This document shows positions 1-64,000 of a stretch of DNA of 64,000 nt, in pieces; the stretch's first letter is position 1; each line of letters begins with the position of its first letter. The position numbers were made by a program, and so were the translations under genes. Source of the stretch: Phytoactinopolyspora limicola (lineage in GTDB: Bacteria; Actinomycetota; Actinomycetes; Jiangellales; Jiangellaceae); contig NZ_JAAOEN010000008.1 of NCBI RefSeq assembly GCF_011320225.1, forward strand, positions 62,001 to 126,000, given 5' to 3'. The notes under the pieces were generated by a model. It was given only the letters and a program-made list of their open reading frames with translations. It was not told the DNA's origin and ran no database searches.

Positions 1-1
1 C

Positions 2-838
<837 letters not shown>

Positions 839-887
839 GCGGCCGCGGGTCCATGCGTGTGGTCGGCAGCTCGCATAAGGTGAAGGC

Positions 888-1487
888 GTGAGTTCTTCCG
901 GCGAGATCGAACGACGCAGCCTACCCGCCCCGGTCGCTCTGGTGATCCCTGTGCTCGGCATGCTCGCCGTGATGTGGGGCCAAGAGATCGTGGACCAGCT
1001 TCCGGGTGTCAACCTGGACCAGTACGGGATCCGGCCACGCAGCGGCGAGGGTCTGCTGGGTATCGTCACCGCGCCGTTCTTGCACAGTGGGTTCAGCCAT
1101 CTGATCGCCAACAGCGGTGCGTTTCTTGTGCTCGGCAGCCTGATCGCGCTCACCACCCGCCTGTTCTGGCCGGTCACCATCGGAGTGGCGTTCCTGGGTG
1201 GATTCGCTACCTGGCTGGTGGCTGCGTCCAACACCAATCACATTGGCGCTAGCGGCCTTGTCTACGGGTTCGCGGCGTTCCTCGTCGCCTGGGCTGTGCT
1301 CACTCGGCGGTTGTTGAGCCTTGTGGTGGCTGTTGTGGTGGTCATCATGTACGGCAGCATCGTGATCGGCGTGCTGCCCGGTCAGCCGGGCATCTCGTGG
1401 CAAGGCCACCTTTTCGGTGCGCTTGCCGGGGTGCTTATGGCGTTCGTGCTCCGCGGCCGCGCGGCCGAATCTACGGCCCGCGGATAG
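888..1487 (+). CDS. Rhomboid family intramembrane serine protease
   Basis: A 199-residue polytopic membrane protein of the rhomboid family, which cleaves transmembrane substrates within the bilayer. The catalytic serine is in the GASG motif (Ser122) and the partner histidine is in WQGHLFGALAG (His174). The conserved HSGFSHLIAN segment (residues 66-75) is the usual H-x-x-x-N region of the second core helix. About six hydrophobic helices are visible and there is no extra cytosolic domain. The GTG start at 888 follows a purine-rich AAGGTGAAGG and lies 49 bases after the sigma factor stop, so co-transcription is possible. The substrate cannot be inferred. Confidence 0.93.
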   Translation: MSSSGEIERRSLPAPVALVIPVLGMLAVMWGQEIVDQLPGVNLDQYGIRPRSGEGLLGIVTAPFLHSGFSHLIANSGAFLVLGSLIALTTRLFWPVTIGVAFLGGFATWLVAASNTNHIGASGLVYGFAAFLVAWAVLTRRLLSLVVAVVVVIMYGSIVIGVLPGQPGISWQGHLFGALAGVLMAFVLRGRAAESTARG

Positions 1488-1511
1488 CCGACCTCGTCAG
1501 CTGACAACAAC

Positions 1512-1553
1512 GGCGGGTGTACGAGAGGGGAGTACCCAACTCGCACACCCGCC
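1512..1553. terminator. Stem-loop between convergent genes, probable bidirectional terminator
   Basis: The 14-base arms at 1512-1525 and 1540-1553 are complementary except at one position, with a 14-base loop. The hairpin lies between the rhomboid stop at 1487 and the end of the leftward DUF7455 gene at 1583. There is no U-run, as is common for actinobacterial terminators. Confidence 0.6.
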
Positions 1554-1582
1554 GTGGATAGGCGTGTGTGTAGAGCCGCCGA

Positions 1583-1792
1583 TCAGCCGACGGGCTCGCT
1601 GGTGGTCAGACGGGAGGTCTCGTCGTGCCATCCGAGCGACTTCGGACGTAACGTCGCCTCGAATTTGCGACCGTGATGCCCGCAGAAAAGCAGGTCCCCT
1701 TGGTCGAGAACCGCACGGACGTAGGCTTGGGCACCACAGCTGTCGCAACGGTCAGTGGTGCTGAGTGGTGTGGTCGCGAGAGTAGCTGTCAC
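1583..1792 (-). CDS. DUF7455 family small zinc-ribbon-like protein
   Basis: A 69-residue protein of a conserved actinobacterial family without assigned function. It has the family pattern DRCDSCGAQAYVRAV followed by LLFCGHHGRKFE, giving a C-x2-C plus C-x-H-H set that could bind one metal ion. Homologues commonly sit beside the principal sigma factor gene, as here, which has led to no tested role. It is transcribed towards the rhomboid gene and away from parE, and its start faces a 400-base intergenic region. The metal binding is inferred from residue spacing only. Confidence 0.85.
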   Translation of the reverse strand: MTATLATTPLSTTDRCDSCGAQAYVRAVLDQGDLLFCGHHGRKFEATLRPKSLGWHDETSRLTTSEPVG

Positions 1793-2204
1793 GGTCGCGC
1801 ACCTTCCTGTCGATGGGCCACCGGGTGTGTTGGTGGTCGTGTCACTGCATCCGTATAAACATCAAACCATCCACGAGCGTTCCCGCCACGCTGTGGCAGG
1901 CCGGTTCGCTCTGCGCGTACAAGATGCTAGGTGACGCTGCTCACATGGGGGTGGCTTGGTCGTCGAGCCAGGGCCGACGCCGTCGTCGACTGTCCACATT
2001 CTGACACGATCTGTCTCAAATGGCACATCGATCATGGTGTCGTTCCTATTGACGCCTGCCTGGCGTCTGCTTGACCGCTGCGTCTCCTCGGCCGGCGAAC
2101 ATCGCCCCAGCGTGGCTGCTCGGCCGGACCCACCGCTGGGTTTATGCTGGGCCAGGCCGGTGCGTTCCTGGTGCCGGCTATCAAGGTGAGGAGGATGTGC
2201 GCCC
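1793..2204. other. Divergent intergenic region between DUF7455 and parE
   Basis: No coding sequence is supported here. It must hold the outward promoters of both neighbours. No convincing -35/-10 pair could be picked out. A purine-rich GGTGAGGAGG at 2185-2194 serves as the ribosome site for parE. Confidence 0.5.
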
Positions 2205-4304
2205 GTGACCGCGCAGACGGCCCGTTCCACCAGCCGGGGCAGTGACTACACCGCCCGCCACCTTTCGGTTCTCGAAGGGCTGGAAGCCGTCCGGAAGCGC
2301 CCCGGCATGTATGTCGGCTCCACCGACTCGCGGGGCCTGATGCACTGCCTGTGGGAGATCATCGACAACGCGGTCGACGAAGCACTCGGCGGGCATTGCG
2401 ACCGCGTCGAGGTCGTGCTTCGGGCTGACGGCTCGGCTGAGGTCCGCGACAACGGACGCGGCATTCCGGTCGACATCCATAGCAAGTCCGGCCTGTCCGG
2501 CGTCGAGGTCGTCTTCACCAAGCTGCACGCCGGTGGCAAGTTCGGCGGCGGCTCCTACGCCGCCAGCGGTGGGCTACACGGCGTGGGCGCCAGTGTCGTC
2601 AACGCGCTGTCGGCCCGGCTGGACGTCGAGATCGACCGAGACAGCCGGATCCACGCCATGTCCTTCCGCCGTGGCGAGCCGGGGGAGTATGGCGGCGACG
2701 GCCCAGATGCGCCGTTCCAGCCGTTTACCGACCACTCCGAACTCCGGATCGCGGGCAAGGTCCGCAAGGGTGTCACCGGCTCGCGGATCCGGTTCTGGGC
2801 CGACCGACAGATCTTCCTCGGTGATGCCGACTACTCGTGGGATGATCTCGTCTCGCGCGCCCGCCAGACGTCGTACCTCATCCCCGGCCTGGAACTGGTC
2901 GTCCGCGACGAGCGCGGCGAGACGCCGATCGAGGAGAAGTTCCGGCACGACGGAGGTATCAGCGAGTTCGTCGAGTTCCTGAGCCCCGGTGCGCCGGTCA
3001 CCGACGTGCTCCGGGTGACCGGGCAAGACACCTTCCGCGAGACCGTACCGGTGTTGGACGACGACGGCCAGTTGGTCTCCAAAGACACCGAGCGCACCTG
3101 CGAGGTCGACATCGCGTTGCGGTGGGACACCGGATACGACACCGTGTCGCGTTCGTTCGTCAACGTCATCGCCACCCCCAAAGGGGGCACCCATACGGCC
3201 GGGTTCGAGCAGGGCCTGATCAAAGCCGTCCGCGAACAGGTGAAGGCCAACACGCGGCGGCTCAAGGCGGGTAACGACAAGATCGAGAAAGAGGATGTCC
3301 TCGAGGGGTTGACGTCGGTCGTCACGGTCCGGCTGGACGAGCCGCAGTTCGAGGGACAGACCAAGGAGGTCCTGGGGACGGCGGCCGTACGAGGCATCGT
3401 CTCCGGCGTGGTCGACCGTGAGCTCAAGGCCATTCTCGGCTCCACCAAACGCGCCGAGAAAGCGCAGGCCACAGCGGTCCTGGAGAAGGTGGTGTCGGCG
3501 GCCAAGGCACGGGTGGCCGCTCGTCAACACAAGGAGGCGGTCCGGCGCAAGAACGCCTTGGAGACGAGTGCGCTGCCCACCAAACTGGTCGACTGCCGCT
3601 CCAGCAGCCTCGAGAAGTCAGAACTGTTCATCGTCGAGGGAGACTCCGCGCTCGGCACCGGAAGGTCGGCCCGCGACGCCGAGTTCCAAGCCCTCCTGCC
3701 GATCCGCGGCAAGATCCTCAACGTGCAGAAAGCATCCGTCGGCGACATGCTCAAGAACGCCGAATGTGCCGCCATTATTCAGGTGCTCGGTGCGGGCAGC
3801 GGCAAAACATTCGACATCGACCAAGCCCGGTATGGCCGGGTGATCCTCATGGTTGACGCCGACGTCGACGGCGCACACATCCGAACGTTGCTGATCACCC
3901 TGTTCTTCCGCTACATGCGCCCGTTCGTCGAGGCTGGCCGGTTGTTCGCGGCGGTGCCGCCGTTGCACCGGATCGAGTTGGTCAACCCGAAGAAGGGCCA
4001 GGACAAGTACATCTACACCTACACCGACGCGGAACTGCACCGGGTGAGCCTCGACTTGCAGCGCAAGAATGTGCGCTGGAAAGAACCACCTCAACGGTAC
4101 AAGGGTCTGGGGGAGATGGACCCCGACCAGCTGGCCGAGACCACCATGGACCCGCGGCATCGCCGCCTGCGCCGGATCACCGCCGCCAACGCCGAGGCCG
4201 CCGAGAAGGCGTTCGAGCTGCTCATGGGTAACGACGTCGCCCCGCGTAAGGAGTTCATCATCGCCGGGGCCGCTGAGCTGGACCGCGAACGTATCGACAT
4301 GTAA
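2205..4304 (+). CDS. parE: DNA topoisomerase IV / type IIA topoisomerase subunit B (ParE-type)
   Basis: The 699-residue ATPase subunit of a type IIA topoisomerase, which pairs with the ParC-type subunit encoded leftward at 8799-11282 to decatenate or relax DNA. The GHKL ATPase fold is marked by IIDNAVDEALGG (Mg-binding Asn), DNGRGIPVD and GGLHGVGASVVNALS. The transducer domain follows, then the TOPRIM domain with LFIVEGDSALG (catalytic Glu) and DADVDGAHIRTLL. The C-terminal RYKGLGEMDPDQLAETTMDP motif is intact. The EGDSALG form instead of EGDSAGG is the variant usual in actinobacterial ParE. The GTG start at 2205 lies about ten bases after GAGGAGG. A gyrB paralogue is expected elsewhere in the genome. 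Confidence 0.95.
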   Translation: MTAQTARSTSRGSDYTARHLSVLEGLEAVRKRPGMYVGSTDSRGLMHCLWEIIDNAVDEALGGHCDRVEVVLRADGSAEVRDNGRGIPVDIHSKSGLSGVEVVFTKLHAGGKFGGGSYAASGGLHGVGASVVNALSARLDVEIDRDSRIHAMSFRRGEPGEYGGDGPDAPFQPFTDHSELRIAGKVRKGVTGSRIRFWADRQIFLGDADYSWDDLVSRARQTSYLIPGLELVVRDERGETPIEEKFRHDGGISEFVEFLSPGAPVTDVLRVTGQDTFRETVPVLDDDGQLVSKDTERTCEVDIALRWDTGYDTVSRSFVNVIATPKGGTHTAGFEQGLIKAVREQVKANTRRLKAGNDKIEKEDVLEGLTSVVTVRLDEPQFEGQTKEVLGTAAVRGIVSGVVDRELKAILGSTKRAEKAQATAVLEKVVSAAKARVAARQHKEAVRRKNALETSALPTKLVDCRSSSLEKSELFIVEGDSALGTGRSARDAEFQALLPIRGKILNVQKASVGDMLKNAECAAIIQVLGAGSGKTFDIDQARYGRVILMVDADVDGAHIRTLLITLFFRYMRPFVEAGRLFAAVPPLHRIELVNPKKGQDKYIYTYTDAELHRVSLDLQRKNVRWKEPPQRYKGLGEMDPDQLAETTMDPRHRRLRRITAANAEAAEKAFELLMGNDVAPRKEFIIAGAAELDRERIDM

Positions 4305-4320
4305 CCGGCTGGGTGGGTTC

Positions 4321-5004
4321 GTGGTGATCAGCTTCCTGCTCTTACATTCTCCGTTGCTCGGTCCCACGTCGTGGCGGCCGTGTGGTGAGGTCCTCGCCGC
4401 GGCTGGGCACCAGGTCGCCATCCCTGATCTGCGGTGGTGTTTGACACCGGTGGAACGGTGGTGGGACCGGGTCGTGAGCCAGGCGGCCGTGGCTTTGGGG
4501 ATGGCGGGGCCGCCGGATCGGATCGTGGTGGCCGGGCATTCGGGTGCCGGGATTGTCCTGCCGCTGGTCGCTCAGGGGGTGACCGCCAGCGCCGTCGTGT
4601 TCGTCGACGCCGTCATTCCGGCCGCGTCAGGCGCCACCCGAACCGACGGTGGGCTCCGCGAGAAGGTCGCCGCACTAGCGGACGACGACGGCCTGTTGCC
4701 ACCGTGGAGTTCGTGGTGGCCGCCGTCGACCATGGCTGAACTTGTACCTGACGACGCGTTGCGCCAGGCACTCGAAGCCGAACAGCTCCGGCTGCCGGAG
4801 ACCTTCTACGACGTCGAAGTGCCGGTCCCGGACGGCTGGGAGCAGGCCGACGTCAGTTATGTGCAGCTGAGCCCGGCGTATGACGTCGTTGCTGCCGAGG
4901 CAGTCGATCGTGGCTGGCGTGTCGACGCCATCCCCGGCCTCCATCTCGACATCGTCCGGCGCCCGGCCGAGGTGGCGGCGGCGCTGTGTGGGGTGATCGA
5001 GTGA
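4321..5004 (+). CDS. Alpha/beta fold hydrolase, function unknown
   Basis: A 227-residue protein with an alpha/beta hydrolase pattern. FLLLHSPLLGPTSW near the N-terminus resembles the oxyanion-hole strand, the nucleophile elbow is VVAGHSGAGIVLP with a serine, and GLHLDIVRRP near the C-terminus would carry the catalytic His. It is shorter than many family members and lacks a clear cap domain. The frame is open upstream into parE, but the GTG at 4321, 17 bases after the parE stop, is the sensible start. It ends with a GTGA overlap with the antiporter gene, so the two are probably translated together. The substrate is unknown. Confidence 0.8.
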   Translation: MVISFLLLHSPLLGPTSWRPCGEVLAAAGHQVAIPDLRWCLTPVERWWDRVVSQAAVALGMAGPPDRIVVAGHSGAGIVLPLVAQGVTASAVVFVDAVIPAASGATRTDGGLREKVAALADDDGLLPPWSSWWPPSTMAELVPDDALRQALEAEQLRLPETFYDVEVPVPDGWEQADVSYVQLSPAYDVVAAEAVDRGWRVDAIPGLHLDIVRRPAEVAAALCGVIE

Positions 5005-6131
5005 GCGTCGCCACCGTACTGTTCCTCTCCGGTGGTTTCGTGTTGCTGGTCGTCGGCGGAGAGGCCCTCGTCCGTGGTGCTGGTTCGTTGGCCCGCAGCA
5101 TCGGGATGTCGTCGCTGGTGGTCGGGCTGACTGTAGTGTCGTTCGCCACGTCGGCACCCGAGTTGGCCGTGAGTACCGGAGCGGCGCTCACCGGCTCGCC
5201 CGGGTTGGCAGTTGGCAACGTGGTCGGCAGCAACATCGCCAACATCCTCTTGGTACTCGGCATGTCCGCGCTGTTCGTCCCACTGCTGGTGAAGTCTCAG
5301 GTGGTCCGGGCCGACATTCCGGTGATGCTGGGGCTGACCGTCGTGCTCCTGCTGCTGGTCCTTGACGGCAACGTCGGCCGGTTCGACGGAATGCTGCTGT
5401 TGACCGTCTTGCTGGTGTACGTCACGGTGACCGTTGGCATGGCGCGCCGGCGAACGTCTGAACGACCCCGAGCGCCGGTGCGTCCGGAGGTCAGCCGGCG
5501 CCGGTCGATGACTCGGGACCTCGGCCTCATCGTGCTGGGGATCGCCACGTTGGTTGGCGGTGCACAACTGCTCGTGCGCGGAGCCACCGACGTCGCGCTG
5601 GCCTTAGGGGTAAGTGAGCTCATCGTCGGGTTGACGGTCGTCGCCATCGGAACCTCGCTCCCGGAGTTGGCCACGAGCATCATCGCCGTCATTCGCGGGG
5701 AACGCGATCTTGCGGTCGGCAACATCGTCGGTAGCAATGTCTTCAACATCGGCGCGGTGCTGGGGCTGACCGCCATCATCGCCCCTGACGGGATCGACGT
5801 GGCCCCCGCGGCGGTGCGTTTCGACATCCCGATCATGTTGGCCGCAGCGGTTGTGCTGTTGCCCATCGCTTTCACCGGCCAGGCGGTAGCTCGTTGGGAG
5901 GGCGCTCTGCTGGCGCTCCTCTACGGCGGCTACATCACCTTCCTCCTGCTGCAAGCGACCGAGCATGCCGCGTTGGAGCCGTACAGCGCGGCCATGTTGT
6001 GGTTCGTCATCCCGATTGTCGGCGTCACGCTCCTGCTGTTCGCCGTCTATGAGATGGGTGTGCGCCGCGGCCGTCGTCAGGCGAGGGGGAGCGAACGAAC
6101 TCACCCGCCCGATGAGTCCTCCGGGCGCTGA
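5001..6131 (+). CDS. Calcium/sodium antiporter of the CaCA superfamily (YrbG type)
   Basis: A 376-residue membrane protein made of two homologous halves, each with the alpha-repeat that forms the cation site of Na+/Ca2+ exchangers. The first repeat reads FATSAPELAVSTGAA then NVVGSNIANILLVLG, and the second reads IGTSLPELATSIIAVI then NIVGSNVFNIGAVLG. The acidic Glu in each PEL motif is the family's ion ligand. About ten transmembrane helices are visible, with a basic loop (RRRTSERPRAPVRPE) between the halves. The GTG start at 5001 overlaps the hydrolase stop as GTGA. An alternative GTG at 4986 would only add five residues. Confidence 0.92.
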   Translation: MSVATVLFLSGGFVLLVVGGEALVRGAGSLARSIGMSSLVVGLTVVSFATSAPELAVSTGAALTGSPGLAVGNVVGSNIANILLVLGMSALFVPLLVKSQVVRADIPVMLGLTVVLLLLVLDGNVGRFDGMLLLTVLLVYVTVTVGMARRRTSERPRAPVRPEVSRRRSMTRDLGLIVLGIATLVGGAQLLVRGATDVALALGVSELIVGLTVVAIGTSLPELATSIIAVIRGERDLAVGNIVGSNVFNIGAVLGLTAIIAPDGIDVAPAAVRFDIPIMLAAAVVLLPIAFTGQAVARWEGALLALLYGGYITFLLLQATEHAALEPYSAAMLWFVIPIVGVTLLLFAVYEMGVRRGRRQARGSERTHPPDESSGR

Positions 6132-6144
6132 GTGCTGACTAGTT

Positions 6145-6159
6145 CCCCGGACTTCGGGG
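6145..6159 (+). terminator. Short GC stem-loop after the antiporter gene
   Basis: CCCCG at 6145-6149 pairs with CGGGG at 6155-6159 around a five-base loop, 13 bases after the antiporter stop. It would separate the antiporter transcript from the ArsR-SulP unit. No U-run follows. Confidence 0.4.
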
Positions 6160-6176
6160 TCCTGCAGCAGTTTAGG

Positions 6177-6196
6177 AATTGAAGAATTCTGCAATT
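6177..6196. promoter_or_regulatory. 20-bp near-perfect palindrome, likely operator of the ArsR-type regulator
   Basis: The sequence AATTGAAGAATTCTGCAATT is palindromic at nine of ten base pairs, centred on GAATTC. It is strikingly AT-rich for this genome and lies 54 bases before the ArsR-type gene. Size and symmetry fit ArsR/SmtB operators. A TTGAAG hexamer inside it could act as a -35 element. Binding of the regulator is inferred. Confidence 0.6.
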
Positions 6197-6249
6197 GTGT
6201 AGATGATGAAGTAGAACACCGCAGGCGATCCAAGGGAGGCGTACCCGTC

Positions 6250-6594
6250 ATGCCGGTGCCGCTCTACCAAGCGAAGGCTGAGTTCTTCCGGACTCTCGGG
6301 CACCCGGCGCGGATCCGCATTCTGGAACTCTTGCAGGACGGCCCAGTGTCGGTTCGTGACCTTTTGGCCGCCATGGAGATCGAACCCTCGAACCTGTCAC
6401 AACAGCTGGCGGTACTTCGGCGGACCGGTCTGGTGATCTCGGAGCGGGATGGCCAGACCGTGGTCTACCAGTGCAGCACACCTGATGTTGGGCACCTTCT
6501 CCGCGCAGCCCGGGGTATTCTCACCGATGTCTTGGCCGATCAAGGTGAGCTTCTGGCCGCGTTGCGGGACGACGCCGCAGCTAACGCGCAGTGA
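6250..6594 (+). CDS. ArsR/SmtB family winged-helix transcriptional regulator
   Basis: A 114-residue repressor-type protein. The N-terminal half has the ArsR pattern KAEFFRTLGHPARIRILELL, followed by the recognition helix region MEIEPSNLSQQLAVLRRTGL and the wing GQTVVYQCS. No metal-binding ELCVCDL motif is present: the corresponding segment is GPVSVRDLL, so the signal is probably not a thiophilic metal bound at the alpha-3 site. The start ATG at 6250 has a strong GGGAGG. Its stop overlaps the SulP start as GTGA, so the two form an operon. The 20-bp palindrome upstream suggests autoregulation. Confidence 0.92.
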   Translation: MPVPLYQAKAEFFRTLGHPARIRILELLQDGPVSVRDLLAAMEIEPSNLSQQLAVLRRTGLVISERDGQTVVYQCSTPDVGHLLRAARGILTDVLADQGELLAALRDDAAANAQ

Positions 6595-8261
6595 GCGCGC
6601 GCACGGTCCGGGTAGCCGCCGGCCGGTTTCGGTCGCTTCTGCCATCTCGGCTAGACCTCGCGTTGATGAGGCGAACTCCGGGGCGCGATCTTCTCGCCGG
6701 AGTGACGGTGGCCATCGTCGCGCTGCCACTGGCGCTGGGGTTCGGGCAGACGTCCGGGCTCGGCGCCGAGGCCGGGCTGGTTACTGCCATCGTGGCGGGT
6801 GTGCTCGCCGCCCTCTTCGGCGGTTCCAACCTTCAGGTGTCTGGGCCTACCGGCGCCATGACGGTGGTCCTGGTGCCGATCGTCGCTCAGCATGGCCCCG
6901 CGGGTGTACTCATGGTTGGCTTGCTCGCCGGCTTGCTGTTGATGGCGCTGGCGGTGGCCCGAGCTGGCCGGTACATGCGATATGTACCCGCGCCGGTGGT
7001 TGAAGGGTTCACCGTCGGTATCGCCGTCGTGATCGCCCTGCAACAGGTGCCGTTCGCCCTCGGGGTTGACGTGCACGGTGAGCGGGTGATCGGCGTAGCG
7101 TTCGACGCGATCGTGGCGTTCGGCAGGAACCCGGACTGGGGTGCGGTGGGTATCGCCGTCGGTGTCGCGGCAGTCATGCTGATCGGGGCGCGCTGGCGTC
7201 CAGTCATTCCGTTCTCGCTGGTGGCCGTAGCACTCGCGACGATTCTGGTCGAGATGACCAGCCTGACGACGGCGCACATCGGTGATCTACCTCGTGGCCT
7301 CCCGCTGCCGTCGTTGGACTTCCTACACCTGTCTGAACTGTCGCACCTGATCGGACCAGCTATCGCGGTGGCCGCGCTGGCCGCCCTGGAGTCGTTGTTG
7401 TCGGCCACCGTGGCCGACGGGATGAGCGTCGGCCAGCGGCATGATCCTGACCGCGAGCTGTTCGGGCAGGGTGTCGCCAACATTGCGGTTCCAATGTTCG
7501 GTGGTGTCCCAGCCACCGCGGCGATCGCCCGGACCGCGGTTAATGTCCGCTCCGGAGCGACGTCTCGCCTGGCCGCGATCTCCCATGCTTTGGTCTTGGC
7601 CGCTGTTGTCTTCGCATTGGCACCGTTGGTGGGCAAGATCCCGCTGGCGGCGTTGGCCGGGGTGCTGATAGCGACGGCTGTGCGGATGATCGAGGTGGGG
7701 TCGGTGCACGCGCTCGCCCGATCCACGCGTTCCGACGCCATCGTTTTGGTCCTGACCTTCGCCGCCACCGTGGTGTTCGATCTCGTGATCGCGGTTCTGC
7801 TCGGTCTGGCCGTGGCGGGCGCTCTGGCGTTACGCGCCGTGGCCAAACAGGCCCGTTTGGATCAGGTTCCGCTCGACGCCGACGACCTACCCGGCGAGCA
7901 CAGCGACGAGGAGCATGCGCTGTTGGTGGAACACATCGTCGCCTACCGGATCGACGGTCCGCTGTTCTTCGCCGCCGCCCACCGGTTCCTGCTGGAGTTG
8001 TCCGAGGTTGCCGACGTGCAGGTGGTGATCCTGCGCATGTCACGGGTCACCACCATTGACGCGACGGGTGCCCTCGTCATCAAGGACGCGGTGGACCGGC
8101 TGACCGCCCGGGGCGTCAAGGTACTGATCTCTGGGGTAAAACCGGGGCAGGTGCAGGCTCTGGACTCGGTTGGAGCGATAGCCGCCGTCCGTGCCGCCGG
8201 GCACGTCTTCGACACCACACCGGAGGCGATCTCAGCCGCTCACCAGCTGGTACGTCGATGA
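6591..8261 (+). CDS. SulP family inorganic anion transporter with STAS domain (sulfate or bicarbonate)
   Basis: A 556-residue transporter of the SLC26/SulP family. The N-terminal membrane domain has GVTVAIVALPLALGFG and SGPTGAMTVVLVPIV, typical of the first family signature, and around 10-14 helices. The cytoplasmic STAS domain occupies roughly the last 130 residues, including VVILRMSRVTTIDATGALVI. SulP proteins of this type carry sulfate or bicarbonate with Na+ or H+. The substrate cannot be read directly, but the convergent beta-carbonic anhydrase 38 bases downstream makes bicarbonate a reasonable guess. The GTG start overlaps the regulator stop, so expression follows the ArsR-type gene. 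Confidence 0.92.
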   Translation: MSARTVRVAAGRFRSLLPSRLDLALMRRTPGRDLLAGVTVAIVALPLALGFGQTSGLGAEAGLVTAIVAGVLAALFGGSNLQVSGPTGAMTVVLVPIVAQHGPAGVLMVGLLAGLLLMALAVARAGRYMRYVPAPVVEGFTVGIAVVIALQQVPFALGVDVHGERVIGVAFDAIVAFGRNPDWGAVGIAVGVAAVMLIGARWRPVIPFSLVAVALATILVEMTSLTTAHIGDLPRGLPLPSLDFLHLSELSHLIGPAIAVAALAALESLLSATVADGMSVGQRHDPDRELFGQGVANIAVPMFGGVPATAAIARTAVNVRSGATSRLAAISHALVLAAVVFALAPLVGKIPLAALAGVLIATAVRMIEVGSVHALARSTRSDAIVLVLTFAATVVFDLVIAVLLGLAVAGALALRAVAKQARLDQVPLDADDLPGEHSDEEHALLVEHIVAYRIDGPLFFAAAHRFLLELSEVADVQVVILRMSRVTTIDATGALVIKDAVDRLTARGVKVLISGVKPGQVQALDSVGAIAAVRAAGHVFDTTPEAISAAHQLVRR

Positions 8262-8299
8262 GGAACGGGGAAACCGACGGGGCGCATTCGTCAGTGCGG

Positions 8300-8806
8300 T
8301 CACGTCACCGCCGTCAGTCGCCCGGTGCCGACGTCGTAGACGAAGCCACTCACGGCGATCCCGGGTGGAAAGAATGGCCACGAGCGGATCTTCTGCACGT
8401 CGATCAGCAGTGTCTCCCGTTGGTCGGATACCAGGCGGAAGTCGAGGCTGCGCACGTCGATACCCGACGCCTGCTCCACGATGTCGATCACTTGGTCGCG
8501 AGTAGCGCTGGCCATCTTGCAATTGGTATGGGGAACCACCATGATCCGGTCGACGCCGAGCAGGTGCGTAGCGAGGGCGAGCGTACGCAGGACGTCTTCG
8601 GTGACTCGGGCGCCGGCGTTGCGGATGATCTTTGCGTCCCCGGGTTTGAGACCGAGCATGTCCAGGGGTTCGATCCGTGAGTCCATACACGTGACGATGG
8701 CCAGGCCACGGGCGGCCCGCGGCGCTAGGCCATCGAGGTCGAACGTCTTGACATACTCGTCATTCGCGGCCAGGACGTCGTCGAACGCTTCGAGGTGCTC
8801 AGGCAC
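8300..8806 (-). CDS. Beta-class carbonic anhydrase
   Basis: A 168-residue enzyme that interconverts CO2 and bicarbonate. The zinc ligands are Cys40 in VTCMDSRIEP, and His93 and Cys96 in VVPHTNCKM. The Asp42-Arg44 dyad of the active site is present. The frame is open a further 58 codons upstream, but the GTG at 8806 is preceded by GGAGGAAGG on the minus strand, and translation from there gives a normal beta-CA N-terminus. The start overlaps the end of parC by eight bases, so it is likely translated from the parC transcript. It converges on the SulP transporter, which may use its product. Confidence 0.93.
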   Translation of the reverse strand: MPEHLEAFDDVLAANDEYVKTFDLDGLAPRAARGLAIVTCMDSRIEPLDMLGLKPGDAKIIRNAGARVTEDVLRTLALATHLLGVDRIMVVPHTNCKMASATRDQVIDIVEQASGIDVRSLDFRLVSDQRETLLIDVQKIRSWPFFPPGIAVSGFVYDVGTGRLTAVT

Positions 8807-11282
8807 TGAGACCTTCCTCCACTGGTAGTGTCCCGCTGACGGCAGCGATTGGCTGCCGGGCAGGGCTGCCGGAGCCGTCACGGCGGCCGGGCTCGTCCGG
8901 AAGGTCGACGGGGACACCGCTAGCCGCGGCTGCCCGGGCCGGCGCCGGGCCGGTCCATGCCAGCAGCAGAGTGTCCTCACCTTTGAGGAAGCGGTGGCAG
9001 CGCACGCCGCCGGTGGCCCGGCCTTTGGCTGGATACTCGCTGTAGGGTGTGACCTTGATGTTTCCGGCCTGAGTGCCGGGCAGCGCCGACGACGAGCCCG
9101 ATATGGTGACGACGTTCAGCTCCGCGGTGGGGTCCGTCGCCCCGAAGAACCGCACCTTGGCCCCGGTGGTCAGTTTGATGCCGGCCACCCCGCCACCCGA
9201 CCGGCCTTGCGGGCGCACCAGAGTGGCAGAGAAACGGAGCAGTTGTGCATCGGTGCTGATGAACACCAGGTCTTCGGACCCTGACGTCAGCTGGACCGCG
9301 CCGACGACGCGGTCGCCGTCGTCGAGCCGGATGATGTCCCAGGAGTCTTTGTTGGACGGGTGGTCGGGGGCCACCCGCTTGACGACCCCCTGCTCGGTAC
9401 CGAGAGCCAGCCCGGGCGAGTCGGGGTCGAGAGTGGCCAGGCACAACAGCTGCTCGCCCGGATCGAGTTCGATGAACTCCTTGACGGGTGCACCGCCAGC
9501 CAGGGTTGGTGATGTTGTGGGTGGCAGCGCTGGCAGGTCGAGCACCGACATTCGGATGAGCCGGCCGGCGCTCGTCACCGCGCCGATCTCACCGCGGGCA
9601 GTGGCAGGCACCGACGACACGACGAGATCGTGCTTGGCCCGTTTCTCACCGGGTACGAGTGGATCGTCGCCCGCCGTGCGGGCCAGGAGCCCGGTGGACG
9701 AGAGGAGAACCCGGCAGGGGTCGTCGGCCACCTCCAGCGTCGCGGGCACACCGCGGGCTGTCGGCTTGGGGAGGCCCGTGTCTTCCAGCAGAACCGTGCG
9801 CCGCGGGGTGGCATGGCTCGCCGCGACGTCGGCCAACTCGGAAGACACGGCCTGACGCATCAGGGTGTCGTCCTCCAGCAACGCGGTCAGCTCGCTGATG
9901 GTCCGGCGCAGCTCGTCAGCCTCGCGGTCCAGCTCCAGCCGGTCGAACTTGGTGAGCCGGCGTAGCGGAGTGTCCAAGATGTAGCGGGCCTGGATCTCGG
10001 ACAGGTCGAAGATCTCCATCAGGCGATCGCGTGCGGCCGTAGCGTCGTCGGAGGAACGGATCACCGCGATGACCTCATCGATGTCCAGCAACGCGACCAA
10101 TAGGCCATCGACCAGGTGCAGGCGGTCTGCTGCCTTCTGCCGACGGAACTCGCTACGCCGGCGCACGACCTCTAGCCGGTGTTTGATGAAGACCTCGAGC
10201 AGTTCCTTCAAGCCCAGCGTGCGTGGCTGGCCATCGACCAGCGCGACGTTGTTGATAGAGAACGAGTCTTCCAGCGGAGTCAGCCGGTACAGCTCCTCCA
10301 ACACCGCTTCCGGTACGAACCCGCTCTTCAGCTCGATCACCAAGCGCAGGCTGGTGTTGCGGTCGGTGTAGTCGACGACGTCGGCCACCCCGGAGAGCTT
10401 CTTGTTCTTGACCAACTCGACGATCCGCTCGCGGACCCGCTCGGGCCCGACCATGTACGGCAGTTCGGTGATGACGATGCCCTTGCGGCGCGCGGTGATG
10501 TTCTCCACGCGGGCCGTCGCGCGGGTTTTGAACGCGCCACGGCCGGTCTCGTACGCCTCGCGGATGCCGTCGAGGCCGACGATCCGTCCGCCGCTGGGTA
10601 GGTCTGGTCCGGGCACGAACCGCATGAGATCGTCGAGCGTGGCGTCGGGGTTGACGAGCAGGTGCCGGGTAGCGTCGATCACCTCGCCCAGGTTGTGTGG
10701 GGCCATGTTGGTGGCCATCCCCACCGCGATCCCGCTCGCCCCGTTGACCAGTAGGTTCGGGAACGCCGCCGGCAGCACCTCAGGCTGCTCGAACTGGCCG
10801 TCGTAGTTCGGCACCATGTCGACGACGTCCTCGTCGAGCGACCGGGTCAGCAGCATGGCGGGTTCAGCCAGGCGGCACTCGGTGTACCTGTAAGCCGCGG
10901 GACCCGCGTCCAACGAGCCGAAGTTGCCGTGGCCGTCGACCAAGGGCACACGCATCGCCCAGGGCTGCGCCATCCGCACCAAAGTGTCGTAGATGGCGCC
11001 GTCGCCATGTGGATGCAGCTTGCCCATGACGTCGCCGACGACGCGGCCACACTTGACGTGGGCACGGTCCGGGCGCAGGCCCATCTCGTTCATCTGGAAC
11101 AAGATGCGCCGCTGTACCGGCTTCAGGCCGTCGCGGGCGTCCGGGATGGCCCGAGAGTAGATAACCGAGTACGCATACTCGAGGAAGCTGCCCCGCATCT
11201 CATCGGAGACGTCGACATCGATGATCGTCTCCTCGAAGTCTTCGGGTGGGGGAGTCTTGGTTCCGCGCGCCATGGGCCCCAT
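8799..11282 (-). CDS. parC: DNA topoisomerase IV / type IIA topoisomerase subunit A (ParC-type)
   Basis: The 827-residue DNA-cleaving subunit that works with the ParE-type protein of this window. The winged-helix domain is seen in PDARDGLKPVQRRILF, and the catalytic tyrosine lies in AAYRYTECRL. The tower and coiled-coil gate follow (ELDREADELRRTISELTALL). The C-terminal third is a beta-pinwheel with degenerate blades, including PQGRSGGGVAGIKL in place of a canonical GyrA box, which favours topoisomerase IV over gyrase. The ATG at 11282 has an AGGGG ribosome site; a second ATG at 11273 is also possible. The frame stays open further upstream but shows no family similarity there. Confidence 0.93.
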   Translation of the reverse strand: MGPMARGTKTPPPEDFEETIIDVDVSDEMRGSFLEYAYSVIYSRAIPDARDGLKPVQRRILFQMNEMGLRPDRAHVKCGRVVGDVMGKLHPHGDGAIYDTLVRMAQPWAMRVPLVDGHGNFGSLDAGPAAYRYTECRLAEPAMLLTRSLDEDVVDMVPNYDGQFEQPEVLPAAFPNLLVNGASGIAVGMATNMAPHNLGEVIDATRHLLVNPDATLDDLMRFVPGPDLPSGGRIVGLDGIREAYETGRGAFKTRATARVENITARRKGIVITELPYMVGPERVRERIVELVKNKKLSGVADVVDYTDRNTSLRLVIELKSGFVPEAVLEELYRLTPLEDSFSINNVALVDGQPRTLGLKELLEVFIKHRLEVVRRRSEFRRQKAADRLHLVDGLLVALLDIDEVIAVIRSSDDATAARDRLMEIFDLSEIQARYILDTPLRRLTKFDRLELDREADELRRTISELTALLEDDTLMRQAVSSELADVAASHATPRRTVLLEDTGLPKPTARGVPATLEVADDPCRVLLSSTGLLARTAGDDPLVPGEKRAKHDLVVSSVPATARGEIGAVTSAGRLIRMSVLDLPALPPTTSPTLAGGAPVKEFIELDPGEQLLCLATLDPDSPGLALGTEQGVVKRVAPDHPSNKDSWDIIRLDDGDRVVGAVQLTSGSEDLVFISTDAQLLRFSATLVRPQGRSGGGVAGIKLTTGAKVRFFGATDPTAELNVVTISGSSSALPGTQAGNIKVTPYSEYPAKGRATGGVRCHRFLKGEDTLLLAWTGPAPARAAAASGVPVDLPDEPGRRDGSGSPARQPIAAVSGTLPVEEGLSA

Positions 11283-11439
11283 TCTTACCCCTGCCACCGA
11301 CGAGTTCCGGCAGCGACCCACGTCTTCGGCGTGATGTCGGGCATGCCGCGCCGGGTATAACCGCCGGGGAAGTCGGGTGGCGCTTAAGGGTACGAGTACG
11401 CGACGAGCTGCCAACCGGGGGTGTTCTGGTCGGCTGGGT

Positions 11440-11502
11440 TGTGTTGTGGTCGGGGTGGCCTGTGTTGTGGTCGGGGTGGCCTGTGTTGTGGTCGGGGTGG
11501 CG
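11440..11502. repeat. Three tandem copies of a 21-bp G/T-rich unit
   Basis: The unit TGTGTTGTGGTCGGGGTGGC plus one C is repeated at 11440, 11461 and 11482, the last copy differing at its end. The strand asymmetry (G/T on plus) is strong. It lies in the 480-base divergent region between parC and the DUF222-HNH gene. Confidence 0.9.
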
Positions 11503-11603
11503 GCGCCGGAGGTGGTGTCCGGTGACGAAGCGTCGGCTGTGGCTTCTTGTCCACTGCCGACATGATCTCCAGCGCGCCAAATAGTTCCGCCTGGCCATGA
11601 CGG

Positions 11604-11632
11604 TTGATCCGAATGAGTGTTCGAGTTAGGAT
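11604..11632 (+). promoter_or_regulatory. Sigma-70-type promoter for the DUF222-HNH gene
   Basis: TTGATC (11604-11609) and TAGGAT (11627-11632) are separated by exactly 17 bases and point to the DUF222-HNH gene. Transcription would start near 11639, leaving a leader of about 125 bases before the ATG at 11765. The rest of the 11283-11764 gap holds the 21-bp repeats and no other gene. Confidence 0.55.
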
Positions 11633-11764
11633 GGGTGTAGTTGCCGGGAGAGTTCGTCTGGCTCTTCGAGACGGCGTGTTGACGAGTGCTTTTTCCTTCA
11701 GGTGTGTCGAGCTGGCACACATACTCCTTTCCTCTGCGCGTTGGAGTGTTTGGTCGTCCGGCGC

Positions 11765-14194
11765 ATGCAGTTGGTGCCTGATGTGGGAGCGCATGTCATG
11801 TTCGTCTCCGACCGGAATGGTCATGTCCACAGTGGCGGCGGGGTTGATGCGCCGGTACCTGTCCCCGACGGACTGGCGACGATGCCGCCTGGTCCTGCTT
11901 TGGCTGCCCTGCTTGCCGAGCTTCCTATGCAGCGGGTGTGCGGATATGACACGGTTGAGATTCTGACAGCAGCGTACCGCCAGGCCAATCATGACCGAGC
12001 GGTGTTCTTGCAGGCCATGCTCGAGACCGGGATGCGGCGGGCGCATACACCTGACACCGTCGCCCGCTTGGAGCACCCGGGCGAGTTTGCCGCTGAGGAG
12101 GCTCGGGCGGCGCTGGTATGGTCGCGTCGCCGTTCTGACACCACGTTCGCGCTTGCGTATGACGTGCACTTCCGGCTGCCGATGCTGGGGGAGGCGATGC
12201 TGGCTGGCGAGCTGGACGAGCCGCGCGCGGCGGCGTTCACGCACTGGACAGTCGGATTGAGTGACGATCAGGCAGCACAGGTCTGCTATGACTTGCTGCC
12301 GGCGGCGGCTTCCATGCTGGTGGGCGAGTTGATCGACGCGCTCAAGCGGGCTGCGATCGCCATTGACCCGGAATGGGCAGGTCGGCGGTACCGGCAGGCG
12401 GTCAGAGGCAGACGAGTGCAAGGGTCGCGGAACCCGGATGGCAGTGTGAATGTGTCCGGGCTAGATCTCCCAGTCGACCGCGCGGCGGCAGCGTGTCACC
12501 GGGTCGATACGTTGGCCAGGAGATGTAAACGTGCTGGAGACACTAGGCCCAGCAACCACATCCGGGCCGACCTCTATCTCGGCATGTTGGATGGAACTTT
12601 CCAAGCGATGGATGACGGGGACATCGTCAACCATGTGCTGGCCAACCCGTTCGTGGAACCTTCAGCATCCCCCGCAACGCCCCGCCCGGATGACGACGGC
12701 GGTGCCCTTGATGGCGGCGACGCACCTAGCTCGCAGCCCGGCGGCGGTGGTGGGTCTTCGGGTGGGTCTTCGGGTGGTGCTGGGTCGCCTGGCGGTGTTG
12801 GTGGTGCTGGGTCGCCTGGCGGTGTTGGTGGTGCTGGGTCGCCTGGCGGTGTTGGTGGTGCTGGGTCGCCTGGCGGTGTTGGTGGTGCTGGGTCGCCTGG
12901 CGGTGTTGGTGGTGCTGGGTCGCCTGGCGGTGTTGGTGGTGCTGGGTCGCCTGGCGGTGTTGGTGGTGCTGGGTCGCCTGGCGGTGTTGGTAGTGCTGGG
13001 TCGCCTGGCGGTGCTGGCCAGCGGGATGTTGGCGGCGCAGGGAAGGGCGGAGTTAACTCTGCGTATGGTGACTGCGCCGGCCGTCCGGATCGCGAGTATG
13101 AGGCTTCCCATTCGGATCCTAGACCGTCGGACGTTGAGCGGCGGGCGTCTCGCCAGCTTGATGGTGGCGGTCCAGACACCGACTCGCGGCATCGTGGCGG
13201 GCCCGGTGATGGCGGGCCCGGTGACGGTCGTCCCAATGATGCTGGACGTTGGACGCCTGGTGAGTTGCGGGTCGGCCTGGCGACTCTGCTTGGTTTGGAC
13301 GAGCGGCCGGCTGAGCTCGTCGGATGGGACTTCATTCCGGCGGCTCTTGCCCGCCAGATCATTCTCACCATGACCAGCGCGGAGTTCAGATGGGTTCTGT
13401 GCGATGCGGAGGGGCACCTGGTGGCCACCGGCATTACCTCAGCACGTCCGGATGGGGGTGCCCCGGCTGGTGGTGTGTCTGGATCGGGACGTGGCGTCGT
13501 CGAGTTGCAGCTACGCGGCGACGAGGTCTCTCGTGTCGCCGCGGTGGCACATTCGGCGCGTCCGGACTACAAGGACGTCGTCGACGATGTCATCGCCCTG
13601 ATCACTGTCTCTGGGGTTGATGTTGCGCCGGTGCCGGGACTGGACGGTAAGTCCGGGGTGGAGAAGGCTTCCGAGTCTTCTGCGTCGGACCATAGCCGGC
13701 GTCGTACCCCGGGGGCTCGGTTGCGTCGATTGGTGCAGATCCGGGATCGGAAGTGTACGCATCCGGCCTGTCGGGCTCCGGCGCGGCATGCTGACCAGGA
13801 TCATGTCGTCGACTATGCACATGGCGGGCTGACGACGGACGCCAATCTGGCCTGTTGCTGCCGACATCATCACAGGTTGAAGCATTGTGGGGGATGGGCA
13901 GTGGCGAAGCCGGGTCCGCTCACCACGGTGTGGACCAGCAGCCTAGGGCGCCGTCATACAAATATCGCGCCACCGATCATGCCAATGGTGTCCGCGCCGC
14001 GGCCATACGCTGGCTATCCGGCCGATTCGATTCCGTCCAGCCTGGGCTGTGGTTGTTGTGGCTACTGCGGTTGTGGGCCAACGTTGCCTTCTGCCGGTAG
14101 GTCCGCGACCTCAGAAGGGCCCCGCCAGCCCAGTCATCCTTCATCCCAGCTCGAGCCCGACGAAGCTGGCCACGAGGAGGTTCCACCGTTCTAG
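11765..14194 (+). CDS. DUF222 / HNH endonuclease-domain protein with glycine-rich repeat linker
   Basis: A large member (809 residues from the ATG at 11765; GTG 11702 and ATG 11797 are alternatives) of the multicopy actinobacterial DUF222-HNH family. The DUF222 region covers the first part (MPPGPALAALLAELP through HIRADLYLGMLDG). A low-complexity linker follows, containing nine GAGSPGGVG repeats and Asp/Arg-rich sequence. The C-terminal HNH nuclease motif is RDRKCTHPACRAPARHADQD then HVVDYAHGG and CRHHHRLKH. After it comes an unusual cysteine-rich stretch, GCGCCGYCGCG. The family is thought to include intron/mobile-associated or genome-dispersed nucleases, but its biological role is unsettled. 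No intein or intron boundary was seen. The protein is longer than most relatives because of the linker. Confidence 0.88.
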   Translation: MQLVPDVGAHVMFVSDRNGHVHSGGGVDAPVPVPDGLATMPPGPALAALLAELPMQRVCGYDTVEILTAAYRQANHDRAVFLQAMLETGMRRAHTPDTVARLEHPGEFAAEEARAALVWSRRRSDTTFALAYDVHFRLPMLGEAMLAGELDEPRAAAFTHWTVGLSDDQAAQVCYDLLPAAASMLVGELIDALKRAAIAIDPEWAGRRYRQAVRGRRVQGSRNPDGSVNVSGLDLPVDRAAAACHRVDTLARRCKRAGDTRPSNHIRADLYLGMLDGTFQAMDDGDIVNHVLANPFVEPSASPATPRPDDDGGALDGGDAPSSQPGGGGGSSGGSSGGAGSPGGVGGAGSPGGVGGAGSPGGVGGAGSPGGVGGAGSPGGVGGAGSPGGVGGAGSPGGVGGAGSPGGVGSAGSPGGAGQRDVGGAGKGGVNSAYGDCAGRPDREYEASHSDPRPSDVERRASRQLDGGGPDTDSRHRGGPGDGGPGDGRPNDAGRWTPGELRVGLATLLGLDERPAELVGWDFIPAALARQIILTMTSAEFRWVLCDAEGHLVATGITSARPDGGAPAGGVSGSGRGVVELQLRGDEVSRVAAVAHSARPDYKDVVDDVIALITVSGVDVAPVPGLDGKSGVEKASESSASDHSRRRTPGARLRRLVQIRDRKCTHPACRAPARHADQDHVVDYAHGGLTTDANLACCCRHHHRLKHCGGWAVAKPGPLTTVWTSSLGRRHTNIAPPIMPMVSAPRPYAGYPADSIPSSLGCGCCGYCGCGPTLPSAGRSATSEGPRQPSHPSSQLEPDEAGHEEVPPF
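12776..13018 (+). repeat. Nine in-frame 27-bp tandem repeats encoding GAGSPGGVG
   Basis: Eight identical copies and one degenerate last copy (SAGSPGGAG) run without interruption inside the DUF222-HNH gene. Identity at the DNA level, including third positions, points to recent expansion by slippage or recombination. Because the unit is a multiple of three, changes in copy number would keep the frame. Confidence 0.97.
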
Positions 14195-14292
14195 CGTCAT
14201 GGACGTGGATCGCTGTCAATCGGGAGCTAGGCGGCGAAGTCGCCGTCCGGCCACGCGGCCAGACACATGACAGAAGGCGCGTTGCGGTCTAC

Positions 14293-14400
14293 GTGGTGGC
14301 GGGGTGAGTGTGGTGGCGCGGTGAGTGTGGTGGCGGGGTGAGTGTGGTGGCGGGGTGAGTGTGGTGGCGGGGTGAGTGTGGTGGCGGGGTGAGTGTGGTG
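14293..14400. repeat. Six and a third tandem copies of a 17-bp unit
   Basis: The unit GTGGTGGCGGGGTGAGT starts at 14293 and repeats every 17 bases; copy two has one G-to-C change and the last copy is partial. It fills about a third of the 342-base gap between the DUF222-HNH stop (14194) and DUF1918 (14537). Nothing else was recognised in that gap apart from the DUF1918 ribosome site. Confidence 0.95.
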
Positions 14401-14536
14401 GACGTTCTCGGCACCCACGACAAGAGGGCTGTATGGCCTAGATCGCGATGACGAGGTGCCCTATGCCTGACGTGGCGCCGGTGATGTGGTGGATTCGTTG
14501 AAAGGAAGCGATGCAACGTTCACAGAGGGAGGAATC

Positions 14537-14758
14537 ATGCGAGCGACCGTCGGTGACCGAATTATCGTCAAAGCACACCATGTGGGCGAGCCGGAGCGTG
14601 ATGGTGAAGTCCTCGACGTGCGTGGAGAGCACGGCGGGCCTCCGTATCTGGTGCGTTGGAGTGACGACGGACACGAGGCGCTGGTGTTTCCGGGGGTTGA
14701 CGCCGTCATCGACCACTTTGACGACGCGCCGATGTCGCGGTCGACAACACGCCCCTAG
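14537..14758 (+). CDS. DUF1918 domain protein
   Basis: A 73-residue protein consisting almost wholly of the DUF1918 domain, a small beta-rich (SH3-like) fold of unknown function common in actinobacteria. The family pattern is seen in ATVGDRIIVKAHHVGEP, GEVLDVRGEHGGPPYLVRW and GHEALVFPGVDA. The ATG at 14537 is chosen over earlier in-frame codons because GAGGGAGGA precedes it at the right distance and the domain begins there. It lies between two repeat tracts and is followed by a 215-base gap before the ATP-grasp gene. A role cannot be given. Confidence 0.88.
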   Translation: MRATVGDRIIVKAHHVGEPERDGEVLDVRGEHGGPPYLVRWSDDGHEALVFPGVDAVIDHFDDAPMSRSTTRP

Positions 14759-14973
14759 GCCCAAGCAGCGGGCAGCGGGCAGGCAGCTGGCAGGCAGCGG
14801 GCGGGCAGCTGGCAGCGAGCAGCGACTGGGGTGTTGTGGTCTGGTGGCTGGTGAGGTGTCCGGGGCTGGTGAGGTGTCTGGGCGACTTCGTGGGTGTTGG
14901 TCCGAAGCCTTTCATGTGGAGTTGGTGATTCGGTATTCTCCACCGTGCCGAGTGCGGTGTCCGAGGGGGACAT
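14759..14973. repeat. Low-complexity intergenic tract with short direct repeats
   Basis: Bases 14763-14825 are built from variants of CAGCGGGCAGG and CAGCTGG. A 15-mer, GGCTGGTGAGGTGTC, occurs at 14846 and again at 14864. GAGGGGGA at 14963-14970 is the ribosome site of the next gene. No gene is seen. Confidence 0.75.
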
Positions 14974-15990
14974 GTGGATCTCAGCGCAGCGTTGGAGTTT
15001 CTCAGAGCTCACAACATCAATCTTGGCGTGAACAACGCGCTGGTCGCGTGGCGCGCTTTGGAGCGGGGGATCCGAGTCCAGGGTGACGCGAAGGGGCGGG
15101 TCCGGATGCGCGCTTACGGCCGGACTATGCGCTTCAAACATGGCTGGACGAACCTTAACCCCAGAATTGTTGGACGCTGCACTGTCAACAAGGACGTGAC
15201 GAGCCGGCTGTTGCGCCCACGCGGTGTCAGGGCGCCAGAGAACGCGTTTTTTGGCGCCGACGACATCAAGCGCGCTTGGGCCTGGGCGGAGCCGATCCTC
15301 CCCGTCGTGGTGAAGCCGAGTAACTCCACGAAGGGACGGCTCGTCTATGTCGGAATCACTGATGTCGACGATTTTGGTGCTGCTTTTGCCAGTGTTGCCG
15401 AGGTGTTCGGCGGGGCGTTGGTGGAAGAGTTCGTGCCGGGCGTGGAGCATCGGGTGACGGTGGTCGGCGGCGCAGTGGTGGCTGCTACCCGCCGGGTGGC
15501 AGCGAATGTGGTTGGTGATGGCGGCTCCACGGTCGGCGAACTGGTGGCCGAGAAGAACAGGCAACGCGCTGATGGCTCCAATCCCATCCACAAGTACATC
15601 GCGTTGGATTCGTTCGCTGATCGTGAGCTGACCCGTCAAGGTTTGACGTTGCAGTCTGTCCCGTCCGCGGGTCAGCGGGTGTTTCTGCGGGCCACTACCA
15701 ACTTGCACACCGGTGGCGATGCGGTGGATGCGACGGACGCCCTCACGCCCGTCGATATTCAACTGGTGGAGCGGGCCGCCCGGGCGCTCCCGGGGCTGAA
15801 GCTGGGTGGCTTCGATGTGCTACGTCCGCCGCCAGGCGATGCCGGCGAGCCGTGTGTGCTGGAGGTCAACATGTCACCCATGTTGTCCATGCATCACTAT
15901 CCTTGGGAGGGGCAACCGCGGGAGGTCGCCTCACGGTTGATCGACGTGATGTATCCCGAGACCGCTGATAAGGATCATCGTCTGGAGTAG
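14974..15990 (+). CDS. ATP-grasp domain ligase (cyanophycin synthetase/RimK-like), substrate unknown
   Basis: A 338-residue protein with an ATP-grasp fold. NKDVTSRLLRPRGVRAP begins the nucleotide-binding subdomain, VVVKPSNSTKGRLVYVGI carries the ATP-contacting Lys, and RVTVVGGAVVAATRR leads into NVVGDGGSTVGELV, a segment shared with cyanophycin synthetase. The metal ligands would be in CVLEVNMSPML, which matches the E-x-N pattern. There is no Mur-ligase domain as in full cyanophycin synthetase, so it is not a complete CphA. Such enzymes join a carboxylate to an amine through an acyl phosphate. No partner biosynthetic gene lies next to it, so the product cannot be named. The GTG start at 14974 follows GAGGGGGA. 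Confidence 0.82.
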   Translation: MDLSAALEFLRAHNINLGVNNALVAWRALERGIRVQGDAKGRVRMRAYGRTMRFKHGWTNLNPRIVGRCTVNKDVTSRLLRPRGVRAPENAFFGADDIKRAWAWAEPILPVVVKPSNSTKGRLVYVGITDVDDFGAAFASVAEVFGGALVEEFVPGVEHRVTVVGGAVVAATRRVAANVVGDGGSTVGELVAEKNRQRADGSNPIHKYIALDSFADRELTRQGLTLQSVPSAGQRVFLRATTNLHTGGDAVDATDALTPVDIQLVERAARALPGLKLGGFDVLRPPPGDAGEPCVLEVNMSPMLSMHHYPWEGQPREVASRLIDVMYPETADKDHRLE

Positions 15991-16310
15991 ATCGCCGCGA
16001 AACCGGCCGATGAGGTGTCGTACGAGCGTCTCCATCAGCTCGTCCCGGCGGCGTGGGAGCGTGCCTTCGTGTTCCGGCCCATCTCGGGTCCCTTGGTTGC
16101 CGTTACACCGAGGTGAGCGTGCAGATGACAGAGCTCTGGTGTGGTCGAGGACTGGGCTACGTCGTCCGGCCCGCGTGTCGGTGGGCTCAAACTCGACGTC
16201 GGTTCCCTCGCCGATGGCTCCGACACCACCCATGACCTCTACGTGGCAGTCCACTGAGGATCACAGCCGGCCGTGCTGGCAACGGATGGGTCTTAGCTGA
16301 AACGTGGTGG
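15991..16310. other. Intergenic region without recognised feature
   Basis: This stretch lies between the convergent ATP-grasp gene and the leftward membrane-protein gene. Open frames are present on both strands but none has family features or a ribosome site. No strong hairpin was noticed. Confidence 0.4.
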
Positions 16311-16922
16311 CTACATGACCGTGAACGCCGCGACGACGGCGGCAATCATGACGATCCCCACCAGGACGAGGATGGCGACTCCGACCATTTTTATGAAGCT
16401 CAGCCGCTCGTACCACGGCAGCGCTTTGGGGTAGGAGGTGGCGAACGTGGGTGGGTCAACCACGTCCGGGTGGACCACTGGCCGCATCCCCAACCGCTGG
16501 ATCAACGCTGTGCGGTCCTCCCGTGACCAGTGGGTGCTGCGCAGGCGGAGGATAGTACGCCCGGTGCGGTCCAGGAGGAACAGGTTCTCGGCGAAGCGGC
16601 TATCCACGATGGAGAGATGGATGTCGGCTACTACGAGCATCGCGATGTCCGAGCGTGGCCACATCCGACGCCGAGGGGTGAGTCCGGACCGGCCGATCTC
16701 AGTGGGCGTGAGCACGATGTGTACGCCGCGGAAGTAGAAGTGCAACCCCACGAAGCAGCAGGCAGCCGTGACGACGGCGATGACCAGACCGGCCACACCC
16801 TGCTGGATTGCTGGGAACAGCGCGAGCAGGAGGATCACCGGTGGGGTGGCCTTGAGCATCTGTTTGTACTCTTCGCGGCATGGCCGGATGAGGAACTCGT
16901 CGGTGCTGGTGTGGACGGACAT
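16311..16922 (-). CDS. Hypothetical membrane protein with PH-like central domain
   Basis: A 203-residue protein without a recognised family. Two adjacent hydrophobic segments lie near residues 24-60 (PPVILLLALFPAIQQGVAGL and the following stretch), and a third is at the C-terminus (MVGVAILVLVGIVMIAAVVA). The part between them (VLTPTEIGRSGLTPRRRMWP, then SRFAENLFLLDRTGRTILRL) has the alternating pattern of bacterial PH-like membrane proteins. The ATG at 16922 is preferred to earlier in-frame codons, as the upstream residues are low-complexity. It lies 70 bases downstream of the histidine kinase on the same strand and could share its transcript. Confidence 0.7.
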   Translation of the reverse strand: MSVHTSTDEFLIRPCREEYKQMLKATPPVILLLALFPAIQQGVAGLVIAVVTAACCFVGLHFYFRGVHIVLTPTEIGRSGLTPRRRMWPRSDIAMLVVADIHLSIVDSRFAENLFLLDRTGRTILRLRSTHWSREDRTALIQRLGMRPVVHPDVVDPPTFATSYPKALPWYERLSFIKMVGVAILVLVGIVMIAAVVAAFTVM

Positions 16923-16992
16923 CGCGCTTAACCTACTGTCTCCCCGGCCGGTGGTGGTTCGCCCCAGCGTGTCCCATCCGCTGGCTCCTGTG

Positions 16993-18435
16993 CTAGGGAG
17001 CGTCATGAGGCTGGGTGCGTCGGGGGTGCCGGATCGGGATCCGGACGGTGAACCGGGCTCCGGGGTAGGCGTCTTCCACGTGGACGTCGCCACCATGCGC
17101 CTGGGCTACCTCACGAACGATGGCCAGGCCCAGGCCGGTCCCGCCGGCGTCGCGGCTGCGGGCATCGTCCAGTCGGGTGAAGCGTTCGAAGATGCGTTCC
17201 CGGTCCGCGTGTGGCACCGGTGGTCCGTCATTGCTGATCCGCAGATCGGAGATGACCCCGAAACTGCGGATCTCGATGTCGACGCGGTTGGCTGCGTGTC
17301 GCAGCGCGTTGTCGACGAGGTTGCGGATCATTCGGCCGAGTGCGTCACGGTTCCCGTACACCCACGCGGGGGCCAGAGCGTCGATGTGGACGGGAACCCG
17401 TGGCTCGCGATAGGAGTCGATGACCTCCTCGACCACCTCGCGCAGCTCGATTGGGGCCGCGCTGCTGCGGCGTGGCTCGTCGAGACGGGCCAACACCAGT
17501 AGGTCCTCCACGAGCCGCGCCATCCGGTCTACCTCGGCGAGGGCCTCTTGGGCGGTTTCGTGAGGGTCGACGGCCTCGGGGTGTGCCAGGGAGACCTCGA
17601 GTTCGGTGCGTAGGGTGGCGATCGGACTGCGCAGCTCGTGCGCGGCATCGGCGACGAAGGCCCGTTGCCGGGCGGAGGCCGTCTCCAGCCGGCGCAACAT
17701 GTCGTTCAGCGTGGTGGCGAGTCGGTGTAGCTCGTCACGGGCGGCCGGCACCGGCAGCAACCGGCGTTCCCCGGCGCCGGTAATCTCGGCGGCCCCGCTG
17801 CGCAGCTGCTCAACCGGCCGGAGCGTGCGCCCGGTGATGAACCAGCTGAGCACGCCGACAGCCACGGCGACGGCGGTGCTGACGGCGATCACCGCCAGCC
17901 GGAGAAGGTGTGCCGTGCGGCGTTGCTCCGCCAGAGACACCGCGACGAGGACGGTTTGCGGGTCATCCGGCGGGCCGGCCTGCACCCCGACGGCGCGGAA
18001 CGGCTCGGCGTGCCCGAGGCGGGTACCGGGCATGGTCACGGCGTCTCCGGCCCGGGCCGCGGCGAGGTCGAGTCCGCCCAGGATCGGCGCCAGCCGGTCT
18101 CCTCCGGGGGTGGACGTGAGCACCCGGTTCTGTGCGTCCACGACCTGTGCGACGGCGGCGCCCGAGCTTGGCAGCGGGTCGGTGAGGCGATCCGCTTCGA
18201 CCAGGGCGGCGATGTCGTGTGCGTGGCTGCGGGCCGACTCGTCGAGGTCGCGCAGCAACACCTGTTGCAGGAGGACGACGATCAAGGCGCCACCGAGGAC
18301 CAAACCCAGCTCCGCGACCGTGGTGGCGGCGATGGTGAGCTTCGCCCGCAGTGACAGCTTGTCCAGCAGTCGCGCGACGAGTCGGCGTGGCGTGCCAGCG
18401 CGCTGCTCACTTGTACCGGCGGGGTTGTCGCTCAT
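16993..18435 (-). CDS. Two-component sensor histidine kinase (HAMP, HisKA, HATPase)
   Basis: A 480-residue membrane kinase. Two transmembrane segments (about residues 33-60 and 180-200) bracket an extracytoplasmic sensor of roughly 120 residues. A HAMP linker follows (GRTLRPVEQLRSGAAEITGA). The phosphorylated His266 is in FVADAAHELRSPIATLRTEL. The ATPase domain shows the N box RNLVDNALRHAAN, the G1 box ISNDGPPVP and the G2 box GTGLGLAIVREVAQAHGG. It starts inside the response regulator stop (ATGA overlap), so the two are translationally coupled. The stimulus is unknown. The divergent LolA-like/ABC operon is a plausible target. Confidence 0.95.
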   Translation of the reverse strand: MSDNPAGTSEQRAGTPRRLVARLLDKLSLRAKLTIAATTVAELGLVLGGALIVVLLQQVLLRDLDESARSHAHDIAALVEADRLTDPLPSSGAAVAQVVDAQNRVLTSTPGGDRLAPILGGLDLAAARAGDAVTMPGTRLGHAEPFRAVGVQAGPPDDPQTVLVAVSLAEQRRTAHLLRLAVIAVSTAVAVAVGVLSWFITGRTLRPVEQLRSGAAEITGAGERRLLPVPAARDELHRLATTLNDMLRRLETASARQRAFVADAAHELRSPIATLRTELEVSLAHPEAVDPHETAQEALAEVDRMARLVEDLLVLARLDEPRRSSAAPIELREVVEEVIDSYREPRVPVHIDALAPAWVYGNRDALGRMIRNLVDNALRHAANRVDIEIRSFGVISDLRISNDGPPVPHADRERIFERFTRLDDARSRDAGGTGLGLAIVREVAQAHGGDVHVEDAYPGARFTVRIPIRHPRRTQPHDAP

Positions 18436-19112
18436 GCCAGCTGATCGTCCACCAGCCGGTATCCCGCGCCGCGGACGGTTCGCAGGCTACGCCGGCCATA
18501 AGGAGTGTCGATCTTGCGACGTAAGTATCCGACGTAGACCTCGACGATGTTCGGATCGCCGTCGTAGTGCGCATCCCACACGTGCTCAAGCAGTTCGACT
18601 TTGGAGACGACTTCGTCACGGCGGTACATAAGGTAGTGCAGCACCCCGAATTCGCGTGGGGTGAGCGCGATGGTCTCCGCGCCCCGGCGTACGGTGTGGG
18701 TGGCTGGATCGAGAGAGAGGTCGCCGATGGCTAGCACCGCTGGTCGTTCCGGCGCTCCGCGGCGCATCAGCGCGCGCAGCCTGGCGACGAGCACTACGTA
18801 CGAGAACGGCTTGGTGAGGTAGTCGTCGGCGCCGACATCGAGCCCGTCGGCTTGGTCGTATTCACCGTCCTTGGCCGACAACATCAAGATGGGTACCCAG
18901 TTGCCCTCGGCGCGCAGCGCCTGACAGATCCGGTAGCCCGACAACGACGGCAGCATGATGTCCAGCACGATCGCGTCGTAACGGTTCTCACGGGCCAGGT
19001 GCAGCCCCTCCAGCCCGTCCCCGGCCAGTTCCACGGAGAACCCTTCAGCACTGAGCCCGCGCTTGAGCGCCCGCGCCAGTCCACGCTCGTCCTCGACTAC
19101 CAGGATCCGCAT
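18432..19112 (-). CDS. OmpR/PhoB family response regulator
   Basis: A 226-residue DNA-binding regulator. The receiver domain has the acidic pair VVEDE near the N-terminus, phospho-acceptor Asp51 in IVLDIMLPSLSG and Lys in DDYLTKPFSY. The winged-helix domain includes LTPREFGVLHYLMYRRDEVV, VEVYVGYLRRKIDTP and the terminal RTVRGAGYRLV. The ATG at 19112 is preceded by AAGGGAG at good spacing; the frame is open further upstream without similarity. It is first in a leftward operon with the sensor kinase and faces the LolA-like gene across 212 bases, a typical arrangement for a shared control region. Confidence 0.95.
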   Translation of the reverse strand: MRILVVEDERGLARALKRGLSAEGFSVELAGDGLEGLHLARENRYDAIVLDIMLPSLSGYRICQALRAEGNWVPILMLSAKDGEYDQADGLDVGADDYLTKPFSYVVLVARLRALMRRGAPERPAVLAIGDLSLDPATHTVRRGAETIALTPREFGVLHYLMYRRDEVVSKVELLEHVWDAHYDGDPNIVEVYVGYLRRKIDTPYGRRSLRTVRGAGYRLVDDQLA

Positions 19113-19324
19113 CCGAACGCTCCCTTCTTCGACGCCGGCCACAAGACGGTACCCGCCGAGTGGCGAGCCCGTGTCCACCAACAGTCTGCCGCGCCAGGGT
19201 TCCTTTCGTCCCACGAGGTCGTCCGTGGCGGGCAACCACTCTCAGTCCGTTCACAGGGCATGTGCGTCATAGTCAACGGTGAATCAACAGGTCCCAGGGG
19301 TTACCCTGGATGGGGAGAGATCCA

Positions 19325-20476
19325 ATGAGTTCGCTGCGTTCTACTTTGTTCAGTTCGTCCAGGTTGCCGTGGACAGTGCCGCTGGCTGTGACGTCACTGG
19401 TGTTGGCCACCGCGGTGGCGGTGCCGCGGATCGCCGATGCCGACGCCGACCTTCCGGACCGCAGCGCCGGACAACTTATCGTGGCGTTGGCCGAGTCCCG
19501 CGAGGTTCCGTTGGCCGGCACCATCGTGCATTCGGCCGACGTCGGTATCCCGGAGCTGCCTCGGTTCTCCTCGTCTGGCACGTCGCCGCTCTCTCTGCTC
19601 AGCGGCGCCACGAGTCTGCGCGTCTGGTACGCCGATGAGACCACGTACCGGCTGGCGCTGTACGGCGACCTCGCCGAGACCGATCTCATCCGTGACGGCA
19701 ACGACGTGTGGTACTGGAACAGCGATCAGAACGTCGTCATGCATCAACGGGCCGACGAGCTCGAGGCCGCGACCGAGCACAAGCAGAATCCCACCGCTGG
19801 GCTGCCCACGGAGACCCTCGCCGAACTAGCCCTGTTGGCGGTGGAGGAGTCCACGGTGGTCGAGGTGGACGGTACCGTCACGGTGGCCGGTCGGGCGGCC
19901 TACGAGCTGGTGGCCCGCCCACGCGATGACCGGTCCCTGATCGGTGAGATCCGAATCGCGGTGGACGGCGACCACGGTGTCCCGTTGCGTGTTCAGGTGA
20001 TCGGCACTGACGGGGGAGACCCAGCGGTAGACATCGGCTTCACCTCTGTCGCCTTCGATGAACCCGACCGTTCGGTGTTCGACTTCACCCCGCCTCCAGG
20101 GGCGACGCTCGAAGAGTTCGACATGAGCCGGTGGTTTGCGGACGCCGACGACGAGAAGTTCCCGTCCGACCTCGAGGCGGAGGTGGTCGGCGACGGCTGG
20201 ACGTCGGTCCTGGTGGTGTCCGGATTCGACCTCGACATGCTGATGGACCACTTTCGAGAAATGACCGACGGTGTGCAGGAGTTCGGCGACCTGTCCGGGC
20301 TGGTCGACGCGTTCATCGCGGAAATGCGACCCACCGTCGGACCCTACGGCACCGGGCTGGCTCTCGAAAGCCGGCTGTTCTCCGCGTTATGGCTCGACGA
20401 CGGCCGGCTGTTGGTCGGCGCGGTGGATGTCGACGTGCTCGAAGACGCCGCTGAAGGGCGCACCTCGACACCGTGA
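19325..20476 (+). CDS. Secreted or membrane-anchored LolA-like protein
   Basis: A 383-residue protein with an N-terminal hydrophobic segment (WTVPLAVTSLVLATAVAVP, residues about 16-34) acting as a signal peptide or anchor. The extracytoplasmic part has the pattern of LolA/MucB-like folds: SLRVWYADETTYRLALYG, NDVWYWNSDQNVVMHQ and FDFTPPPGATLEE. In actinobacteria such genes often stand before an ABC transporter pair, as here. The role of LolA-like proteins in monoderm bacteria is not established. The ATG at 19325 is placed after GGGGAGA. The stop overlaps the ABC ATPase start as GTGA. Confidence 0.85.
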   Translation: MSSLRSTLFSSSRLPWTVPLAVTSLVLATAVAVPRIADADADLPDRSAGQLIVALAESREVPLAGTIVHSADVGIPELPRFSSSGTSPLSLLSGATSLRVWYADETTYRLALYGDLAETDLIRDGNDVWYWNSDQNVVMHQRADELEAATEHKQNPTAGLPTETLAELALLAVEESTVVEVDGTVTVAGRAAYELVARPRDDRSLIGEIRIAVDGDHGVPLRVQVIGTDGGDPAVDIGFTSVAFDEPDRSVFDFTPPPGATLEEFDMSRWFADADDEKFPSDLEAEVVGDGWTSVLVVSGFDLDMLMDHFREMTDGVQEFGDLSGLVDAFIAEMRPTVGPYGTGLALESRLFSALWLDDGRLLVGAVDVDVLEDAAEGRTSTP

Positions 20477-21405
20477 CCGCCGCCATCGCCACTACGGGCC
20501 TGACCAAGCGGTTCGGCCGGCAGACCGCCGTCGACGCGATCGACCTGAACGTCCCGCAAGGGGCCGTGTACGGATTCCTCGGCCCGAACGGCTCGGGCAA
20601 GACCACCACCATCCGGATGCTGCTCGGATTGGTGTCGCCCACCGCCGGCACCGTCGAAGTGCTCGGTGAGCCGATGCCGGTCAACGGCGGCTCGGTCTTG
20701 CCCCGGGTCGGCGCGCTGGTGGATGGCCCAGCCTTCCACCCCTACCTCTCGGGCCGGGCCAATCTGGTGCGTTTGGACGCGGCGGACGGCACAACTGGCC
20801 GGCGCGACCGGCCGGCCCGGGTGGCGTCGGCCTTGGAGGCCGTGGGCCTGGCACCGGCGGCGGGTAAACCCTACCGCGCGTACTCCCAGGGCATGCGGCA
20901 GCGGCTCGGTCTGGCCGCCGCGTTGCTGAAGCGTCGTGAACTGCTGGTGCTGGACGAACCCACCAATGGGCTGGACCCGCAGGGGACCCGCGAGGTGCGC
21001 CGGATCGTCGCCGAGGTGGCGGCCGCCGGTACCACCGTCTTCGTATCGTCGCACCTGCTGGGCGAGATCGACCAGATGTGTACTCATCTCGGTGTCATGC
21101 GGTCCGGCCGGCTGGTCGCCCAGGACGACATCGGTGCGTTGCGCGCCGCGTTGTCCGCGCGGATCCGCATCGATACCCCAGCCAGTGACGATGCGCTGGT
21201 GGTGCTGCGCCGGATCGGCCTCGATCAACCGCGGGTGCTCGCCGGCGGCGGCGTCGTCGGCGAATTGGGCGGGACGCCGTCGGAGGATGTCGTGGACGAG
21301 TTGGTGAAGGCGGCGGTGCCGGTACGTCAGGCCGTGGTGGAGCGCCCAGGGCTGGAGGAGCTGTTCGTGTCGCTGACCGGAGAGGGCTTCGATGTCGACG
21401 AGTAG
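20473..21405 (+). CDS. ABC transporter ATP-binding protein (ABC-2 type exporter)
   Basis: A 310-residue nucleotide-binding subunit. Walker A is GPNGSGKTTTIRM, the signature is YSQGMRQRLGLA, Walker B is LLVLDEPTNGLDP and the switch His is in VFVSSHLLGEID. The SQGM signature and the roughly 90-residue C-terminal extension are typical of DrrA/CcmA-like exporters. It is translationally coupled to the LolA-like gene and overlaps the permease gene by 14 bases, so the three act as one operon. The substrate is unknown. Confidence 0.95.
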   Translation: MTAAIATTGLTKRFGRQTAVDAIDLNVPQGAVYGFLGPNGSGKTTTIRMLLGLVSPTAGTVEVLGEPMPVNGGSVLPRVGALVDGPAFHPYLSGRANLVRLDAADGTTGRRDRPARVASALEAVGLAPAAGKPYRAYSQGMRQRLGLAAALLKRRELLVLDEPTNGLDPQGTREVRRIVAEVAAAGTTVFVSSHLLGEIDQMCTHLGVMRSGRLVAQDDIGALRAALSARIRIDTPASDDALVVLRRIGLDQPRVLAGGGVVGELGGTPSEDVVDELVKAAVPVRQAVVERPGLEELFVSLTGEGFDVDE

Positions 21406-22207
21406 CCTGACCGCCTCCGAGCTCGGTTTGGTGCTCCGCCGGCGGCGGAATCTGATACTGCTGGTGGTGCTGGCCGCGGCGCCGCTCATCATCGGACTGG
21501 CGTTGCGTCTGTCGACCGGCGAGCCGAGGGGGCCCAACCCGGGCTTGCTGGCCGAGGTAGCCAGCAACGGCCTGTTCCTCGGGTTCTCCGCACTCATCCT
21601 TCTCACCCCGTTCTTTATGCCGCTCACCATGGCTGTGGTGTCGGGTGATGCCATCGCGGGAGAGTCCGCGGGCGGGACCCTCCGGTATCTGCTGACGGTG
21701 CCGGTGGCGCGCGGGCGGGTGCTGGCGGTGAAGTACACGTCGTGTGTGGTCTTCGGGTTGGTGGCCGCCGTGATCGTGGTGGCATCCGGGATGATCGTGG
21801 GAGCGTTGTTGTTCCCGGTCGGCGACGTCACGCTGCTATCCGGGCAGACCGTCGGCTTCACCGGCACGGTCGGCCGGGCGCTGCTGATGGCCAGCTACGC
21901 GGCGGTGATGCTGGCCGGGCTGGCGGCCATCGGCATGTTCATCTCGACGCTGACCGAGGTTCCGGCGACGGCGATGGCTACTACGGCGGCGGTCCCGGTG
22001 GTGGCGCAGATCCTCGGTGCCATTCCGCAGCTGTCCGGGTTGCACCCGTGGCTGCTCACCGACACGTGGCGGGTGTATGGCGACTTTCTGCGAGAACCCA
22101 TGATGCTAGAGACGATTCAGCGTGGCTTGCTGACCCAGGCCGCCTACGCGGTGATCTTCTTGTCGTTGGCCTGGGCCCGGCTGACCACCCGAGACGTCAC
22201 GTCGTAA
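21392..22207 (+). CDS. ABC-2 type transporter permease
   Basis: A 271-residue membrane protein with about six helices. The segment IAGESAGGTLRYLLTVPVAR is the cytoplasmic coupling motif common to ABC-2 permeases. The ATG start at 21392 lies inside the end of the ATPase gene. Together with that gene and the LolA-like protein it forms an export unit, whose divergent two-component system may regulate it. It converges on the dehalogenase-like gene with a 23-base gap. Confidence 0.92.
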   Translation: MSTSSLTASELGLVLRRRRNLILLVVLAAAPLIIGLALRLSTGEPRGPNPGLLAEVASNGLFLGFSALILLTPFFMPLTMAVVSGDAIAGESAGGTLRYLLTVPVARGRVLAVKYTSCVVFGLVAAVIVVASGMIVGALLFPVGDVTLLSGQTVGFTGTVGRALLMASYAAVMLAGLAAIGMFISTLTEVPATAMATTAAVPVVAQILGAIPQLSGLHPWLLTDTWRVYGDFLREPMMLETIQRGLLTQAAYAVIFLSLAWARLTTRDVTS

Positions 22208-22230
22208 GAGCCTGCCGGCGCCTACCTGGT

Positions 22231-23055
22231 CTACTCGGCGGGGCTGCTGGCAAGCAGATGTGAGAGTAGCTGTGCGGGCGCGTCCTCCTGCAACAGGTGT
22301 CCCGCGTCGTCGACCCAGTGCAGCTCCGAGTGGGGGATGTGTTGGTGCAACCAGCTCCCATACTCCGGCGGGAGAATCCGGTCCTCGCGTCCCCAGAGCA
22401 GCGTGACCGGCACGGCGATCTGTCCGAGTTTGGCCTCGTACGGTTCGGTGTCGGACTGGGAGAGCTGGCGGTATTGGCGATAGAAGGCCGCCTGTCCGGT
22501 GGGTCCGAGCCACGGGGCGAGATGCGCCTTGAGCACGCCGGGCGAGAAACCGAGGTGGGTGGCGTTGTTGAGGTGGCTGACGACGAGGGCCTCGTGGGCA
22601 TAGCCGGGAAGTTGATCGAAGACGTCGGGATGGGTCCGCATGAGCGTGAACAGACCGCGCTCCCACTCGCCGCCGCTGACCGCGTCGAAGATCGTGAGAT
22701 CGCGGTAGGAGGCGCCCTCGAGAAGCAAAGCACGCAACACTATGGCGCCACCGATGTCGTTGGCGACCACGCTGGGACGGCGCAACTCCCAGTACGCGAG
22801 AAGTTCCACGAATCGGCGCGCCTGAGCGGCCAGGGTCAGATCCTGGTCCGCGTTCTGCTCGGATTGCCCGTAGCCGAGAAGATCGAAGACGAAGACGGAG
22901 CGCTTGAGGGCGAGCGCTGGTGCGATGTCCCGCCAGAGGAAAGATGAGTAGGGCGTGCCGTGCACGAGCACGATCGGATCCGGCCCGGCGCCGAACCGCG
23001 CCCAGCGGACCACGCCGCCGTCGGTCTCGAACGTTTCGGACAAAGTCCAGGCCAT
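22231..23055 (-). CDS. Alpha/beta hydrolase of the haloalkane dehalogenase-like group
   Basis: A 274-residue hydrolase. The oxyanion-hole motif is VLVHGTPYSSFLWRD. The nucleophile elbow reads VVANDIGGAIVLRALL, so the nucleophile is Asp rather than Ser, as in haloalkane and fluoroacetate dehalogenases. The catalytic acid may be in WGREDRILPPE, and the His is in VDDAGHLLQEDAP. Activity on halogenated compounds is a family inference; epoxide-hydrolase-like activity is also possible. The ATG at 23055 is preceded by AAAGGA. It appears to be a single-gene unit. Confidence 0.85.
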   Translation of the reverse strand: MAWTLSETFETDGGVVRWARFGAGPDPIVLVHGTPYSSFLWRDIAPALALKRSVFVFDLLGYGQSEQNADQDLTLAAQARRFVELLAYWELRRPSVVANDIGGAIVLRALLLEGASYRDLTIFDAVSGGEWERGLFTLMRTHPDVFDQLPGYAHEALVVSHLNNATHLGFSPGVLKAHLAPWLGPTGQAAFYRQYRQLSQSDTEPYEAKLGQIAVPVTLLWGREDRILPPEYGSWLHQHIPHSELHWVDDAGHLLQEDAPAQLLSHLLASSPAE

Positions 23056-23355
23056 GGGAGGTCCTTTCGCTGCCGGCGGACATACACGTTGCCTGCCAGC
23101 GTTACCCAACCTCGTCGCGGTTATGACACCGCGGAGCGGTCCGCGATGTCCGCGTCGACGATCCACGTGGGGTGATGGCCTCGACGAGCCGAGAGGTCGC
23201 CTGGACGAGCCGAGAGGTTGCGCCGGCGGTTGCCGCGAGGGGCCCGCGAACCGCGGCCGCAGGGGGGCCGGCCGTTCGGGTCGCGGGACCCCGCCGGGGG
23301 CACGGGCGGAGAGCCCGCCGACGCAACGTTTCTCAGCGAATCCGGCGTGCTTCGA
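23056..23355. other. Intergenic region with a 15-bp direct repeat
   Basis: GACGAGCCGAGAGGT occurs at 23183-23197 and again at 23204-23218, two helical turns apart. The right part (23228-23320) is very GC-rich with complementary G and C runs and could fold into a terminator for the beta-helix gene. No gene is supported. Confidence 0.6.
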
Positions 23356-24312
23356 TCACTCGAAGGCGGGACCGGCCTCCGCGGCAGCCTTCTCGCCGTC
23401 GGCGACCTTGGCCTCGATCGCGTCGAGGACCTCGTCCTTGCGGTCCGCGGCCGCTGTGGCCAGAGCCCGGCTGCTGCGCGAGCTCAGGGCCGCCGCCGCG
23501 CTGGTGTCGCAGTTCTCAGCACCACGGATGCGGTTGTCGCTGACCACCGGTGCCGGGCTGTTGTCGCTGCACACCAGGTCGCCACGGATCACGTTGTTGC
23601 TGACGAACGAGTCGGCCTGGTTGCCGGTGAGGGTGAGGTCGCCGCCGAACACGTTGAACCCACAGTCTTGCACCGGCCCGTTGGCCCCGATCTGTACCAG
23701 GCCGGTGTTGCCGGTGAACGAGGCGTCGCCATCGATCTCCGACAGGCAGACGACGCTTCCGAGCTCGGCTCCGGTCACCGACACGTTGCCCTCGACCACG
23801 GAGTCGTGCAGGTCGGTGAGGTAGGAGCCCTCGCTGGTGACGTTACGGCTGACCCAGCTTTCCTCGAGGAACGTCTCGGCGTTAGTGCTGGTCACGTTAC
23901 GCTGCAGGTCGGCTCCGAGAGTGTAGAAGAACTCGGAGTCGGTGGCGACGACGTTGAGCTCGTGGACGCTGCCTTCGGAGTACACACCGTAGGCCCCGAC
24001 GAGCCGGGTGTTGCCGGCGACGTGGGAGTCGACGAGGCTGGCGAAACCGTCGGCGTTCACCCGGAGGTTGCCCTGCACCGTGGAGTCGTCCAGCAGGAGG
24101 TTCGCGTCAGCCCGCACGGTGGCGTTGCCGTTGATGGTCACGTTGGTGAGTTCACACGACGCACCCGCCCGGACGACGAGGTCACCCGGGACTGTGACGT
24201 CGGAGGCGACACCGTTACAGAACGTGGTGAGGCTGGCCTGCGACGGTACGGCGAAACCGACGGCAATGAGGGCGGCACCGACCGCCATGAGAATAAGTCG
24301 TTTCAAGCGCAT
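23356..24312 (-). CDS. Secreted beta-helix-like protein of unknown function
   Basis: A 318-residue exported protein. The signal peptide is clear: RLKR, a hydrophobic core (LILMAVGAALIAVGFAV) and a likely cleavage after SQA. The mature part is a run of imperfect repeats of about 18-22 residues with the pattern NxTVxGNxxVxxxA, such as ELTNVTINGNATVRADANLL and DSTVQGNLRVNADG. This is what a right-handed beta-helix or bactofilin-like solenoid looks like. Several cysteines are spread through it and could form disulfides. The C-terminus is an alanine- and lysine-rich helix (DRKDEVLDAIEAKVADGEKA). No LPXTG or membrane anchor is seen. A surface or matrix role is plausible but unproven. The ATG at 24312 follows GGGGACGAG. 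Confidence 0.75.
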   Translation of the reverse strand: MRLKRLILMAVGAALIAVGFAVPSQASLTTFCNGVASDVTVPGDLVVRAGASCELTNVTINGNATVRADANLLLDDSTVQGNLRVNADGFASLVDSHVAGNTRLVGAYGVYSEGSVHELNVVATDSEFFYTLGADLQRNVTSTNAETFLEESWVSRNVTSEGSYLTDLHDSVVEGNVSVTGAELGSVVCLSEIDGDASFTGNTGLVQIGANGPVQDCGFNVFGGDLTLTGNQADSFVSNNVIRGDLVCSDNSPAPVVSDNRIRGAENCDTSAAAALSSRSSRALATAAADRKDEVLDAIEAKVADGEKAAAEAGPAFE

Positions 24313-24693
24313 GGTTTTCTCGTCCCCTTGGATCGCTTGGTTGGCGCACGCTTAGTGCCTCTCCTGCCTCGATGCGGCTCATCCGGGTTGCGGACAATTC
24401 GGACAACGGGCATTCGGGCGACCCGAGTGGTCACGACATCGAGCGCGGCGCTCACGATCGGCGAGCGTCCTCGGCACAAAAGACGCGACCCCCCGACCCC
24501 ATGTGGGGCAAACCGTGCAGTTGGACTCTTTCGGGAATACGGTTGCCTGTCAAGGTTTTGCGCCGCGTAAGGTCGAAAAGACAGAAACGTGTCGCCATTC
24601 GGACGGCATGCCGTCACCCGCGCGCCCCCACGGATCATCTCAGGATGTCGCCACGATCATGGATGCGGCGGCCAGATGTTCTAGCCTCGAACC
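24313..24693. other. Divergent intergenic region between the beta-helix gene and the Pat-like gene
   Basis: No gene is supported. A consensus TTGACA is present on the minus strand at 24553-24548, but no good -10 lies at the usual distance. CCCCATGTGGGG near 24500 is a small palindrome. TAGCCT at 24682-24687 lies six bases before the GTG of the Pat-like gene and would give a leaderless mRNA. Confidence 0.45.
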
Positions 24694-27387
24694 GTGCAGC
24701 CCGATCCGACCTACCCGGACCACTGGGAAGCCGACGTGGTGTTGTCCGACGGCGCCACCGCCCACGTGCGGCCAATCCGGGAAGACGACGCCGACCGGCT
24801 GGTCGACTTCTATGCCCGCGTCAGCGACGAGTCGAAGTACTACCGATTCTTCGCCCCTTATCCGAGGCTGAGCGAACGCGACGTCGACCACTTCACCCGG
24901 GTCGACCACGTCCAGAGAGTGGCGCTGGTGGTCCTGGTCGGCGACGAGATGATCGCCGTCGGCCGCTTCGACCGCATCCGGGCCGGCGAGGCCGAGGTGT
25001 CGTTTCTCGTCGAGGACGACCACCAGGGGCGCGGTGTCGCCACGGTCCTCCTCGAACATCTGGCCCAGGCCGCTCGGGAACGCGGGCTCCACCGTTTCGT
25101 CGCCGACGTGCTGCCCACCAATCGCAAGATGATCACCGTCTTCGCCGAGGCCGGCTACCGCGTCGACGACCACTTCGAGGACGGCGTCGTCCACGTCGAG
25201 TTCGAGATCCTGCCCACCGACAGCTCACTCGCGGTTATGGCCGCACGGGAACACCGCGCCGAGGCGCGTTCCATCGAGCGTCTGCTGACCCCACGCTCGG
25301 TCGCGGTGATCGGCGCCAGCCGGTCAGCCGGTAAAGCCGGACAGGTCTTGATCCGCAACCTGCAGAATGGAACCGGCGACAACGGCTTCACCGGCCAGCT
25401 CTACGCCGTTCATCCCGAGGCCACGTCGGTCGCCGGAGTCGACGCCTACCGGAGCGTACGAGACATCCCCGGCGAGATCGACCTGGCCGTGCTGGCGGTG
25501 CCGGCAGCCGCCGTCAACGACGTCGTCCTCGACTGCGCCGCCAAAGGAGTGCGTGGCCTGGTCGTGGTCGCCGCCGGATTCGCCGAGCGGGGCGACGCCG
25601 AGGGCAACACCCGGCAGGCTCGGCTGGTGCGGGTCGCCCGGGCCAACGGCATGCGAGTGGTCGGGCCGAACTGCCTCGGTATCGTCAACACCGATCCCCG
25701 GTACTCGCTGAACGCCTCTCTCGCACCGGTGCTGCCGCCGCCCGGCCGGGTGGGGCTGTTCTCTCAGTCCGGCGCGCTTGGTTTGGCGGTTCTCAGCGAC
25801 GGCGCCGCGCGAGGCCTGGGTTTGTCGACGTTCGTCTCCGCGGGGAACCGCGCCGACCTGTCCGGCAATGACCTCCTGCAGTACTGGCGTGACGACGCGG
25901 CGACGGAGGTGGTGTTGCTGTACCTGGAATCGCTGGGAAATCCGCGCAAGTTCTCCCGGCTGGCCCGGCGGGTGGCCGAGGTCAAACCGGTGGTGGTGGT
26001 CAAAGGAGGGCGTTCCACGCAAGGGGTGCCGATCGGCCACGCGGTGCGCCCGATCGACGTGCCGCCGGCGGCTCTCGACGCGATGTTCCGCCAGTCGGGT
26101 GTGCTACGCGTCGACACCATCGCGGAGATGTTCGACGTCGCCCAGGTGCTGGCGTACCAGCCGTTGCCGAGCGGCGACCGGGTAGGCATTATCGGCAACT
26201 CCAGCTCGTTGTGCATGCTCGCCGCCGACGCCGTGGTGACCAGCGGGCTCCAGATCGTCCGGGAGCCCATGGACCTCGGCGTAGCGGCCTCCGCGGAGGA
26301 CTACGCGGCCGCCCTGACCGACCTGGCCGGATGCGCCGAGGTGGACTCGCTGCTCGTGGTGTTCGCCCCCGCCGTCGACGCATCCAGCGGCGAGGACGTC
26401 GCCCGGGTGCTGGCCCAGGCGTCCGCGGCGGGGGAGAAACCCATGGTGACCACCTTCCTCGGCATCCGTGGTGTTCCTCAACAGATGCGCCAGCTCGACG
26501 AACTCGGGGTCGCCCAGCGCGGCTCGGTGCCGTCCTACCCGTCGCTGGAGGAGGGCGCGCGGGCACTGGCGCACGCCACGTCGTACGCGGCCTGGCGCCG
26601 GCGCCGGCACGGGGCGGTGCCCGAACTCGACGACGTCGACCCAGACGGCGCGCGCCGGCTCGCCGAACGGTTGCTGGCCGCGGCGGATGGCGAACCCGTC
26701 GACCTCACCGCCTCCCAGACCGCCACCTTTCTCGCTCACTATGGGATCCGGCTGCTGCCGATGGAACCCGCCCCCACCTTGGAGGCGGCCCTAGACGCCG
26801 CGGTGCGCATCGACGGTGAGGTGGTCCTCAAAGCCACTGCCGCCCATCTCCGGCACCGCCCCGACCTCGCCGATGTGTGGCGCAACATCGGCAGCGCCGA
26901 CGAGATGCGCGACGCTTGGCACACGATGTCGCAGACGCTGGCCGACCCGGCCGAGGCGGCGTTCGTGGTGCAGCCTATGGCGGCCGCGGGTGTACCGGTC
27001 GCGGTCTGGTCGCGCGAAGACCCCATGTTTGGCCCCGTGGTGTCGTTCGGGATCTCCGGCGTCGCCACCGAGCTGCTCGAAGACCGCGCCTACCGGATCC
27101 CACCCCTCACCGACGTCGACGCCGCCGAGATGGTCCGCGAGGTGAAAGCCGCGGCTCTGCTGTTCGGCTACCGTGGTAGCCAGCAGGCCGATGTGACAGC
27201 CGTGGAAGACCTCCTGCACCGCGTGTCGCGGATGTCCGACGACCTACCAGAATTGGACGGGCTCGAGTTGAACCCAGTGCTCGCGGGCGAGAAGGGATTG
27301 TCGGTGGTCAACGCCGCGGTGCGGCTGGCCCGCCCGCAGCCACGACCCGATTGGTATGCGCGCCGGCTCGGCCCGGCCACGGCGTGA
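24694..27387 (+). CDS. Pat-type fusion: GNAT acetyltransferase plus NDP-forming acyl-CoA synthetase-like domains
   Basis: An 897-residue fusion related to protein lysine acetyltransferases that control acyl-CoA synthetases. The GNAT domain is N-terminal (about residues 15-180), with the acetyl-CoA loop EDDHQGRGVATVLLEHL. The CoA-binding and ligase domains follow (SVAVIGASRSAGKAGQVLI, NCLGIVNTD, GLFSQSGALGLAVL). A C-terminal ATP-grasp part includes VVLKATAAHLRHRPD and LDGLELNPVLAGEKG. In the enterobacterial Pat the GNAT domain is C-terminal; the order here matches the reversed actinobacterial type. The region that normally bears the phosphorylated His (HTGS) reads GHAVRP, so the synthetase part is probably sensory rather than catalytic. 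The GTG start has no ribosome site and may be leaderless. Confidence 0.9.
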   Translation: MQPDPTYPDHWEADVVLSDGATAHVRPIREDDADRLVDFYARVSDESKYYRFFAPYPRLSERDVDHFTRVDHVQRVALVVLVGDEMIAVGRFDRIRAGEAEVSFLVEDDHQGRGVATVLLEHLAQAARERGLHRFVADVLPTNRKMITVFAEAGYRVDDHFEDGVVHVEFEILPTDSSLAVMAAREHRAEARSIERLLTPRSVAVIGASRSAGKAGQVLIRNLQNGTGDNGFTGQLYAVHPEATSVAGVDAYRSVRDIPGEIDLAVLAVPAAAVNDVVLDCAAKGVRGLVVVAAGFAERGDAEGNTRQARLVRVARANGMRVVGPNCLGIVNTDPRYSLNASLAPVLPPPGRVGLFSQSGALGLAVLSDGAARGLGLSTFVSAGNRADLSGNDLLQYWRDDAATEVVLLYLESLGNPRKFSRLARRVAEVKPVVVVKGGRSTQGVPIGHAVRPIDVPPAALDAMFRQSGVLRVDTIAEMFDVAQVLAYQPLPSGDRVGIIGNSSSLCMLAADAVVTSGLQIVREPMDLGVAASAEDYAAALTDLAGCAEVDSLLVVFAPAVDASSGEDVARVLAQASAAGEKPMVTTFLGIRGVPQQMRQLDELGVAQRGSVPSYPSLEEGARALAHATSYAAWRRRRHGAVPELDDVDPDGARRLAERLLAAADGEPVDLTASQTATFLAHYGIRLLPMEPAPTLEAALDAAVRIDGEVVLKATAAHLRHRPDLADVWRNIGSADEMRDAWHTMSQTLADPAEAAFVVQPMAAAGVPVAVWSREDPMFGPVVSFGISGVATELLEDRAYRIPPLTDVDAAEMVREVKAAALLFGYRGSQQADVTAVEDLLHRVSRMSDDLPELDGLELNPVLAGEKGLSVVNAAVRLARPQPRPDWYARRLGPATA

Positions 27388-27423
27388 CGCCTAACCAGCG
27401 CAGAGCGTGTAAGGATAGGACGC

Positions 27424-28005
27424 ATGGCGGACATAGGGACCCGCGAAGGGCTTCGCATCGCGATTCAGCAGGCCGGCTACTACCCCAACCTTGTGGCGGA
27501 GACGCTCGAGACGGCGCTGGCGGGGGAGCCGGTGGAGTCTTTCGTCGTCCACCACGAACCACACTTCGACCGAGACGAGCTGCGCCGGCATGTGAGCGTG
27601 CTGGTGCTCACGCCCACTCGGCTGATCGTCGGGCACTCCGACGAGTACCCATCCGACGACACCCACGCAGCGCCATACGCCACCACGTCCACCGAGGCGG
27701 TGCCGCTGGCCAGCGTCACGTCGGTGGTGGTCAGCCGCACCGTGCCCACCCCGGCGTCGCACCAGATCGGCGACCGCCCGCTCGACGTGGTCCTGACCGT
27801 CGGGTGGGGTGCCATGAGCCGCATCGACCTCGAGCCGGCCACCTGTGGTGATCCCGATTGTGAGGCCGACCACGGCTACACCGGAACCGTCACCTCGGAC
27901 GACTTCACGCTGCGGGTCAGCGAAGCTGGCGACGGCATGAGCCGGGTCGACGACATGCTGACCTTCTCCCGGGCGCTCTCGGCCGCTACCGTACGGGTGC
28001 GGTGA
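27424..28005 (+). CDS. DUF5998 family protein
   Basis: A 193-residue soluble protein of an actinobacterial family without known function. Recognisable parts are the N-terminal AIQQAGYYPNLVAETLETAL, the central VSVLVLTPTRLIVGHSDE and a C-D-P-D-C motif (ATCGDPDCEADHGYTG) that could bind a metal. The ATG at 27424 is preceded by AAGGA. It lies 36 bases after the Pat-like gene and four bases before the phosphodiesterase gene, so the three are probably one operon. Confidence 0.85.
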   Translation: MADIGTREGLRIAIQQAGYYPNLVAETLETALAGEPVESFVVHHEPHFDRDELRRHVSVLVLTPTRLIVGHSDEYPSDDTHAAPYATTSTEAVPLASVTSVVVSRTVPTPASHQIGDRPLDVVLTVGWGAMSRIDLEPATCGDPDCEADHGYTGTVTSDDFTLRVSEAGDGMSRVDDMLTFSRALSAATVRVR

Positions 28006-28009
28006 CCGC

Positions 28010-29110
28010 GTGCCCTTGGTGCCCGAGTACGGCGAACGTTCGCTGGCCGACGTCATCCGGTCGGCGCTGGGTGCGCTGGGCGTCGCCGGTGAAGACAACC
28101 CCCTGGGGCTCCCACCGGCCAGCCGTTACTGCGTGCTGCTCGTCGACGGCCTCGGATGGAACCTCCTCAAGTCGCACACCATTCAAACCCCGTTCCTGTC
28201 ATCGCTGCGGCAGCAGCCCATCACCTGCGGCGTGCCGAGCACCACGGCGACCAGCCTCACCAGCCTCGGCACCGGCCTGCCACCCGGTCGGCACGGCGTG
28301 CTCGGGTACACCACCCGAATGCCGGGCCGGAACGAGCTCTTCCATGCGCTGAAATGGGAGCCGACCGTCGACCCCCTCACCTACCAGCCATATCCATCGT
28401 TGTTCGAGCGGGCCCAGCGCTCCGGCGTGACAACCACCGTCGTGAGCAAACGACGGTTCCGCGACACCGGGCTCACGAACGCCGCGCTTCGCGGGCCGTT
28501 CCGGCCGGCCGACTCCTACGGTGAACGGGTGGCGACGGCGGTCAGCGCGCTCGCCGGCCAACCCGCTCTCGCCTACGTGTACGAGGCCGACCTGGACTCC
28601 ACCGGCCACCAGCACGGCTGCCAGTCGGCGGCGTGGCGGCACCAGTTGGTAATGGTGGACCGGTTCGCCGAAGAGCTCTACGAGTCCCTGCCAGCTGACA
28701 CCGTCCTCCTGATCACCGGCGACCACGGCATGGTGGACGTCCCGGCGGACGACCGCATCGACGTCGACGACATTCCGGCGCTGCGGGCCGGGGTGACGCT
28801 GATCGCCGGAGAGGCCAGATTCCGGCACCTCTACGTCGAGCCCGGCGCCGACACCGACGTGCAGGCCACATGGCGCGAGCAGCTGGGAGCCACCGCGGCG
28901 GTACTGCTCCGCGACGAAGCCATCGAGGCCGGCTGGTTCGGCGCGGTGGAGAGCCGGGTGCTCGACCGCATCGGTGATGTCGTGGCCGGCCTACACGGCA
29001 GCGGGGCAGTGTGCCAACGCAGCGTGTTCCCAACCGAGGCCAAGCTGGTAGGTCTGCACGGTGGCCTCAGCGAAGACGAACTCTTGGTGCCCCTGCTCCT
29101 GGCTCATTGA
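28010..29110 (+). CDS. Nucleotide pyrophosphatase/phosphodiesterase-like alkaline phosphatase superfamily protein
   Basis: A 366-residue enzyme with the metal and nucleophile residues of the alkaline phosphatase superfamily. CVLLVDGLGWNLL supplies the first metal-binding Asp (Asp46), and CGVPSTTATSLTSLGTG the nucleophilic Thr (Thr78 or 79). YVYEADLDSTGHQHG gives Asp and His, LLITGDHGMVDV gives the Asp-His pair, and GLHGGLSEDELLVPL gives the last His. No signal peptide is visible, so it probably acts in the cytoplasm. The substrate is not known. The GTG start follows the DUF5998 stop by four bases. Confidence 0.88.
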   Translation: MPLVPEYGERSLADVIRSALGALGVAGEDNPLGLPPASRYCVLLVDGLGWNLLKSHTIQTPFLSSLRQQPITCGVPSTTATSLTSLGTGLPPGRHGVLGYTTRMPGRNELFHALKWEPTVDPLTYQPYPSLFERAQRSGVTTTVVSKRRFRDTGLTNAALRGPFRPADSYGERVATAVSALAGQPALAYVYEADLDSTGHQHGCQSAAWRHQLVMVDRFAEELYESLPADTVLLITGDHGMVDVPADDRIDVDDIPALRAGVTLIAGEARFRHLYVEPGADTDVQATWREQLGATAAVLLRDEAIEAGWFGAVESRVLDRIGDVVAGLHGSGAVCQRSVFPTEAKLVGLHGGLSEDELLVPLLLAH

Positions 29111-29130
29111 CGCAGGTGGCATGGTGAGCC

Positions 29131-29622
29131 TCACCCCTGGTCGGTTGTCCAACCGGTGACAAACGGGGTACGGGTGGGGTCGTCGAACTGACATGAGAAC
29201 GCCAGCGGGCCAGCTGGCACCTCGGTGGCGCGGAACCGGCCGTGGCCGTCCGCCCGGACCTGGACGGCGGCACCGTAGGCGGTGCGGATCTCCACGTTGG
29301 CATCACCAGCCGGCAGAACCTGCCCGATCACCCGCCGCCCGGCCGCCGGCTCTCCCACCCTGGCGACGGTGACGATCTCGACAACCAAGGTGGTGCCCTC
29401 GGCGTCGAACGTCAACACCCGTGGCGGGGCCGCGGCCCGCAACGCGGGAGCACCGGTAGCTGCGGAGTCGGCGACGAGTTCGGCGAGGATGGCGTCGGCG
29501 TTCATCCAGTCGAGGCTGGTGTGAGCCGCGTGCAGCAGGTGCGGGGGTGGTGGATCGAGCTGTTGGAAGGCATCGCGCAAGTCCGCCAGCAGGGCGCGGT
29601 CGGCCGCGGTGAGATCATCCAT
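29131..29622 (-). CDS. Hypothetical protein coupled to an ECF sigma factor
   Basis: A 163-residue soluble protein without a recognised catalytic motif. The N-terminal half is helical (ADRALLADLRDAFQQLDPPP, then HTSLDWMNADAILAELVADS), and the second half is beta-rich with valine and glycine alternation (VLTFDAEGTTLVVEIVTVAR). The ATG at 29622 overlaps the sigma factor stop by one base (TGATG), with GGAGG upstream, so translation is coupled. There is no transmembrane helix and no zinc-binding H-x3-C-x2-C, so it is not a classical anti-sigma factor, although a role in controlling the sigma factor is possible from position. Confidence 0.75.
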   Translation of the reverse strand: MDDLTAADRALLADLRDAFQQLDPPPPHLLHAAHTSLDWMNADAILAELVADSAATGAPALRAAAPPRVLTFDAEGTTLVVEIVTVARVGEPAAGRRVIGQVLPAGDANVEIRTAYGAAVQVRADGHGRFRATEVPAGPLAFSCQFDDPTRTPFVTGWTTDQG

Positions 29623-30251
29623 CACCGGCCTCCTTCAACGTCATGGGCGTCATTCGGCCCGCCCAGGAGCTTGCGTAGATGGTTGAGGCAGCGGCTGCGG
29701 TTGGGGCCCACACTGCCGACCGGCACGTCCAGGAGTTCGGCGATCTCCTGGTAGCTAAGCGGCGGGTCGGCGAGATAGAGCCGCAACAGGCTCTGACAGC
29801 GGGCCGGCAGACGCCGGTAGGCATCGAGAAGTTCATGGTTGCGCTCACGGCGAAGCAGCGCGGCGTCGGGTGCGTCCACGGGTCGCTCAGACACACCGAG
29901 GAGCTGTGTCCCGCCATTGTGCACCGCGGTGCCGGCGTCAAGCGCGTCGGCGTCGGGAATCTCGCGGTCGCGCCGCTTGATGAGGCGTAGGCACTCTCGG
30001 CGGGCCGTGGTAACCAGCCACGCTGACAGTTGGTCGGGTTGCCGCAAACGATGCAGACTCTCCACCAGCCGTAGCCAGGTGGTTTGGAACGCGTCGCCCG
30101 CGTCGGGGTCCGGGAGCCGGTGGCTGCGTACCACCGACCACACCAGACCGGCGTGCCTGTCGACGATCTCGCGCCAGGCCCGCTGGTCCCCTTGGGTCGC
30201 CTCGCGAACGAGGTCGCTGATGGAGCAATCCGCCAAACGTTCCCCCGGCAA
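29622..30251 (-). CDS. ECF-type RNA polymerase sigma factor
   Basis: A 209-residue group 4 sigma factor. Region 2 is seen in RHAGLVWSVVRSHRLPDPDA and DAFQTTWLRLVESLHRLRQP, followed by WLVTTARRECLRLIKRRDRE. Region 4 is RRLPARCQSLLRLYLADPPL with the helix-turn-helix YQEIAELLDVPVGSVGPNRS. The best start is a TTG at 30251, with GGAGAG upstream; no ATG or GTG fits the frame near the domain. It is coupled to the hypothetical protein that follows. No promoter resembling an ECF consensus was identified in front of it, so autoregulation cannot be judged. Confidence 0.9.
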   Translation of the reverse strand: MPGERLADCSISDLVREATQGDQRAWREIVDRHAGLVWSVVRSHRLPDPDAGDAFQTTWLRLVESLHRLRQPDQLSAWLVTTARRECLRLIKRRDREIPDADALDAGTAVHNGGTQLLGVSERPVDAPDAALLRRERNHELLDAYRRLPARCQSLLRLYLADPPLSYQEIAELLDVPVGSVGPNRSRCLNHLRKLLGGPNDAHDVEGGR

Positions 30252-31043
30252 GTCACTAAGCTCTCCGGGCGGTTCCCGGAAAGCTGCTGGGTGACATTAT
30301 CCATCGACGATCCCATCCCATGTGATGACCGTCGGCGACGAGCGCGCGACCCCCGACACGAGATGCCGTGTCACACTCACGCGCCCGTCACCCCCGTGGT
30401 GCTCCGATCCTGCAAGCAAGGCCCCCTCGCGCCTTTACCCCCTCAGGACGGCTAGCCGCCATCCGTCGTGACGCAACCTGGCTCTCAGGATCCCGACGGT
30501 GCGGACTCGGTGGTGAGTCCGCACACAGTCCGGATAAGTGCGCGCGTCGTGGCCCACCGAAGCCGAGACGGCGACTGGTCGGTTCTCAGATGGCGTCACC
30601 GTCTCTGCTCCGTTTCCCTCATAAGCACGACGCGACCGGAGGATCCGGACCGTCTTGGACGCCGCAAGGTGGTCAACGGCGCCCACCTATACAGAGCATC
30701 CGGGTAGCGGTTTGATACATAATTCCGCAGATTTCTTTCTGGGAGCGCCCAAGTCAGCGTCAGAAGCGGCTCCTACCTGCGGTATCTCTTCTGGGCCGTG
30801 CAGCCTCATGAGCTCAGATCGAACGACCTGAAGCAACCGATCGCGGATGATACGACCCCGACCCAGTGGATGGTCGTGCGAGAGGCCATTCTTGGGGTGC
30901 GGCAGCGGCGCTCCACGAACACCGTCGCCTACGACCCGGCTTCGGAATGGGAACTCGAGACGCCCGGGCCGGCGCCCGATCTGACGGAACCGGCGCAAGG
31001 CGAGGCCCCTGTCGTCTGACGCGATCGTGCTGAAATCGAGCGC
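30252..31043. other. Long gap with one doubtful small frame (30798-31019)
   Basis: About 790 bases carry no certain gene. A plus-strand frame at 30798-31019 (GTG start, 73 codons, containing RSTNTVAYDPASEWELETPG) has normal-looking composition but no ribosome site and no recognised family; it might be the tail of a decayed gene. The stretch 30715-30745 is locally AT-rich (TTTGATACATAATT) and may hold a promoter. No hairpin or repeat stood out. Confidence 0.35.
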
Positions 31044-31394
31044 ATGTGGCCCGAGGAACTCGCGGACGATATCGCTCAAGCAGACAACGCCGAAGAGCTC
31101 CACAACATTGCCGTGTTCCTCGAGGATCCCGACCCTCTCGCCCTCGTGCTCGAACACCCGGCCCTGGACGTCGGCACCGCACTGCTCGCCTATTGGAGGC
31201 TGAGGCGAGCCGCCATAGTCTGGACAACCGCGGACGCGCTGCTGGAACACGCGGAGCGACTGCTGAGGTCAGGGAAACTCCCCTCGGTCGTGGCCTATGA
31301 ACCGATCGGTGATCCCCACAATGAAGAACTCATCCGCGCTCCGCGGTGGGGCATCCCAGACGTCCTAATGCGTCCGACTCCGGCCGTCAGCTAG
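31044..31394 (+). CDS. Small DUF4274-like protein
   Basis: A 116-residue soluble protein. The segment ELHNIAVFLEDPDPLALVLE followed by HPALDVGTALLAYW resembles the core of DUF4274, in which a hydrophobic His-Pro/Cys-Asp-x-GTAL-x-x-x-(F/Y)W pattern is typical. The family is often found near polymorphic toxin genes and may include immunity proteins, but no toxin is visible here. An overlapping antisense frame of 187 codons exists, and the DUF4274 resemblance is the reason for choosing the plus strand. The ribosome site before the ATG at 31044 is weak. Confidence 0.6.
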   Translation: MWPEELADDIAQADNAEELHNIAVFLEDPDPLALVLEHPALDVGTALLAYWRLRRAAIVWTTADALLEHAERLLRSGKLPSVVAYEPIGDPHNEELIRAPRWGIPDVLMRPTPAVS

Positions 31395-31471
31395 GTGTCG
31401 CGCCGTCTTCCTCAGCTACCGCCGAGGATCTGCCTGGTTGGTGCGGCCTCTCAGTGGGTCAATCGTTTGGG

Positions 31472-32665
31472 TCAATCGTTCTTACGTCGCCCGAACATGA
31501 TCTCGTCCCAGCTGGGCACACTCGGCCGACGCGAGCGCGACGAGCCGGTACGGCGGGGCGGGGTGGGCGGAGCGTCCTGGGCGGTGGGCGCGAGCTCGTC
31601 CGGTGTGTCGTCCGGCGGCTCGTTGTCCTCAACCTCGATGTGGTTGGCGATGTCGCTGAGCCGAAGCCGATCGGTGTTGGTGGTGTCAGCGTCGGCTGGC
31701 TCGCTGGGCTCGGTAAGTTCGGCCGGATCGCCGAGCCACGACTCCGACGCCTCACGGCGGCGGCGCTCGGGCCGGCCGTAACGTCCGGTGCGTCGAGAAC
31801 GCCGCGTGGGATCCAGCGGCGCCACGGGGTCGACGGGGTCGACGGTGTCGGGTGTGTCATCCGTCCGGGTGTCCGGTCCGGATGTGCCCATCGGACCAGT
31901 GACAGGTTGAGCGTCGGTGCCGGCGTCGGTGCCGGCGGCGTCGAACGGCAGCGGTTCGGCGTCGGCCACGGTGTCTTCGGCGTCGTCGTCGACGGGCGAC
32001 TGCACCACCGACAGCCGTGCCGGGCCGGACGGCTCGGGGGCGGCGACGGGTTCGGGTTCGGGCTGCGGTTCAGGCTCCGGGCGGGCCTCGCCGGCGACCA
32101 CACGAGCATTGATGTCCAGAGGCGACACCGACCGTCCGGACGGGTCGAACGAGAACAGCGCGGAGTGGCCATCGGCGTCGGTAGTGGTGTCCTCGGCCTG
32201 CCAGACGCACTGCACCCGCCACCGGCCGTCCTCGGCCCGCCAGGCGTCCCACGTCAGGGTGTCCGGCTGGGCGCCGACCGAGGCCACATGGTCGGCGGCG
32301 GCGGCCTCGAGTGTGCGTACCGGGCCTTCGCCAGCGACCCGGCGCATGTTGGATTGCCGGGCACGTTGGGCGATGTGCTCACGTTCGGCCAGCACGGGGC
32401 CGGCGAAACGCTCCACCTTCTCCCGCGGCATCGTCGCGGCCGCGGCGACGGAATCAACCGACTCGCCGGCCCGGATCCGGGCCTGGATCTCCCGCGGACG
32501 CAGTTGGCTTTCGAGCTGAATATCCAACTGTCCCAACCTCGCTCGGTCGCCTCGAATCGCAGCGTGCACCCGCTCGTCGGCACGCAACGCGTACTGCTCG
32601 TCACCGTCGGAGAGGATGAAGTACGCGCCGTCCTCGCTGACCGCGGTCAGGCGAAGCTCGCGCAT
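31472..32665 (-). CDS. sepH: SepH, FtsZ-interacting septation protein (DUF3071)
   Basis: A 397-residue actinobacterial cell-division protein. The N-terminal DUF3071 domain (about residues 1-165) is complete: ELRLTAVSEDGAYFILSDGD, LRPREIQARIRAGESVDSVA (helix-turn-helix-like) and ERFAGPVLAEREHIAQRA. SepH of Streptomyces is known to promote FtsZ assembly through this region. The C-terminal half is disordered and rich in Pro, Asp and Arg, ending in a basic tail (SRSRRPSVPSWDEIMFGRRK) that matches the conserved C-terminus of SepH proteins. The ATG follows GGGGAGGT. It stands alone between the DUF4274-like gene and a lipoprotein gene, and no ftsZ is in the window. Confidence 0.92.
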   Translation of the reverse strand: MRELRLTAVSEDGAYFILSDGDEQYALRADERVHAAIRGDRARLGQLDIQLESQLRPREIQARIRAGESVDSVAAAATMPREKVERFAGPVLAEREHIAQRARQSNMRRVAGEGPVRTLEAAAADHVASVGAQPDTLTWDAWRAEDGRWRVQCVWQAEDTTTDADGHSALFSFDPSGRSVSPLDINARVVAGEARPEPEPQPEPEPVAAPEPSGPARLSVVQSPVDDDAEDTVADAEPLPFDAAGTDAGTDAQPVTGPMGTSGPDTRTDDTPDTVDPVDPVAPLDPTRRSRRTGRYGRPERRRREASESWLGDPAELTEPSEPADADTTNTDRLRLSDIANHIEVEDNEPPDDTPDELAPTAQDAPPTPPRRTGSSRSRRPSVPSWDEIMFGRRKND

Positions 32666-32800
32666 CGTCTACCTCCCCAACATCACTGTGTCCATCGTCG
32701 CTTGTGCGGGACTTTGTACCAAGCCGCCACGCCGGATGGGTGCTGTCTGCCGACGGGCTTGGCCTTCAGCATAGGTGCCGGATACCCCGATAAGGACCAC

Positions 32801-33724
32801 TCACGGGCCCCCATCTCGCTGCCGTAGCTCCAGTTGGAGGTCGATCTCGATCTCCTGGCGCTGCTCGGCGCCGTCACGTTCGACGACCATGGTGGTGCGG
32901 GACGTGGTGTGGGTGGCCGCCGCGGCGGCGATGGGGCTGTTGAGGCTGCCGCTGCTATGCCCCGTACCACGGCCCGATCCGCCTATCACGTCGATGGACG
33001 TCCCGTTGTCGGCGATGGTGGTGGGCGCGACACCCTGCGTCAGCTCGATGTCGAGCTCGTATTGGTCGCCATCGAGGCTGGTCAGCGTATAGGTGGTCAA
33101 GGTGCAGTAGACAACGCCGCCGGACTCGAAGGAGCTGGCGACCTCCCACCGGGCGCCGACCCCCACCGGTTCGGTTGGTAGCGGTGCGGTGAGCGCGGCG
33201 AGGTGCCGTTCGGTCTGCTCGACCAGCGACTCCACCTCGGGATCGAGACCGTCGGTGGAGATCCCGCCATCCTGGAACGCGCCGGAGCGGTCGGTCCGGA
33301 GCATGCCGGACGCGCCCGGGAGGTCGGCCAGCATCTCGCCGAGCGCCGTCTCGTCGTCATCGGTCGACGCTTGGTCATAGGTGAACGACATGTCGACGGT
33401 GTCGTCGGAGACGTCGTCGACGCTGATGAGCAGGCCGAAACTCAGTGGCGGAGCATCGTGATCGGCTCCCGCGCGGCCGTCGATGAGCGCTTCGGTGCCG
33501 ACGGACATATCGAGGTCGAGTTCGATGACGTCACCTGGTGTGGGGTCCAGCCGCAGCGGGACGGTCGGTTCGGCGCCGGCGTCGAGCAGGGTGAGTTCCA
33601 CCGGCGCCGCCTCACACGGCAGCGTCGGAAGGTCGTCGTCGTTCGCGTCGTCGCCGCATCCGCTGAGCCCCACGACGAGCACGGCCAGCACAGCCGGCAC
33701 GGTGAGCGGCATGATCGGGCGCAC
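32801..33724 (-). CDS. Secreted lipoprotein, DUF6263-like
   Basis: A 307-residue predicted lipoprotein. The GTG at 33724 gives MRPIMPLTVPAVLAVLVVGL with a basic N-region, ending in the lipobox LSGC followed by an acidic linker (GDDANDDDLP). The mature part is beta-rich and has the pattern of a family of unknown secreted proteins: PLRLDPTPGDVIELDLDMSV, GVGARWEVASSF and YTLTSLDGDQYELDIELTQ. The alternative ATG at 33712 would leave no positive charge in the signal peptide. An 11-bp tandem repeat lies in its upstream region. Function is unknown. Confidence 0.75.
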   Translation of the reverse strand: MRPIMPLTVPAVLAVLVVGLSGCGDDANDDDLPTLPCEAAPVELTLLDAGAEPTVPLRLDPTPGDVIELDLDMSVGTEALIDGRAGADHDAPPLSFGLLISVDDVSDDTVDMSFTYDQASTDDDETALGEMLADLPGASGMLRTDRSGAFQDGGISTDGLDPEVESLVEQTERHLAALTAPLPTEPVGVGARWEVASSFESGGVVYCTLTTYTLTSLDGDQYELDIELTQGVAPTTIADNGTSIDVIGGSGRGTGHSSGSLNSPIAAAAATHTTSRTTMVVERDGAEQRQEIEIDLQLELRQRDGGP

Positions 33725-33770
33725 AGGAGCTTCCGTTCGGTCGAGTGGGCCGGCGACGTGCCCCAAGTTC

Positions 33771-33847
33771 GTTGCGTCGTGGTTGCGTCGTGGTTGCGTC
33801 GTGGTTGCGTCGTGGTTGCGTCGTGGTTACGTCGTGGTTACGTCGTG
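33771..33847. repeat. Seven tandem copies of the 11-bp unit GTTGCGTCGTG
   Basis: Copies begin every 11 bases from 33771. The first five are identical and the last two have GTTACGTCGTG. The array sits between the divergent lipoprotein (start 33724) and ferrochelatase (start 33969) genes, inside what must be their shared promoter region. Confidence 0.97.
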
Positions 33848-33968
33848 TTCGTCTCGTCGCCTCGTCCAGCGTAGCGACGCCTCACCCGCCGCTGATGGGT
33901 GATACCGGCTGTCCGCTGGAACCCGACCCTGTGTACGGCACCGGCGAGGCACTTGGGAGGATCGGAGG

Positions 33969-35117
33969 GTGAGCAGTAGTAGAGACGTAGAGGTCAACGG
34001 GTCGCGAGTGGCCCCGTACGACGCGTTGCTGGTGGTCTCGTTCGGAGGGCCCGAAGGACAGGACGACGTCATCCCCTTCCTGGAGAACGTCACACGAGGT
34101 AAGGACGTGCCTCGTGAACGGCTGGAAGAAGTGGGGGAGCACTATCGCGCGTTCGGCGGCAAAAGCCCCATCAATGATCAGAACCGTGCGTTGGTGGCCA
34201 ACCTCGAGCACGAGCTCGCCGAGGCAGGGTTGTCCATCCCGGTGTACTGGGGCAACCGCAACTGGCATCCGTATCTGGTCGACGAGATCGCCCGGATGGC
34301 CGCCGACGGTATGGGGCGGGTGGCCGCCTTCATCACCAGCGCTTACGACTCCTACTCCGGCTGCCGTCAATACCGGGAGAACCTCGCCGACGCGGTGGCC
34401 GAGGTTGGGCCCGGCGCGCCGGTCATCGACCGGCTGCGGCACTGTTTCGACCACCCGGGGTTCATCTCCGCCAACGCCGACAGCGTGGTGGGGGCCTTGG
34501 GCGAGCTGTCCGGCGAGGTGGCCCAGCGGGCCCGTCTGGTGTTCGTCACCCACTCCATCCCGGTCGGCATGTCCGAGACGTCCGGACCCAACGGTGGTTC
34601 GTACGTCGCTCAGCACGAGGCGGTCGCCCAGGCGGTCACGGAGCAGGTGTCGCAACGGCGCGGGGTCAGGTACGAGTACGACCTCGTCTATTGCTCACGC
34701 AGCGGACCTCCCGACATGCCGTGGCTGGAGCCCGACGTCAACGACCACCTGGAGGCGTTGGCGGCCCGCGGTGTCCCGGCCGTCGTGATGGCACCCATCG
34801 GGTTCCTCTCCGACCACATGGAGGTCGCCTACGACCTCGACACCGAGGCGATGGAGACGGCCGCGAAGCTGGGGCTTCAGGCGGCCCGCGCGGCCACCGT
34901 CGGCACCCACCCGGACTTCGTCGCGGCCGTCATCGACCTCCTGCTGGAGCGGGCTGCGGCGGAACGTGGGGAGGCGGTCACCCGGTCCAGCATCGGAGCG
35001 CCCGGTCCCGCCGCCGACGTGTGCCCGGCCACCTGCTGCCCGAACCTGCGCGGCCCCCGGCCCGCCTTGTGCGGCGCGGACGCACCGCCACATCCCAACG
35101 CTGCCGACGGACAATAG
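33969..35117 (+). CDS. cpfC: Ferrochelatase, coproporphyrin type
   Basis: A 382-residue enzyme that inserts ferrous iron into a porphyrin; in actinobacteria the substrate is coproporphyrin III. Family motifs include LLVVSFGGPEGQDDVIPFLE, YRAFGGKSPINDQN, the VYWGNRNWHP segment and VFVTHSIPVGM with the active-site His. A conserved Glu is in IGFLSDHMEVAYD. Four C-terminal cysteines (about 352, 356, 357 and 368, in VCPATCCPNLRGPRPALCG) plus Cys159 are candidates for a [2Fe-2S] cluster, as described for the mycobacterial enzyme. The GTG at 33969 follows GGGAGGATCGGAGG. The stop lies inside a 17-bp tandem repeat, and the inositol phosphatase gene follows. Confidence 0.94.
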   Translation: MSSSRDVEVNGSRVAPYDALLVVSFGGPEGQDDVIPFLENVTRGKDVPRERLEEVGEHYRAFGGKSPINDQNRALVANLEHELAEAGLSIPVYWGNRNWHPYLVDEIARMAADGMGRVAAFITSAYDSYSGCRQYRENLADAVAEVGPGAPVIDRLRHCFDHPGFISANADSVVGALGELSGEVAQRARLVFVTHSIPVGMSETSGPNGGSYVAQHEAVAQAVTEQVSQRRGVRYEYDLVYCSRSGPPDMPWLEPDVNDHLEALAARGVPAVVMAPIGFLSDHMEVAYDLDTEAMETAAKLGLQAARAATVGTHPDFVAAVIDLLLERAAAERGEAVTRSSIGAPGPAADVCPATCCPNLRGPRPALCGADAPPHPNAADGQ

Positions 35118-35151
35118 CCGCCGACGGACAATAGCCGCCGACGGACAATAG
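35101..35151. repeat. Three tandem 17-bp repeats spanning the ferrochelatase stop codon
   Basis: The unit C(T/C)GCCGACGGACAATAG begins at 35101, 35118 and 35135. The first copy contains the last codons and the TAG stop of the ferrochelatase; the other two are noncoding and each repeats the TAG. The array ends 11 bases before the start of the next gene. Confidence 0.95.
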
Positions 35152-35162
35152 AGGAGACCTTC

Positions 35163-35978
35163 GTGACGGTCGATGTGAAGAGTCTGGTCGAGTTGGGCGT
35201 AGCCGCTGCCCGCGAAGCCGGAGAGTTGGCGCGAGAGCGGCGGCAGGCCGTTGAGCGGATGGCGGTGGCCGCCACGAAGTCCACCCCGACCGATGTGGTC
35301 ACCGAATCCGACACCGCGGCCGAGAAGCTCATCCGGGAGCGCCTGCTGGCGGCCCGGCCGGGCGACGCCGTCCATGGTGAAGAAGGTGGGCACAGCGCGG
35401 GTGACTCAGGTGTGGTGTGGGTGGTCGACCCCATCGACGGCACGGTCAACTACCTGTACGGCATCCCGCAGTATTCGGTGTCGATCGCCGCGCAGGTCGA
35501 CGGTGTCGTGGAGGCGGGCGTCGTCCACAATCCGGTGAGCGGCGAGACCTGGACGGCGATGCGCGGGTCGGGTGCGCTGCTGGATGGCGAGCCCATCCGG
35601 GTATCCGGCTGCACTGATCTGGGGCTGGCGCTCGTGGGCACCGGCTTCGGCTACGACGCGCAGCGCCGGGCTCGCCAGGCGGCCGTGCTGGCCGAGGTGG
35701 TGCCAAGGGTCCGGGATATCCGCCGGGGTGGCTCAGCCGCCTTGGACCTGTGCTGGGTGGCGTGTGGTCGGATGGACGCTTACTACGAGCGGGGACTGAA
35801 CCCGTGGGACCGAGCCGCCGGTGGTTTGATCGCGGAGGAGGCCGGAGCCGTGGTTAGCGGGCTCCACGGCCGGCCGCCCGGCGAGGCCATGACCCTGGCG
35901 GTCAGCCCGGGTATCGAGGCCGACCTGCGAGCACTGTTGGAGCGGCTGGGTGCCGACCGCGACCCCCAACTCCCGTGA
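35163..35978 (+). CDS. Inositol monophosphatase family protein
   Basis: A 271-residue Mg-dependent phosphatase of the SuhB/IMPase family. Metal ligands are in VHGEEGG (Glu), WVVDPIDGTVNYLYG (Asp-Pro-x-Asp-Gly-Thr) and LNPWDRAAGGLIAEEAGAVV (Trp-Asp). The N-terminal helix and KSTPTDVVTESDTAAE are also typical. Substrates in the family include inositol 1-phosphate, histidinol phosphate and fructose 1,6-bisphosphate, and the choice cannot be made here. The GTG start is preceded by GAGGAG. It is probably co-transcribed with ferrochelatase, and its stop codon is part of the 62-bp palindrome. Confidence 0.92.
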   Translation: MTVDVKSLVELGVAAAREAGELARERRQAVERMAVAATKSTPTDVVTESDTAAEKLIRERLLAARPGDAVHGEEGGHSAGDSGVVWVVDPIDGTVNYLYGIPQYSVSIAAQVDGVVEAGVVHNPVSGETWTAMRGSGALLDGEPIRVSGCTDLGLALVGTGFGYDAQRRARQAAVLAEVVPRVRDIRRGGSAALDLCWVACGRMDAYYERGLNPWDRAAGGLIAEEAGAVVSGLHGRPPGEAMTLAVSPGIEADLRALLERLGADRDPQLP

Positions 35979-36031
35979 TCATTGGCTTTTGACTACCGAA
36001 TTCGGTAGTCAAAAGCCAATGATCACGGGAG
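35970..36031. repeat. Perfect 62-bp palindrome overlapping the inositol phosphatase stop codon
   Basis: Two 31-base arms meet without a loop at 36000/36001 inside GAATTC and are exactly complementary. The TGA stop (35976-35978) is in the left arm. As RNA this would be a very stable hairpin and could end transcription, though there is no U-run. The rest of the 35979-36298 gap holds the inverted repeat described next and no gene. Confidence 0.97.
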
Positions 36032-36039
36032 GAAGGGGA

Positions 36040-36105
36040 GTTGTGGATCTTGTCAGGGCGATGTCAGGGTCATGTCGCTGGGCGATCAGGTGCATGATCC
36101 ACAAC
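36040..36105. repeat. Inverted repeat with 10-bp arms in the convergent gap
   Basis: GTTGTGGATC (36040-36049) is complementary to GATCCACAAC (36096-36105). The loop contains GATCAGGTGC, the core word of the larger elements at 47133 and 56492. Bases 36106-36298 show no further feature. Confidence 0.75.
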
Positions 36106-36298
36106 GCTTAGGTGCGCAGGATGCAGCGCCGCTGGACACCGATCCGCGACCAGCGGCCGCCGAAGTCCGGCACATCAGGTCCGGGCCGGTCGCGCCCATC
36201 CGGGGGGCATGGGTGCCACCGGCCCGGCTTGTGTTCGGGCGCCGGCATGGATCGCCCCAGAGTCGGTCGGCGCCCGGACTCGCCGAACGCCCAGCGCC

Positions 36299-38167
36299 TC
36301 AGCTGGGCCACTGCTCGGGCGGAGTGGGTGGTGTGGGCGGTGTGGGTGGCGTGGGCGGTGTGCCGCCGTGGACGTCATGCAGATAGCGTCGCGCCGCACG
36401 GACCCCCTCCTCGTCGCCGGCGTTCTGGTACAGCTCGAGTGCCGCCGTCAGGTGGGTGAGGGCCCCGGTAGGGTCGCCATCGAGAAGGGCCAGGTGGCCA
36501 GCGCCGAGGTGAGCCGCAGCCCGGTCCGTGTCGGGGGTCGGGCCTGTGTCGGGGGTCGGGCCTGTGTCGACGCGATCCGCCGGCTCTGGGCCGTCAGCAC
36601 CAGCCGGATCGGCCGTGGCCGCCAGGGCAGCCTCCAGCCAGGCTCGACCGGCCGCGTAGTGCCCGCGCCACCGGCAGTATGGGTACAAAGCGCCGGTGAG
36701 CCGTATCGCGGCGCGGCGTCGGGGTTGGGCCAGCGCACGATCGACGGCTATCCGCACGTTGTCTATCTCGGTGTCGATCCAGGTCAGCCACCTCGTACGA
36801 TCGACGGCGTCGGCTGACGAGCCGTCATGGGCGACCGCCCGTAGGAAGTGGTCCACGTGTGCGTGTTCGGCGGTGTCGGTCAGACCGAATTCGGCCAGCC
36901 GCTCGGCTGCGTGCTCCCGGATGACGTCGAACATGTGATACCGGGCGGCGGAGCCGTCATGCCGCACGACGATGAGCGATTTGTCGGCCAGTCGACCGGT
37001 GATGTCCACCACTCTCGCCCACGACGGGTCAGGGGCCAGTGCGGTCCACACGTCGTATGCCGCGGGCATGGTCCATCCCGCGGAGAACACCGACATCGCG
37101 GCGAAGAAGTGTTGTTCTTCGTTGTCGAGCAGGTCGAAACTCCAGCCGATGGTGGCCCGAAGGGTGCGCTGGCGCGGCGGAGCGGTCCGTGAGCCGGACG
37201 TGAGGATCCGGAACGACGATGCCAGCTCGGCCGAGATCTGCTCCACGGTAAGGATCCGAACCCGCGCGGCGGCCATCTCGATCGCTAGCGGGATGCCGTC
37301 GAGCCGGTGGCAGATCTGGCCGACGTGTGCCTGCCCGTCGGCATCCAGTTGTACCCCGTGGGCTCGGGCCCTGGCTTTGAACAGCCGGGTCGCGTCGGGG
37401 ACGGGCAGCGGGTGGACGACGTTGATGACCTCGCCCGGAACCCGGAGCAGTTCGCGGCTGGTGGCGAGGATACTCAGGGCCGGGCAGCGCCGTAACAGGG
37501 CGGCGCACAGCGCAGCGGCGTCGTCGACCACATGCTCGCAGTTGTCCAGAATGAGCAGGGTGCGGCGTTTCCCGAGTTGGTCGGCGAGTTGGTCCACACC
37601 GGCCGGAGCCGCCGGCTCCGGTCCGCCGACCACGGCCGCCACCGCGCTGGCCACGTCGGCCCGCGGCTCCGACGCCGGCTCGGGAGTGCCCACCAGCGAC
37701 ACCCAGTGGACGCCGCCGGGAAAGGTCGGACGAAGTGTCGACGCGGCCTCGTTCGCCAGCCTGGTCTTCCCGACGCCGCCCGGCCCGATCAGCGTGATCA
37801 TCCGGCCGTCGGCCGCGGTGAGCAGCCTGGTCAGGGTGGCCAGCTCGCCGGCTCGGCCAACGAGTTCGTCCGGACCGGCCTGAGACCGTCCCCGGGTTAG
37901 CCCGCCCATCGGGCGTTGGCTGGGGACCGACTCAGCCTCCGCCGAGGTTCTGGAGGCTTCGATGAAGGCGCTGCGGCCGGCACCGTCCAATCCGAGCGCG
38001 TCGGCGAGCAGCCGGACGGTCAGCGGCCGCGGGGCCCGGCGCCGGCCACGCTCCAGTGCGGCGATGGCGTCGCCACTGAGGCCGGCCCGCTGGGCGAGTT
38101 CTTCCTGCGACAAGCCGGCAGCATGCCGATACTGCCTGAGCAACGCGGCGAACTCAGTCGGCGGCAT
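36299..38167 (-). CDS. XRE-type HTH and NB-ARC-like ATPase transcriptional regulator
   Basis: A 622-residue regulator of the STAND type. An N-terminal helix-turn-helix (FAALLRQYRHAAGLSQEELA, then GLSGDAIAALERGRRRAPRP) is followed by an ATPase with Walker A ITLIGPGGVGKTRLANEA, Walker B RTLLILDNCEHVVDDAAALC and sensor ILATSRELLRVPGE. A winged-helix part (LLDNEEQHFFAAMSVFSAGW) and helical TPR-like repeats fill the C-terminal half. It ends in a short TPP repeat tract coded by 9-bp repeats. Such proteins often activate specialised-metabolism genes after binding an inducer. The ATG at 38167 is chosen by the domain start; GTG 38173 is possible. It is divergent from the histidine kinase at 38290. Confidence 0.88.
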   Translation of the reverse strand: MPPTEFAALLRQYRHAAGLSQEELAQRAGLSGDAIAALERGRRRAPRPLTVRLLADALGLDGAGRSAFIEASRTSAEAESVPSQRPMGGLTRGRSQAGPDELVGRAGELATLTRLLTAADGRMITLIGPGGVGKTRLANEAASTLRPTFPGGVHWVSLVGTPEPASEPRADVASAVAAVVGGPEPAAPAGVDQLADQLGKRRTLLILDNCEHVVDDAAALCAALLRRCPALSILATSRELLRVPGEVINVVHPLPVPDATRLFKARARAHGVQLDADGQAHVGQICHRLDGIPLAIEMAAARVRILTVEQISAELASSFRILTSGSRTAPPRQRTLRATIGWSFDLLDNEEQHFFAAMSVFSAGWTMPAAYDVWTALAPDPSWARVVDITGRLADKSLIVVRHDGSAARYHMFDVIREHAAERLAEFGLTDTAEHAHVDHFLRAVAHDGSSADAVDRTRWLTWIDTEIDNVRIAVDRALAQPRRRAAIRLTGALYPYCRWRGHYAAGRAWLEAALAATADPAGADGPEPADRVDTGPTPDTGPTPDTDRAAAHLGAGHLALLDGDPTGALTHLTAALELYQNAGDEEGVRAARRYLHDVHGGTPPTPPTPPTPPTPPEQWPS

Positions 38168-38289
38168 TCGCACATCTAAATCCCGATCTGGCGGTGTTGT
38201 CCAGTCGGCGGGTAAATGACTGCCCCCTTGACTTTTCGGCCGCCAGGTCAAAGGGTCAGTCGCGGCCGGTCGACGTATGCTGTCCGGTT

Positions 38290-39441
38290 GTGAGCGACGA
38301 CGGGCCCCATCAACCCCGACCGTGGTCCGGACGGGCCGGCGACACGTGGCTGACCCTCGCCACCGCGCTGTTGGTCATCGGGGGCACCGCCGTGACCGGG
38401 GCTAATGACGTCTCGGTGGTCGGTTGGATACTGATGGCGGCCGCCTCCGCGGCGGTGTTCTTCCGGCGTGACTATCCGATAGCCGTAGCCGTGTTCACCT
38501 TGGTGACCTCCGCTATCTACCTCGTTATGCCAGATCGCGACGGCCCGATCATCGTGGCGTTCGCCATCGCCCTCTACACCGTGATGGCGGCCGGACGGTT
38601 CGCCGCCGGCATCCTCATCGGTGCCACGGCCGTGGTGGCCGCCTTCTATGGCGAATACGCGACGGACACGGAGAACCTCGGCGATCTCGGTGTCGTGTTC
38701 TTCGCGAGCTGGCTGGTGTCGGTGATGGCGATCGGTGGTGCCATCCACAGCCGCCGTGCCTACCTGCGGGAGATGGAACAGGCTCGCGAGGAGGAAGTGC
38801 GTCGGCGCACCACCGAAGAACGCCTGCGTATCGCCCACGAAGTGCATGACGTGCTCGGTCACACCATCTCTCTGATCAACGTCCAGGCCAGCGCGGCACT
38901 GCACCGGTTGCCAAAAGATCCCGGCCAGGCCACCGAGGCGTTGTCGACGATTAAGGCCAGCAGCCATGAGGCGCTGCGGGAACTACGCTCCACCCTCGGT
39001 GGTTTGCGGGACGTCGACGGCGCGGCTCCTATGGCACCGGCTCCGACCCTCGGCCGGGTCGGGGAACTCGTCGACCGGACCAGCTCGGCCGACCTGTCCG
39101 TCGCCCTGGAGGTCGAGGGGGCACCGCGGGAGCTGACACCCGCAGTGGATCTGGCAGGCTATCGGATCGTGCAGGAGGCCTTGACGAACGTGACCCGGCA
39201 TTCCGGTGCCCGTGCGGCGAATGTCCGGATCGCGTATGGCGACGACACCGTCCGGGTGGAGATCACCGACGACGGTTCCGGTGCCACCCCCGACGCCGGC
39301 GACGGTGATGGCTGGCAGGGGAGCGGCATCATCGGCATGCGGGAGCGGGCTGATTCGGTGGGTGGTGAGCTCAGCGCGGGACCGTCCCCCGACGGCGGGT
39401 TCGTGGTGCGCGCCCGGCTGCCGATCGGAGGTGTCCGGTGA
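38290..39441 (+). CDS. Two-component sensor histidine kinase, NarL/DesK class
   Basis: A 383-residue kinase with about five transmembrane helices in the first 155 residues and no large external domain. The HisKA_3 motif RLRIAHEVHDVLGHTISLIN carries the phosphorylated His186. The ATPase domain includes YRIVQEALTNVTRHSG, ITDDGSGATPD and the glycine loop GSGIIGMRERADSVGGEL. The GTG at 38290 gives a normal N-terminus; the frame is open 96 bases further without family similarity. It overlaps the response regulator by four bases (GTGA), which marks a cognate pair. The MMPL exporter downstream is the likely target. Confidence 0.94.
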   Translation: MSDDGPHQPRPWSGRAGDTWLTLATALLVIGGTAVTGANDVSVVGWILMAAASAAVFFRRDYPIAVAVFTLVTSAIYLVMPDRDGPIIVAFAIALYTVMAAGRFAAGILIGATAVVAAFYGEYATDTENLGDLGVVFFASWLVSVMAIGGAIHSRRAYLREMEQAREEEVRRRTTEERLRIAHEVHDVLGHTISLINVQASAALHRLPKDPGQATEALSTIKASSHEALRELRSTLGGLRDVDGAAPMAPAPTLGRVGELVDRTSSADLSVALEVEGAPRELTPAVDLAGYRIVQEALTNVTRHSGARAANVRIAYGDDTVRVEITDDGSGATPDAGDGDGWQGSGIIGMRERADSVGGELSAGPSPDGGFVVRARLPIGGVR

Positions 39442-40103
39442 TCCGCGTCTTGCTCGCCGACGACCAACGGCTGGTCCGCGCCGGGTTCGGGTCGATTCTC
39501 GATGGTGAGGATGACATCACCGTCGTCGCGGAGGCCGCCGACGGCCAGGAGGCGATGGACCTGACCCGTGAGTTACGCCCGGACGTCGTCCTGATGGATA
39601 TCCGGATGCCGGGCACCGATGGCCTGGAGGCCACTCGACAGATCGTGGCCGACCCCGAGCTGGCCGCGGTGCGGGTGGTGATCCTGACGACGTTCGACCT
39701 CGACGATTACGTCTACGGCGCACTCCGCGCCGGGGCCAGCGGATTCATGGTCAAAGACACCGAGCCGTTGGAGCTGATCCACGCGGTCCGCGTAGCCGCT
39801 CGTGGCGACGCCCTGATCGCGCCGTCGGTCACCCGCCGGCTCATCTCCGAGCTGGCCGGCCGGGCCGCTCGGCCAGAACCCAACCCGCGACTCGACGCCC
39901 TGACCGACCGCGAGCGCGAGGTTACGGTGCTCGTCGCGGCGGGAATGTCCAACGACGAGATCGCCGAGCAGCTGGTGTTGAGCCCGGCCACCGCGAAGAC
40001 CCACGTCAGCCGGATCATGACCAAGCTGCAGGTCCGCGACCGGGCCCAACTGGTGGTCCAGGCCTACGAGTCCGGCCTCGTCACCCCTGGCTGGCTGGAC
40101 TGA
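39438..40103 (+). CDS. LuxR/NarL family response regulator
   Basis: A 221-residue regulator. The receiver has the acidic pair LLADDQ, phospho-acceptor Asp54 in VVLMDIRMPGTDGLEA, and Lys in SGFMVKDTEPLELI. The C-terminal LuxR helix-turn-helix is LTDREREVTVLVAAGMSNDE followed by IAEQLVLSPATAKTHVSRIM. It is translationally coupled to the histidine kinase. A GC-rich region with hairpin potential (TACCAGCGTGGTA at 40145-40157) follows, then the MMPL gene 180 bases downstream. Confidence 0.95.
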   Translation: MIRVLLADDQRLVRAGFGSILDGEDDITVVAEAADGQEAMDLTRELRPDVVLMDIRMPGTDGLEATRQIVADPELAAVRVVILTTFDLDDYVYGALRAGASGFMVKDTEPLELIHAVRVAARGDALIAPSVTRRLISELAGRAARPEPNPRLDALTDREREVTVLVAAGMSNDEIAEQLVLSPATAKTHVSRIMTKLQVRDRAQLVVQAYESGLVTPGWLD

Positions 40104-40242
40104 CCGGCGCGCCGTCGTAGGTGGGTTCACCGGCCCGCGGACGCTACCAGCGTGGTACGCCGCGGCGGCCGCCCACAACCAGGGGTGTAGAGCAGGTGTC
40201 ACCCCACGGCCGACGACGTGACCTGCACTTTCGTCAGATCCT

Positions 40243-40258
40243 GGAGTGTATTCACTCC
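40243..40258. promoter_or_regulatory. Short palindrome in front of the MMPL gene, possible operator
   Basis: GGAGTG (40243-40248), TATT and CACTCC (40253-40258) form a 6-4-6 inverted repeat 25 bases before the MMPL start. Position and size fit a regulator site. The response regulator encoded just upstream is a candidate, but no binding consensus is known to compare with. Confidence 0.4.
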
Positions 40259-40282
40259 TGAGACGAAAGAGGTCGGACGACG

Positions 40283-42514
40283 GTGGCACCCACGCCAGAA
40301 ACTCCGGAACCGGTAGACCGGGACAGGCCGCTATCGCAACCAGCCAGCCGCATGCAGCGCCTGGCCGGGTGGTCGCAGCGGCGCCGCTGGCTGGCGCTGG
40401 CCCTCTGGGTGCTGGTGCTGGTGGGCGTCACCGCGGTGTCCCAGGGCATCGGCAACGACTATTACGACGACCACACCTTGCCGGGCACCGAGTCGCAAGA
40501 GCTCAGCGACATGCTCGCCGAGCACGCCCCGGCGCAGGCCGGCGACTCGATCCAGATCGTCCTCCACGATCCCGACGGGGTCGACGCCCCTGCGGTGCAG
40601 GAGCGGGTGGCGACGATGCTAGACGACGTGTCGGCGCTGCCACACGTCGTCGGGTTCACCGGCCCGTACGAGTCGGCACACACGATCTCCGACGACGCCA
40701 CGATCGGCTACGCCACCGTCGCGCTCGACGGCGGCGCCACCGACGTCCCGCGGGATGCCGTCGAAGACATCATCGACACCGCACACGCGGCGGCCGGCGA
40801 CGGGCTGCGGGTCGAGCTCAGCGGCGACGCGGTCCGCGGTGCGGAGGAGGCCGAAGGGGGAGCGGCGGAGGGGGCCGGGATCCTGGCGGCCCTGGTGATC
40901 CTCGTCTTCATGTTCGGCTCGTTCCTCGCGGCGACGCTGCCGGTGATCACGGCGATCTTCGCGGTGGGCAGCACTCTCGGCGTGATCGCGCTGATGTCCA
41001 ACCTGACCACCATCGCCAGCTACACCCCACCGCTGATGATGCTGGTAGGCCTCGGGGTGGGCATCGACTACGCACTGCTGATCTTCGCCCGTTACCGCAG
41101 CGAGCTGTTGCGCGGGTCCGACCGCCACCAGGCCGCGAGGACGGCCTTGGACACAGCCGGCCGGGCGGTGATCTTCGCCGGGGTGACGGTCGTGTTCGCG
41201 CTGCTCGGGCTGTTCGCGCTCGGCCTCGGTGCCCTCCAGGGAGTGGCGCTGGCCGTCGCGCTCACCGTGCTGGTCACTATGGTGGCCTCGCTGACGTTGC
41301 TGCCGTCGTTGCTGACCGTGTTCGGCCGCCGGATCGAACGACGCATCACCCGGCACGCCGCCCGCACCAAACGTGGTGAGGGGGAGGGGGAGGGGGAATG
41401 GTGGCGACGGCTCGCCGACGGTGTGGCGCGCCGCCCATGGCCACCGGTGGCCATTGCTCTGGTGCTGCTGGCAGCGCTGTCGGTGCCGATGCTCGGTATG
41501 CGGCTCGGGTTCGCCGACGCCGGCAACGACGCGGAGACCACCACCAGCCGGCAGGCCTACGACCTGCTCGCCGAGGGGTTCGGCCCGGGCGTGAACGGGC
41601 CGCTGTTCGTCCTCACCGACGGGGTGGCCGAGCAGCACGCCGGGGTGGTGCAGCAGACCCTCGCCGCTACCCCCGGGGTGGCCAGCGTGTCGCCGCCTCA
41701 GCCGATTCCGGACAGCGACCTCACCACCATGATGGTGATTCCCGACAGCGCACCCCAGGATGAGGCCACCAGCGATCTGGTCGCGGACCTACGCGGCGAT
41801 GTCCTGCCGGAGCTGACCGGGCAGACCGGCGGCACCTACCTGGTGGGTGGCTCCACCGCGGCAGCCGACGACTTCTCAGCCGCCATCAGCGACCGGATGC
41901 CGCTGTTCCTCCTCGTTGTCGTTGGGCTGTCATCGCTGTTGCTCATGGCGGTGTTCCGGTCCGTTCTCATTCCGTTGAAGGCAGCCCTGCTGAACCTGCT
42001 CGTCATCAGCGCCGCACTCGGTGTCGTGACCATGGTGTTCGGCGAAGGAATGTTCGGTGTCGCCGCTGGCCCGGTCGAAGCGTTCGTGCCAGTGATGATC
42101 TTCGCGATCGTGTTCGGCCTGTCGATGGACTACGAGGTATTCCTGGTCTCGCGGATGCACGAGGAATGGCGCCGGACCGGCGACGCGCGCCTGGCCATGC
42201 GGGAGGGCCTGGCGCGGACCGGCGGCGTGATCACGGCGGCGGCCGCCATCATGATCGTGGTCTTCGGCGCCTTCATGCTGAGCCCGGACCGGATGTTGCA
42301 ACAGTTCGGTCTCGGCCTGGCGGTCGCGGTCTTCCTCGACGCCATCGTCGTCCGGTGCCTCGTCGTTCCCGCCGTCATGCGGCTGTTCGGCACGAAGGCC
42401 TGGTGGCTGCCGCGCTGGTTGGACCGCATCTTGCCGGAGATCCCGATCGAACGTGCTGAGACCACCGCGCCGTCGGCGCCCGCCACCGCACCGGTCGGGG
42501 AAGGTGTTCGATGA
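40283..42514 (+). CDS. MMPL family RND-type exporter
   Basis: A 743-residue transporter of the MMPL group. It has the duplicated plan of one helix, a large external loop and five helices in each half. The proton-relay motifs are visible as LVGLGVGIDYALLIFARYRS in the first half and FAIVFGLSMDYEVFLVSRMH in the second. External loops occupy about residues 45-190 and 400-525. MMPL proteins export lipids or drugs, using the proton gradient. The GTG start at 40283 has a weak AGAGG upstream. Position behind a coupled two-component pair suggests that it is their regulated output, such as in envelope-stress or drug response. Confidence 0.92.
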   Translation: MAPTPETPEPVDRDRPLSQPASRMQRLAGWSQRRRWLALALWVLVLVGVTAVSQGIGNDYYDDHTLPGTESQELSDMLAEHAPAQAGDSIQIVLHDPDGVDAPAVQERVATMLDDVSALPHVVGFTGPYESAHTISDDATIGYATVALDGGATDVPRDAVEDIIDTAHAAAGDGLRVELSGDAVRGAEEAEGGAAEGAGILAALVILVFMFGSFLAATLPVITAIFAVGSTLGVIALMSNLTTIASYTPPLMMLVGLGVGIDYALLIFARYRSELLRGSDRHQAARTALDTAGRAVIFAGVTVVFALLGLFALGLGALQGVALAVALTVLVTMVASLTLLPSLLTVFGRRIERRITRHAARTKRGEGEGEGEWWRRLADGVARRPWPPVAIALVLLAALSVPMLGMRLGFADAGNDAETTTSRQAYDLLAEGFGPGVNGPLFVLTDGVAEQHAGVVQQTLAATPGVASVSPPQPIPDSDLTTMMVIPDSAPQDEATSDLVADLRGDVLPELTGQTGGTYLVGGSTAAADDFSAAISDRMPLFLLVVVGLSSLLLMAVFRSVLIPLKAALLNLLVISAALGVVTMVFGEGMFGVAAGPVEAFVPVMIFAIVFGLSMDYEVFLVSRMHEEWRRTGDARLAMREGLARTGGVITAAAAIMIVVFGAFMLSPDRMLQQFGLGLAVAVFLDAIVVRCLVVPAVMRLFGTKAWWLPRWLDRILPEIPIERAETTAPSAPATAPVGEGVR

Positions 42515-42581
42515 GGGCACGCCGGACCGGTGGGAGAACGCTGGAAGGTCCTGCGGCGCCGCGAGCGGTGGTAGCTGACCG

Positions 42582-43883
42582 ATGACTCCTGAAACCGTCG
42601 AGCTGGCCCGCCTCCAGTTCGCGTTGACCGCGGGGATTCACTTCCTCTTCGTGGCGTTGACCCTCGGGTTAGCGACGACGGTGGCCTGCCTTCAGCTTCG
42701 GGCCACCGTCACCCGGAGCCCACTCCACACCCACATGGTGCGATTCTGGGGGCAGCTCTACGTCATCAACTACGCCATGGGTATCGTCACCGGACTGGTG
42801 ATGGAACTCCAGTTCGGCCTGAGCTGGAGCGGGCTCACCCACTTCGCCGGGAACCTCTTCGGCGCCGCGCTCGCGATGGAGACCCTGGTCGCGTTCTTCA
42901 TCGAGTCCACGTTCCTCGGCCTGTGGATCTTCGGTTGGGGCCGGATGAACCGGTGGCTCCACCTAGGTGTGATCTGGGTGGTCACCCTGACCGCCTACGC
43001 GTCGGCGTACTGGATCCTGGTGGCCAACGGCTTCATGCAGAACCCGACCGGTGCGGCGCTCGACGGCGACACCCTGGTGCTGACCGATCTGAGCGCTCTG
43101 CTGACCAATCCGAGCACACTCACCGCGTTCGGGCACATCGCCGGTGGTGCCCTCCTGACCAGCGGCTTCTTCGTAGCCGGGGTGAGCGCCTATCACCTGC
43201 GTCGGCGGACCGAACAGCGGGAGTTCTTCGGGCGCTCGCTGCGGATCGGGGTGTACACGTCGGTACCCGCCCTGTTCCTGGCGGTGGCGACCGGCGGCCT
43301 CCAGTTCGGCCACCTCGAGGGCACCCAGCCGATGAAACTGGCGGTGTTCGCCATGGACGGCGACGAGATAGACGCACTCCAAGCGGCGATGATCGAGCAG
43401 TTCGGTGCGGGCGACTACACCCCACCGGGCCTGGCCCGGGCGGCAGGGTTGGTGATGCTCGTGGTCTTCGCCGCGATGTTCTGGATCCTGCTCGTCGGCG
43501 CCCTACTGGCCATATCCAGGAAGGTGATCGTCCGGTTCCGCCTCTGGCACGTCGTCCTGATGGCTGCGATGCCGTTGCCGTACGTCGCGATGATTTCGGG
43601 TTGGGTCTTCCGGGAGGTCGGCCGACAACCGTGGGTCGTGTACGAGATGTTAACCGTCGACGACGCCGTCTCGGACATCTCCGACACCGCGATGCGTGCG
43701 TCGCTGATCACCTTCACCACCCTGTTCGGCGTTCTCGTCGCCGTGACGATCTGGCTGATGGCCCGGCACGCCCGCCGCGGCCCGGACGCCGTGACGCTGG
43801 GGGCCGGCGAGCTGGGTGGCGACACGTCATCCAGGCCAGCGCGCGACCCGTCCGAGGCCATCTTGACCTTCGTAGGGAGGTGA
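42582..43883 (+). CDS. cydA: Cytochrome bd ubiquinol/menaquinol oxidase subunit I
   Basis: A 433-residue haem-binding subunit of cytochrome bd, which reduces oxygen with electrons from quinol. Diagnostic segments are LQFALTAGIHFLFVALTLGL (haem b595/d ligand His), METLVAFFIESTFLGLWIFG (conserved Glu residues), GHLEGTQPMKLAVF near the quinol site, and GWVFREVGRQPWVVYEMLTV. The Q-loop is of the short type, as expected in actinobacteria. Nine helices are visible. cydB follows six bases after the stop. No cydDC assembly transporter is beside it; the ABC pair at 50874-54514 lacks specific evidence for that role. Confidence 0.95.
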   Translation: MTPETVELARLQFALTAGIHFLFVALTLGLATTVACLQLRATVTRSPLHTHMVRFWGQLYVINYAMGIVTGLVMELQFGLSWSGLTHFAGNLFGAALAMETLVAFFIESTFLGLWIFGWGRMNRWLHLGVIWVVTLTAYASAYWILVANGFMQNPTGAALDGDTLVLTDLSALLTNPSTLTAFGHIAGGALLTSGFFVAGVSAYHLRRRTEQREFFGRSLRIGVYTSVPALFLAVATGGLQFGHLEGTQPMKLAVFAMDGDEIDALQAAMIEQFGAGDYTPPGLARAAGLVMLVVFAAMFWILLVGALLAISRKVIVRFRLWHVVLMAAMPLPYVAMISGWVFREVGRQPWVVYEMLTVDDAVSDISDTAMRASLITFTTLFGVLVAVTIWLMARHARRGPDAVTLGAGELGGDTSSRPARDPSEAILTFVGR

Positions 43884-43889
43884 GCACAG

Positions 43890-44747
43890 ATGGAGATACT
43901 GGCCATCGCCATCCTGGGTTTCTACGCCATCGGGTATTTCGTGCTGGGTGGTGCGGACATCGGCGCGGGTATGCTGCTGCCGATTCTGGCTCGCACCCGC
44001 GGCGAGCGGCAGCGGGTGGTGGCGACCATCGTGCCGTACTTCCTGACCAACGAGGTGTGGCTGGTCGCGGCCGCCGGTGTCTTGATCGGATTGTTCCCGG
44101 TGGTCGAAGGTGACCTGCTGACCGGCCTGTTTCCGCTGGTGTGTGCCCTGCTGGTGGGGTGGGTGAGCCGGGACGCCGGGGTGTGGTTCCGGGGCCGCGT
44201 CGACGGCGACGGCCGTGGTGCCCGGGTGTGGAGAGCCACCTGCGACGCCACCATCTGTGCAGGAAGCTGGATCGTGGCCGGTGCCTGGGCGTGGATTCTC
44301 GCGGGCCTGCTCGCTGGTGAGACCGACCACGTCGTGACGGACCCGACGGTCGTCGTGGCGATCGGCGCGGTGTTGTCCGTCTTCGCGCTGCACGGGCTGG
44401 CGTTCGTCGGGCTCCGGAGCAGCGGCGACCTGCGGCGACGGTCGATGCGATGGTTCGGTTCGTCGGGGGAGCGGCGGATGTTCGTCGTGACGGGGGCGAT
44501 CGTGGCAGGCTTGGTTATCGCCGCCGGATCGAACATCCCGCTCACCGCGGCGGCCGCGGACCGGGCCACCCTCGACTGGCTGGTGCCGGCGATCCTGATG
44601 GTGACGCCGGTGCTACTGGCCGCACAGATGTGGGCATGGCGGCTGTTCAGGCATCGGATACCCAGTCATCGGATACCCAGTGGACATCACTCCGGCCAGG
44701 GCAGCTCAGCGGTCAGGGTGAAGCCGAGGTCGGACGTGGGACCGTAA
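43890..44747 (+). CDS. cydB: Cytochrome bd oxidase subunit II
   Basis: A 285-residue subunit with about eight helices that pairs with CydA. The N-terminus ILAIAILGFYAIGYFVLGGA and the segment FLTNEVWLVAAAGVLIGLFP are typical. It is shorter than the E. coli protein (about 380 residues), because loops are reduced. The C-terminal tail contains a duplicated HRIPS coded by a 15-bp direct repeat, and its last 61 bases overlap the end of the convergent histidine kinase gene. GGGAGGTGA precedes the ATG. It is in one operon with cydA. Confidence 0.92.
   Translation: MEILAIAILGFYAIGYFVLGGADIGAGMLLPILARTRGERQRVVATIVPYFLTNEVWLVAAAGVLIGLFPVVEGDLLTGLFPLVCALLVGWVSRDAGVWFRGRVDGDGRGARVWRATCDATICAGSWIVAGAWAWILAGLLAGETDHVVTDPTVVVAIGAVLSVFALHGLAFVGLRSSGDLRRRSMRWFGSSGERRMFVVTGAIVAGLVIAAGSNIPLTAAAADRATLDWLVPAILMVTPVLLAAQMWAWRLFRHRIPSHRIPSGHHSGQGSSAVRVKPRSDVGP
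44652..44681. repeat. Two tandem copies of the 15-bp unit CATCGGATACCCAGT
   Basis: Exact direct duplication within the 3' end of cydB, in frame (RHRIPSHRIPS). It lies just before the overlap with the convergent kinase gene. Confidence 0.95.
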
Positions 44748-45934
44748 GACAACGCACCACCGGCCAAAGCAGTCCGCTCGGCCAACCCGACCAGGCCGGT
44801 ACTGGAGCCAGGGATAGACGCCTGCGGTCCAACCGGCCCGGCGGGCGGGCCGTTGCGCACGTGTACCGTCAACACCCCACCGGCAGAGCCGGCCAAGGCA
44901 ACGGCCACCGCGGCGCCCGCGGCGTGTTTCCGGGCGTTCGTCAGCCCTTCCTGCACGACGCGGTAGGCGCACCGGGAGACGGCGGTCGGCAGCGGCTGGT
45001 CGCCGTCGCGCCAGTCATCGAAGGTGACGCTGGCGCCGGCCCGCCGAGAATCGTCCAGCAGGGCTGGAAGATCGTCCAGGTCCGAACCGACCTCGTCGGG
45101 ACTATGGCCGGTCGGCGCGCGCAATACGCCGATCACCTCGCGTAGGTCACGTAAGGCCTGGTGGGCACTCTCCCGGATGACATCGGAGACCTGTTCGATG
45201 TCGTGGCGGCTGGCGTCGCGCCGGTGGATGAGTGCGTTCGCGTGCACGCTGAGCAGCGACAACCGATGCGCCAACACATCATGCATCTCGCGGGCGATCC
45301 GCTGCCGCTCGCGTTGCCGTGCCTGATCAACCCTGAGGTGAGCCTCGGCCTCGGCCTGGCGGGCGCGTTCACGGAGCGACACGAGCAGCTGTCGGCGGGC
45401 CCGGATGAACATCCCCCACACCGCGGCGATGACGATCACCAACGCCGAGAACACCATCGACACGGTCCAGGACTCGTTCGGTGACGGAAACAGCCAGAAG
45501 TGCACCCCGCCGACGAGGATGTTGGCCGCGGCGATCGCGACGGCCGGCGGGTAAGGACGGTGAACGGCGACAGTGAAGATCAAGATCAGTTGGGCGCCAC
45601 CGATCGACGCTGCGAACACCGACACCGCGGTGGCGGCGACCGCCAAATGCACCGGCCAGCGGCGCCGGAACCACAGAGCCACCACACCCAGCACCCCGAC
45701 GGCGACATCCACGGCCCGGAACGTGGTGAACCCGTCGTCGGCGTTCACCCGTTCGACAACACTCACCAGGCCAACCGCAACAGCGATGAGCGTGCACAAG
45801 ACGTCGACCAACCAGTCGCGGGCCGAGCGCCCGTGCTGCGGGCCGGCAGCCCGGTCAGCGGTGAGGAAAGCAGGAAGCAAGCTGGGCAATTCCGGATGGG
45901 GCCGGTTGGATGAGGAGGTGGTGGCCACGGGCAC
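44687..45934 (-). CDS. Orphan sensor histidine kinase, NarL/DesK class
   Basis: A 415-residue kinase with five to six transmembrane helices in the first 180 residues and a coiled stretch (RERARQAEAEAHLRVDQARQ). The HisKA_3 motif QRIAREMHDVLAHRLSLLSV carries His218. The ATPase part has YRVVQEGLTNARKHAAG and GSSTGLVGLAERTALAGGAL. No response regulator gene is adjacent: upstream is the GntR-type gene and downstream is the convergent cydB. The 3' end overlaps cydB by 61 bases, so the two transcripts are complementary there. The GTG at 45934 is the annotated start, but no strong ribosome site is present. Confidence 0.9.
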   Translation of the reverse strand: MPVATTSSSNRPHPELPSLLPAFLTADRAAGPQHGRSARDWLVDVLCTLIAVAVGLVSVVERVNADDGFTTFRAVDVAVGVLGVVALWFRRRWPVHLAVAATAVSVFAASIGGAQLILIFTVAVHRPYPPAVAIAAANILVGGVHFWLFPSPNESWTVSMVFSALVIVIAAVWGMFIRARRQLLVSLRERARQAEAEAHLRVDQARQRERQRIAREMHDVLAHRLSLLSVHANALIHRRDASRHDIEQVSDVIRESAHQALRDLREVIGVLRAPTGHSPDEVGSDLDDLPALLDDSRRAGASVTFDDWRDGDQPLPTAVSRCAYRVVQEGLTNARKHAAGAAVAVALAGSAGGVLTVHVRNGPPAGPVGPQASIPGSSTGLVGLAERTALAGGALSYGPTSDLGFTLTAELPWPE

Positions 45935-45965
45935 ACGTTAGCGAAGTGGGCGCGACAATGCGGAC

Positions 45966-46514
45966 TCAGCGGCGGACGTACGTACCTTTGGCCGGCAACG
46001 TCCAGATGAGCTGGCGGTCCCGCAGCTCGGCGGCAACCCGCCGGACGGTGCCGATGGAGACACCATACTGGCGGGCCAAATGGCGTTCCGCCGGAAGTTG
46101 ACTGCCTGGTTCGAGATCATGAGCCTCGATTCGGGCAGCAAGGTGGTCGGCGAGGCGTAAGTAGACATAACCTCCGTCGCGCGTGTCGGGATCGAACTCG
46201 GGGATACGTGGGGTGTGGGTGGGTGGGTGTCGGGATTCGGTGCCAGACCGGCGCGACTCGGTGGCTGGCCGGGCAGGTGCGGCGGCCCGGCGCTGCGACG
46301 GGTGCGGCGGCTGACCCGGCGCGCCCCGCTCAGCCGCCCAGGGATCGGTGGGGTCGATCCCGGCGGCGAGCAGCGCCTGTTCGGCCGCGGCGGATGCGGC
46401 CACATCGACCTGGCGGCGAGCGAGCAGCGAGATGTCCGGCGTCTCAGACGTCGCGCCGGGAGCACGCGAGACCTCGACCAGCGCGGACTGCAAAGAGCGT
46501 TCAGAGTCCGACAT
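45966..46514 (-). CDS. Small GntR-type helix-turn-helix protein without effector domain
   Basis: A 182-residue protein with the GntR winged helix at its C-terminus: YLRLADHLAARIEAHDLEPG, QLPAERHLARQYGVSIGTVR and DRQLIWTLPAKGTYVRR. The first 110 residues are of low complexity, rich in Ala, Pro and Arg, with SLLARRQVDVAASAAAEQAL as the only ordered-looking part. In normal GntR regulators the helix-turn-helix is N-terminal and followed by a ligand domain, which is absent here. The ATG at 46514 has a weak ribosome site. It precedes the orphan kinase gene on the same strand by 31 bases and may be co-transcribed with it. Confidence 0.8.
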   Translation of the reverse strand: MSDSERSLQSALVEVSRAPGATSETPDISLLARRQVDVAASAAAEQALLAAGIDPTDPWAAERGAPGQPPHPSQRRAAAPARPATESRRSGTESRHPPTHTPRIPEFDPDTRDGGYVYLRLADHLAARIEAHDLEPGSQLPAERHLARQYGVSIGTVRRVAAELRDRQLIWTLPAKGTYVRR

Positions 46515-46614
46515 GACGACGATGCTAACCCAACGTAAAACGCTAAACAAGCAGGTCAGGCGTCTAGTCCGGGGTTGACGCCGGGGTTGGTGCTGGCTCG
46601 ACGCCGCGGGGCGA

Positions 46615-47034
46615 TCAGGCGTCGGATGTGGGGGCGTCCACCCGGCGCAAAGCCACGCCGTTGATGCAGTAACGCTGGTCGGTAGGGGTAGGGAATCCCT
46701 CACCGGTGAACACATGCCCGAGGTGTGAGCCGCAGCGGCCGCATCGAACCTCGGTGCGCACCTGGCCAAGAGTGCGGTCTTCGACGTACTCGACTCGGTC
46801 CTCGGCCAGCGGGGCGTAGAACGCCGGCCAGCCGCAGCGGGCGTCGAACTTCGTCTCGCTTCGGAACAACTCGGCACCGCAGCCCCGGCATTGATACACG
46901 TAGGGACGATCGTCCAGATGCTCCAACGGGCTGGAGCCGGGCCGCTCAGTGCCAGCCTCGCGTAACACGTGATATTCCTCGGGCGAGAGTTCGGCCTGCC
47001 ATTGCTCGTCGCTCTTCTCCACGTCGTAGGGCAT
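46615..47034 (-). CDS. msrB: Peptide-methionine (R)-S-oxide reductase
   Basis: A 139-residue enzyme that reduces methionine R-sulfoxide in proteins using thioredoxin. The catalytic Cys123 is in DQRYCINGVALR. Two C-x2-C pairs (Cys49/52 in YQCRGCGAE, Cys98/101 in VRCGRCGSHLGHVF) form the structural zinc site. KFDARCGWPAF and the C-terminal region are complete. The ATG at 47034 gives the standard N-terminus (EKSDEQWQAELSPEEYHVLR); a longer open frame upstream lacks similarity. The GCACCTGATC-type element begins 100 bases upstream of the start. Confidence 0.96.
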   Translation of the reverse strand: MPYDVEKSDEQWQAELSPEEYHVLREAGTERPGSSPLEHLDDRPYVYQCRGCGAELFRSETKFDARCGWPAFYAPLAEDRVEYVEDRTLGQVRTEVRCGRCGSHLGHVFTGEGFPTPTDQRYCINGVALRRVDAPTSDA

Positions 47035-47391
47035 ACCTTCGACTCTAGCGCCCAGCGCAGCGTTGCCACCGTGACGGCGTACGTCGTCCACGCCCCACCC
47101 CGGCCCGGCGCGGGTTTCACCGCCGCCCCCGTTGCGCACCTGATCTCCGTTTTGTCACCTGATCGTTCTTGTGGCGACGATCAGGTGCACGGCGGATGGC
47201 GTTTACCCTGCTCAACGGCCCGTTGGCGCATGCGACCTCGTCTCAGGATATGGGCGAGCCGTGGATCAGATGCACGGTCGCGCCTCGTGGGGCGGGTTAT
47301 GCATCTGATCGTCAGAGCGGCTGCCGCCTTCGCCAGCTCGGGCGTCGGGTTGGACGCCCAGTCCGGCGGCACCCGTCCTCAGCTGACCGCC

Positions 47392-47499
47392 ACAAGCTTC
47401 CTTGCGGCACGCTGCCGTGTGCAGTAAGCCTCCTTGTTGTTGCCCTGGTGACAGTAAGCCTCCTTGTGCCCGGGGCGGGGGCCGCAGTAAACCTCCTTG
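47392..47499. repeat. Four imperfect direct repeats at 30-32 bp spacing
   Basis: CAGTAAGCCTCCTTGT occurs at 47422 and 47452, CAGTAAACCTCCTTGT at 47484, and a weaker copy (ACAAGCTTCCTTGC) at 47392. The bases between them differ. The array is inside the noncoding element. Confidence 0.85.
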
Positions 47500-47557
47500 T
47501 TGTGGCCTGGACGGCGACACGTTTCCCCTGCGGTGCGGGCCGCGCCGGCGTGCCCCG

Positions 47558-47629
47558 GCACTTCGCTACCGCCAGATGGGGTTGAGGGCCGGAATCGGGT
47601 GTTAACGCCATCTGGCGGTAGCGAAGTGC
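47558..47629. repeat. Perfect 22-bp inverted repeat with 28-base loop
   Basis: The arms 47558-47579 and 47608-47629 are exactly complementary (left arm begins GCACTTCGCTACCGCC). The hairpin lies in the noncoding element and has no U-run. Confidence 0.95.
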
Positions 47630-47784
47630 GCTATGCCGTACCGGGATCTGGCGATCATCCGGCTCATACACCGCCACAGCGCCGCGTTCGCCGTCGTCGC
47701 ACAGCCCGACGGCCGTATTTCGCCTGACAGCAATCCCAGCCAGCACCACCAGCCCCAAAACGCACAGATCGTTTTCGCGGGGAC

Positions 47785-47841
47785 GATCAGGTGCGGAAAC
47801 GGAGATCAGGTGCGGAAACGGAGATCAGGTGCGGAAACGGG
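47785..47841. repeat. Three tandem copies of a 19-bp unit with GATCAGGTGC
   Basis: GATCAGGTGCGGAAACGGA begins at 47785, 47804 and 47823; the last base of copy three differs. A hairpin, GATCGT with ACGATC around a 10-base loop, immediately precedes it (47767-47788). The array ends six bases before the end of the LigD-type gene. Confidence 0.95.
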
Positions 47842-47846
47842 GTGGG

Positions 47847-48896
47847 TCAGTCCCCGGGGTGGCGGGCGCGGCTGGGTTGGACCCGCATGGGTTCGCCGGG
47901 CATCTTCGGATACTCAGGTGGGTACGGAAGGTCGCCGAGGTCGTGGTCTCGGGCGTCGCGTTCGGCCATCGTCAGCAGCGGCTCGATCGAGTACGCGTTC
48001 TCCTCCATGTCGGCGTGTGGATCACCGATTTCCGCATACCGCGCCGGCATAGTGGCGACGTCGAAATCCTCTGGCCGGGCGTCGCCGACTTCGTCCCAGC
48101 GCAGCGGGGCCGACACCGTGGCCTGCGGCCGTGGCCGGATCGAGTAGGCCGAGGCGATGGTGCGGTCGCGGGCCATCTGGTTGAAGTCGATGAAGATCTT
48201 CTCGCCGCGCTCCTCTTTCCACCATGACATGGTGACCAGCGACGGTAGCCGCCGCTCCAACTCTCGGCCGAAGGCGATCACCGCGCGCCGGACCTCGACG
48301 AAGTCCCACCGCGGTTCGATCGGAACGTACAGGTGTAGTCCGCGTCCGCCGGAGGTTTTGGGGAATCCGTCCAGGCCGAGTTCTTGCAGCAATGCCCGTG
48401 CCTCTGGTGCGACTCGGGCGGCGTCGGCGTAGTCGGTGCCTGGCTGCGGATCGAGATCGATTCGCAGTTGGTCGGGGTGGTCCGGGGTGTCTCGCCGGAC
48501 CGGCCAAGGGTGGAAGGTCAACGTCCCGAGGTTGGCCGCCCAGGCAACCACGGCCAGTTCGGTAGGGCAGACCTCGTCGGCGGGGCGACCGCTGGGGAAG
48601 GTGATGCTGGCCGTCTCTACCCACGACGGTGCACCCTTGGGTACCCGTTTCTGGTAGAACGCGTCGCCCCGGTTGTTCTGCCGGGTGGACAGCCGCGCAC
48701 CCTCGACGACGCCGCCGGGCCAGCGTTCCAGCGTGGTGGGCCGCTGATGTAGCGCCCCCAGGATGCCGTCGCCCACCGCCACGAAGTAGTTGACGACGTC
48801 GAGCTTGGTGAAGCCCCGCTCCGGAAAGTAGATCTTGTCTGGGCTGGACACGCGGACCTCGCGCCCTCCCACGTCGAGGAAGACCGGTTCACTCAC
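47847..48896 (-). CDS. Standalone LigD-type polymerase/primase domain protein (NHEJ)
   Basis: A 349-residue protein corresponding to the polymerase domain of bacterial LigD, an archaeo-eukaryotic primase fold that fills ends during non-homologous end joining. Key parts are YFPERGFTKLDVVNYFVAVG, RPTTLERWPGGV, the metal-binding LRIDLDPQPGTDY (Asp-x-Asp), KTSGGRGLHLYVPIEP and FIDFNQMARDRTIASAYSIR. There is no ligase or nuclease domain attached. A separate ATP-dependent ligase is encoded at 49683. No ku gene is in the window. The GTG start at 48896 is preceded by AGGTGA. The stop is six bases from the end of the noncoding element. Confidence 0.92.
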   Translation of the reverse strand: MSEPVFLDVGGREVRVSSPDKIYFPERGFTKLDVVNYFVAVGDGILGALHQRPTTLERWPGGVVEGARLSTRQNNRGDAFYQKRVPKGAPSWVETASITFPSGRPADEVCPTELAVVAWAANLGTLTFHPWPVRRDTPDHPDQLRIDLDPQPGTDYADAARVAPEARALLQELGLDGFPKTSGGRGLHLYVPIEPRWDFVEVRRAVIAFGRELERRLPSLVTMSWWKEERGEKIFIDFNQMARDRTIASAYSIRPRPQATVSAPLRWDEVGDARPEDFDVATMPARYAEIGDPHADMEENAYSIEPLLTMAERDARDHDLGDLPYPPEYPKMPGEPMRVQPSRARHPGD

Positions 48897-48934
48897 CTGG
48901 GCGGCCCCTTGTCATTCGTGCGTCGTTCTTGCCG

Positions 48935-49471
48935 TCACGGGCTGTCGCCGTTCTGGTGCCGTACCTCCGATTCCCAATCCGGCTCGGACTGGGCGAGCAG
49001 GTGCAGCACCGGCACGTTCAGCTTACGCCGAGCGCGGGCGGTCCAATCGACGTGGAACAGTTCGGCTACGACGTGGGGCCGGGTCAAGATGATGACCTCG
49101 GCAGCGCCACACTCCTGTACCAGCGTGGCGAGCCGGTCGAGCGGGTCGTGTGCGGTGACCTCGCCGGTGACCTGCGCGCCGAGGGTACTGAACGCTTGTA
49201 CGGACATGTCGAGCGAGCGGCGGCTGGCCTCGCGGATCTCTTCGTGGACCCGTTCGAGGTCGTTCTCGTCGAGGTACAGCGCGGCGGTTCCCATGACCTC
49301 GCTGGCGGCCAACGAGCCGATGGTGGACTCGACCCGGCTCGCGGCATCCTCGACCGGGATCAGGACGTAGTAGTGGACCGGCTCCGGGGTGTCGGAATGC
49401 AGAGCGACGATCTGCCGGGCGTCCCAGCTGGTGACCGGCTCTTCGACGAGGACGACAACTTTGTACGACAT
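48935..49471 (-). CDS. Universal stress protein-like alpha/beta protein
   Basis: A 178-residue soluble protein with the alternating strand-helix pattern of the UspA/HUP fold: VVVLVEEPVTSWDARQIVAL at the N-terminus, VEDAASRVESTIGSLAASEV, then AAEVIILTRPHVVAELFHVD and NVPVLHLLAQSE at the end. The usual ATP-binding G-x2-G-x9-G(S/T) motif is not evident, so nucleotide binding is doubtful. The family assignment is by pattern only. GGGAGG precedes the ATG. It lies 38 bases upstream of the LigD-type gene on the same strand, so it may belong to a repair or stress unit. Confidence 0.65.
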   Translation of the reverse strand: MSYKVVVLVEEPVTSWDARQIVALHSDTPEPVHYYVLIPVEDAASRVESTIGSLAASEVMGTAALYLDENDLERVHEEIREASRRSLDMSVQAFSTLGAQVTGEVTAHDPLDRLATLVQECGAAEVIILTRPHVVAELFHVDWTARARRKLNVPVLHLLAQSEPDWESEVRHQNGDSP

Positions 49472-49682
49472 GGCGTACCTCCCGGGTCTCGACCGACGTG
49501 GTGCCGTCGATCCAAGGATTCATACGTCATCGTGACACCAAAGTCCACCGCTGCGGTGAAGATGAGACCTTGCGGTGCGGTCCTGTACGGAAAGCGTTAC
49601 ATTTCTGCGCCGCTGGGGTATCAACGACGTTGCCGAGTGCGCCTTCGCCGACGTCGTCGGTGGGTGCCATTAGTGTGTGGCC

Positions 49683-50750
49683 ATGGATCTGCCCGTGATG
49701 CCGCCGGTGGTGCCGATGCTGGCACGGTCGGCGAAGAAGCTCCCGCCCGCTGCGCACTATGAGGGCAAGTGGGACGGCTTCCGCGCCATCATCTTCCGCG
49801 ACGGCGACGACGTGGAGATCGGCAGCCGCAACGAGCGGCCGATGACGCGGTACTTTCCGGAGGTCGTCGCGGCCGCCCGGGAACACCTGCCGCCGCGGTG
49901 TGTCGTCGACGGCGAACTGATCATCGTCACCGACGACCACCTCGACTTCGAGCGCCTCCTCGACCGCATCCATCCGGCTGAATCGAGGGTCCGCGAACTT
50001 GCCGAGCGGACTCCGGCCAGCTTCGTCGCCTTCGACGTGTTGGCGCTCGGCGACACCAACCACATGGCCGACCCGTTCAGCCACCGCCGCGAGGTCCTCG
50101 CCGCTGCACTCGCCGACGCCGGCCCACCGGTGTACCTGACCCAGGCCACCACCGACCAAGCCACCGCTCAGCAGTGGTTCGAGCAGTTCGAGGGGGCTGG
50201 CCTGGACGGGCTGATCGCTAAGGGCCTCGACGACTCGTACCGCCCCGGCGAACGTATCCTCACCAAGATCAAACACGATCGCACCGCCGAGTGCGTCGTC
50301 GCCGGGTTCCGCTGGCACAAGAGCGGCGGGGTGGTCGGATCGCTGCTGCTGGGTTTGTACGACGACGCCGGAGCGCTCCACTTCATCGGGGTGAGCGCGT
50401 CGTTCGCGATGAAACGCCGCGCCGAGCTGGTCGACGAGCTCGAGCCGTATCGGATGTCCGACGACACCGTCGCCGAACACCCGTGGGCCGAGTGGGCCCA
50501 GGCCGAGGCACACGAGAGCACCCGGCTGCCGGGCGGGCAGAGCCGGTGGAGTGCCGGCAAGGACATGTCGTGGCAGCCGCTGCGGCCGGAACTGGTCGTC
50601 GAAGTCGCCTACGACCACATGCAGGGCACCCGCCTACGGCACACCGCGCAGTTCCGCCGCTGGCGGCCGGACCGTGACCCGCGCAGCTGCACCTATGACC
50701 AATTGCAGGAGCCGGTCAGCTTCGACATCGCCGAGGTGCTCGCCGGCTGA
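49683..50750 (+). CDS. ligC: ATP-dependent DNA ligase, LigC-type
   Basis: A 355-residue ligase. The adenylation lysine is Lys29 in HYEGKWDGFRAI, with further nucleotidyltransferase motifs ERPMTRYFPEV, CVVDGELII, ASFVAFDVLALG, GLDGLIAKG and ILTKIKHDRTAECVVAGFRW. The OB-fold domain follows (GVVGSLLLGLYDDAGALHFI, then LRPELVVEVAYDHMQG). It has no nuclease or polymerase domain, which makes it LigC-like. Such ligases act with LigD or in base-excision repair. TAGTGT at 49671-49676, seven bases upstream of the ATG, suggests a leaderless mRNA; GTG 49677 is an alternative. It is divergent from the Usp-like gene. Confidence 0.93.
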   Translation: MDLPVMPPVVPMLARSAKKLPPAAHYEGKWDGFRAIIFRDGDDVEIGSRNERPMTRYFPEVVAAAREHLPPRCVVDGELIIVTDDHLDFERLLDRIHPAESRVRELAERTPASFVAFDVLALGDTNHMADPFSHRREVLAAALADAGPPVYLTQATTDQATAQQWFEQFEGAGLDGLIAKGLDDSYRPGERILTKIKHDRTAECVVAGFRWHKSGGVVGSLLLGLYDDAGALHFIGVSASFAMKRRAELVDELEPYRMSDDTVAEHPWAEWAQAEAHESTRLPGGQSRWSAGKDMSWQPLRPELVVEVAYDHMQGTRLRHTAQFRRWRPDRDPRSCTYDQLQEPVSFDIAEVLAG

Positions 50751-50873
50751 TCGACGCCAGGCACCTGCCGTCTGGTCCCCAGCGCGTTCGGAGCAACGAC
50801 GGCGTCCCGCGGTGGATGGGTGGAAAATCCGTTGCCGGCCCTCGAAAGGCTACGTAGCATCGATTTTCCGATC

Positions 50874-52679
50874 ATGAACTCTCAGCTAGACGCCTCCCAT
50901 CCCGACGCCCGCCGGCTGGTCCTTTCGACGTTGCGCCCTGGCCGGCGGGCAATGTTCGCGCTGGTTCTCGCGGTCCTGGCGGCTACCGTCCTGCCGTTGG
51001 TGGCGCCGCTGTTCACCCGGCGGTTCGTCGACGGCGCGATGGCCGGCGACGGTCTCCGGCTGTTGACCTTCATCGCCCTCGGGTATCTGGGGTTCGCCGT
51101 CGCCGGTCAACTCGCCCGGATGCTCACCGCATGGCTGGCCAGCCGGCTGGCCTGGGACGGCACCAACCGACTACGTGAACTACTCGCGGCGCACGCGCTC
51201 GGCCTCGACATGGCGTATCACCGCCAGCGCACACCGGGCGAGATGATCGAGCGGGTCGACGGAGATGTCGACGCCATCGCACAATTCGTCGTCGCCTTCC
51301 TGCTCGACGTCGTGGTCAGCGTGTTGTTGCTGTTCGGCGTGGTGGCCGTGGTGTTCGCCGTCGACCCGCGGATCGGCGCCGTATTGCTGGTGTACTGCGT
51401 AGCGCTGGTGGTTGGCATGGTTCGGGCGCAACGCCTGGCCGTGCCCGCGGCCACTACCGTGCGCCAGCGGCACGCGGCCTTGTTCGGTCAGCTGGAGGAG
51501 CGGCTGGCCGGCGCGGAAGACATCCGGGCCAACGGCGCCGGCCACCACGTCGTCAACCGATTGCACCAGAGCAGCGCCGAACTCTACCGGGCCGATCTGC
51601 GAGCCGAGCGGATCGCCGGTGGGCTTTACGCCGGAACCACGGTGGCCTTCGCCGTCGGCACCGCGCTGGTTCTCGGCATGGCGGCGTGGGGACACAACGC
51701 CGGCACTCTCACCGTTGGCACCGCCGTGTTGCTGTTTCAGTACATGCAGATGGTGCGGGCCCCGTTCGAGCGGCTCATCGACCAGTTGAAGAACTATCAG
51801 AAGGCACTGGCCGCGGTGTCGCGAGTGGGTGGTCTGCTGGCGGAGCAGCGGACACTCCCGGTGCCGGCACACCCACAGCCGTTGCCACCGGTCGGTCCGC
51901 TCAGCATCGACATGGACGGGGTCGCGTTTGCCTACCCGGACGACGACGAGCAGATACTGGCCGACGTCGACCTCCACCTGGCACCGGGGGAGACCCTCGG
52001 ACTGGTCGGGCGCACCGGCAGCGGCAAAACCACCATCGCCAGGATGGTGCTACGGCTGTACGACCCTACCGCCGGCTCGGTGCGCGTCGGCGGCGTAGAC
52101 CTGCGCGACGTCGGCCTGGCCGACCTGCACCAGCGGGTCTGTGTCGTCACCCAAGACGTGCAGTTGTTCGCGGCAAGCGTGCGCGACAACCTGACGTTGT
52201 TCCGGGCCAGCGACAGCACGGCAAGCCCAGACGCGAGCGCCGACGTCCCGCCGGACATCGACGGCGCCATGTCGGAGACGAACACCGACCGGTACTCCGA
52301 TGATCGGCTGCGGTCCGTCCTCGCCGAGGTCGGCCTGGAAGACTGGCTCGATGCGCTGCCGGACGGTCTCGACACCGTCCTCGGCCCACAAGGTGAAGGG
52401 GTCTCCGCCGGGGAAGCGCAGTTGCTCGCCTTCGCCCGCGCGTTCCTCACCAACGCCGGCGTGGTCGTGCTCGACGAAGCGTCCAGCCGGCTCGATCCCG
52501 CGACCGAACTGCGCATCGATGCCGCCCTCGACCGCCTGCTGGCCGCGCGGACCGGCGTGTTGATCGCCCACCGGTTGTCGTCGCTGTCGCGGGTCGACAA
52601 GATCGCCGTCGTCGACGATGGCCGGGTCATGGAGTATGGACGACGGGCCGAGCTCGACGCCGCGGGGGTGGCCCGATGA
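50874..52679 (+). CDS. ABC exporter half-transporter with degenerate signature motif
   Basis: A 601-residue fused membrane and ATPase protein of the type IV exporter class. Six helices fill the first 310 residues. The ATPase has Walker A GLVGRTGSGKTTIARM, Walker B VVVLDEASSRLDP with the catalytic Glu, and the switch His in LIAHRLSSL. The signature reads VSAGEAQLLAFARAFL instead of LSGGQ, so this motif is degenerate. It overlaps the second half-transporter by four bases (ATGA). An unusually long acidic insert (about residues 443-475, rich in Asp and Ser) precedes the signature. The ATG at 50874 is chosen; a GTG at 50820 in frame adds 18 residues. Confidence 0.9.
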   Translation: MNSQLDASHPDARRLVLSTLRPGRRAMFALVLAVLAATVLPLVAPLFTRRFVDGAMAGDGLRLLTFIALGYLGFAVAGQLARMLTAWLASRLAWDGTNRLRELLAAHALGLDMAYHRQRTPGEMIERVDGDVDAIAQFVVAFLLDVVVSVLLLFGVVAVVFAVDPRIGAVLLVYCVALVVGMVRAQRLAVPAATTVRQRHAALFGQLEERLAGAEDIRANGAGHHVVNRLHQSSAELYRADLRAERIAGGLYAGTTVAFAVGTALVLGMAAWGHNAGTLTVGTAVLLFQYMQMVRAPFERLIDQLKNYQKALAAVSRVGGLLAEQRTLPVPAHPQPLPPVGPLSIDMDGVAFAYPDDDEQILADVDLHLAPGETLGLVGRTGSGKTTIARMVLRLYDPTAGSVRVGGVDLRDVGLADLHQRVCVVTQDVQLFAASVRDNLTLFRASDSTASPDASADVPPDIDGAMSETNTDRYSDDRLRSVLAEVGLEDWLDALPDGLDTVLGPQGEGVSAGEAQLLAFARAFLTNAGVVVLDEASSRLDPATELRIDAALDRLLAARTGVLIAHRLSSLSRVDKIAVVDDGRVMEYGRRAELDAAGVAR

Positions 52680-54514
52680 ACCGGCCGCGCGGGGTGTGGC
52701 TAGTGATCGGACGGCTGGCCATGGTGACCCCGTCCCGGTATCTCGGCGGCGGTGTGTTGTGGGTGCTGCTCTTCGTCGCACCCCTGCTCAGCGGGCTCGT
52801 ACTGCAGGCGCTCTTCGACTCGATCAGCGGTGAACGGACCGCATCGCTGGACGCGGCGTTGTGGCTGTGCGCGGCGTTCGTCGCGGTGGAGCTGGTGCGG
52901 GGTGGGCTGTTCTGGTCGGCGCTAGTGCTGTGGGCCTACTGGTGGAACGGGGCCGGCACTACCCTGCGGGCCAACACGTTGCGCTCCATCCTCACCGCAC
53001 GGGGGCCAGCGAAGAGCCGGTTGCCGCATTCCTCCGGCGAGGCCGTGGCCCGGTTCAGAGACGACGTCAACGATCTAGTGATGGTGACCGACCAGTTGGT
53101 CGACCTCATTGGTGCCATCCTGTTCGCCGCCGGTGCCTTCGCCATCATGGCCAGCATCGATCCCGTCATCACCGTCGTGCTCGTGCTCCCGCTCACGGTG
53201 ATCGCCGTGCTGAACCGGATGCTGCGGGTCGTCATCGCGCGGATCCACCGGCGGGCCCGGCAACTCGGCGCGGTCGTGACGGCCTACATCGGAGAGACGT
53301 TCGCCGGGGTCCTCGCCATCAAAACCGCCGGCGCCGAGCAGGCCGTCCTGCGCCGGCTTCGCGAGCACAACCGTCGGCGCCGGGATGCCGCGGTCAAGGA
53401 CCGGCTGGCTATGGACATGCTCGACACCGCGACGAGCGCCACCGTCGAGGTGAGTGTTGGTCTGGTGCTGCTGCTGGCGGCCCCGGCGATGCGCACGGGT
53501 GAGTTCACCGTAGGTGACTTCGCCTTGTTCATCAGCTACGTGAGCTGGTTGACCATGCTCCCGCGGGTGCTCGGCCGGATGCTCTACCGGGTACCGCAGG
53601 GTGCGGTAGCCACCGAGCGGCTGGGCCGGCTGATGGCTGACCACGAAGACGCCGATCACCTCTCCGAACATGCCGGTTTCTGGTTCCACTCGGACCCGCC
53701 GCCGGCGATGACCACCACCCCGGAGCGCACCGACCCACTCGAGACTCTCGAGGCGCGGGGATTAACCGTGGTGCACGACGATGCCGGACGTGGTCTACAC
53801 GACGTCGACCTGACCCTCAAACGCGGCACGTTCACCGTGGTCACCGGGGCCGTGGGAGCGGGCAAGACCACCCTCGTCCGTGCGTTGCTCGGGTTGCTGC
53901 CGCTCGACGCCGGATCGGTGTCGTGGAACGGGCGTCCCATCGACGATCCGGGCACCTTCCTCGTGCCGGACCGGGTGGCCTACGCCGGCCAGGTGCCGCG
54001 GTTGTTCTCCGAATCGCTGCGCGAGAACCTCCTGCTGGGCTGGCCGGCACCTCCGGATAGTGTCGAGGCGGCTATCGAGTTGGCCGTCTTCGACGACGAC
54101 GTCGCCGCGATGCCCGAAGGTATGGACACCGTGGTGGGTTCGCGTGGAGTGCGCCTGTCCGGTGGTCAAGTGCAACGGGCCACGGCGGCGCGGGCGCTGG
54201 TGCGCCGTCCTGATCTGCTGGTGGTGGACGACTTGTCGTCGGCATTGGACGTCGAAACCGAACGACGGCTCTGGAACCGCATCGGCACGGCCACCGGTGC
54301 CGGACACGGACCGGCAGCACTGCTGGTGGTGTCACACCGCCGGGCCGCCCTCGAACGCGCCGATCAGGTGGTGATTCTCGACCGCGGCCGGGTCGTCGGC
54401 GTCGGGCCCCTGCCGGAACTACTCCGCGACTGCCCCGAGATGCGGCGGCTGTGGAGCGAGGAACTCGTCGTCGAAGCCGAGGAAGACACACAGGCCGACC
54501 AGCGGCGCGGTTAG
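52676..54514 (+). CDS. ABC exporter half-transporter with Asp replacing the catalytic Glu
   Basis: A 612-residue partner of the preceding protein. Six helices are followed by an ATPase with Walker A VTGAVGAGKTTLVRAL, a canonical signature RLSGGQVQRATAARAL and the switch His in LLVVSHRRAALER. Walker B ends in VVDDLSSALD, with Asp where the catalytic Glu should be. The two proteins therefore complement each other: the hydrolytic site would use Walker B of the first and LSGGQ of this one, and the other site would be inactive, as in known heterodimeric exporters. The substrate is unknown. It ends in a four-base overlap with the convergent reductase gene. Confidence 0.92.
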   Translation: MNRPRGVWLVIGRLAMVTPSRYLGGGVLWVLLFVAPLLSGLVLQALFDSISGERTASLDAALWLCAAFVAVELVRGGLFWSALVLWAYWWNGAGTTLRANTLRSILTARGPAKSRLPHSSGEAVARFRDDVNDLVMVTDQLVDLIGAILFAAGAFAIMASIDPVITVVLVLPLTVIAVLNRMLRVVIARIHRRARQLGAVVTAYIGETFAGVLAIKTAGAEQAVLRRLREHNRRRRDAAVKDRLAMDMLDTATSATVEVSVGLVLLLAAPAMRTGEFTVGDFALFISYVSWLTMLPRVLGRMLYRVPQGAVATERLGRLMADHEDADHLSEHAGFWFHSDPPPAMTTTPERTDPLETLEARGLTVVHDDAGRGLHDVDLTLKRGTFTVVTGAVGAGKTTLVRALLGLLPLDAGSVSWNGRPIDDPGTFLVPDRVAYAGQVPRLFSESLRENLLLGWPAPPDSVEAAIELAVFDDDVAAMPEGMDTVVGSRGVRLSGGQVQRATAARALVRRPDLLVVDDLSSALDVETERRLWNRIGTATGAGHGPAALLVVSHRRAALERADQVVILDRGRVVGVGPLPELLRDCPEMRRLWSEELVVEAEEDTQADQRRG

Positions 54515-55293
54515 CCGGACGGCGCCAGCCACCGGGTCAGCAGCGTGCCGTCTGCTTCGATCACATGGGCAAGCCTCCACGGGCTGCCGTCGACGGGGGC
54601 ACCGTCGAGGATGTGGGTGGCGTAGCCGCCAGCGAGCATGGGTGTCATGGTGTAGCAGAGTTCGTCGAGCACACCGGCCTGTACCACGTGGGCCAGCAGT
54701 TGTGGCCCGCCCTCACACAGCACCCGCGGCAGGCCCCGCTCGGCCAGGTGCGCCATCGCGGCGGGAAGATCGATGTCGGTGTCGCCGGCGACGATCACGT
54801 CGGCGACCTCGGCCAGCGCGGAGCGCCGATCGGTAGGCGCCGCGTCGACGGTGAACACGATGGTGCGTTGCGGTGAGCCGGTCAGCTCTTCGGCGCGCGT
54901 GAACAGGGGCGACGCCGGATGCAGGTCCAGTCTGCGGCTGACGACGGCCATCGGCGGCGAGGCCGAGCGGCCCGCGCGCAGCCCGGCGAACCGTGGGTTG
55001 GGTTCGGCCGGGCCGTAGCGCTCGGCACGGGCGGTTCCGGCGCCAACGAGCACCACGTCGGCCAGCGCCCGCAACAACGCAAGAACATGCTGGTCAGCCG
55101 GGGAGGATAAGGTTCCGGAACGGCCATCGTGGCCCTGCGCAGCACCGTCGATGCTGCTGACCATGTTGGCTCGCAGCCATACGTGGCGCCCGTCGACGTC
55201 CGGATATCCGTAGGCCGCGGCCAAGCGGTCCGGCCGGGTGAGATCGGCATCCGGGTCCATCGCGGAACCGCGGGGCGGGTAGATCAGGCGCAT
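54511..55293 (-). CDS. RibD C-terminal-type pyrimidine reductase
   Basis: A 260-residue protein of the dihydrofolate reductase-like RibD_C family, which in riboflavin synthesis reduces the ribosyl side chain of a pyrimidine intermediate with NADPH. Motifs include WLRANMVSSIDGAAQGHDGR, LRALADVVLVGAGTARAERY, a central Rossmann-like region and LPRVLCEGGPQLLAHVVQAG. It lacks the deaminase domain and no other rib gene is near, so its real substrate could differ. The ATG at 55293 is chosen from the family N-terminus (RLIYPPRG); the ribosome site is poor. Confidence 0.88.
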   Translation of the reverse strand: MRLIYPPRGSAMDPDADLTRPDRLAAAYGYPDVDGRHVWLRANMVSSIDGAAQGHDGRSGTLSSPADQHVLALLRALADVVLVGAGTARAERYGPAEPNPRFAGLRAGRSASPPMAVVSRRLDLHPASPLFTRAEELTGSPQRTIVFTVDAAPTDRRSALAEVADVIVAGDTDIDLPAAMAHLAERGLPRVLCEGGPQLLAHVVQAGVLDELCYTMTPMLAGGYATHILDGAPVDGSPWRLAHVIEADGTLLTRWLAPSG

Positions 55294-55446
55294 ACCCCGA
55301 TTCCACCAGAACGGGGACGTGACCGTCGGTGTTGCAGTGGTGCCGGGGCGGGCGTGTCGAGGTGGTGCGGCTTGGTGCGGGGTGGTGCGGGGTGGCGGCC
55401 CGCACCCGTACCACCACGCCATGGTGGACGGCCTATCCTGTCAACC

Positions 55447-56502
55447 GTGCCCGATCAGCTGGTGAGCCGACGCCCGGAGGTTCCGGCATCCCGTCTGATC
55501 GCCGAGATGGTGCCACCGCCGCGGTTCGCCGCGGTCAGCTTCGACACCTATATTCCCGACCCCTCCCAGCCCTCACAGAACGAAGCAGTTGTCGCGCTGC
55601 GGTCCTTCGCCGGGGCCGTCGTCGACGTCGGTGGGTCGTCAGTCCGGTGGTGGCGACGACGTGGACGCGGGTCTGGCCCGGCCCGATCCGCCGACATCAG
55701 CCGGCCCGGTATGTACGTCGATGGTGGGTTCGGGGTGGGGAAGACCCACTTGCTCGCGTCACTCTGGCATGCCGCTGACCTTCCAGCCGAACAGAAGACG
55801 TTCTGTACGTTCGTCGAGTTGACCCACCTGGTTGGTGCACTCGGGTTCGCAGCGACGGTCGACGCATTGTCGAGGCGTCGACTGGTGTGCATCGACGAGT
55901 TCGAACTCGACGACCCCGGCGACACCGTGTTGGTGTCCACCCTGCTGAACCGGCTGACCGAAGCCGGTGTGCGGCTGGCCGCCACAAGCAACACGCTGCC
56001 CGACAAGCTGGGAGAGGGACGTTTCGCCGCCGCCGACTTCCTCCGCGAGATCCAGGCACTCGCGGCGCGGTTCACCGTGGTACGAGTGGACGGCGAGGAC
56101 TACCGGCACCGAGGCCTGCCCGCGGCGCCGGAACCGCCGGGCGACGACTCCGTCGCTGCGCGCGCCGCCAACACGGCTGGGTCGACGCTGGACGACTTCA
56201 GCACGCTCTGCGACCACCTGGCCCAGGTGCATCCGTCCCGGTATGGGCCGATGCTGGACGGGGTGCGGCAGGTGTACCTGACCGGTGTGACAACCGTGGC
56301 CGACCAGAACGTCGCACTGCGTCTAGTGGTGTTGGCCGACCGCCTCTACGACCGTGAGGTCCCGGTGGTCGCCAGCGGAGTGCGGCTGGACCGGCTGTTC
56401 GCGCCGGAGCTGTTGACCGGGGGATACCGCAAGAAGTACCACCGCGCGGTGAGCCGCCTCGTCGCCCTGGCCCGCGACGCCCCTCCCGCGTTGTGCACCT
56501 GA
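55447..56502 (+). CDS. zapE: AFG1/ZapE family ATPase
   Basis: A 351-residue P-loop ATPase. Walker A is VDGGFGVGKTHLLASLWH, Walker B is RLVCIDEFELDDPGDTVLVS, and sensor-like ATSNTLPDKLGEGRF follows. RFAAVSFDTYIPDPSQPSQN near the start and FAPELLTGGYRKKYHRAVSR near the end are typical. ZapE of E. coli acts on the Z ring, and mitochondrial Afg1 in protein turnover; the actinobacterial role is not settled. The GTG at 55447 lies seven bases after TATCCT (55434-55439), so the message may be leaderless. Its stop codon TGA (56500-56502) is inside the left end of the noncoding inverted element. Confidence 0.88.
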   Translation: MPDQLVSRRPEVPASRLIAEMVPPPRFAAVSFDTYIPDPSQPSQNEAVVALRSFAGAVVDVGGSSVRWWRRRGRGSGPARSADISRPGMYVDGGFGVGKTHLLASLWHAADLPAEQKTFCTFVELTHLVGALGFAATVDALSRRRLVCIDEFELDDPGDTVLVSTLLNRLTEAGVRLAATSNTLPDKLGEGRFAAADFLREIQALAARFTVVRVDGEDYRHRGLPAAPEPPGDDSVAARAANTAGSTLDDFSTLCDHLAQVHPSRYGPMLDGVRQVYLTGVTTVADQNVALRLVVLADRLYDREVPVVASGVRLDRLFAPELLTGGYRKKYHRAVSRLVALARDAPPALCT

Positions 56503-57123
56503 TCTTCGTTTTGACGCCTGATCGTTTTCATGGCGACGATCAGGTGCGTCGGTGGTGGCGACGGGCAGTGTCGACGCGCGGTTGCCGCGCCTGATCGTCT
56601 CCACGATGTGGGACGGTTGGCGATCAGATGCGTGAACCGTCGCATGGCGTCTGGTAGCGCATCTGATCGTGTCGAGGCGGCACCGTGCTATGCGGATGTG
56701 GCGGTGGCCTGCGGGGCGGATGTGGCGGGGTGCCGGTGCCGACTACTCCAGGGGGTTGTCCGGGGCTTGCCGGGGTAGCCCGGTGTGCCAGGACCTGGGT
56801 TGGTGCGTTGACCGCCTCCACAACTGCGACATTTCACCCACGGCAACAAGCGGCCAGCGCACCAGGCCTTCGTCCGACGGTGCTGCCCTCGTCCGTTGGC
56901 GGGCACCCGTGCGCCCTGCGCGTCCACGTAGCGCCCATTGCGACGCGATCAGATGCACTACCGGACGCCATGCGACGGTTGGCGCATCTGATCGCCAAGC
57001 GTCCCACATCGTGGAGACGATCAGGTGCGGCAACCGCGCGTCGCCACTGGCCGTCGTCACCACCGACGCACCTGATCGTCGCCATGAAAACGATCAGGCG
57101 TCAAAACGGAGATCAGGTGCACA
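56492..57123. repeat. Noncoding element with 184-bp inverted arms (first copy)
   Basis: Arm A (56492-56675) and arm B (56940-57123) are inverted copies of 184 bases that align without gaps and differ at about 12 positions. The centre (56676-56939, 264 bases) has no gene or clear repeat. The outer ends read TGTGCACCTGATC. Each arm contains a hairpin CCTGATCGT/ACGATCAGG with a 10-base loop and a second hairpin based on GATCAGATGC and GCATCTGATC. The stop codons of both convergent neighbours (ZapE-type and HelD-type) lie in the terminal CCTGATC. No transposase is encoded. Confidence 0.93.
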
Positions 57124-59416
57124 CCCGGGTGAGGGGGGTGGGGAGATCGCCGCTGTGGATGATGTCGAGCCGCTGGGTAGGGCGGGTCAGTGCGACGTAG
57201 AGGTCGGTGGCGCCCCGCGCGGACTCGGCCACGATCTCACCCGGCTCGACCACGATCACCGTGTCGAATTCCAACCCCTTCGCCTGTTCCACCGTCAGGA
57301 CGGCGGCGCGGGCGTCGAGTGCGCTGGGGTCGTCGGTGCCAAGCGCAACGGTCGCCCCGATCGTCGTGTCCAACATCCGATGGAGTTCGCCAGCTAGCGA
57401 GCGAGGTGTGATGACCGCGAGCCGGCCATCATGGTCGGCATCGATATCAGCCGCGACGGCGGCCGCCACTTGGTCGGCCAGTTTCTCGGCCGGAACCTGA
57501 CTGGCCTGCGGGTAGATGCCGGTGGAACGCACCGACGTCGGCGGCTCGAGGTCGGAGTTGATGGTGTGCAGGACGTCGGCGGCTAGCTCCATCACCTCCG
57601 CCGGGGTGCGGTAGTTCACCGTCAGCGTCTCCTGCCGCCACCGGCCGGGTACATGTGGGTCGAGCACGTCGGCCCAGGAGTGTGCGCCTGCGGCGGCCGT
57701 GGTCTGCGCGATGTCACCGACGACGGTCATGGATTTGTTCGGCACCCGCCGCACCACCATGCGCCAGGCCATCGGCGACAACTCCTGGGCTTCGTCGACG
57801 ATCACATGACCGTAGGCCCAATGGCGGTCAGCGCCGGCTCGTTCGGCGACGGCGGCGGTGGCTGTCGCGCCGCGGTAGCGTTCGGCCACTTGGGCGGCGT
57901 CGACCGGGAACCCGAGGTCGAGACCGGTCAGCATCTCCTGAGCGAACCGCGCCTCGGCCTGCCGCTCCTGCGCTTCTCGCCGGGCCGCGGCGAGTGCGGC
58001 CTCATCCGGAGGTTCGCCGAGTAGATCGGCGGCCTCGTCCAGCAGCGGAATGTCGGCCTCGGACCACACGTCGTCACCACGGGAGTATTCGGGTTGGTGC
58101 AGGGCGGCACGTTCGGGTTCGTCGAGGGTCCGTGCGGTCGCGAGCAGGCGTGGGGTGGTGAACAGGCGGGTGAGAAGCTGCGTCGGCGACAACACTGGCC
58201 ACAGGTCGTCGATGACCGCCTGCACGTCGGGTTCACCGGCCAGGTCGGCCCTGGCGTCGGTGACGTCTTCGTCGTCGGCCACCTGACCGGAGCGTTCGAG
58301 ATACTGGCGGGCCAGCACGGTGCGGATCTCGCGGGAGAACGTCGCCCGGGCCTCGTTGTGCGCCCGTCGGGTCCGTCGAGCACGGGTACGGGCGGTCCGC
58401 ACGGCGTCCGGCTCGAGAATGAGGGCGGTTCCGTCGACGTGGAGTGGGACGGGGGAGCGGGGCACACGTTGGTGGTGCCGCACAGCGGCGGCCACCACCG
58501 ACGCCATCCGCAGATCGCCTTTGAGGATCGCGGTGTGGTCGGGTTCACGACGCTGAGCTTCGACGCCGGGGAGCAGCCGGCCGACCGTCGTCAGCGTCAC
58601 CCCGGTCTCGCCCAGCGACGGCAGCACCTGCTCGATGTAGCGCATGAACGTGGCGTTGGGGCCGAGCACCAGGACGCCACTGCGTTCTAGATGGTCGCGG
58701 TGGGTGTAGAGGAGATAGGCGGCGCGATGGAGCGCGGCCACCGTCTTGCCCGTGCCGGGGCCGCCTTGCACGACGAGGACGCCACCGAGTGGGGAGCGGA
58801 TGATGCGGTCCTGTTCGGCCTGGATGGTGGCGACGATGTCGGACATCCGTCCGGTGCGGTGTTCGCCGAGCGTGGCGAGTAGGGCGGCTTCCCCGCTGAG
58901 CGCGCCGGTTCCGGTAGACCTGGCGGTTTCGGCGAAGGTTTCGGCGAAGACTTCGTCGTCCACGCCGGTGACGACTCGCTGGCGGATCCGGATATGCCGC
59001 CGCCGGGCGATCTCGCCCGGGTTGGCCGCGGTGGCGCGGTAGAACGGTTCGGCCGCCGGGGCCCGCCAGTCGATCAGCAGCGGGTTGTACTCGTCGTCGG
59101 CCAGCGCGATCCGTCCGATGTGCGAGACGGCGTGGTCTCGGGTGTCCAACCGGCCGAAACACAGTCCCCGGTCGACGGAGAGGAGCCGCTCGAGGCGTTC
59201 GACCTCACGATCGACGAAGGCTTCCCGTTCCCACACCGCTTGGTGGTTGAACCCCTGCTGTTTGTACAGCTCGGCCAGGCGTTCGGTGGTGCGGGTGCGG
59301 AGCTGGTCGAGGCGGTCGTAGAGCAACGAAACGTACTGCTGCTCCTCCGTGACCGGATCCGAAGCTGAATGACCGGCGTCATTTGACAGAAGGCGCCGCC
59401 GCTCACTATTGTTAAT
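57113..59416 (-). CDS. helD: HelD/HelR-type UvrD-like RNA polymerase-associated helicase; start codon uncertain
   Basis: A superfamily 1 ATPase of about 767 residues, the group that binds RNA polymerase and releases stalled or rifamycin-bound enzyme. The N-terminal arm includes LTQ-like coiled sequence and GLCFGRLDTRDHAVSHIGRI, then PLLIDWRAPAAEPFYRATAA. Walker A is VVQGGPGTGKTVAALHRAAY, Walker B VIVDEAQELSPMAWRMVVRR, and later motifs include SMTVVGDIAQTTAAAGAH, LTVNYRTPAEVMELAADVLH and VEQAKGLEFDTVIVVEPGEI. Homology begins upstream of the TTG at 59326 (EEQQYVSLLYDRLD), but no in-frame ATG or GTG exists back to the stop at about 59456. An ATT at 59416, seven bases after GAGG, is the best candidate start. 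Confidence 0.85.
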   Translation of the reverse strand: MNNSERRRLLSNDAGHSASDPVTEEQQYVSLLYDRLDQLRTRTTERLAELYKQQGFNHQAVWEREAFVDREVERLERLLSVDRGLCFGRLDTRDHAVSHIGRIALADDEYNPLLIDWRAPAAEPFYRATAANPGEIARRRHIRIRQRVVTGVDDEVFAETFAETARSTGTGALSGEAALLATLGEHRTGRMSDIVATIQAEQDRIIRSPLGGVLVVQGGPGTGKTVAALHRAAYLLYTHRDHLERSGVLVLGPNATFMRYIEQVLPSLGETGVTLTTVGRLLPGVEAQRREPDHTAILKGDLRMASVVAAAVRHHQRVPRSPVPLHVDGTALILEPDAVRTARTRARRTRRAHNEARATFSREIRTVLARQYLERSGQVADDEDVTDARADLAGEPDVQAVIDDLWPVLSPTQLLTRLFTTPRLLATARTLDEPERAALHQPEYSRGDDVWSEADIPLLDEAADLLGEPPDEAALAAARREAQERQAEARFAQEMLTGLDLGFPVDAAQVAERYRGATATAAVAERAGADRHWAYGHVIVDEAQELSPMAWRMVVRRVPNKSMTVVGDIAQTTAAAGAHSWADVLDPHVPGRWRQETLTVNYRTPAEVMELAADVLHTINSDLEPPTSVRSTGIYPQASQVPAEKLADQVAAAVAADIDADHDGRLAVITPRSLAGELHRMLDTTIGATVALGTDDPSALDARAAVLTVEQAKGLEFDTVIVVEPGEIVAESARGATDLYVALTRPTQRLDIIHSGDLPTPLTRVCT

Positions 59417-59419
59417 AGT
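59405..59419. promoter_or_regulatory. 15-base palindrome overlapping the probable helD-type start
   Basis: ACTATT and AATAGT flank GTT and are exactly complementary. On the minus strand the proposed ATT start codon (59416-59414) lies inside it. It could be a protein site or a small hairpin affecting initiation. Confidence 0.5.
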
Positions 59420-59441
59420 AATTCCTCTCTCGCGTATTTCT

Positions 59442-59453
59442 AATTCTGCAATT
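59442..59453. promoter_or_regulatory. 12-bp copy of the ArsR palindrome half
   Basis: AATTCTGCAATT is identical to 6185-6196, the right part of the 20-bp palindrome before the ArsR-type gene. The other half of the palindrome is not conserved here. It lies in the leader of the helD-type gene. Confidence 0.4.
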
Positions 59454-59478
59454 CTTTAAATTCTGACGCGAATTGCTT

Positions 59479-59484
59479 ACTATA
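59479..59484 (-). promoter_or_regulatory. Probable -10 element of the helD-type gene
   Basis: TATAGT on the minus strand would place the transcript start near 59472, giving a leader of about 55 bases that holds the 12-bp ArsR-like word and the GAGAGAGG ribosome site. No convincing -35 is present at 16-18 bases. Confidence 0.5.
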
Positions 59485-59593
59485 CCGAAAAGCGCGAGCC
59501 GCGGAAACTCTGCCGTCACCCACCACAAATGATGTGGGGTCGCGCCACCCCGCCGCCATAGGCGTAGTGTTGGTCATGCGAGGTAATACGAAC

Positions 59594-59824
59594 ATGAGCG
59601 AGCCAGGCGAGCCGATGAGCCGCGCACGGAGTTCGATCGAATCGGGTGAACAGCAGCTCGACGAGGAAGACATGCTCCGGCAGGTGCGGCAGGTCATGGC
59701 GGAGGCTACCGGTGCCGATACCTGGCCGACCACTGACGACGACGGTGCTCCGCTTCCGCGTCTCGACGTAGACGAGCCAGACCTGGATGCCGATGACCCC
59801 CTGCTACGGGGCGGCTATGTGTGA
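59594..59824 (+). CDS. Small acidic hypothetical protein
   Basis: A 76-residue protein with no recognised family. It is strongly acidic in its second half (PTTDDDGAPLPRLDVDEPDL) and has one predicted helix (EEDMLRQVRQVMAEATG). The ATG at 59594 has GAGG ten bases upstream. An earlier ATG at 59576, five bases after TAGTGT, could give a leaderless form with six more residues. The stop overlaps the next gene as GTGA. It is divergent from the helD-type gene across a short AT-rich region. Confidence 0.6.
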   Translation: MSEPGEPMSRARSSIESGEQQLDEEDMLRQVRQVMAEATGADTWPTTDDDGAPLPRLDVDEPDLDADDPLLRGGYV

Positions 59825-60219
59825 CTGACTCAGCTGCCGGATCCGTGGGACACCGTGATTCTTCACGTCACATCGGCGGCGGACGACGTCCGTGCGGTGG
59901 CGACGCTGGGATGCGAGATGAGTCGGCCTGGCACAGTGAGTTCTTCTTTCCGGCGATCAGCCCGGAGTTCGCCGCGGCATGTCTCGAATTGCGCCGCTCC
60001 ATGTATCAAGCGGATCGCCCCGGCGGCCGTGGCGCCTGGTACAACGCCATCATCAGGATGCGCCGGGACGGGCTGATCGCCCCGCTGTATGACTTCTCCC
60101 AGCCGCCGTTCGGTCACTGGGGTCCGCGTGAGGTCGACCTCGTCCGTCGCGACCAAGAATTGTATCCGCGTGATCCAGGGCAGCTGCCGGCCTGGCATCC
60201 AGCGCGCGAACACCCCTGA
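59821..60219 (+). CDS. Hypothetical protein coupled to the small acidic gene
   Basis: A 132-residue protein. The first 30 residues are of low complexity, and the conserved-looking part starts near residue 31 (RDESAWHSEFFFPAISPEFA), with aromatic-rich segments GGRGAWYNAIIRMRRDGLIA and YDFSQPPFGHWGPREVD. No known motif was identified. The GTG at 59821 overlaps the stop of the acidic gene; an ATG at 59911 would give only the ordered part. The pair could be a two-gene module, but there is no evidence for a toxin-antitoxin function. Confidence 0.6.
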   Translation: MTDSAAGSVGHRDSSRHIGGGRRPCGGDAGMRDESAWHSEFFFPAISPEFAAACLELRRSMYQADRPGGRGAWYNAIIRMRRDGLIAPLYDFSQPPFGHWGPREVDLVRRDQELYPRDPGQLPAWHPAREHP

Positions 60220-60253
60220 GCCGCTCAGCGGTAAGGGCGCCGCCGTCTAGGCG

Positions 60254-61063
60254 CTACCCGTTGTTGTCGTTCTCGGCCGGCTCGTCGGACGGGGGAGTCA
60301 CCCCGGCTGAGGCCATCTCGGCGGCCTGCCGTACGAGCGGAGCGGCCTGGGCCATCTGTTCACCCTCAAGCCGGTATGACGGACCGGACAGGCCGATCGC
60401 CGCGATCACCGAGCCGTCGGCGGCGTATACCGGGGCGGCAGCGGCACTCAGCCCTTCCTCGAACTCTTCGCTGCTGGTGGCGTAGCCGTCGGCCCGGACC
60501 CGGTCGATCTCCTCGGCCAGCTGGTTGGGGTCGACGATGGTGTGGTCGGTATAACGCTCGTGAGGTCCGGCGATGATGGACTCGCGCTCGGCGTCGTCGA
60601 GGCCGGCGAGAAACACCTTCCCCGGCGAGGTGCAGTGGAGCGGGGTCCGCCGGCCGAGCCAGCTGCGGCTGGCCACGGTAGAGGTAGACAGGATCTGATC
60701 GATGGTCACCGATTCGTTACCTTCGAGGACTGACAGTGTGACTGTCTCTTCGCTCTGCCGGGCCAGCCACTCACATCCTGGTTGAGCCTGGCGGGTGACG
60801 TCGGGGCCGACGGTGACGGCGTGCGCGAGGTGCACGAGGCCAAAGCCGAGGCGGTACTTGCCGCTCTGGATGTGCTGCTCTACCAGTCCGCGGCTTTCAA
60901 GGGTGTTGAGCAGGCGAAACGCCGTTGATTTGTGGACTCCGAGGGCGTTGCCGACATCCGTGACACCCGCCCAATCGGCCCGGGCTAGGTATTCGAGGAT
61001 GGCAATGGCGCGTTCTACGGATTGAACGTGACCGGTTGCCCGGCCGTGTCTGGTTGACTCCAC
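60254..61063 (-). CDS. IclR family transcriptional regulator
   Basis: A 269-residue regulator. The N-terminal winged helix is QSVERAIAILEYLARADWAG followed by DVGNALGVHKSTAFRLLNTL. The C-terminal ligand domain has LHCTSPGKVFLAGL, YATSSEEFEEGLSAAAAPVY and IAAIGLSGPSYRL, all typical. IclR proteins usually control catabolic genes in response to a metabolite. The GTG at 61063 is the start consistent with the family; the preceding TAGACT overlaps the etfA stop, so either a leaderless internal promoter or operon read-through is possible. It is the last gene of the leftward dehydrogenase-etfB-etfA unit. Confidence 0.93.
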   Translation of the reverse strand: MESTRHGRATGHVQSVERAIAILEYLARADWAGVTDVGNALGVHKSTAFRLLNTLESRGLVEQHIQSGKYRLGFGLVHLAHAVTVGPDVTRQAQPGCEWLARQSEETVTLSVLEGNESVTIDQILSTSTVASRSWLGRRTPLHCTSPGKVFLAGLDDAERESIIAGPHERYTDHTIVDPNQLAEEIDRVRADGYATSSEEFEEGLSAAAAPVYAADGSVIAAIGLSGPSYRLEGEQMAQAAPLVRQAAEMASAGVTPPSDEPAENDNNG

Positions 61064-61074
61064 ACGGCGCGAGT

Positions 61075-62130
61075 CTACAGATCGGGGCGGTCCCCGTCGT
61101 GCCCATCCGCCCCAACACCCGGGGCGGGGAGGGGGAGTGGGCTCGGGGTTCGGCGGCGGATCTCGGCGACCACCGCGGGCACCACCTCGCCGACGTCGCC
61201 GATGACGGCGTACGTCGCGCGGCTGACCAGCGGCGCGTCCGGATCGGTGTTGATCGCCAGGATGTGTTTGGCCCCCATACACCCCACCCAATGCTGGGTG
61301 GCGCCGCTGATGCCGCAGGCGATGTACAGGTCGGGATTCACCTTGGTCCCGGTCTGGCCCACTTGGTCGCGGTGTGGGCGCCACCCGTTGTTCGTCGCCA
61401 CCCGGGAGCATCCGACGGCGCCTCCGACCAGCTCCGCCAGCTCCTCCAGCGGGGCGAACCCGTCGGCGCCGCCCACTCCTCGTCCGCCGGACACCACCAC
61501 GCGGGCCGAGGCGAGCGTGACGCCGTCGCCACGGGTGGTGCGTTCGATGACCCGGGCATGGGGGAGGGTGTCGTCAAGAACCGGGCTGAAGGTTTCCGTC
61601 GTCAGGTCTCCGACGACGCTGGCCGGTGCGGGCTCGATCGCTCCGGCGGCCACCGTGAACAGCGCTGTCGACGCGACGAGTTCAGCGTCCTCGAGCAGCA
61701 TGCCACCGTTGCGGACTCGGGTGAGCCGCCACTCGTCGCCACTGGCGGTGGCCGTGATGGTGGTGCAATTGGCGGCCAGGGGTAGATCCAGCCGCGCCGC
61801 GGTCTGCGCCATGACCTCGGTGGTGCGATCACCGGCGCTCGCGACCACCGCGGACGGGGCCAGCGTGCGGACCAGCTGAGCCGACGCTGCACCCCACAAC
61901 TCGGGGGAGTAGGCATCGAGCAGCGGGTGCGCGACGCGGAACCAGCGCACCACCCCATAGGTGGTCAGCTCGGCCGCGGTCGGTGCGTCATCGTGCCGGC
62001 CGGAATCGTCGAACGTCATCGCCCGCAGGGGCTCGCCACGAGTGCTCGCGAGTTCCCTCGCGAGGGTCAGGGTCTCCGTCGCCGACGGCGTCAGCGATCC
62101 CGCGTCGAGGTCGACGAATGCGAGCACCAT
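61075..62130 (-). CDS. etfA: Electron transfer flavoprotein subunit alpha
   Basis: A 351-residue subunit that holds FAD and passes electrons from dehydrogenases to the quinone pool. The C-terminal FAD-binding domain is complete: ARVVVSGGRGVGGADGFAPL, AVGCSRVATNNGWRPHRDQV, GQTGTKVNPDLYIACGISGA and AKHILAINTDPDAPL. The N-terminal domain is more variable. The ATG follows GAGAGG. Between etfB and this gene lies a 118-base spacer with repeats. The presence of etfBA next to a GcvT-type flavoprotein dehydrogenase suggests a dedicated ETF. Confidence 0.94.
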   Translation of the reverse strand: MVLAFVDLDAGSLTPSATETLTLARELASTRGEPLRAMTFDDSGRHDDAPTAAELTTYGVVRWFRVAHPLLDAYSPELWGAASAQLVRTLAPSAVVASAGDRTTEVMAQTAARLDLPLAANCTTITATASGDEWRLTRVRNGGMLLEDAELVASTALFTVAAGAIEPAPASVVGDLTTETFSPVLDDTLPHARVIERTTRGDGVTLASARVVVSGGRGVGGADGFAPLEELAELVGGAVGCSRVATNNGWRPHRDQVGQTGTKVNPDLYIACGISGATQHWVGCMGAKHILAINTDPDAPLVSRATYAVIGDVGEVVPAVVAEIRRRTPSPLPLPAPGVGADGHDGDRPDL

Positions 62131-62248
62131 CGTTGTTCACCTCTCCCCAGAGTGCGTGGCACGTTGAAATGCAGTGCGTGGCACGTTGAAGTGTTGCCAG
62201 CGCGCCCGAAATGCCGGCTTTGTGGAGCGCCCTGGCGTGCCACGCCCG
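62131..62248. repeat. Spacer between etfB and etfA with direct and inverted repeats
   Basis: AGTGCGTGGCACGTTGAA occurs at 62151-62168 and 62173-62190, 22 bases apart. CGTGCCACG at 62236-62244 is complementary to the CGTGGCACG core of both copies, so alternative hairpins can form between etfB and etfA in the transcript. Confidence 0.85.
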
Positions 62249-63013
62249 TCACAGCACCTCCAACTCCTGGAGAACGTCGACGACGGCCGGTGCGGCGGCC
62301 GCGCCATGTCCGAGGAGCACCGTCTCCGACTGCTTCTCCTCAGGTAGCCGCAACCTCACCTTGCGCAGCCCACCGGCCGACACCGCCGCGCGCACCACGG
62401 TTGCCGAGGCCTTGCGGGCACGTAGCCGGCCACGCATGCTCGGATACCGCGGGAGGTTCAGCCCTTCCTTCACCGCGACGGCAGCGGGCAGCGGCGTCTC
62501 GTAGACTTCGACCCCGGCCGGGACGTCCCGGCGCAGCCTCACCCGAGACAAGCCGGGGTCCACCTCGATACCTTTGACCCCACCTACCATGGGCCGCCCG
62601 GTTGCCACCGCGACCCGGACGCCCACCTGGTAGTGGCCGGCGTCGGGTGACTCGTTGCCGAAGAACATCAGGTCGAATGGTCCGGCGGCCGTCTCGAGGT
62701 CACCAACGGCGTCGACGATCACCGCCGCGGTGGCCTGCGGGTCCAGCTCGCCGGTGCCGGTGTCGACGAGTACGCCGTCGTCGGCGCCCATGGAGATGGC
62801 GTAGCGCAGCTGCTCGTCGGCCTCGACCGGCCCGACGGTCAGGACCGTGACGCTGCCGCCATGTTCGGCGACGAGCCGCACGGCCTCCTCGATGGCGCAC
62901 TCCTCGTGCGGACTGACGGTGAAGGCGAGGTGCCGGACGTCGAGACCGTCGGCGTTCAGCTGCGGAGCACCACCGGAGGCGGGCACCCGCTTCACGCACA
63001 CCAGAATCCGCAT
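62249..63013 (-). CDS. etfB: Electron transfer flavoprotein subunit beta
   Basis: A 254-residue partner of EtfA. Typical parts are RILVCVKRVPASGGAP at the N-terminus, HEECAIEEAVRLVAEHGGSV, LRYAISMGADDGVLV and MFFGNESPDAGHYQVGVRVA. The usual signature near the C-terminal part (LPAAVAVKEGLNLPRYPSM) is present. The ATG at 63013 is preferred to GTG 63019, because GAGG is correctly spaced from it. It follows the dehydrogenase gene by 11 bases. Confidence 0.94.
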   Translation of the reverse strand: MRILVCVKRVPASGGAPQLNADGLDVRHLAFTVSPHEECAIEEAVRLVAEHGGSVTVLTVGPVEADEQLRYAISMGADDGVLVDTGTGELDPQATAAVIVDAVGDLETAAGPFDLMFFGNESPDAGHYQVGVRVAVATGRPMVGGVKGIEVDPGLSRVRLRRDVPAGVEVYETPLPAAVAVKEGLNLPRYPSMRGRLRARKASATVVRAAVSAGGLRKVRLRLPEEKQSETVLLGHGAAAAPAVVDVLQELEVL

Positions 63014-63024
63014 GGCCACTCACC

Positions 63025-63999
63025 TCACCCCTTCATGCGGGAGTCGTCCGGGTCGAAGAGGGGAGTGCGGTCGGTGCGGGCGACGGTGACCGGGTAGTAC
63101 TCACCCATGTACTGCACCAGCAACGACGTGCCCTCTACCGCGTGTTCGACGGGTAGATACGCCATCAGCAGGTACGCACCCACCGACGGGCCGGCCCCGG
63201 CAGTGGTGACGTACGACGGTCGGCCCAGCCGGTCGGTGATCCTGGTCCGGTCCAGAGTCAGGATGGGTTCGCCGCCCTGGGGGTAGCGCAGCCGCCCGGT
63301 GGAGTCGTGGTGGTCGTCGACGGTCAGGGTGCACATCGCCGCCGCCTGGGGCCGCTCCCGGGCCCGCACGTAGGCGTCCTTGCCGATGAAGTCCGCCTCC
63401 TTGACCCGGCGTGCGGCCAGCCCCGCCTCCACCGGGTTGTATTCCCCGTCCAGTTCGGCACCCATGAGCCGGTAGCCCTTCTCGATCCGCCCGGTGGTGC
63501 CGTAGACACCGATGCCGGCCGGGACGATGCCGTGTGCGCGCCCGGCTTCGGCGACCGCGTCCCAGACCGCGCCGCCCTGCTCGAACGGGGCGTGTAGCTC
63601 CCACCCGAGTTCGCCAACGTAGGAGACCCGTAGCGCGAGCACCGGCACGGTGCCGATGTGGAGGTGCCGCGCGGTGGCGAACGGGAAGGCCGCGTCGCCG
63701 ACGTCGTCCTCGGTCACCTCGGCGAGCACGTCGCGGGCGCGTGGTCCCCACAGGCCCAGCGTGCACACCGCCGACGTGAGGTCGACGAATCCGACCGAGC
63801 CGTCGCCCGGCAGGTGACGGGTGAACCAGGCCCGGTCGCGGGCGCCGTCGGCGCCGCCGGTGATGATCCGGTACCGGTGCTCGTCGAGCCGCACCACCGT
63901 GAGGTCGCTGCGGAACCCGCCGCCGGGCCCGAGCACGGGGGTGTAGATGAGCCGCCCGACCGGCCGGTCGGCCTGCCCGACGATCATCCGTTGTAGGTA
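63025..63999 (-). CDS. Dimethylglycine/sarcosine dehydrogenase-like flavoprotein, C-terminal part (cut by window end)
   Basis: The visible 324 residues are the folate-binding GcvT-like domain found at the C-terminus of FAD-dependent dimethylglycine and sarcosine dehydrogenases. The frame runs through the window edge, and the first residues (YLQRMIVGQADRPVGRLIYT) are internal. Family motifs are FVDLTSAVCTLGLWGPRARD, RVSYVGELGWELHAPFEQGG, GRIEKGYRLMGAELDGEYNP and VEAGLAARRVKEADFIGKDA. The FAD domain must lie beyond the window. These enzymes demethylate an N-methyl amino acid, hand the one-carbon unit to tetrahydrofolate and reduce ETF, which matches the etfBA genes downstream. The exact substrate is not determinable. 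Confidence 0.88.
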   Translation of the reverse strand, partial: YLQRMIVGQADRPVGRLIYTPVLGPGGGFRSDLTVVRLDEHRYRIITGGADGARDRAWFTRHLPGDGSVGFVDLTSAVCTLGLWGPRARDVLAEVTEDDVGDAAFPFATARHLHIGTVPVLALRVSYVGELGWELHAPFEQGGAVWDAVAEAGRAHGIVPAGIGVYGTTGRIEKGYRLMGAELDGEYNPVEAGLAARRVKEADFIGKDAYVRARERPQAAAMCTLTVDDHHDSTGRLRYPQGGEPILTLDRTRITDRLGRPSYVTTAGAGPSVGAYLLMAYLPVEHAVEGTSLLVQYMGEYYPVTVARTDRTPLFDPDDSRMKG

Positions 64000-64000
64000 G

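Follow-up and report, generated by a model that had tools for sequence, protein, structure and literature searches.

Helically phased motif arrays at gene 3' ends in Jiangellaceae and a possible role as protein-bound boundaries between convergent genes

An inverted pair of half-elements between two convergent genes of Phytoactinopolyspora limicola belongs to a repeat family that is best read as previously unnamed, specific to Jiangellaceae, REP-like and amplified in particular lineages. Intact arms of this family carry arrays of short motifs, at intervals that group around whole helical turns (21, 31-33, 41-42, 51-54 and 62 bp). The arrays are placed at gene 3' ends, and the family has spread within the group, with its motifs retained at shared sites. 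The reading that we favour, at a probability of roughly 45%, is that the arrays act as protein-bound two-way boundaries at gene 3' ends, which were spread by copying and kept where useful. In high-G+C actinobacteria classical terminators are scarce, and how convergent genes are separated is poorly known.

The pair was studied in the window, i.e. the whole stretch of 64,000 bp that was analysed (Table 1). An earlier note on this DNA had described gap-free inverted arms of 184 bp with 12 differences around 264 bp, and this geometry is exact (a repeat search gave 183 nt at 94%). Its further description as a noncoding element between convergent genes holds for the convergence but not for a strictly intergenic position: the TGA stops of both flanking genes are supplied by CACCTGATC at the outer arm ends, and the element therefore overlaps the last codons of both genes. 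Likewise, the reported GATC-centred hairpins are in fact 12 regularly arrayed YCTGATC motifs, which run >><><> and are then mirrored. None of the 12 differences between the arms falls within the 42 motif columns of an arm. The spacer is 77-85% conserved in about ten other copies in the same genome. A second, degenerate copy of the family lies elsewhere in the window; its partial opposite arm carries three tandem 19-bp outer motifs, and its spacer holds an unrelated 26-bp inverted repeat (47558-47629) together with AGTAAGCCTCCTTGT-type repeats.

Table 1 Features of the motif array and its surroundings in the window (positions count from the first base of the window).
Feature	Position	Strand	Remarks
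Left half-element (arm)	56492..56675	+	Outer end at ZapE stop codon
Right half-element (arm)	56940..57123	-	Outer end at stop codon of HelR-like gene
Spacer between arms	56676..56939		264 bp, gene-free
Motif 1, left arm (CCTGATC)	56498..56504	+	Offset 0
Motif 2, left arm	56517..56523	+	Offset 19
Motif 3, left arm	56538..56544	-	Offset 40
Motif 4, left arm	56590..56596	+	Offset 92, plus-one-turn variant of 82
Motif 5, left arm	56622..56628	-	Offset 124
Motif 6, left arm	56662..56668	+	Offset 164
Motif 1, right arm	57111..57117	-	
Motif 2, right arm	57092..57098	-	
Motif 3, right arm	57071..57077	+	
Motif 4, right arm	57019..57025	-	Offset 92
Motif 5, right arm	56987..56993	+	Offset 124
Motif 6, right arm	56947..56953	-	Offset 164
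ZapE/AFG1-like ATPase gene, flanking	55447..56502	+	TGA stop inside left-arm motif 1
UvrD-like helicase gene, HelR/HelD type (assignment below NCBIfam cut-offs), convergent flank	57113..59326	-	TGA stop inside right-arm motif 1
Second, degenerate family copy	47131..47848		Full left arm (47131-47314) and partial right arm

Across the family a half-element measures about 165 bp, and the motif has the fuller form CRYCTGATC. Intact arms all carry six YCTGATC motifs in the order >><><>, in a sample of arms whose selection by pattern biases it towards intact motifs 1-3; in Jiangella half-elements motif 1 is often missing. The motifs of the other genomes lie at offsets 0, 19, 40, 81-83, 112-114 and 153-155, or with 91-93, 122-125 and 163-166. 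The spacings from motif 3 onwards were not used in arm selection and could have taken a wide range of values. In the window's genome they are 41-42 or 51-54 bp, with one of 62, between motifs 3 and 4, 31-33 bp between motifs 4 and 5, with a few at 21 and 43, and 40-41 bp between motifs 5 and 6. The corresponding values in other genomes are 41-43 or 51-53, 31-32, and 40-42 with a single 51 and 52, and no values fall between these classes. The step from motif 1 to motif 2 is 19 bp, about 2 bases short of two turns.

In an alignment of 58 half-elements the motifs are near-invariant and the rest is mostly free to vary, with a TCTCCA..ATGTGGAC segment conserved between motifs 4 and 5. The consensus at the element end is C-rich and followed by GTTGTG-CACCTGATC; outer ends start with TGT in the window's species, and the CGTC that follows GATC in other genera lies inside motif 1 and is not a terminal tag. 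A covariation check of the stems inside half-elements found no compensating changes beyond the motif, and motifs 1 and 6 are conserved in solo halves despite having no pairing partner there. Near-invariant phased motifs, a free interior and the lack of covariation are together read as a DNA platform for a protein.

The position of the elements relative to genes is strongly skewed in the window's genome. Convergent gene pairs flank 39 of 66 scorable elements but only 26 of 295 control pairs are convergent (odds ratio 15), and divergent pairs account for 3 of 66 and 50 of 295, respectively; these counts come from a home-made gene caller, with control pairs drawn from the same loci. Taking the window alone as a baseline, where 10 of 48 pairs are convergent, the excess at elements is still clear. 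A small part of all convergent junctions carries an element. Where an outer end faces a gene 3' end, the two are at most 30 nt apart in 61 of 89 cases, compared to 1 of 20 for a facing 5' end. Solo halves in other genera are oriented in the same sense, with 25 outer versus 9 inner ends at most 30 nt away from the 3' end of a gene (binomial p 0.009). TAA is the stop codon of 28 of the 73 genes that end at an element, compared with 39 of the 348 others; C-rich bases follow the stops of the former. The element end thus appears to bring its own stop codon.

With one arm as the query, 48 places were found in the 6.59-Mb draft of the window's genome. There are 75 copies of the end motif CACCTGATCTCCGTTT on one strand and 76 on the other; most of them form inverted pairs that face outwards, with 0.13-1.5 kb between the members. 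The exact core pattern has 160 matches in this genome, 33 in Phytoactinopolyspora alkaliphila (G001) of the same genus, 35 in Haloactinopolyspora alba (G005), 27 in a genome of the Jiangella group (G015) and 0-1 in the remaining genomes; the reversed core pattern had zero occurrences in the genomes searched. Arms occurring only here, or as part of a known terminator or attachment site, which the earlier note had named as the outcome against it, are excluded by the 48 arm matches and by the lack of an Rfam or intrinsic-terminator match. A sequence model matched in 14 of 22 Jiangellaceae genomes (8 negative), with 1 to more than 120 copies each. Outside the family Jiangellaceae, no match passed stricter filters in a sample of 148 genomes of the class Actinomycetes, nor was there any match in plasmid and phage collections. 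Single pattern matches in Clostridiales, Lentisphaerae, Rhodobacteraceae, Mycobacterium, Binatota and Aeromonadales were rejected, as their motifs 4-6 are not in phase and they fit chance. An earlier description of the motif or of Jiangellaceae repeats was not found in the open literature, which misses most subscription journals.

The paired form is present in the window's species, and solo half-elements in Haloactinopolyspora and Jiangella. In three pairs (L072, L074 and L076) the two arms are 92-98% alike, far closer than to any other copy, which points to arm-to-arm correction or a recent duplication of one arm; other copies show no such likeness. Contigs of draft G000 often break in or beside elements (e.g. 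L159, L160, L161, L163 and L164), many contig ends have a motif at most a few hundred bases away, and the same half-element sequence stands at the end of C1 and the start of C2. Given these contig ends, the true copy number is probably higher.

Elements have been gained, as is seen at individual junctions and in copy numbers, which range from 0 in some relatives to more than 120 in others. In G017 and G010 a half-element separates two ABC-transporter ATPase genes that, in four Jiangella genomes (G009, G016, G018 and G019), overlap at ATGA or GTGA, or nearly. The G010 copy is flanked by CGTGACCG, a possible target duplication. At the site of the L064 pair 583 bp separate two stop codons, where P. 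alkaliphila has 21 bp, a clean empty site; TGA has become TAA in both stops, and the 21 bp were replaced with no target duplication seen. Both the many copies and the empty sites that the earlier note had proposed to look for do exist. For the window copy itself a clean empty site was not obtained among relatives, because its two genes are not neighbours there.

Other sites are shared. The window's genome, G001, G005, G015, G010, G016 and G019 all carry a half-element in one and the same orientation at the 3' end of sdhB, and G009 retains a remnant. This site, which faces a UvrD-type gene, is shared by three genera, and six further genes or gene pairs also have shared elements. Over these seven groups the motif columns are 94% identical, while the other columns are at 62%, the value of unrelated arms. 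Neutral decay of old insertions would not produce this pattern; selection on the motifs, repeated insertion at the same junctions, or both, would.

Some of these junctions carry palindromes unrelated to the family. Four Jiangella genomes have GTTGATCTTGGAGTAA..TTACTCCAAGATCAAC at the sdhB junction (L345 in G017, L346 in G020, L347 in G018 and L348 in G013), and a similar palindrome lies between the ABC-transporter genes of G015 (L260), where relatives have the phased element. Further palindromes, ACTTCCTGAGCGTA.., CCCTAAATGATCATGTGAAG.. and GCGGAGGGGAGGCGGTGTGTTCACC.., occur downstream of sdhB in G003 (L335) and at the L064 site in G003 (L372) and G004 (L370); one of them has a TGATCA core, which reads TGA on both strands. 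It is as if a palindrome at such a junction were useful. At another convergent junction in the window (35963-36038) two 38-bp arms (CGTGATCATTGGCTTTTGACTACCGAA/TTCGGTAGTCAAAAGCCAATGATCACG) adjoin directly, with no spacer, to form a palindrome. A similar palindrome, TGATCATTGGCCTTTGAC, occupies the L073 element site in G004; the two look like a second family of 3'-end palindromes.

The main rival, which we consider unlikely, is a purely selfish nonautonomous transposable element, whose motifs would be sites for a trans-acting transposase and whose 3' location would reflect low harm or an insertion preference. Lineage-specific bursts, the duplication of the pair with its conserved spacer as a unit in the window's genome, the empty sites in relatives, the possible target duplication in G010 and the stop codons brought by element ends, with their TAA excess, are all in keeping with such an element. 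Its old copies would be expected to decay evenly, however, and at cross-genus sites the motifs have stayed alike with the rest saturated. Solo halves have no second, inverted end, and the 21 bp at the clean empty site were replaced without a target duplication. In addition, no transposase gene was found in the interiors of the six longest of the copies that were read, and RAYT-type Y1 transposases (PF01797) are absent from all 22 Jiangellaceae genomes (0/22), with control genomes positive. A RAYT/REP origin was rejected for this reason. The arms of one 1.46-kb element (L139, 3132-4593) enclose a weak reading frame of 83 aa; this element adjoins the UvrD-type gene which, in P. alkaliphila and H. 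alba, faces sdhB. Overall, the alternatives offered in the earlier note, a nonautonomous mobile element or a regulatory unit, are partly supported: copies and empty sites are there, but the phased array, the oriented 3' placement and the retention of motifs had been missed.

For the boundary reading we infer a binding protein, a boundary function and a mode of copying. The half-element, about 165 bp long, would serve as a DNA platform that presents its six CRYCTGATC sites on the same helix face, and a putative sequence-specific host protein would bind to it. Placed behind one stop codon or two convergent ones, the bound array could form a two-way boundary that blocks or releases RNA polymerase from either side, or alternatively absorbs supercoils in between. 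The family may have expanded within lineages through a putative trans-acting enzyme that copied it to the 3' ends of genes, as a pair in the window's species and as solo halves elsewhere, and copies that serve as boundaries would then be retained by selection on their motifs. A search near solo arms in divergent contexts gave no convincing gene for an autoregulated DNA-binding protein. More tentative still is the view that the family makes up a new class of boundary, in which the six-site phased array would recruit a lineage-specific DNA-binding protein to insulate convergent units and would have been copied first and selected afterwards.

Several observations count against a boundary. The 21-bp junction of P. 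alkaliphila works without an element, motif 2 follows motif 1 after 19 bp, short of two turns, and the share of convergent junctions that carry an element is low. Shared sites, moreover, could reflect repeated insertion into the same hot spots. Copy numbers that differ so widely between close relatives also imply that the function is dispensable or replaceable.

A special case, which seems improbable, is that the array is a topological site that would wrap gyrase or a nucleoid protein and relieve supercoiling between convergent genes, in the way suggested for enterobacterial BIME. A phased array of about 165 bp and the convergent enrichment would suit this, and roles in DNA supercoiling have been proposed for REP sequences (PMC3733652), but gyrase is universal, yet the family is missing in close relatives. 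Least probable, though only slightly less so, is an element acting at the RNA level in the 3' UTR, with transcript hairpins as terminators, RNase stops or stabilisers: the extreme folding energy of the window element (-535 kcal/mol versus -302 +/- 7 for shuffles) and the sense-oriented 3'-end placement agree with it, but stems inside half-elements show no covariation that extends them, motifs 1 and 6 are conserved yet partnerless in solo halves, nothing at the RNA level would call for spacings in whole helical turns, and for the window element no U-tract hairpin was found in an intrinsic-terminator search (the single weak site falls within the ZapE gene, on the minus strand) and no Rfam family matched at gathering score.

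The family offers a defined DNA target with more than 100 natural copies, whole-turn spacing variants and natural empty sites, and whether a protein array ends transcription or a selfish repeat rides along is directly testable.

Among known systems, bidirectional intrinsic terminators share the palindrome between convergent stop codons, but the phased family is 0.45-0.7 kb long, shows no U-tract hairpin and conserves DNA phasing. The transposon ends of Tn7, Mu and Tn5053 type consist of repeated transposase sites, with several oriented copies per end. The family resembles them in its several oriented short sites per end and, in the window's species, in the TGT outer start; it differs in showing no cargo or transposase, in the alternating orientations within an arm and in its solo arms. 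Like MITEs, it is short, gene-free and multicopy, with inverted ends and empty sites, and was copied as a unit in the window's genome. Unlike MITEs, it has solo half-elements in other genera without terminal inverted repeats, shows no constant target duplication (a possible one at the G010 copy, none at the L064 site) and conserves its motif array at cross-genus shared sites. REP, BIME and REPIN sequences are likewise dispersed extragenic palindromes, often in inverted pairs with a spacer, that lie between convergent or unidirectional genes, and vary strongly in copy number between relatives. Their closeness to gene 3' ends and their convergent bias are both found here, and most REPs at convergent junctions are reported to sit no further than 20 bp from both 3' ends (PMC3733652). 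REPs are, however, single hairpins of 20-40 bp, whereas each unit of the phased family spans about 165 bp and holds six CRYCTGATC motifs, with a saturated interior, conserved motif spacing and no terminal GTAG or CGTC tag, and the 22 genomes have no Y1/RAYT transposase. The family is placed like a REP dimer; membership is not supported, as transposase, tag and length all disagree (the unit is at least four times longer), and REP sequences are its nearest known kind.
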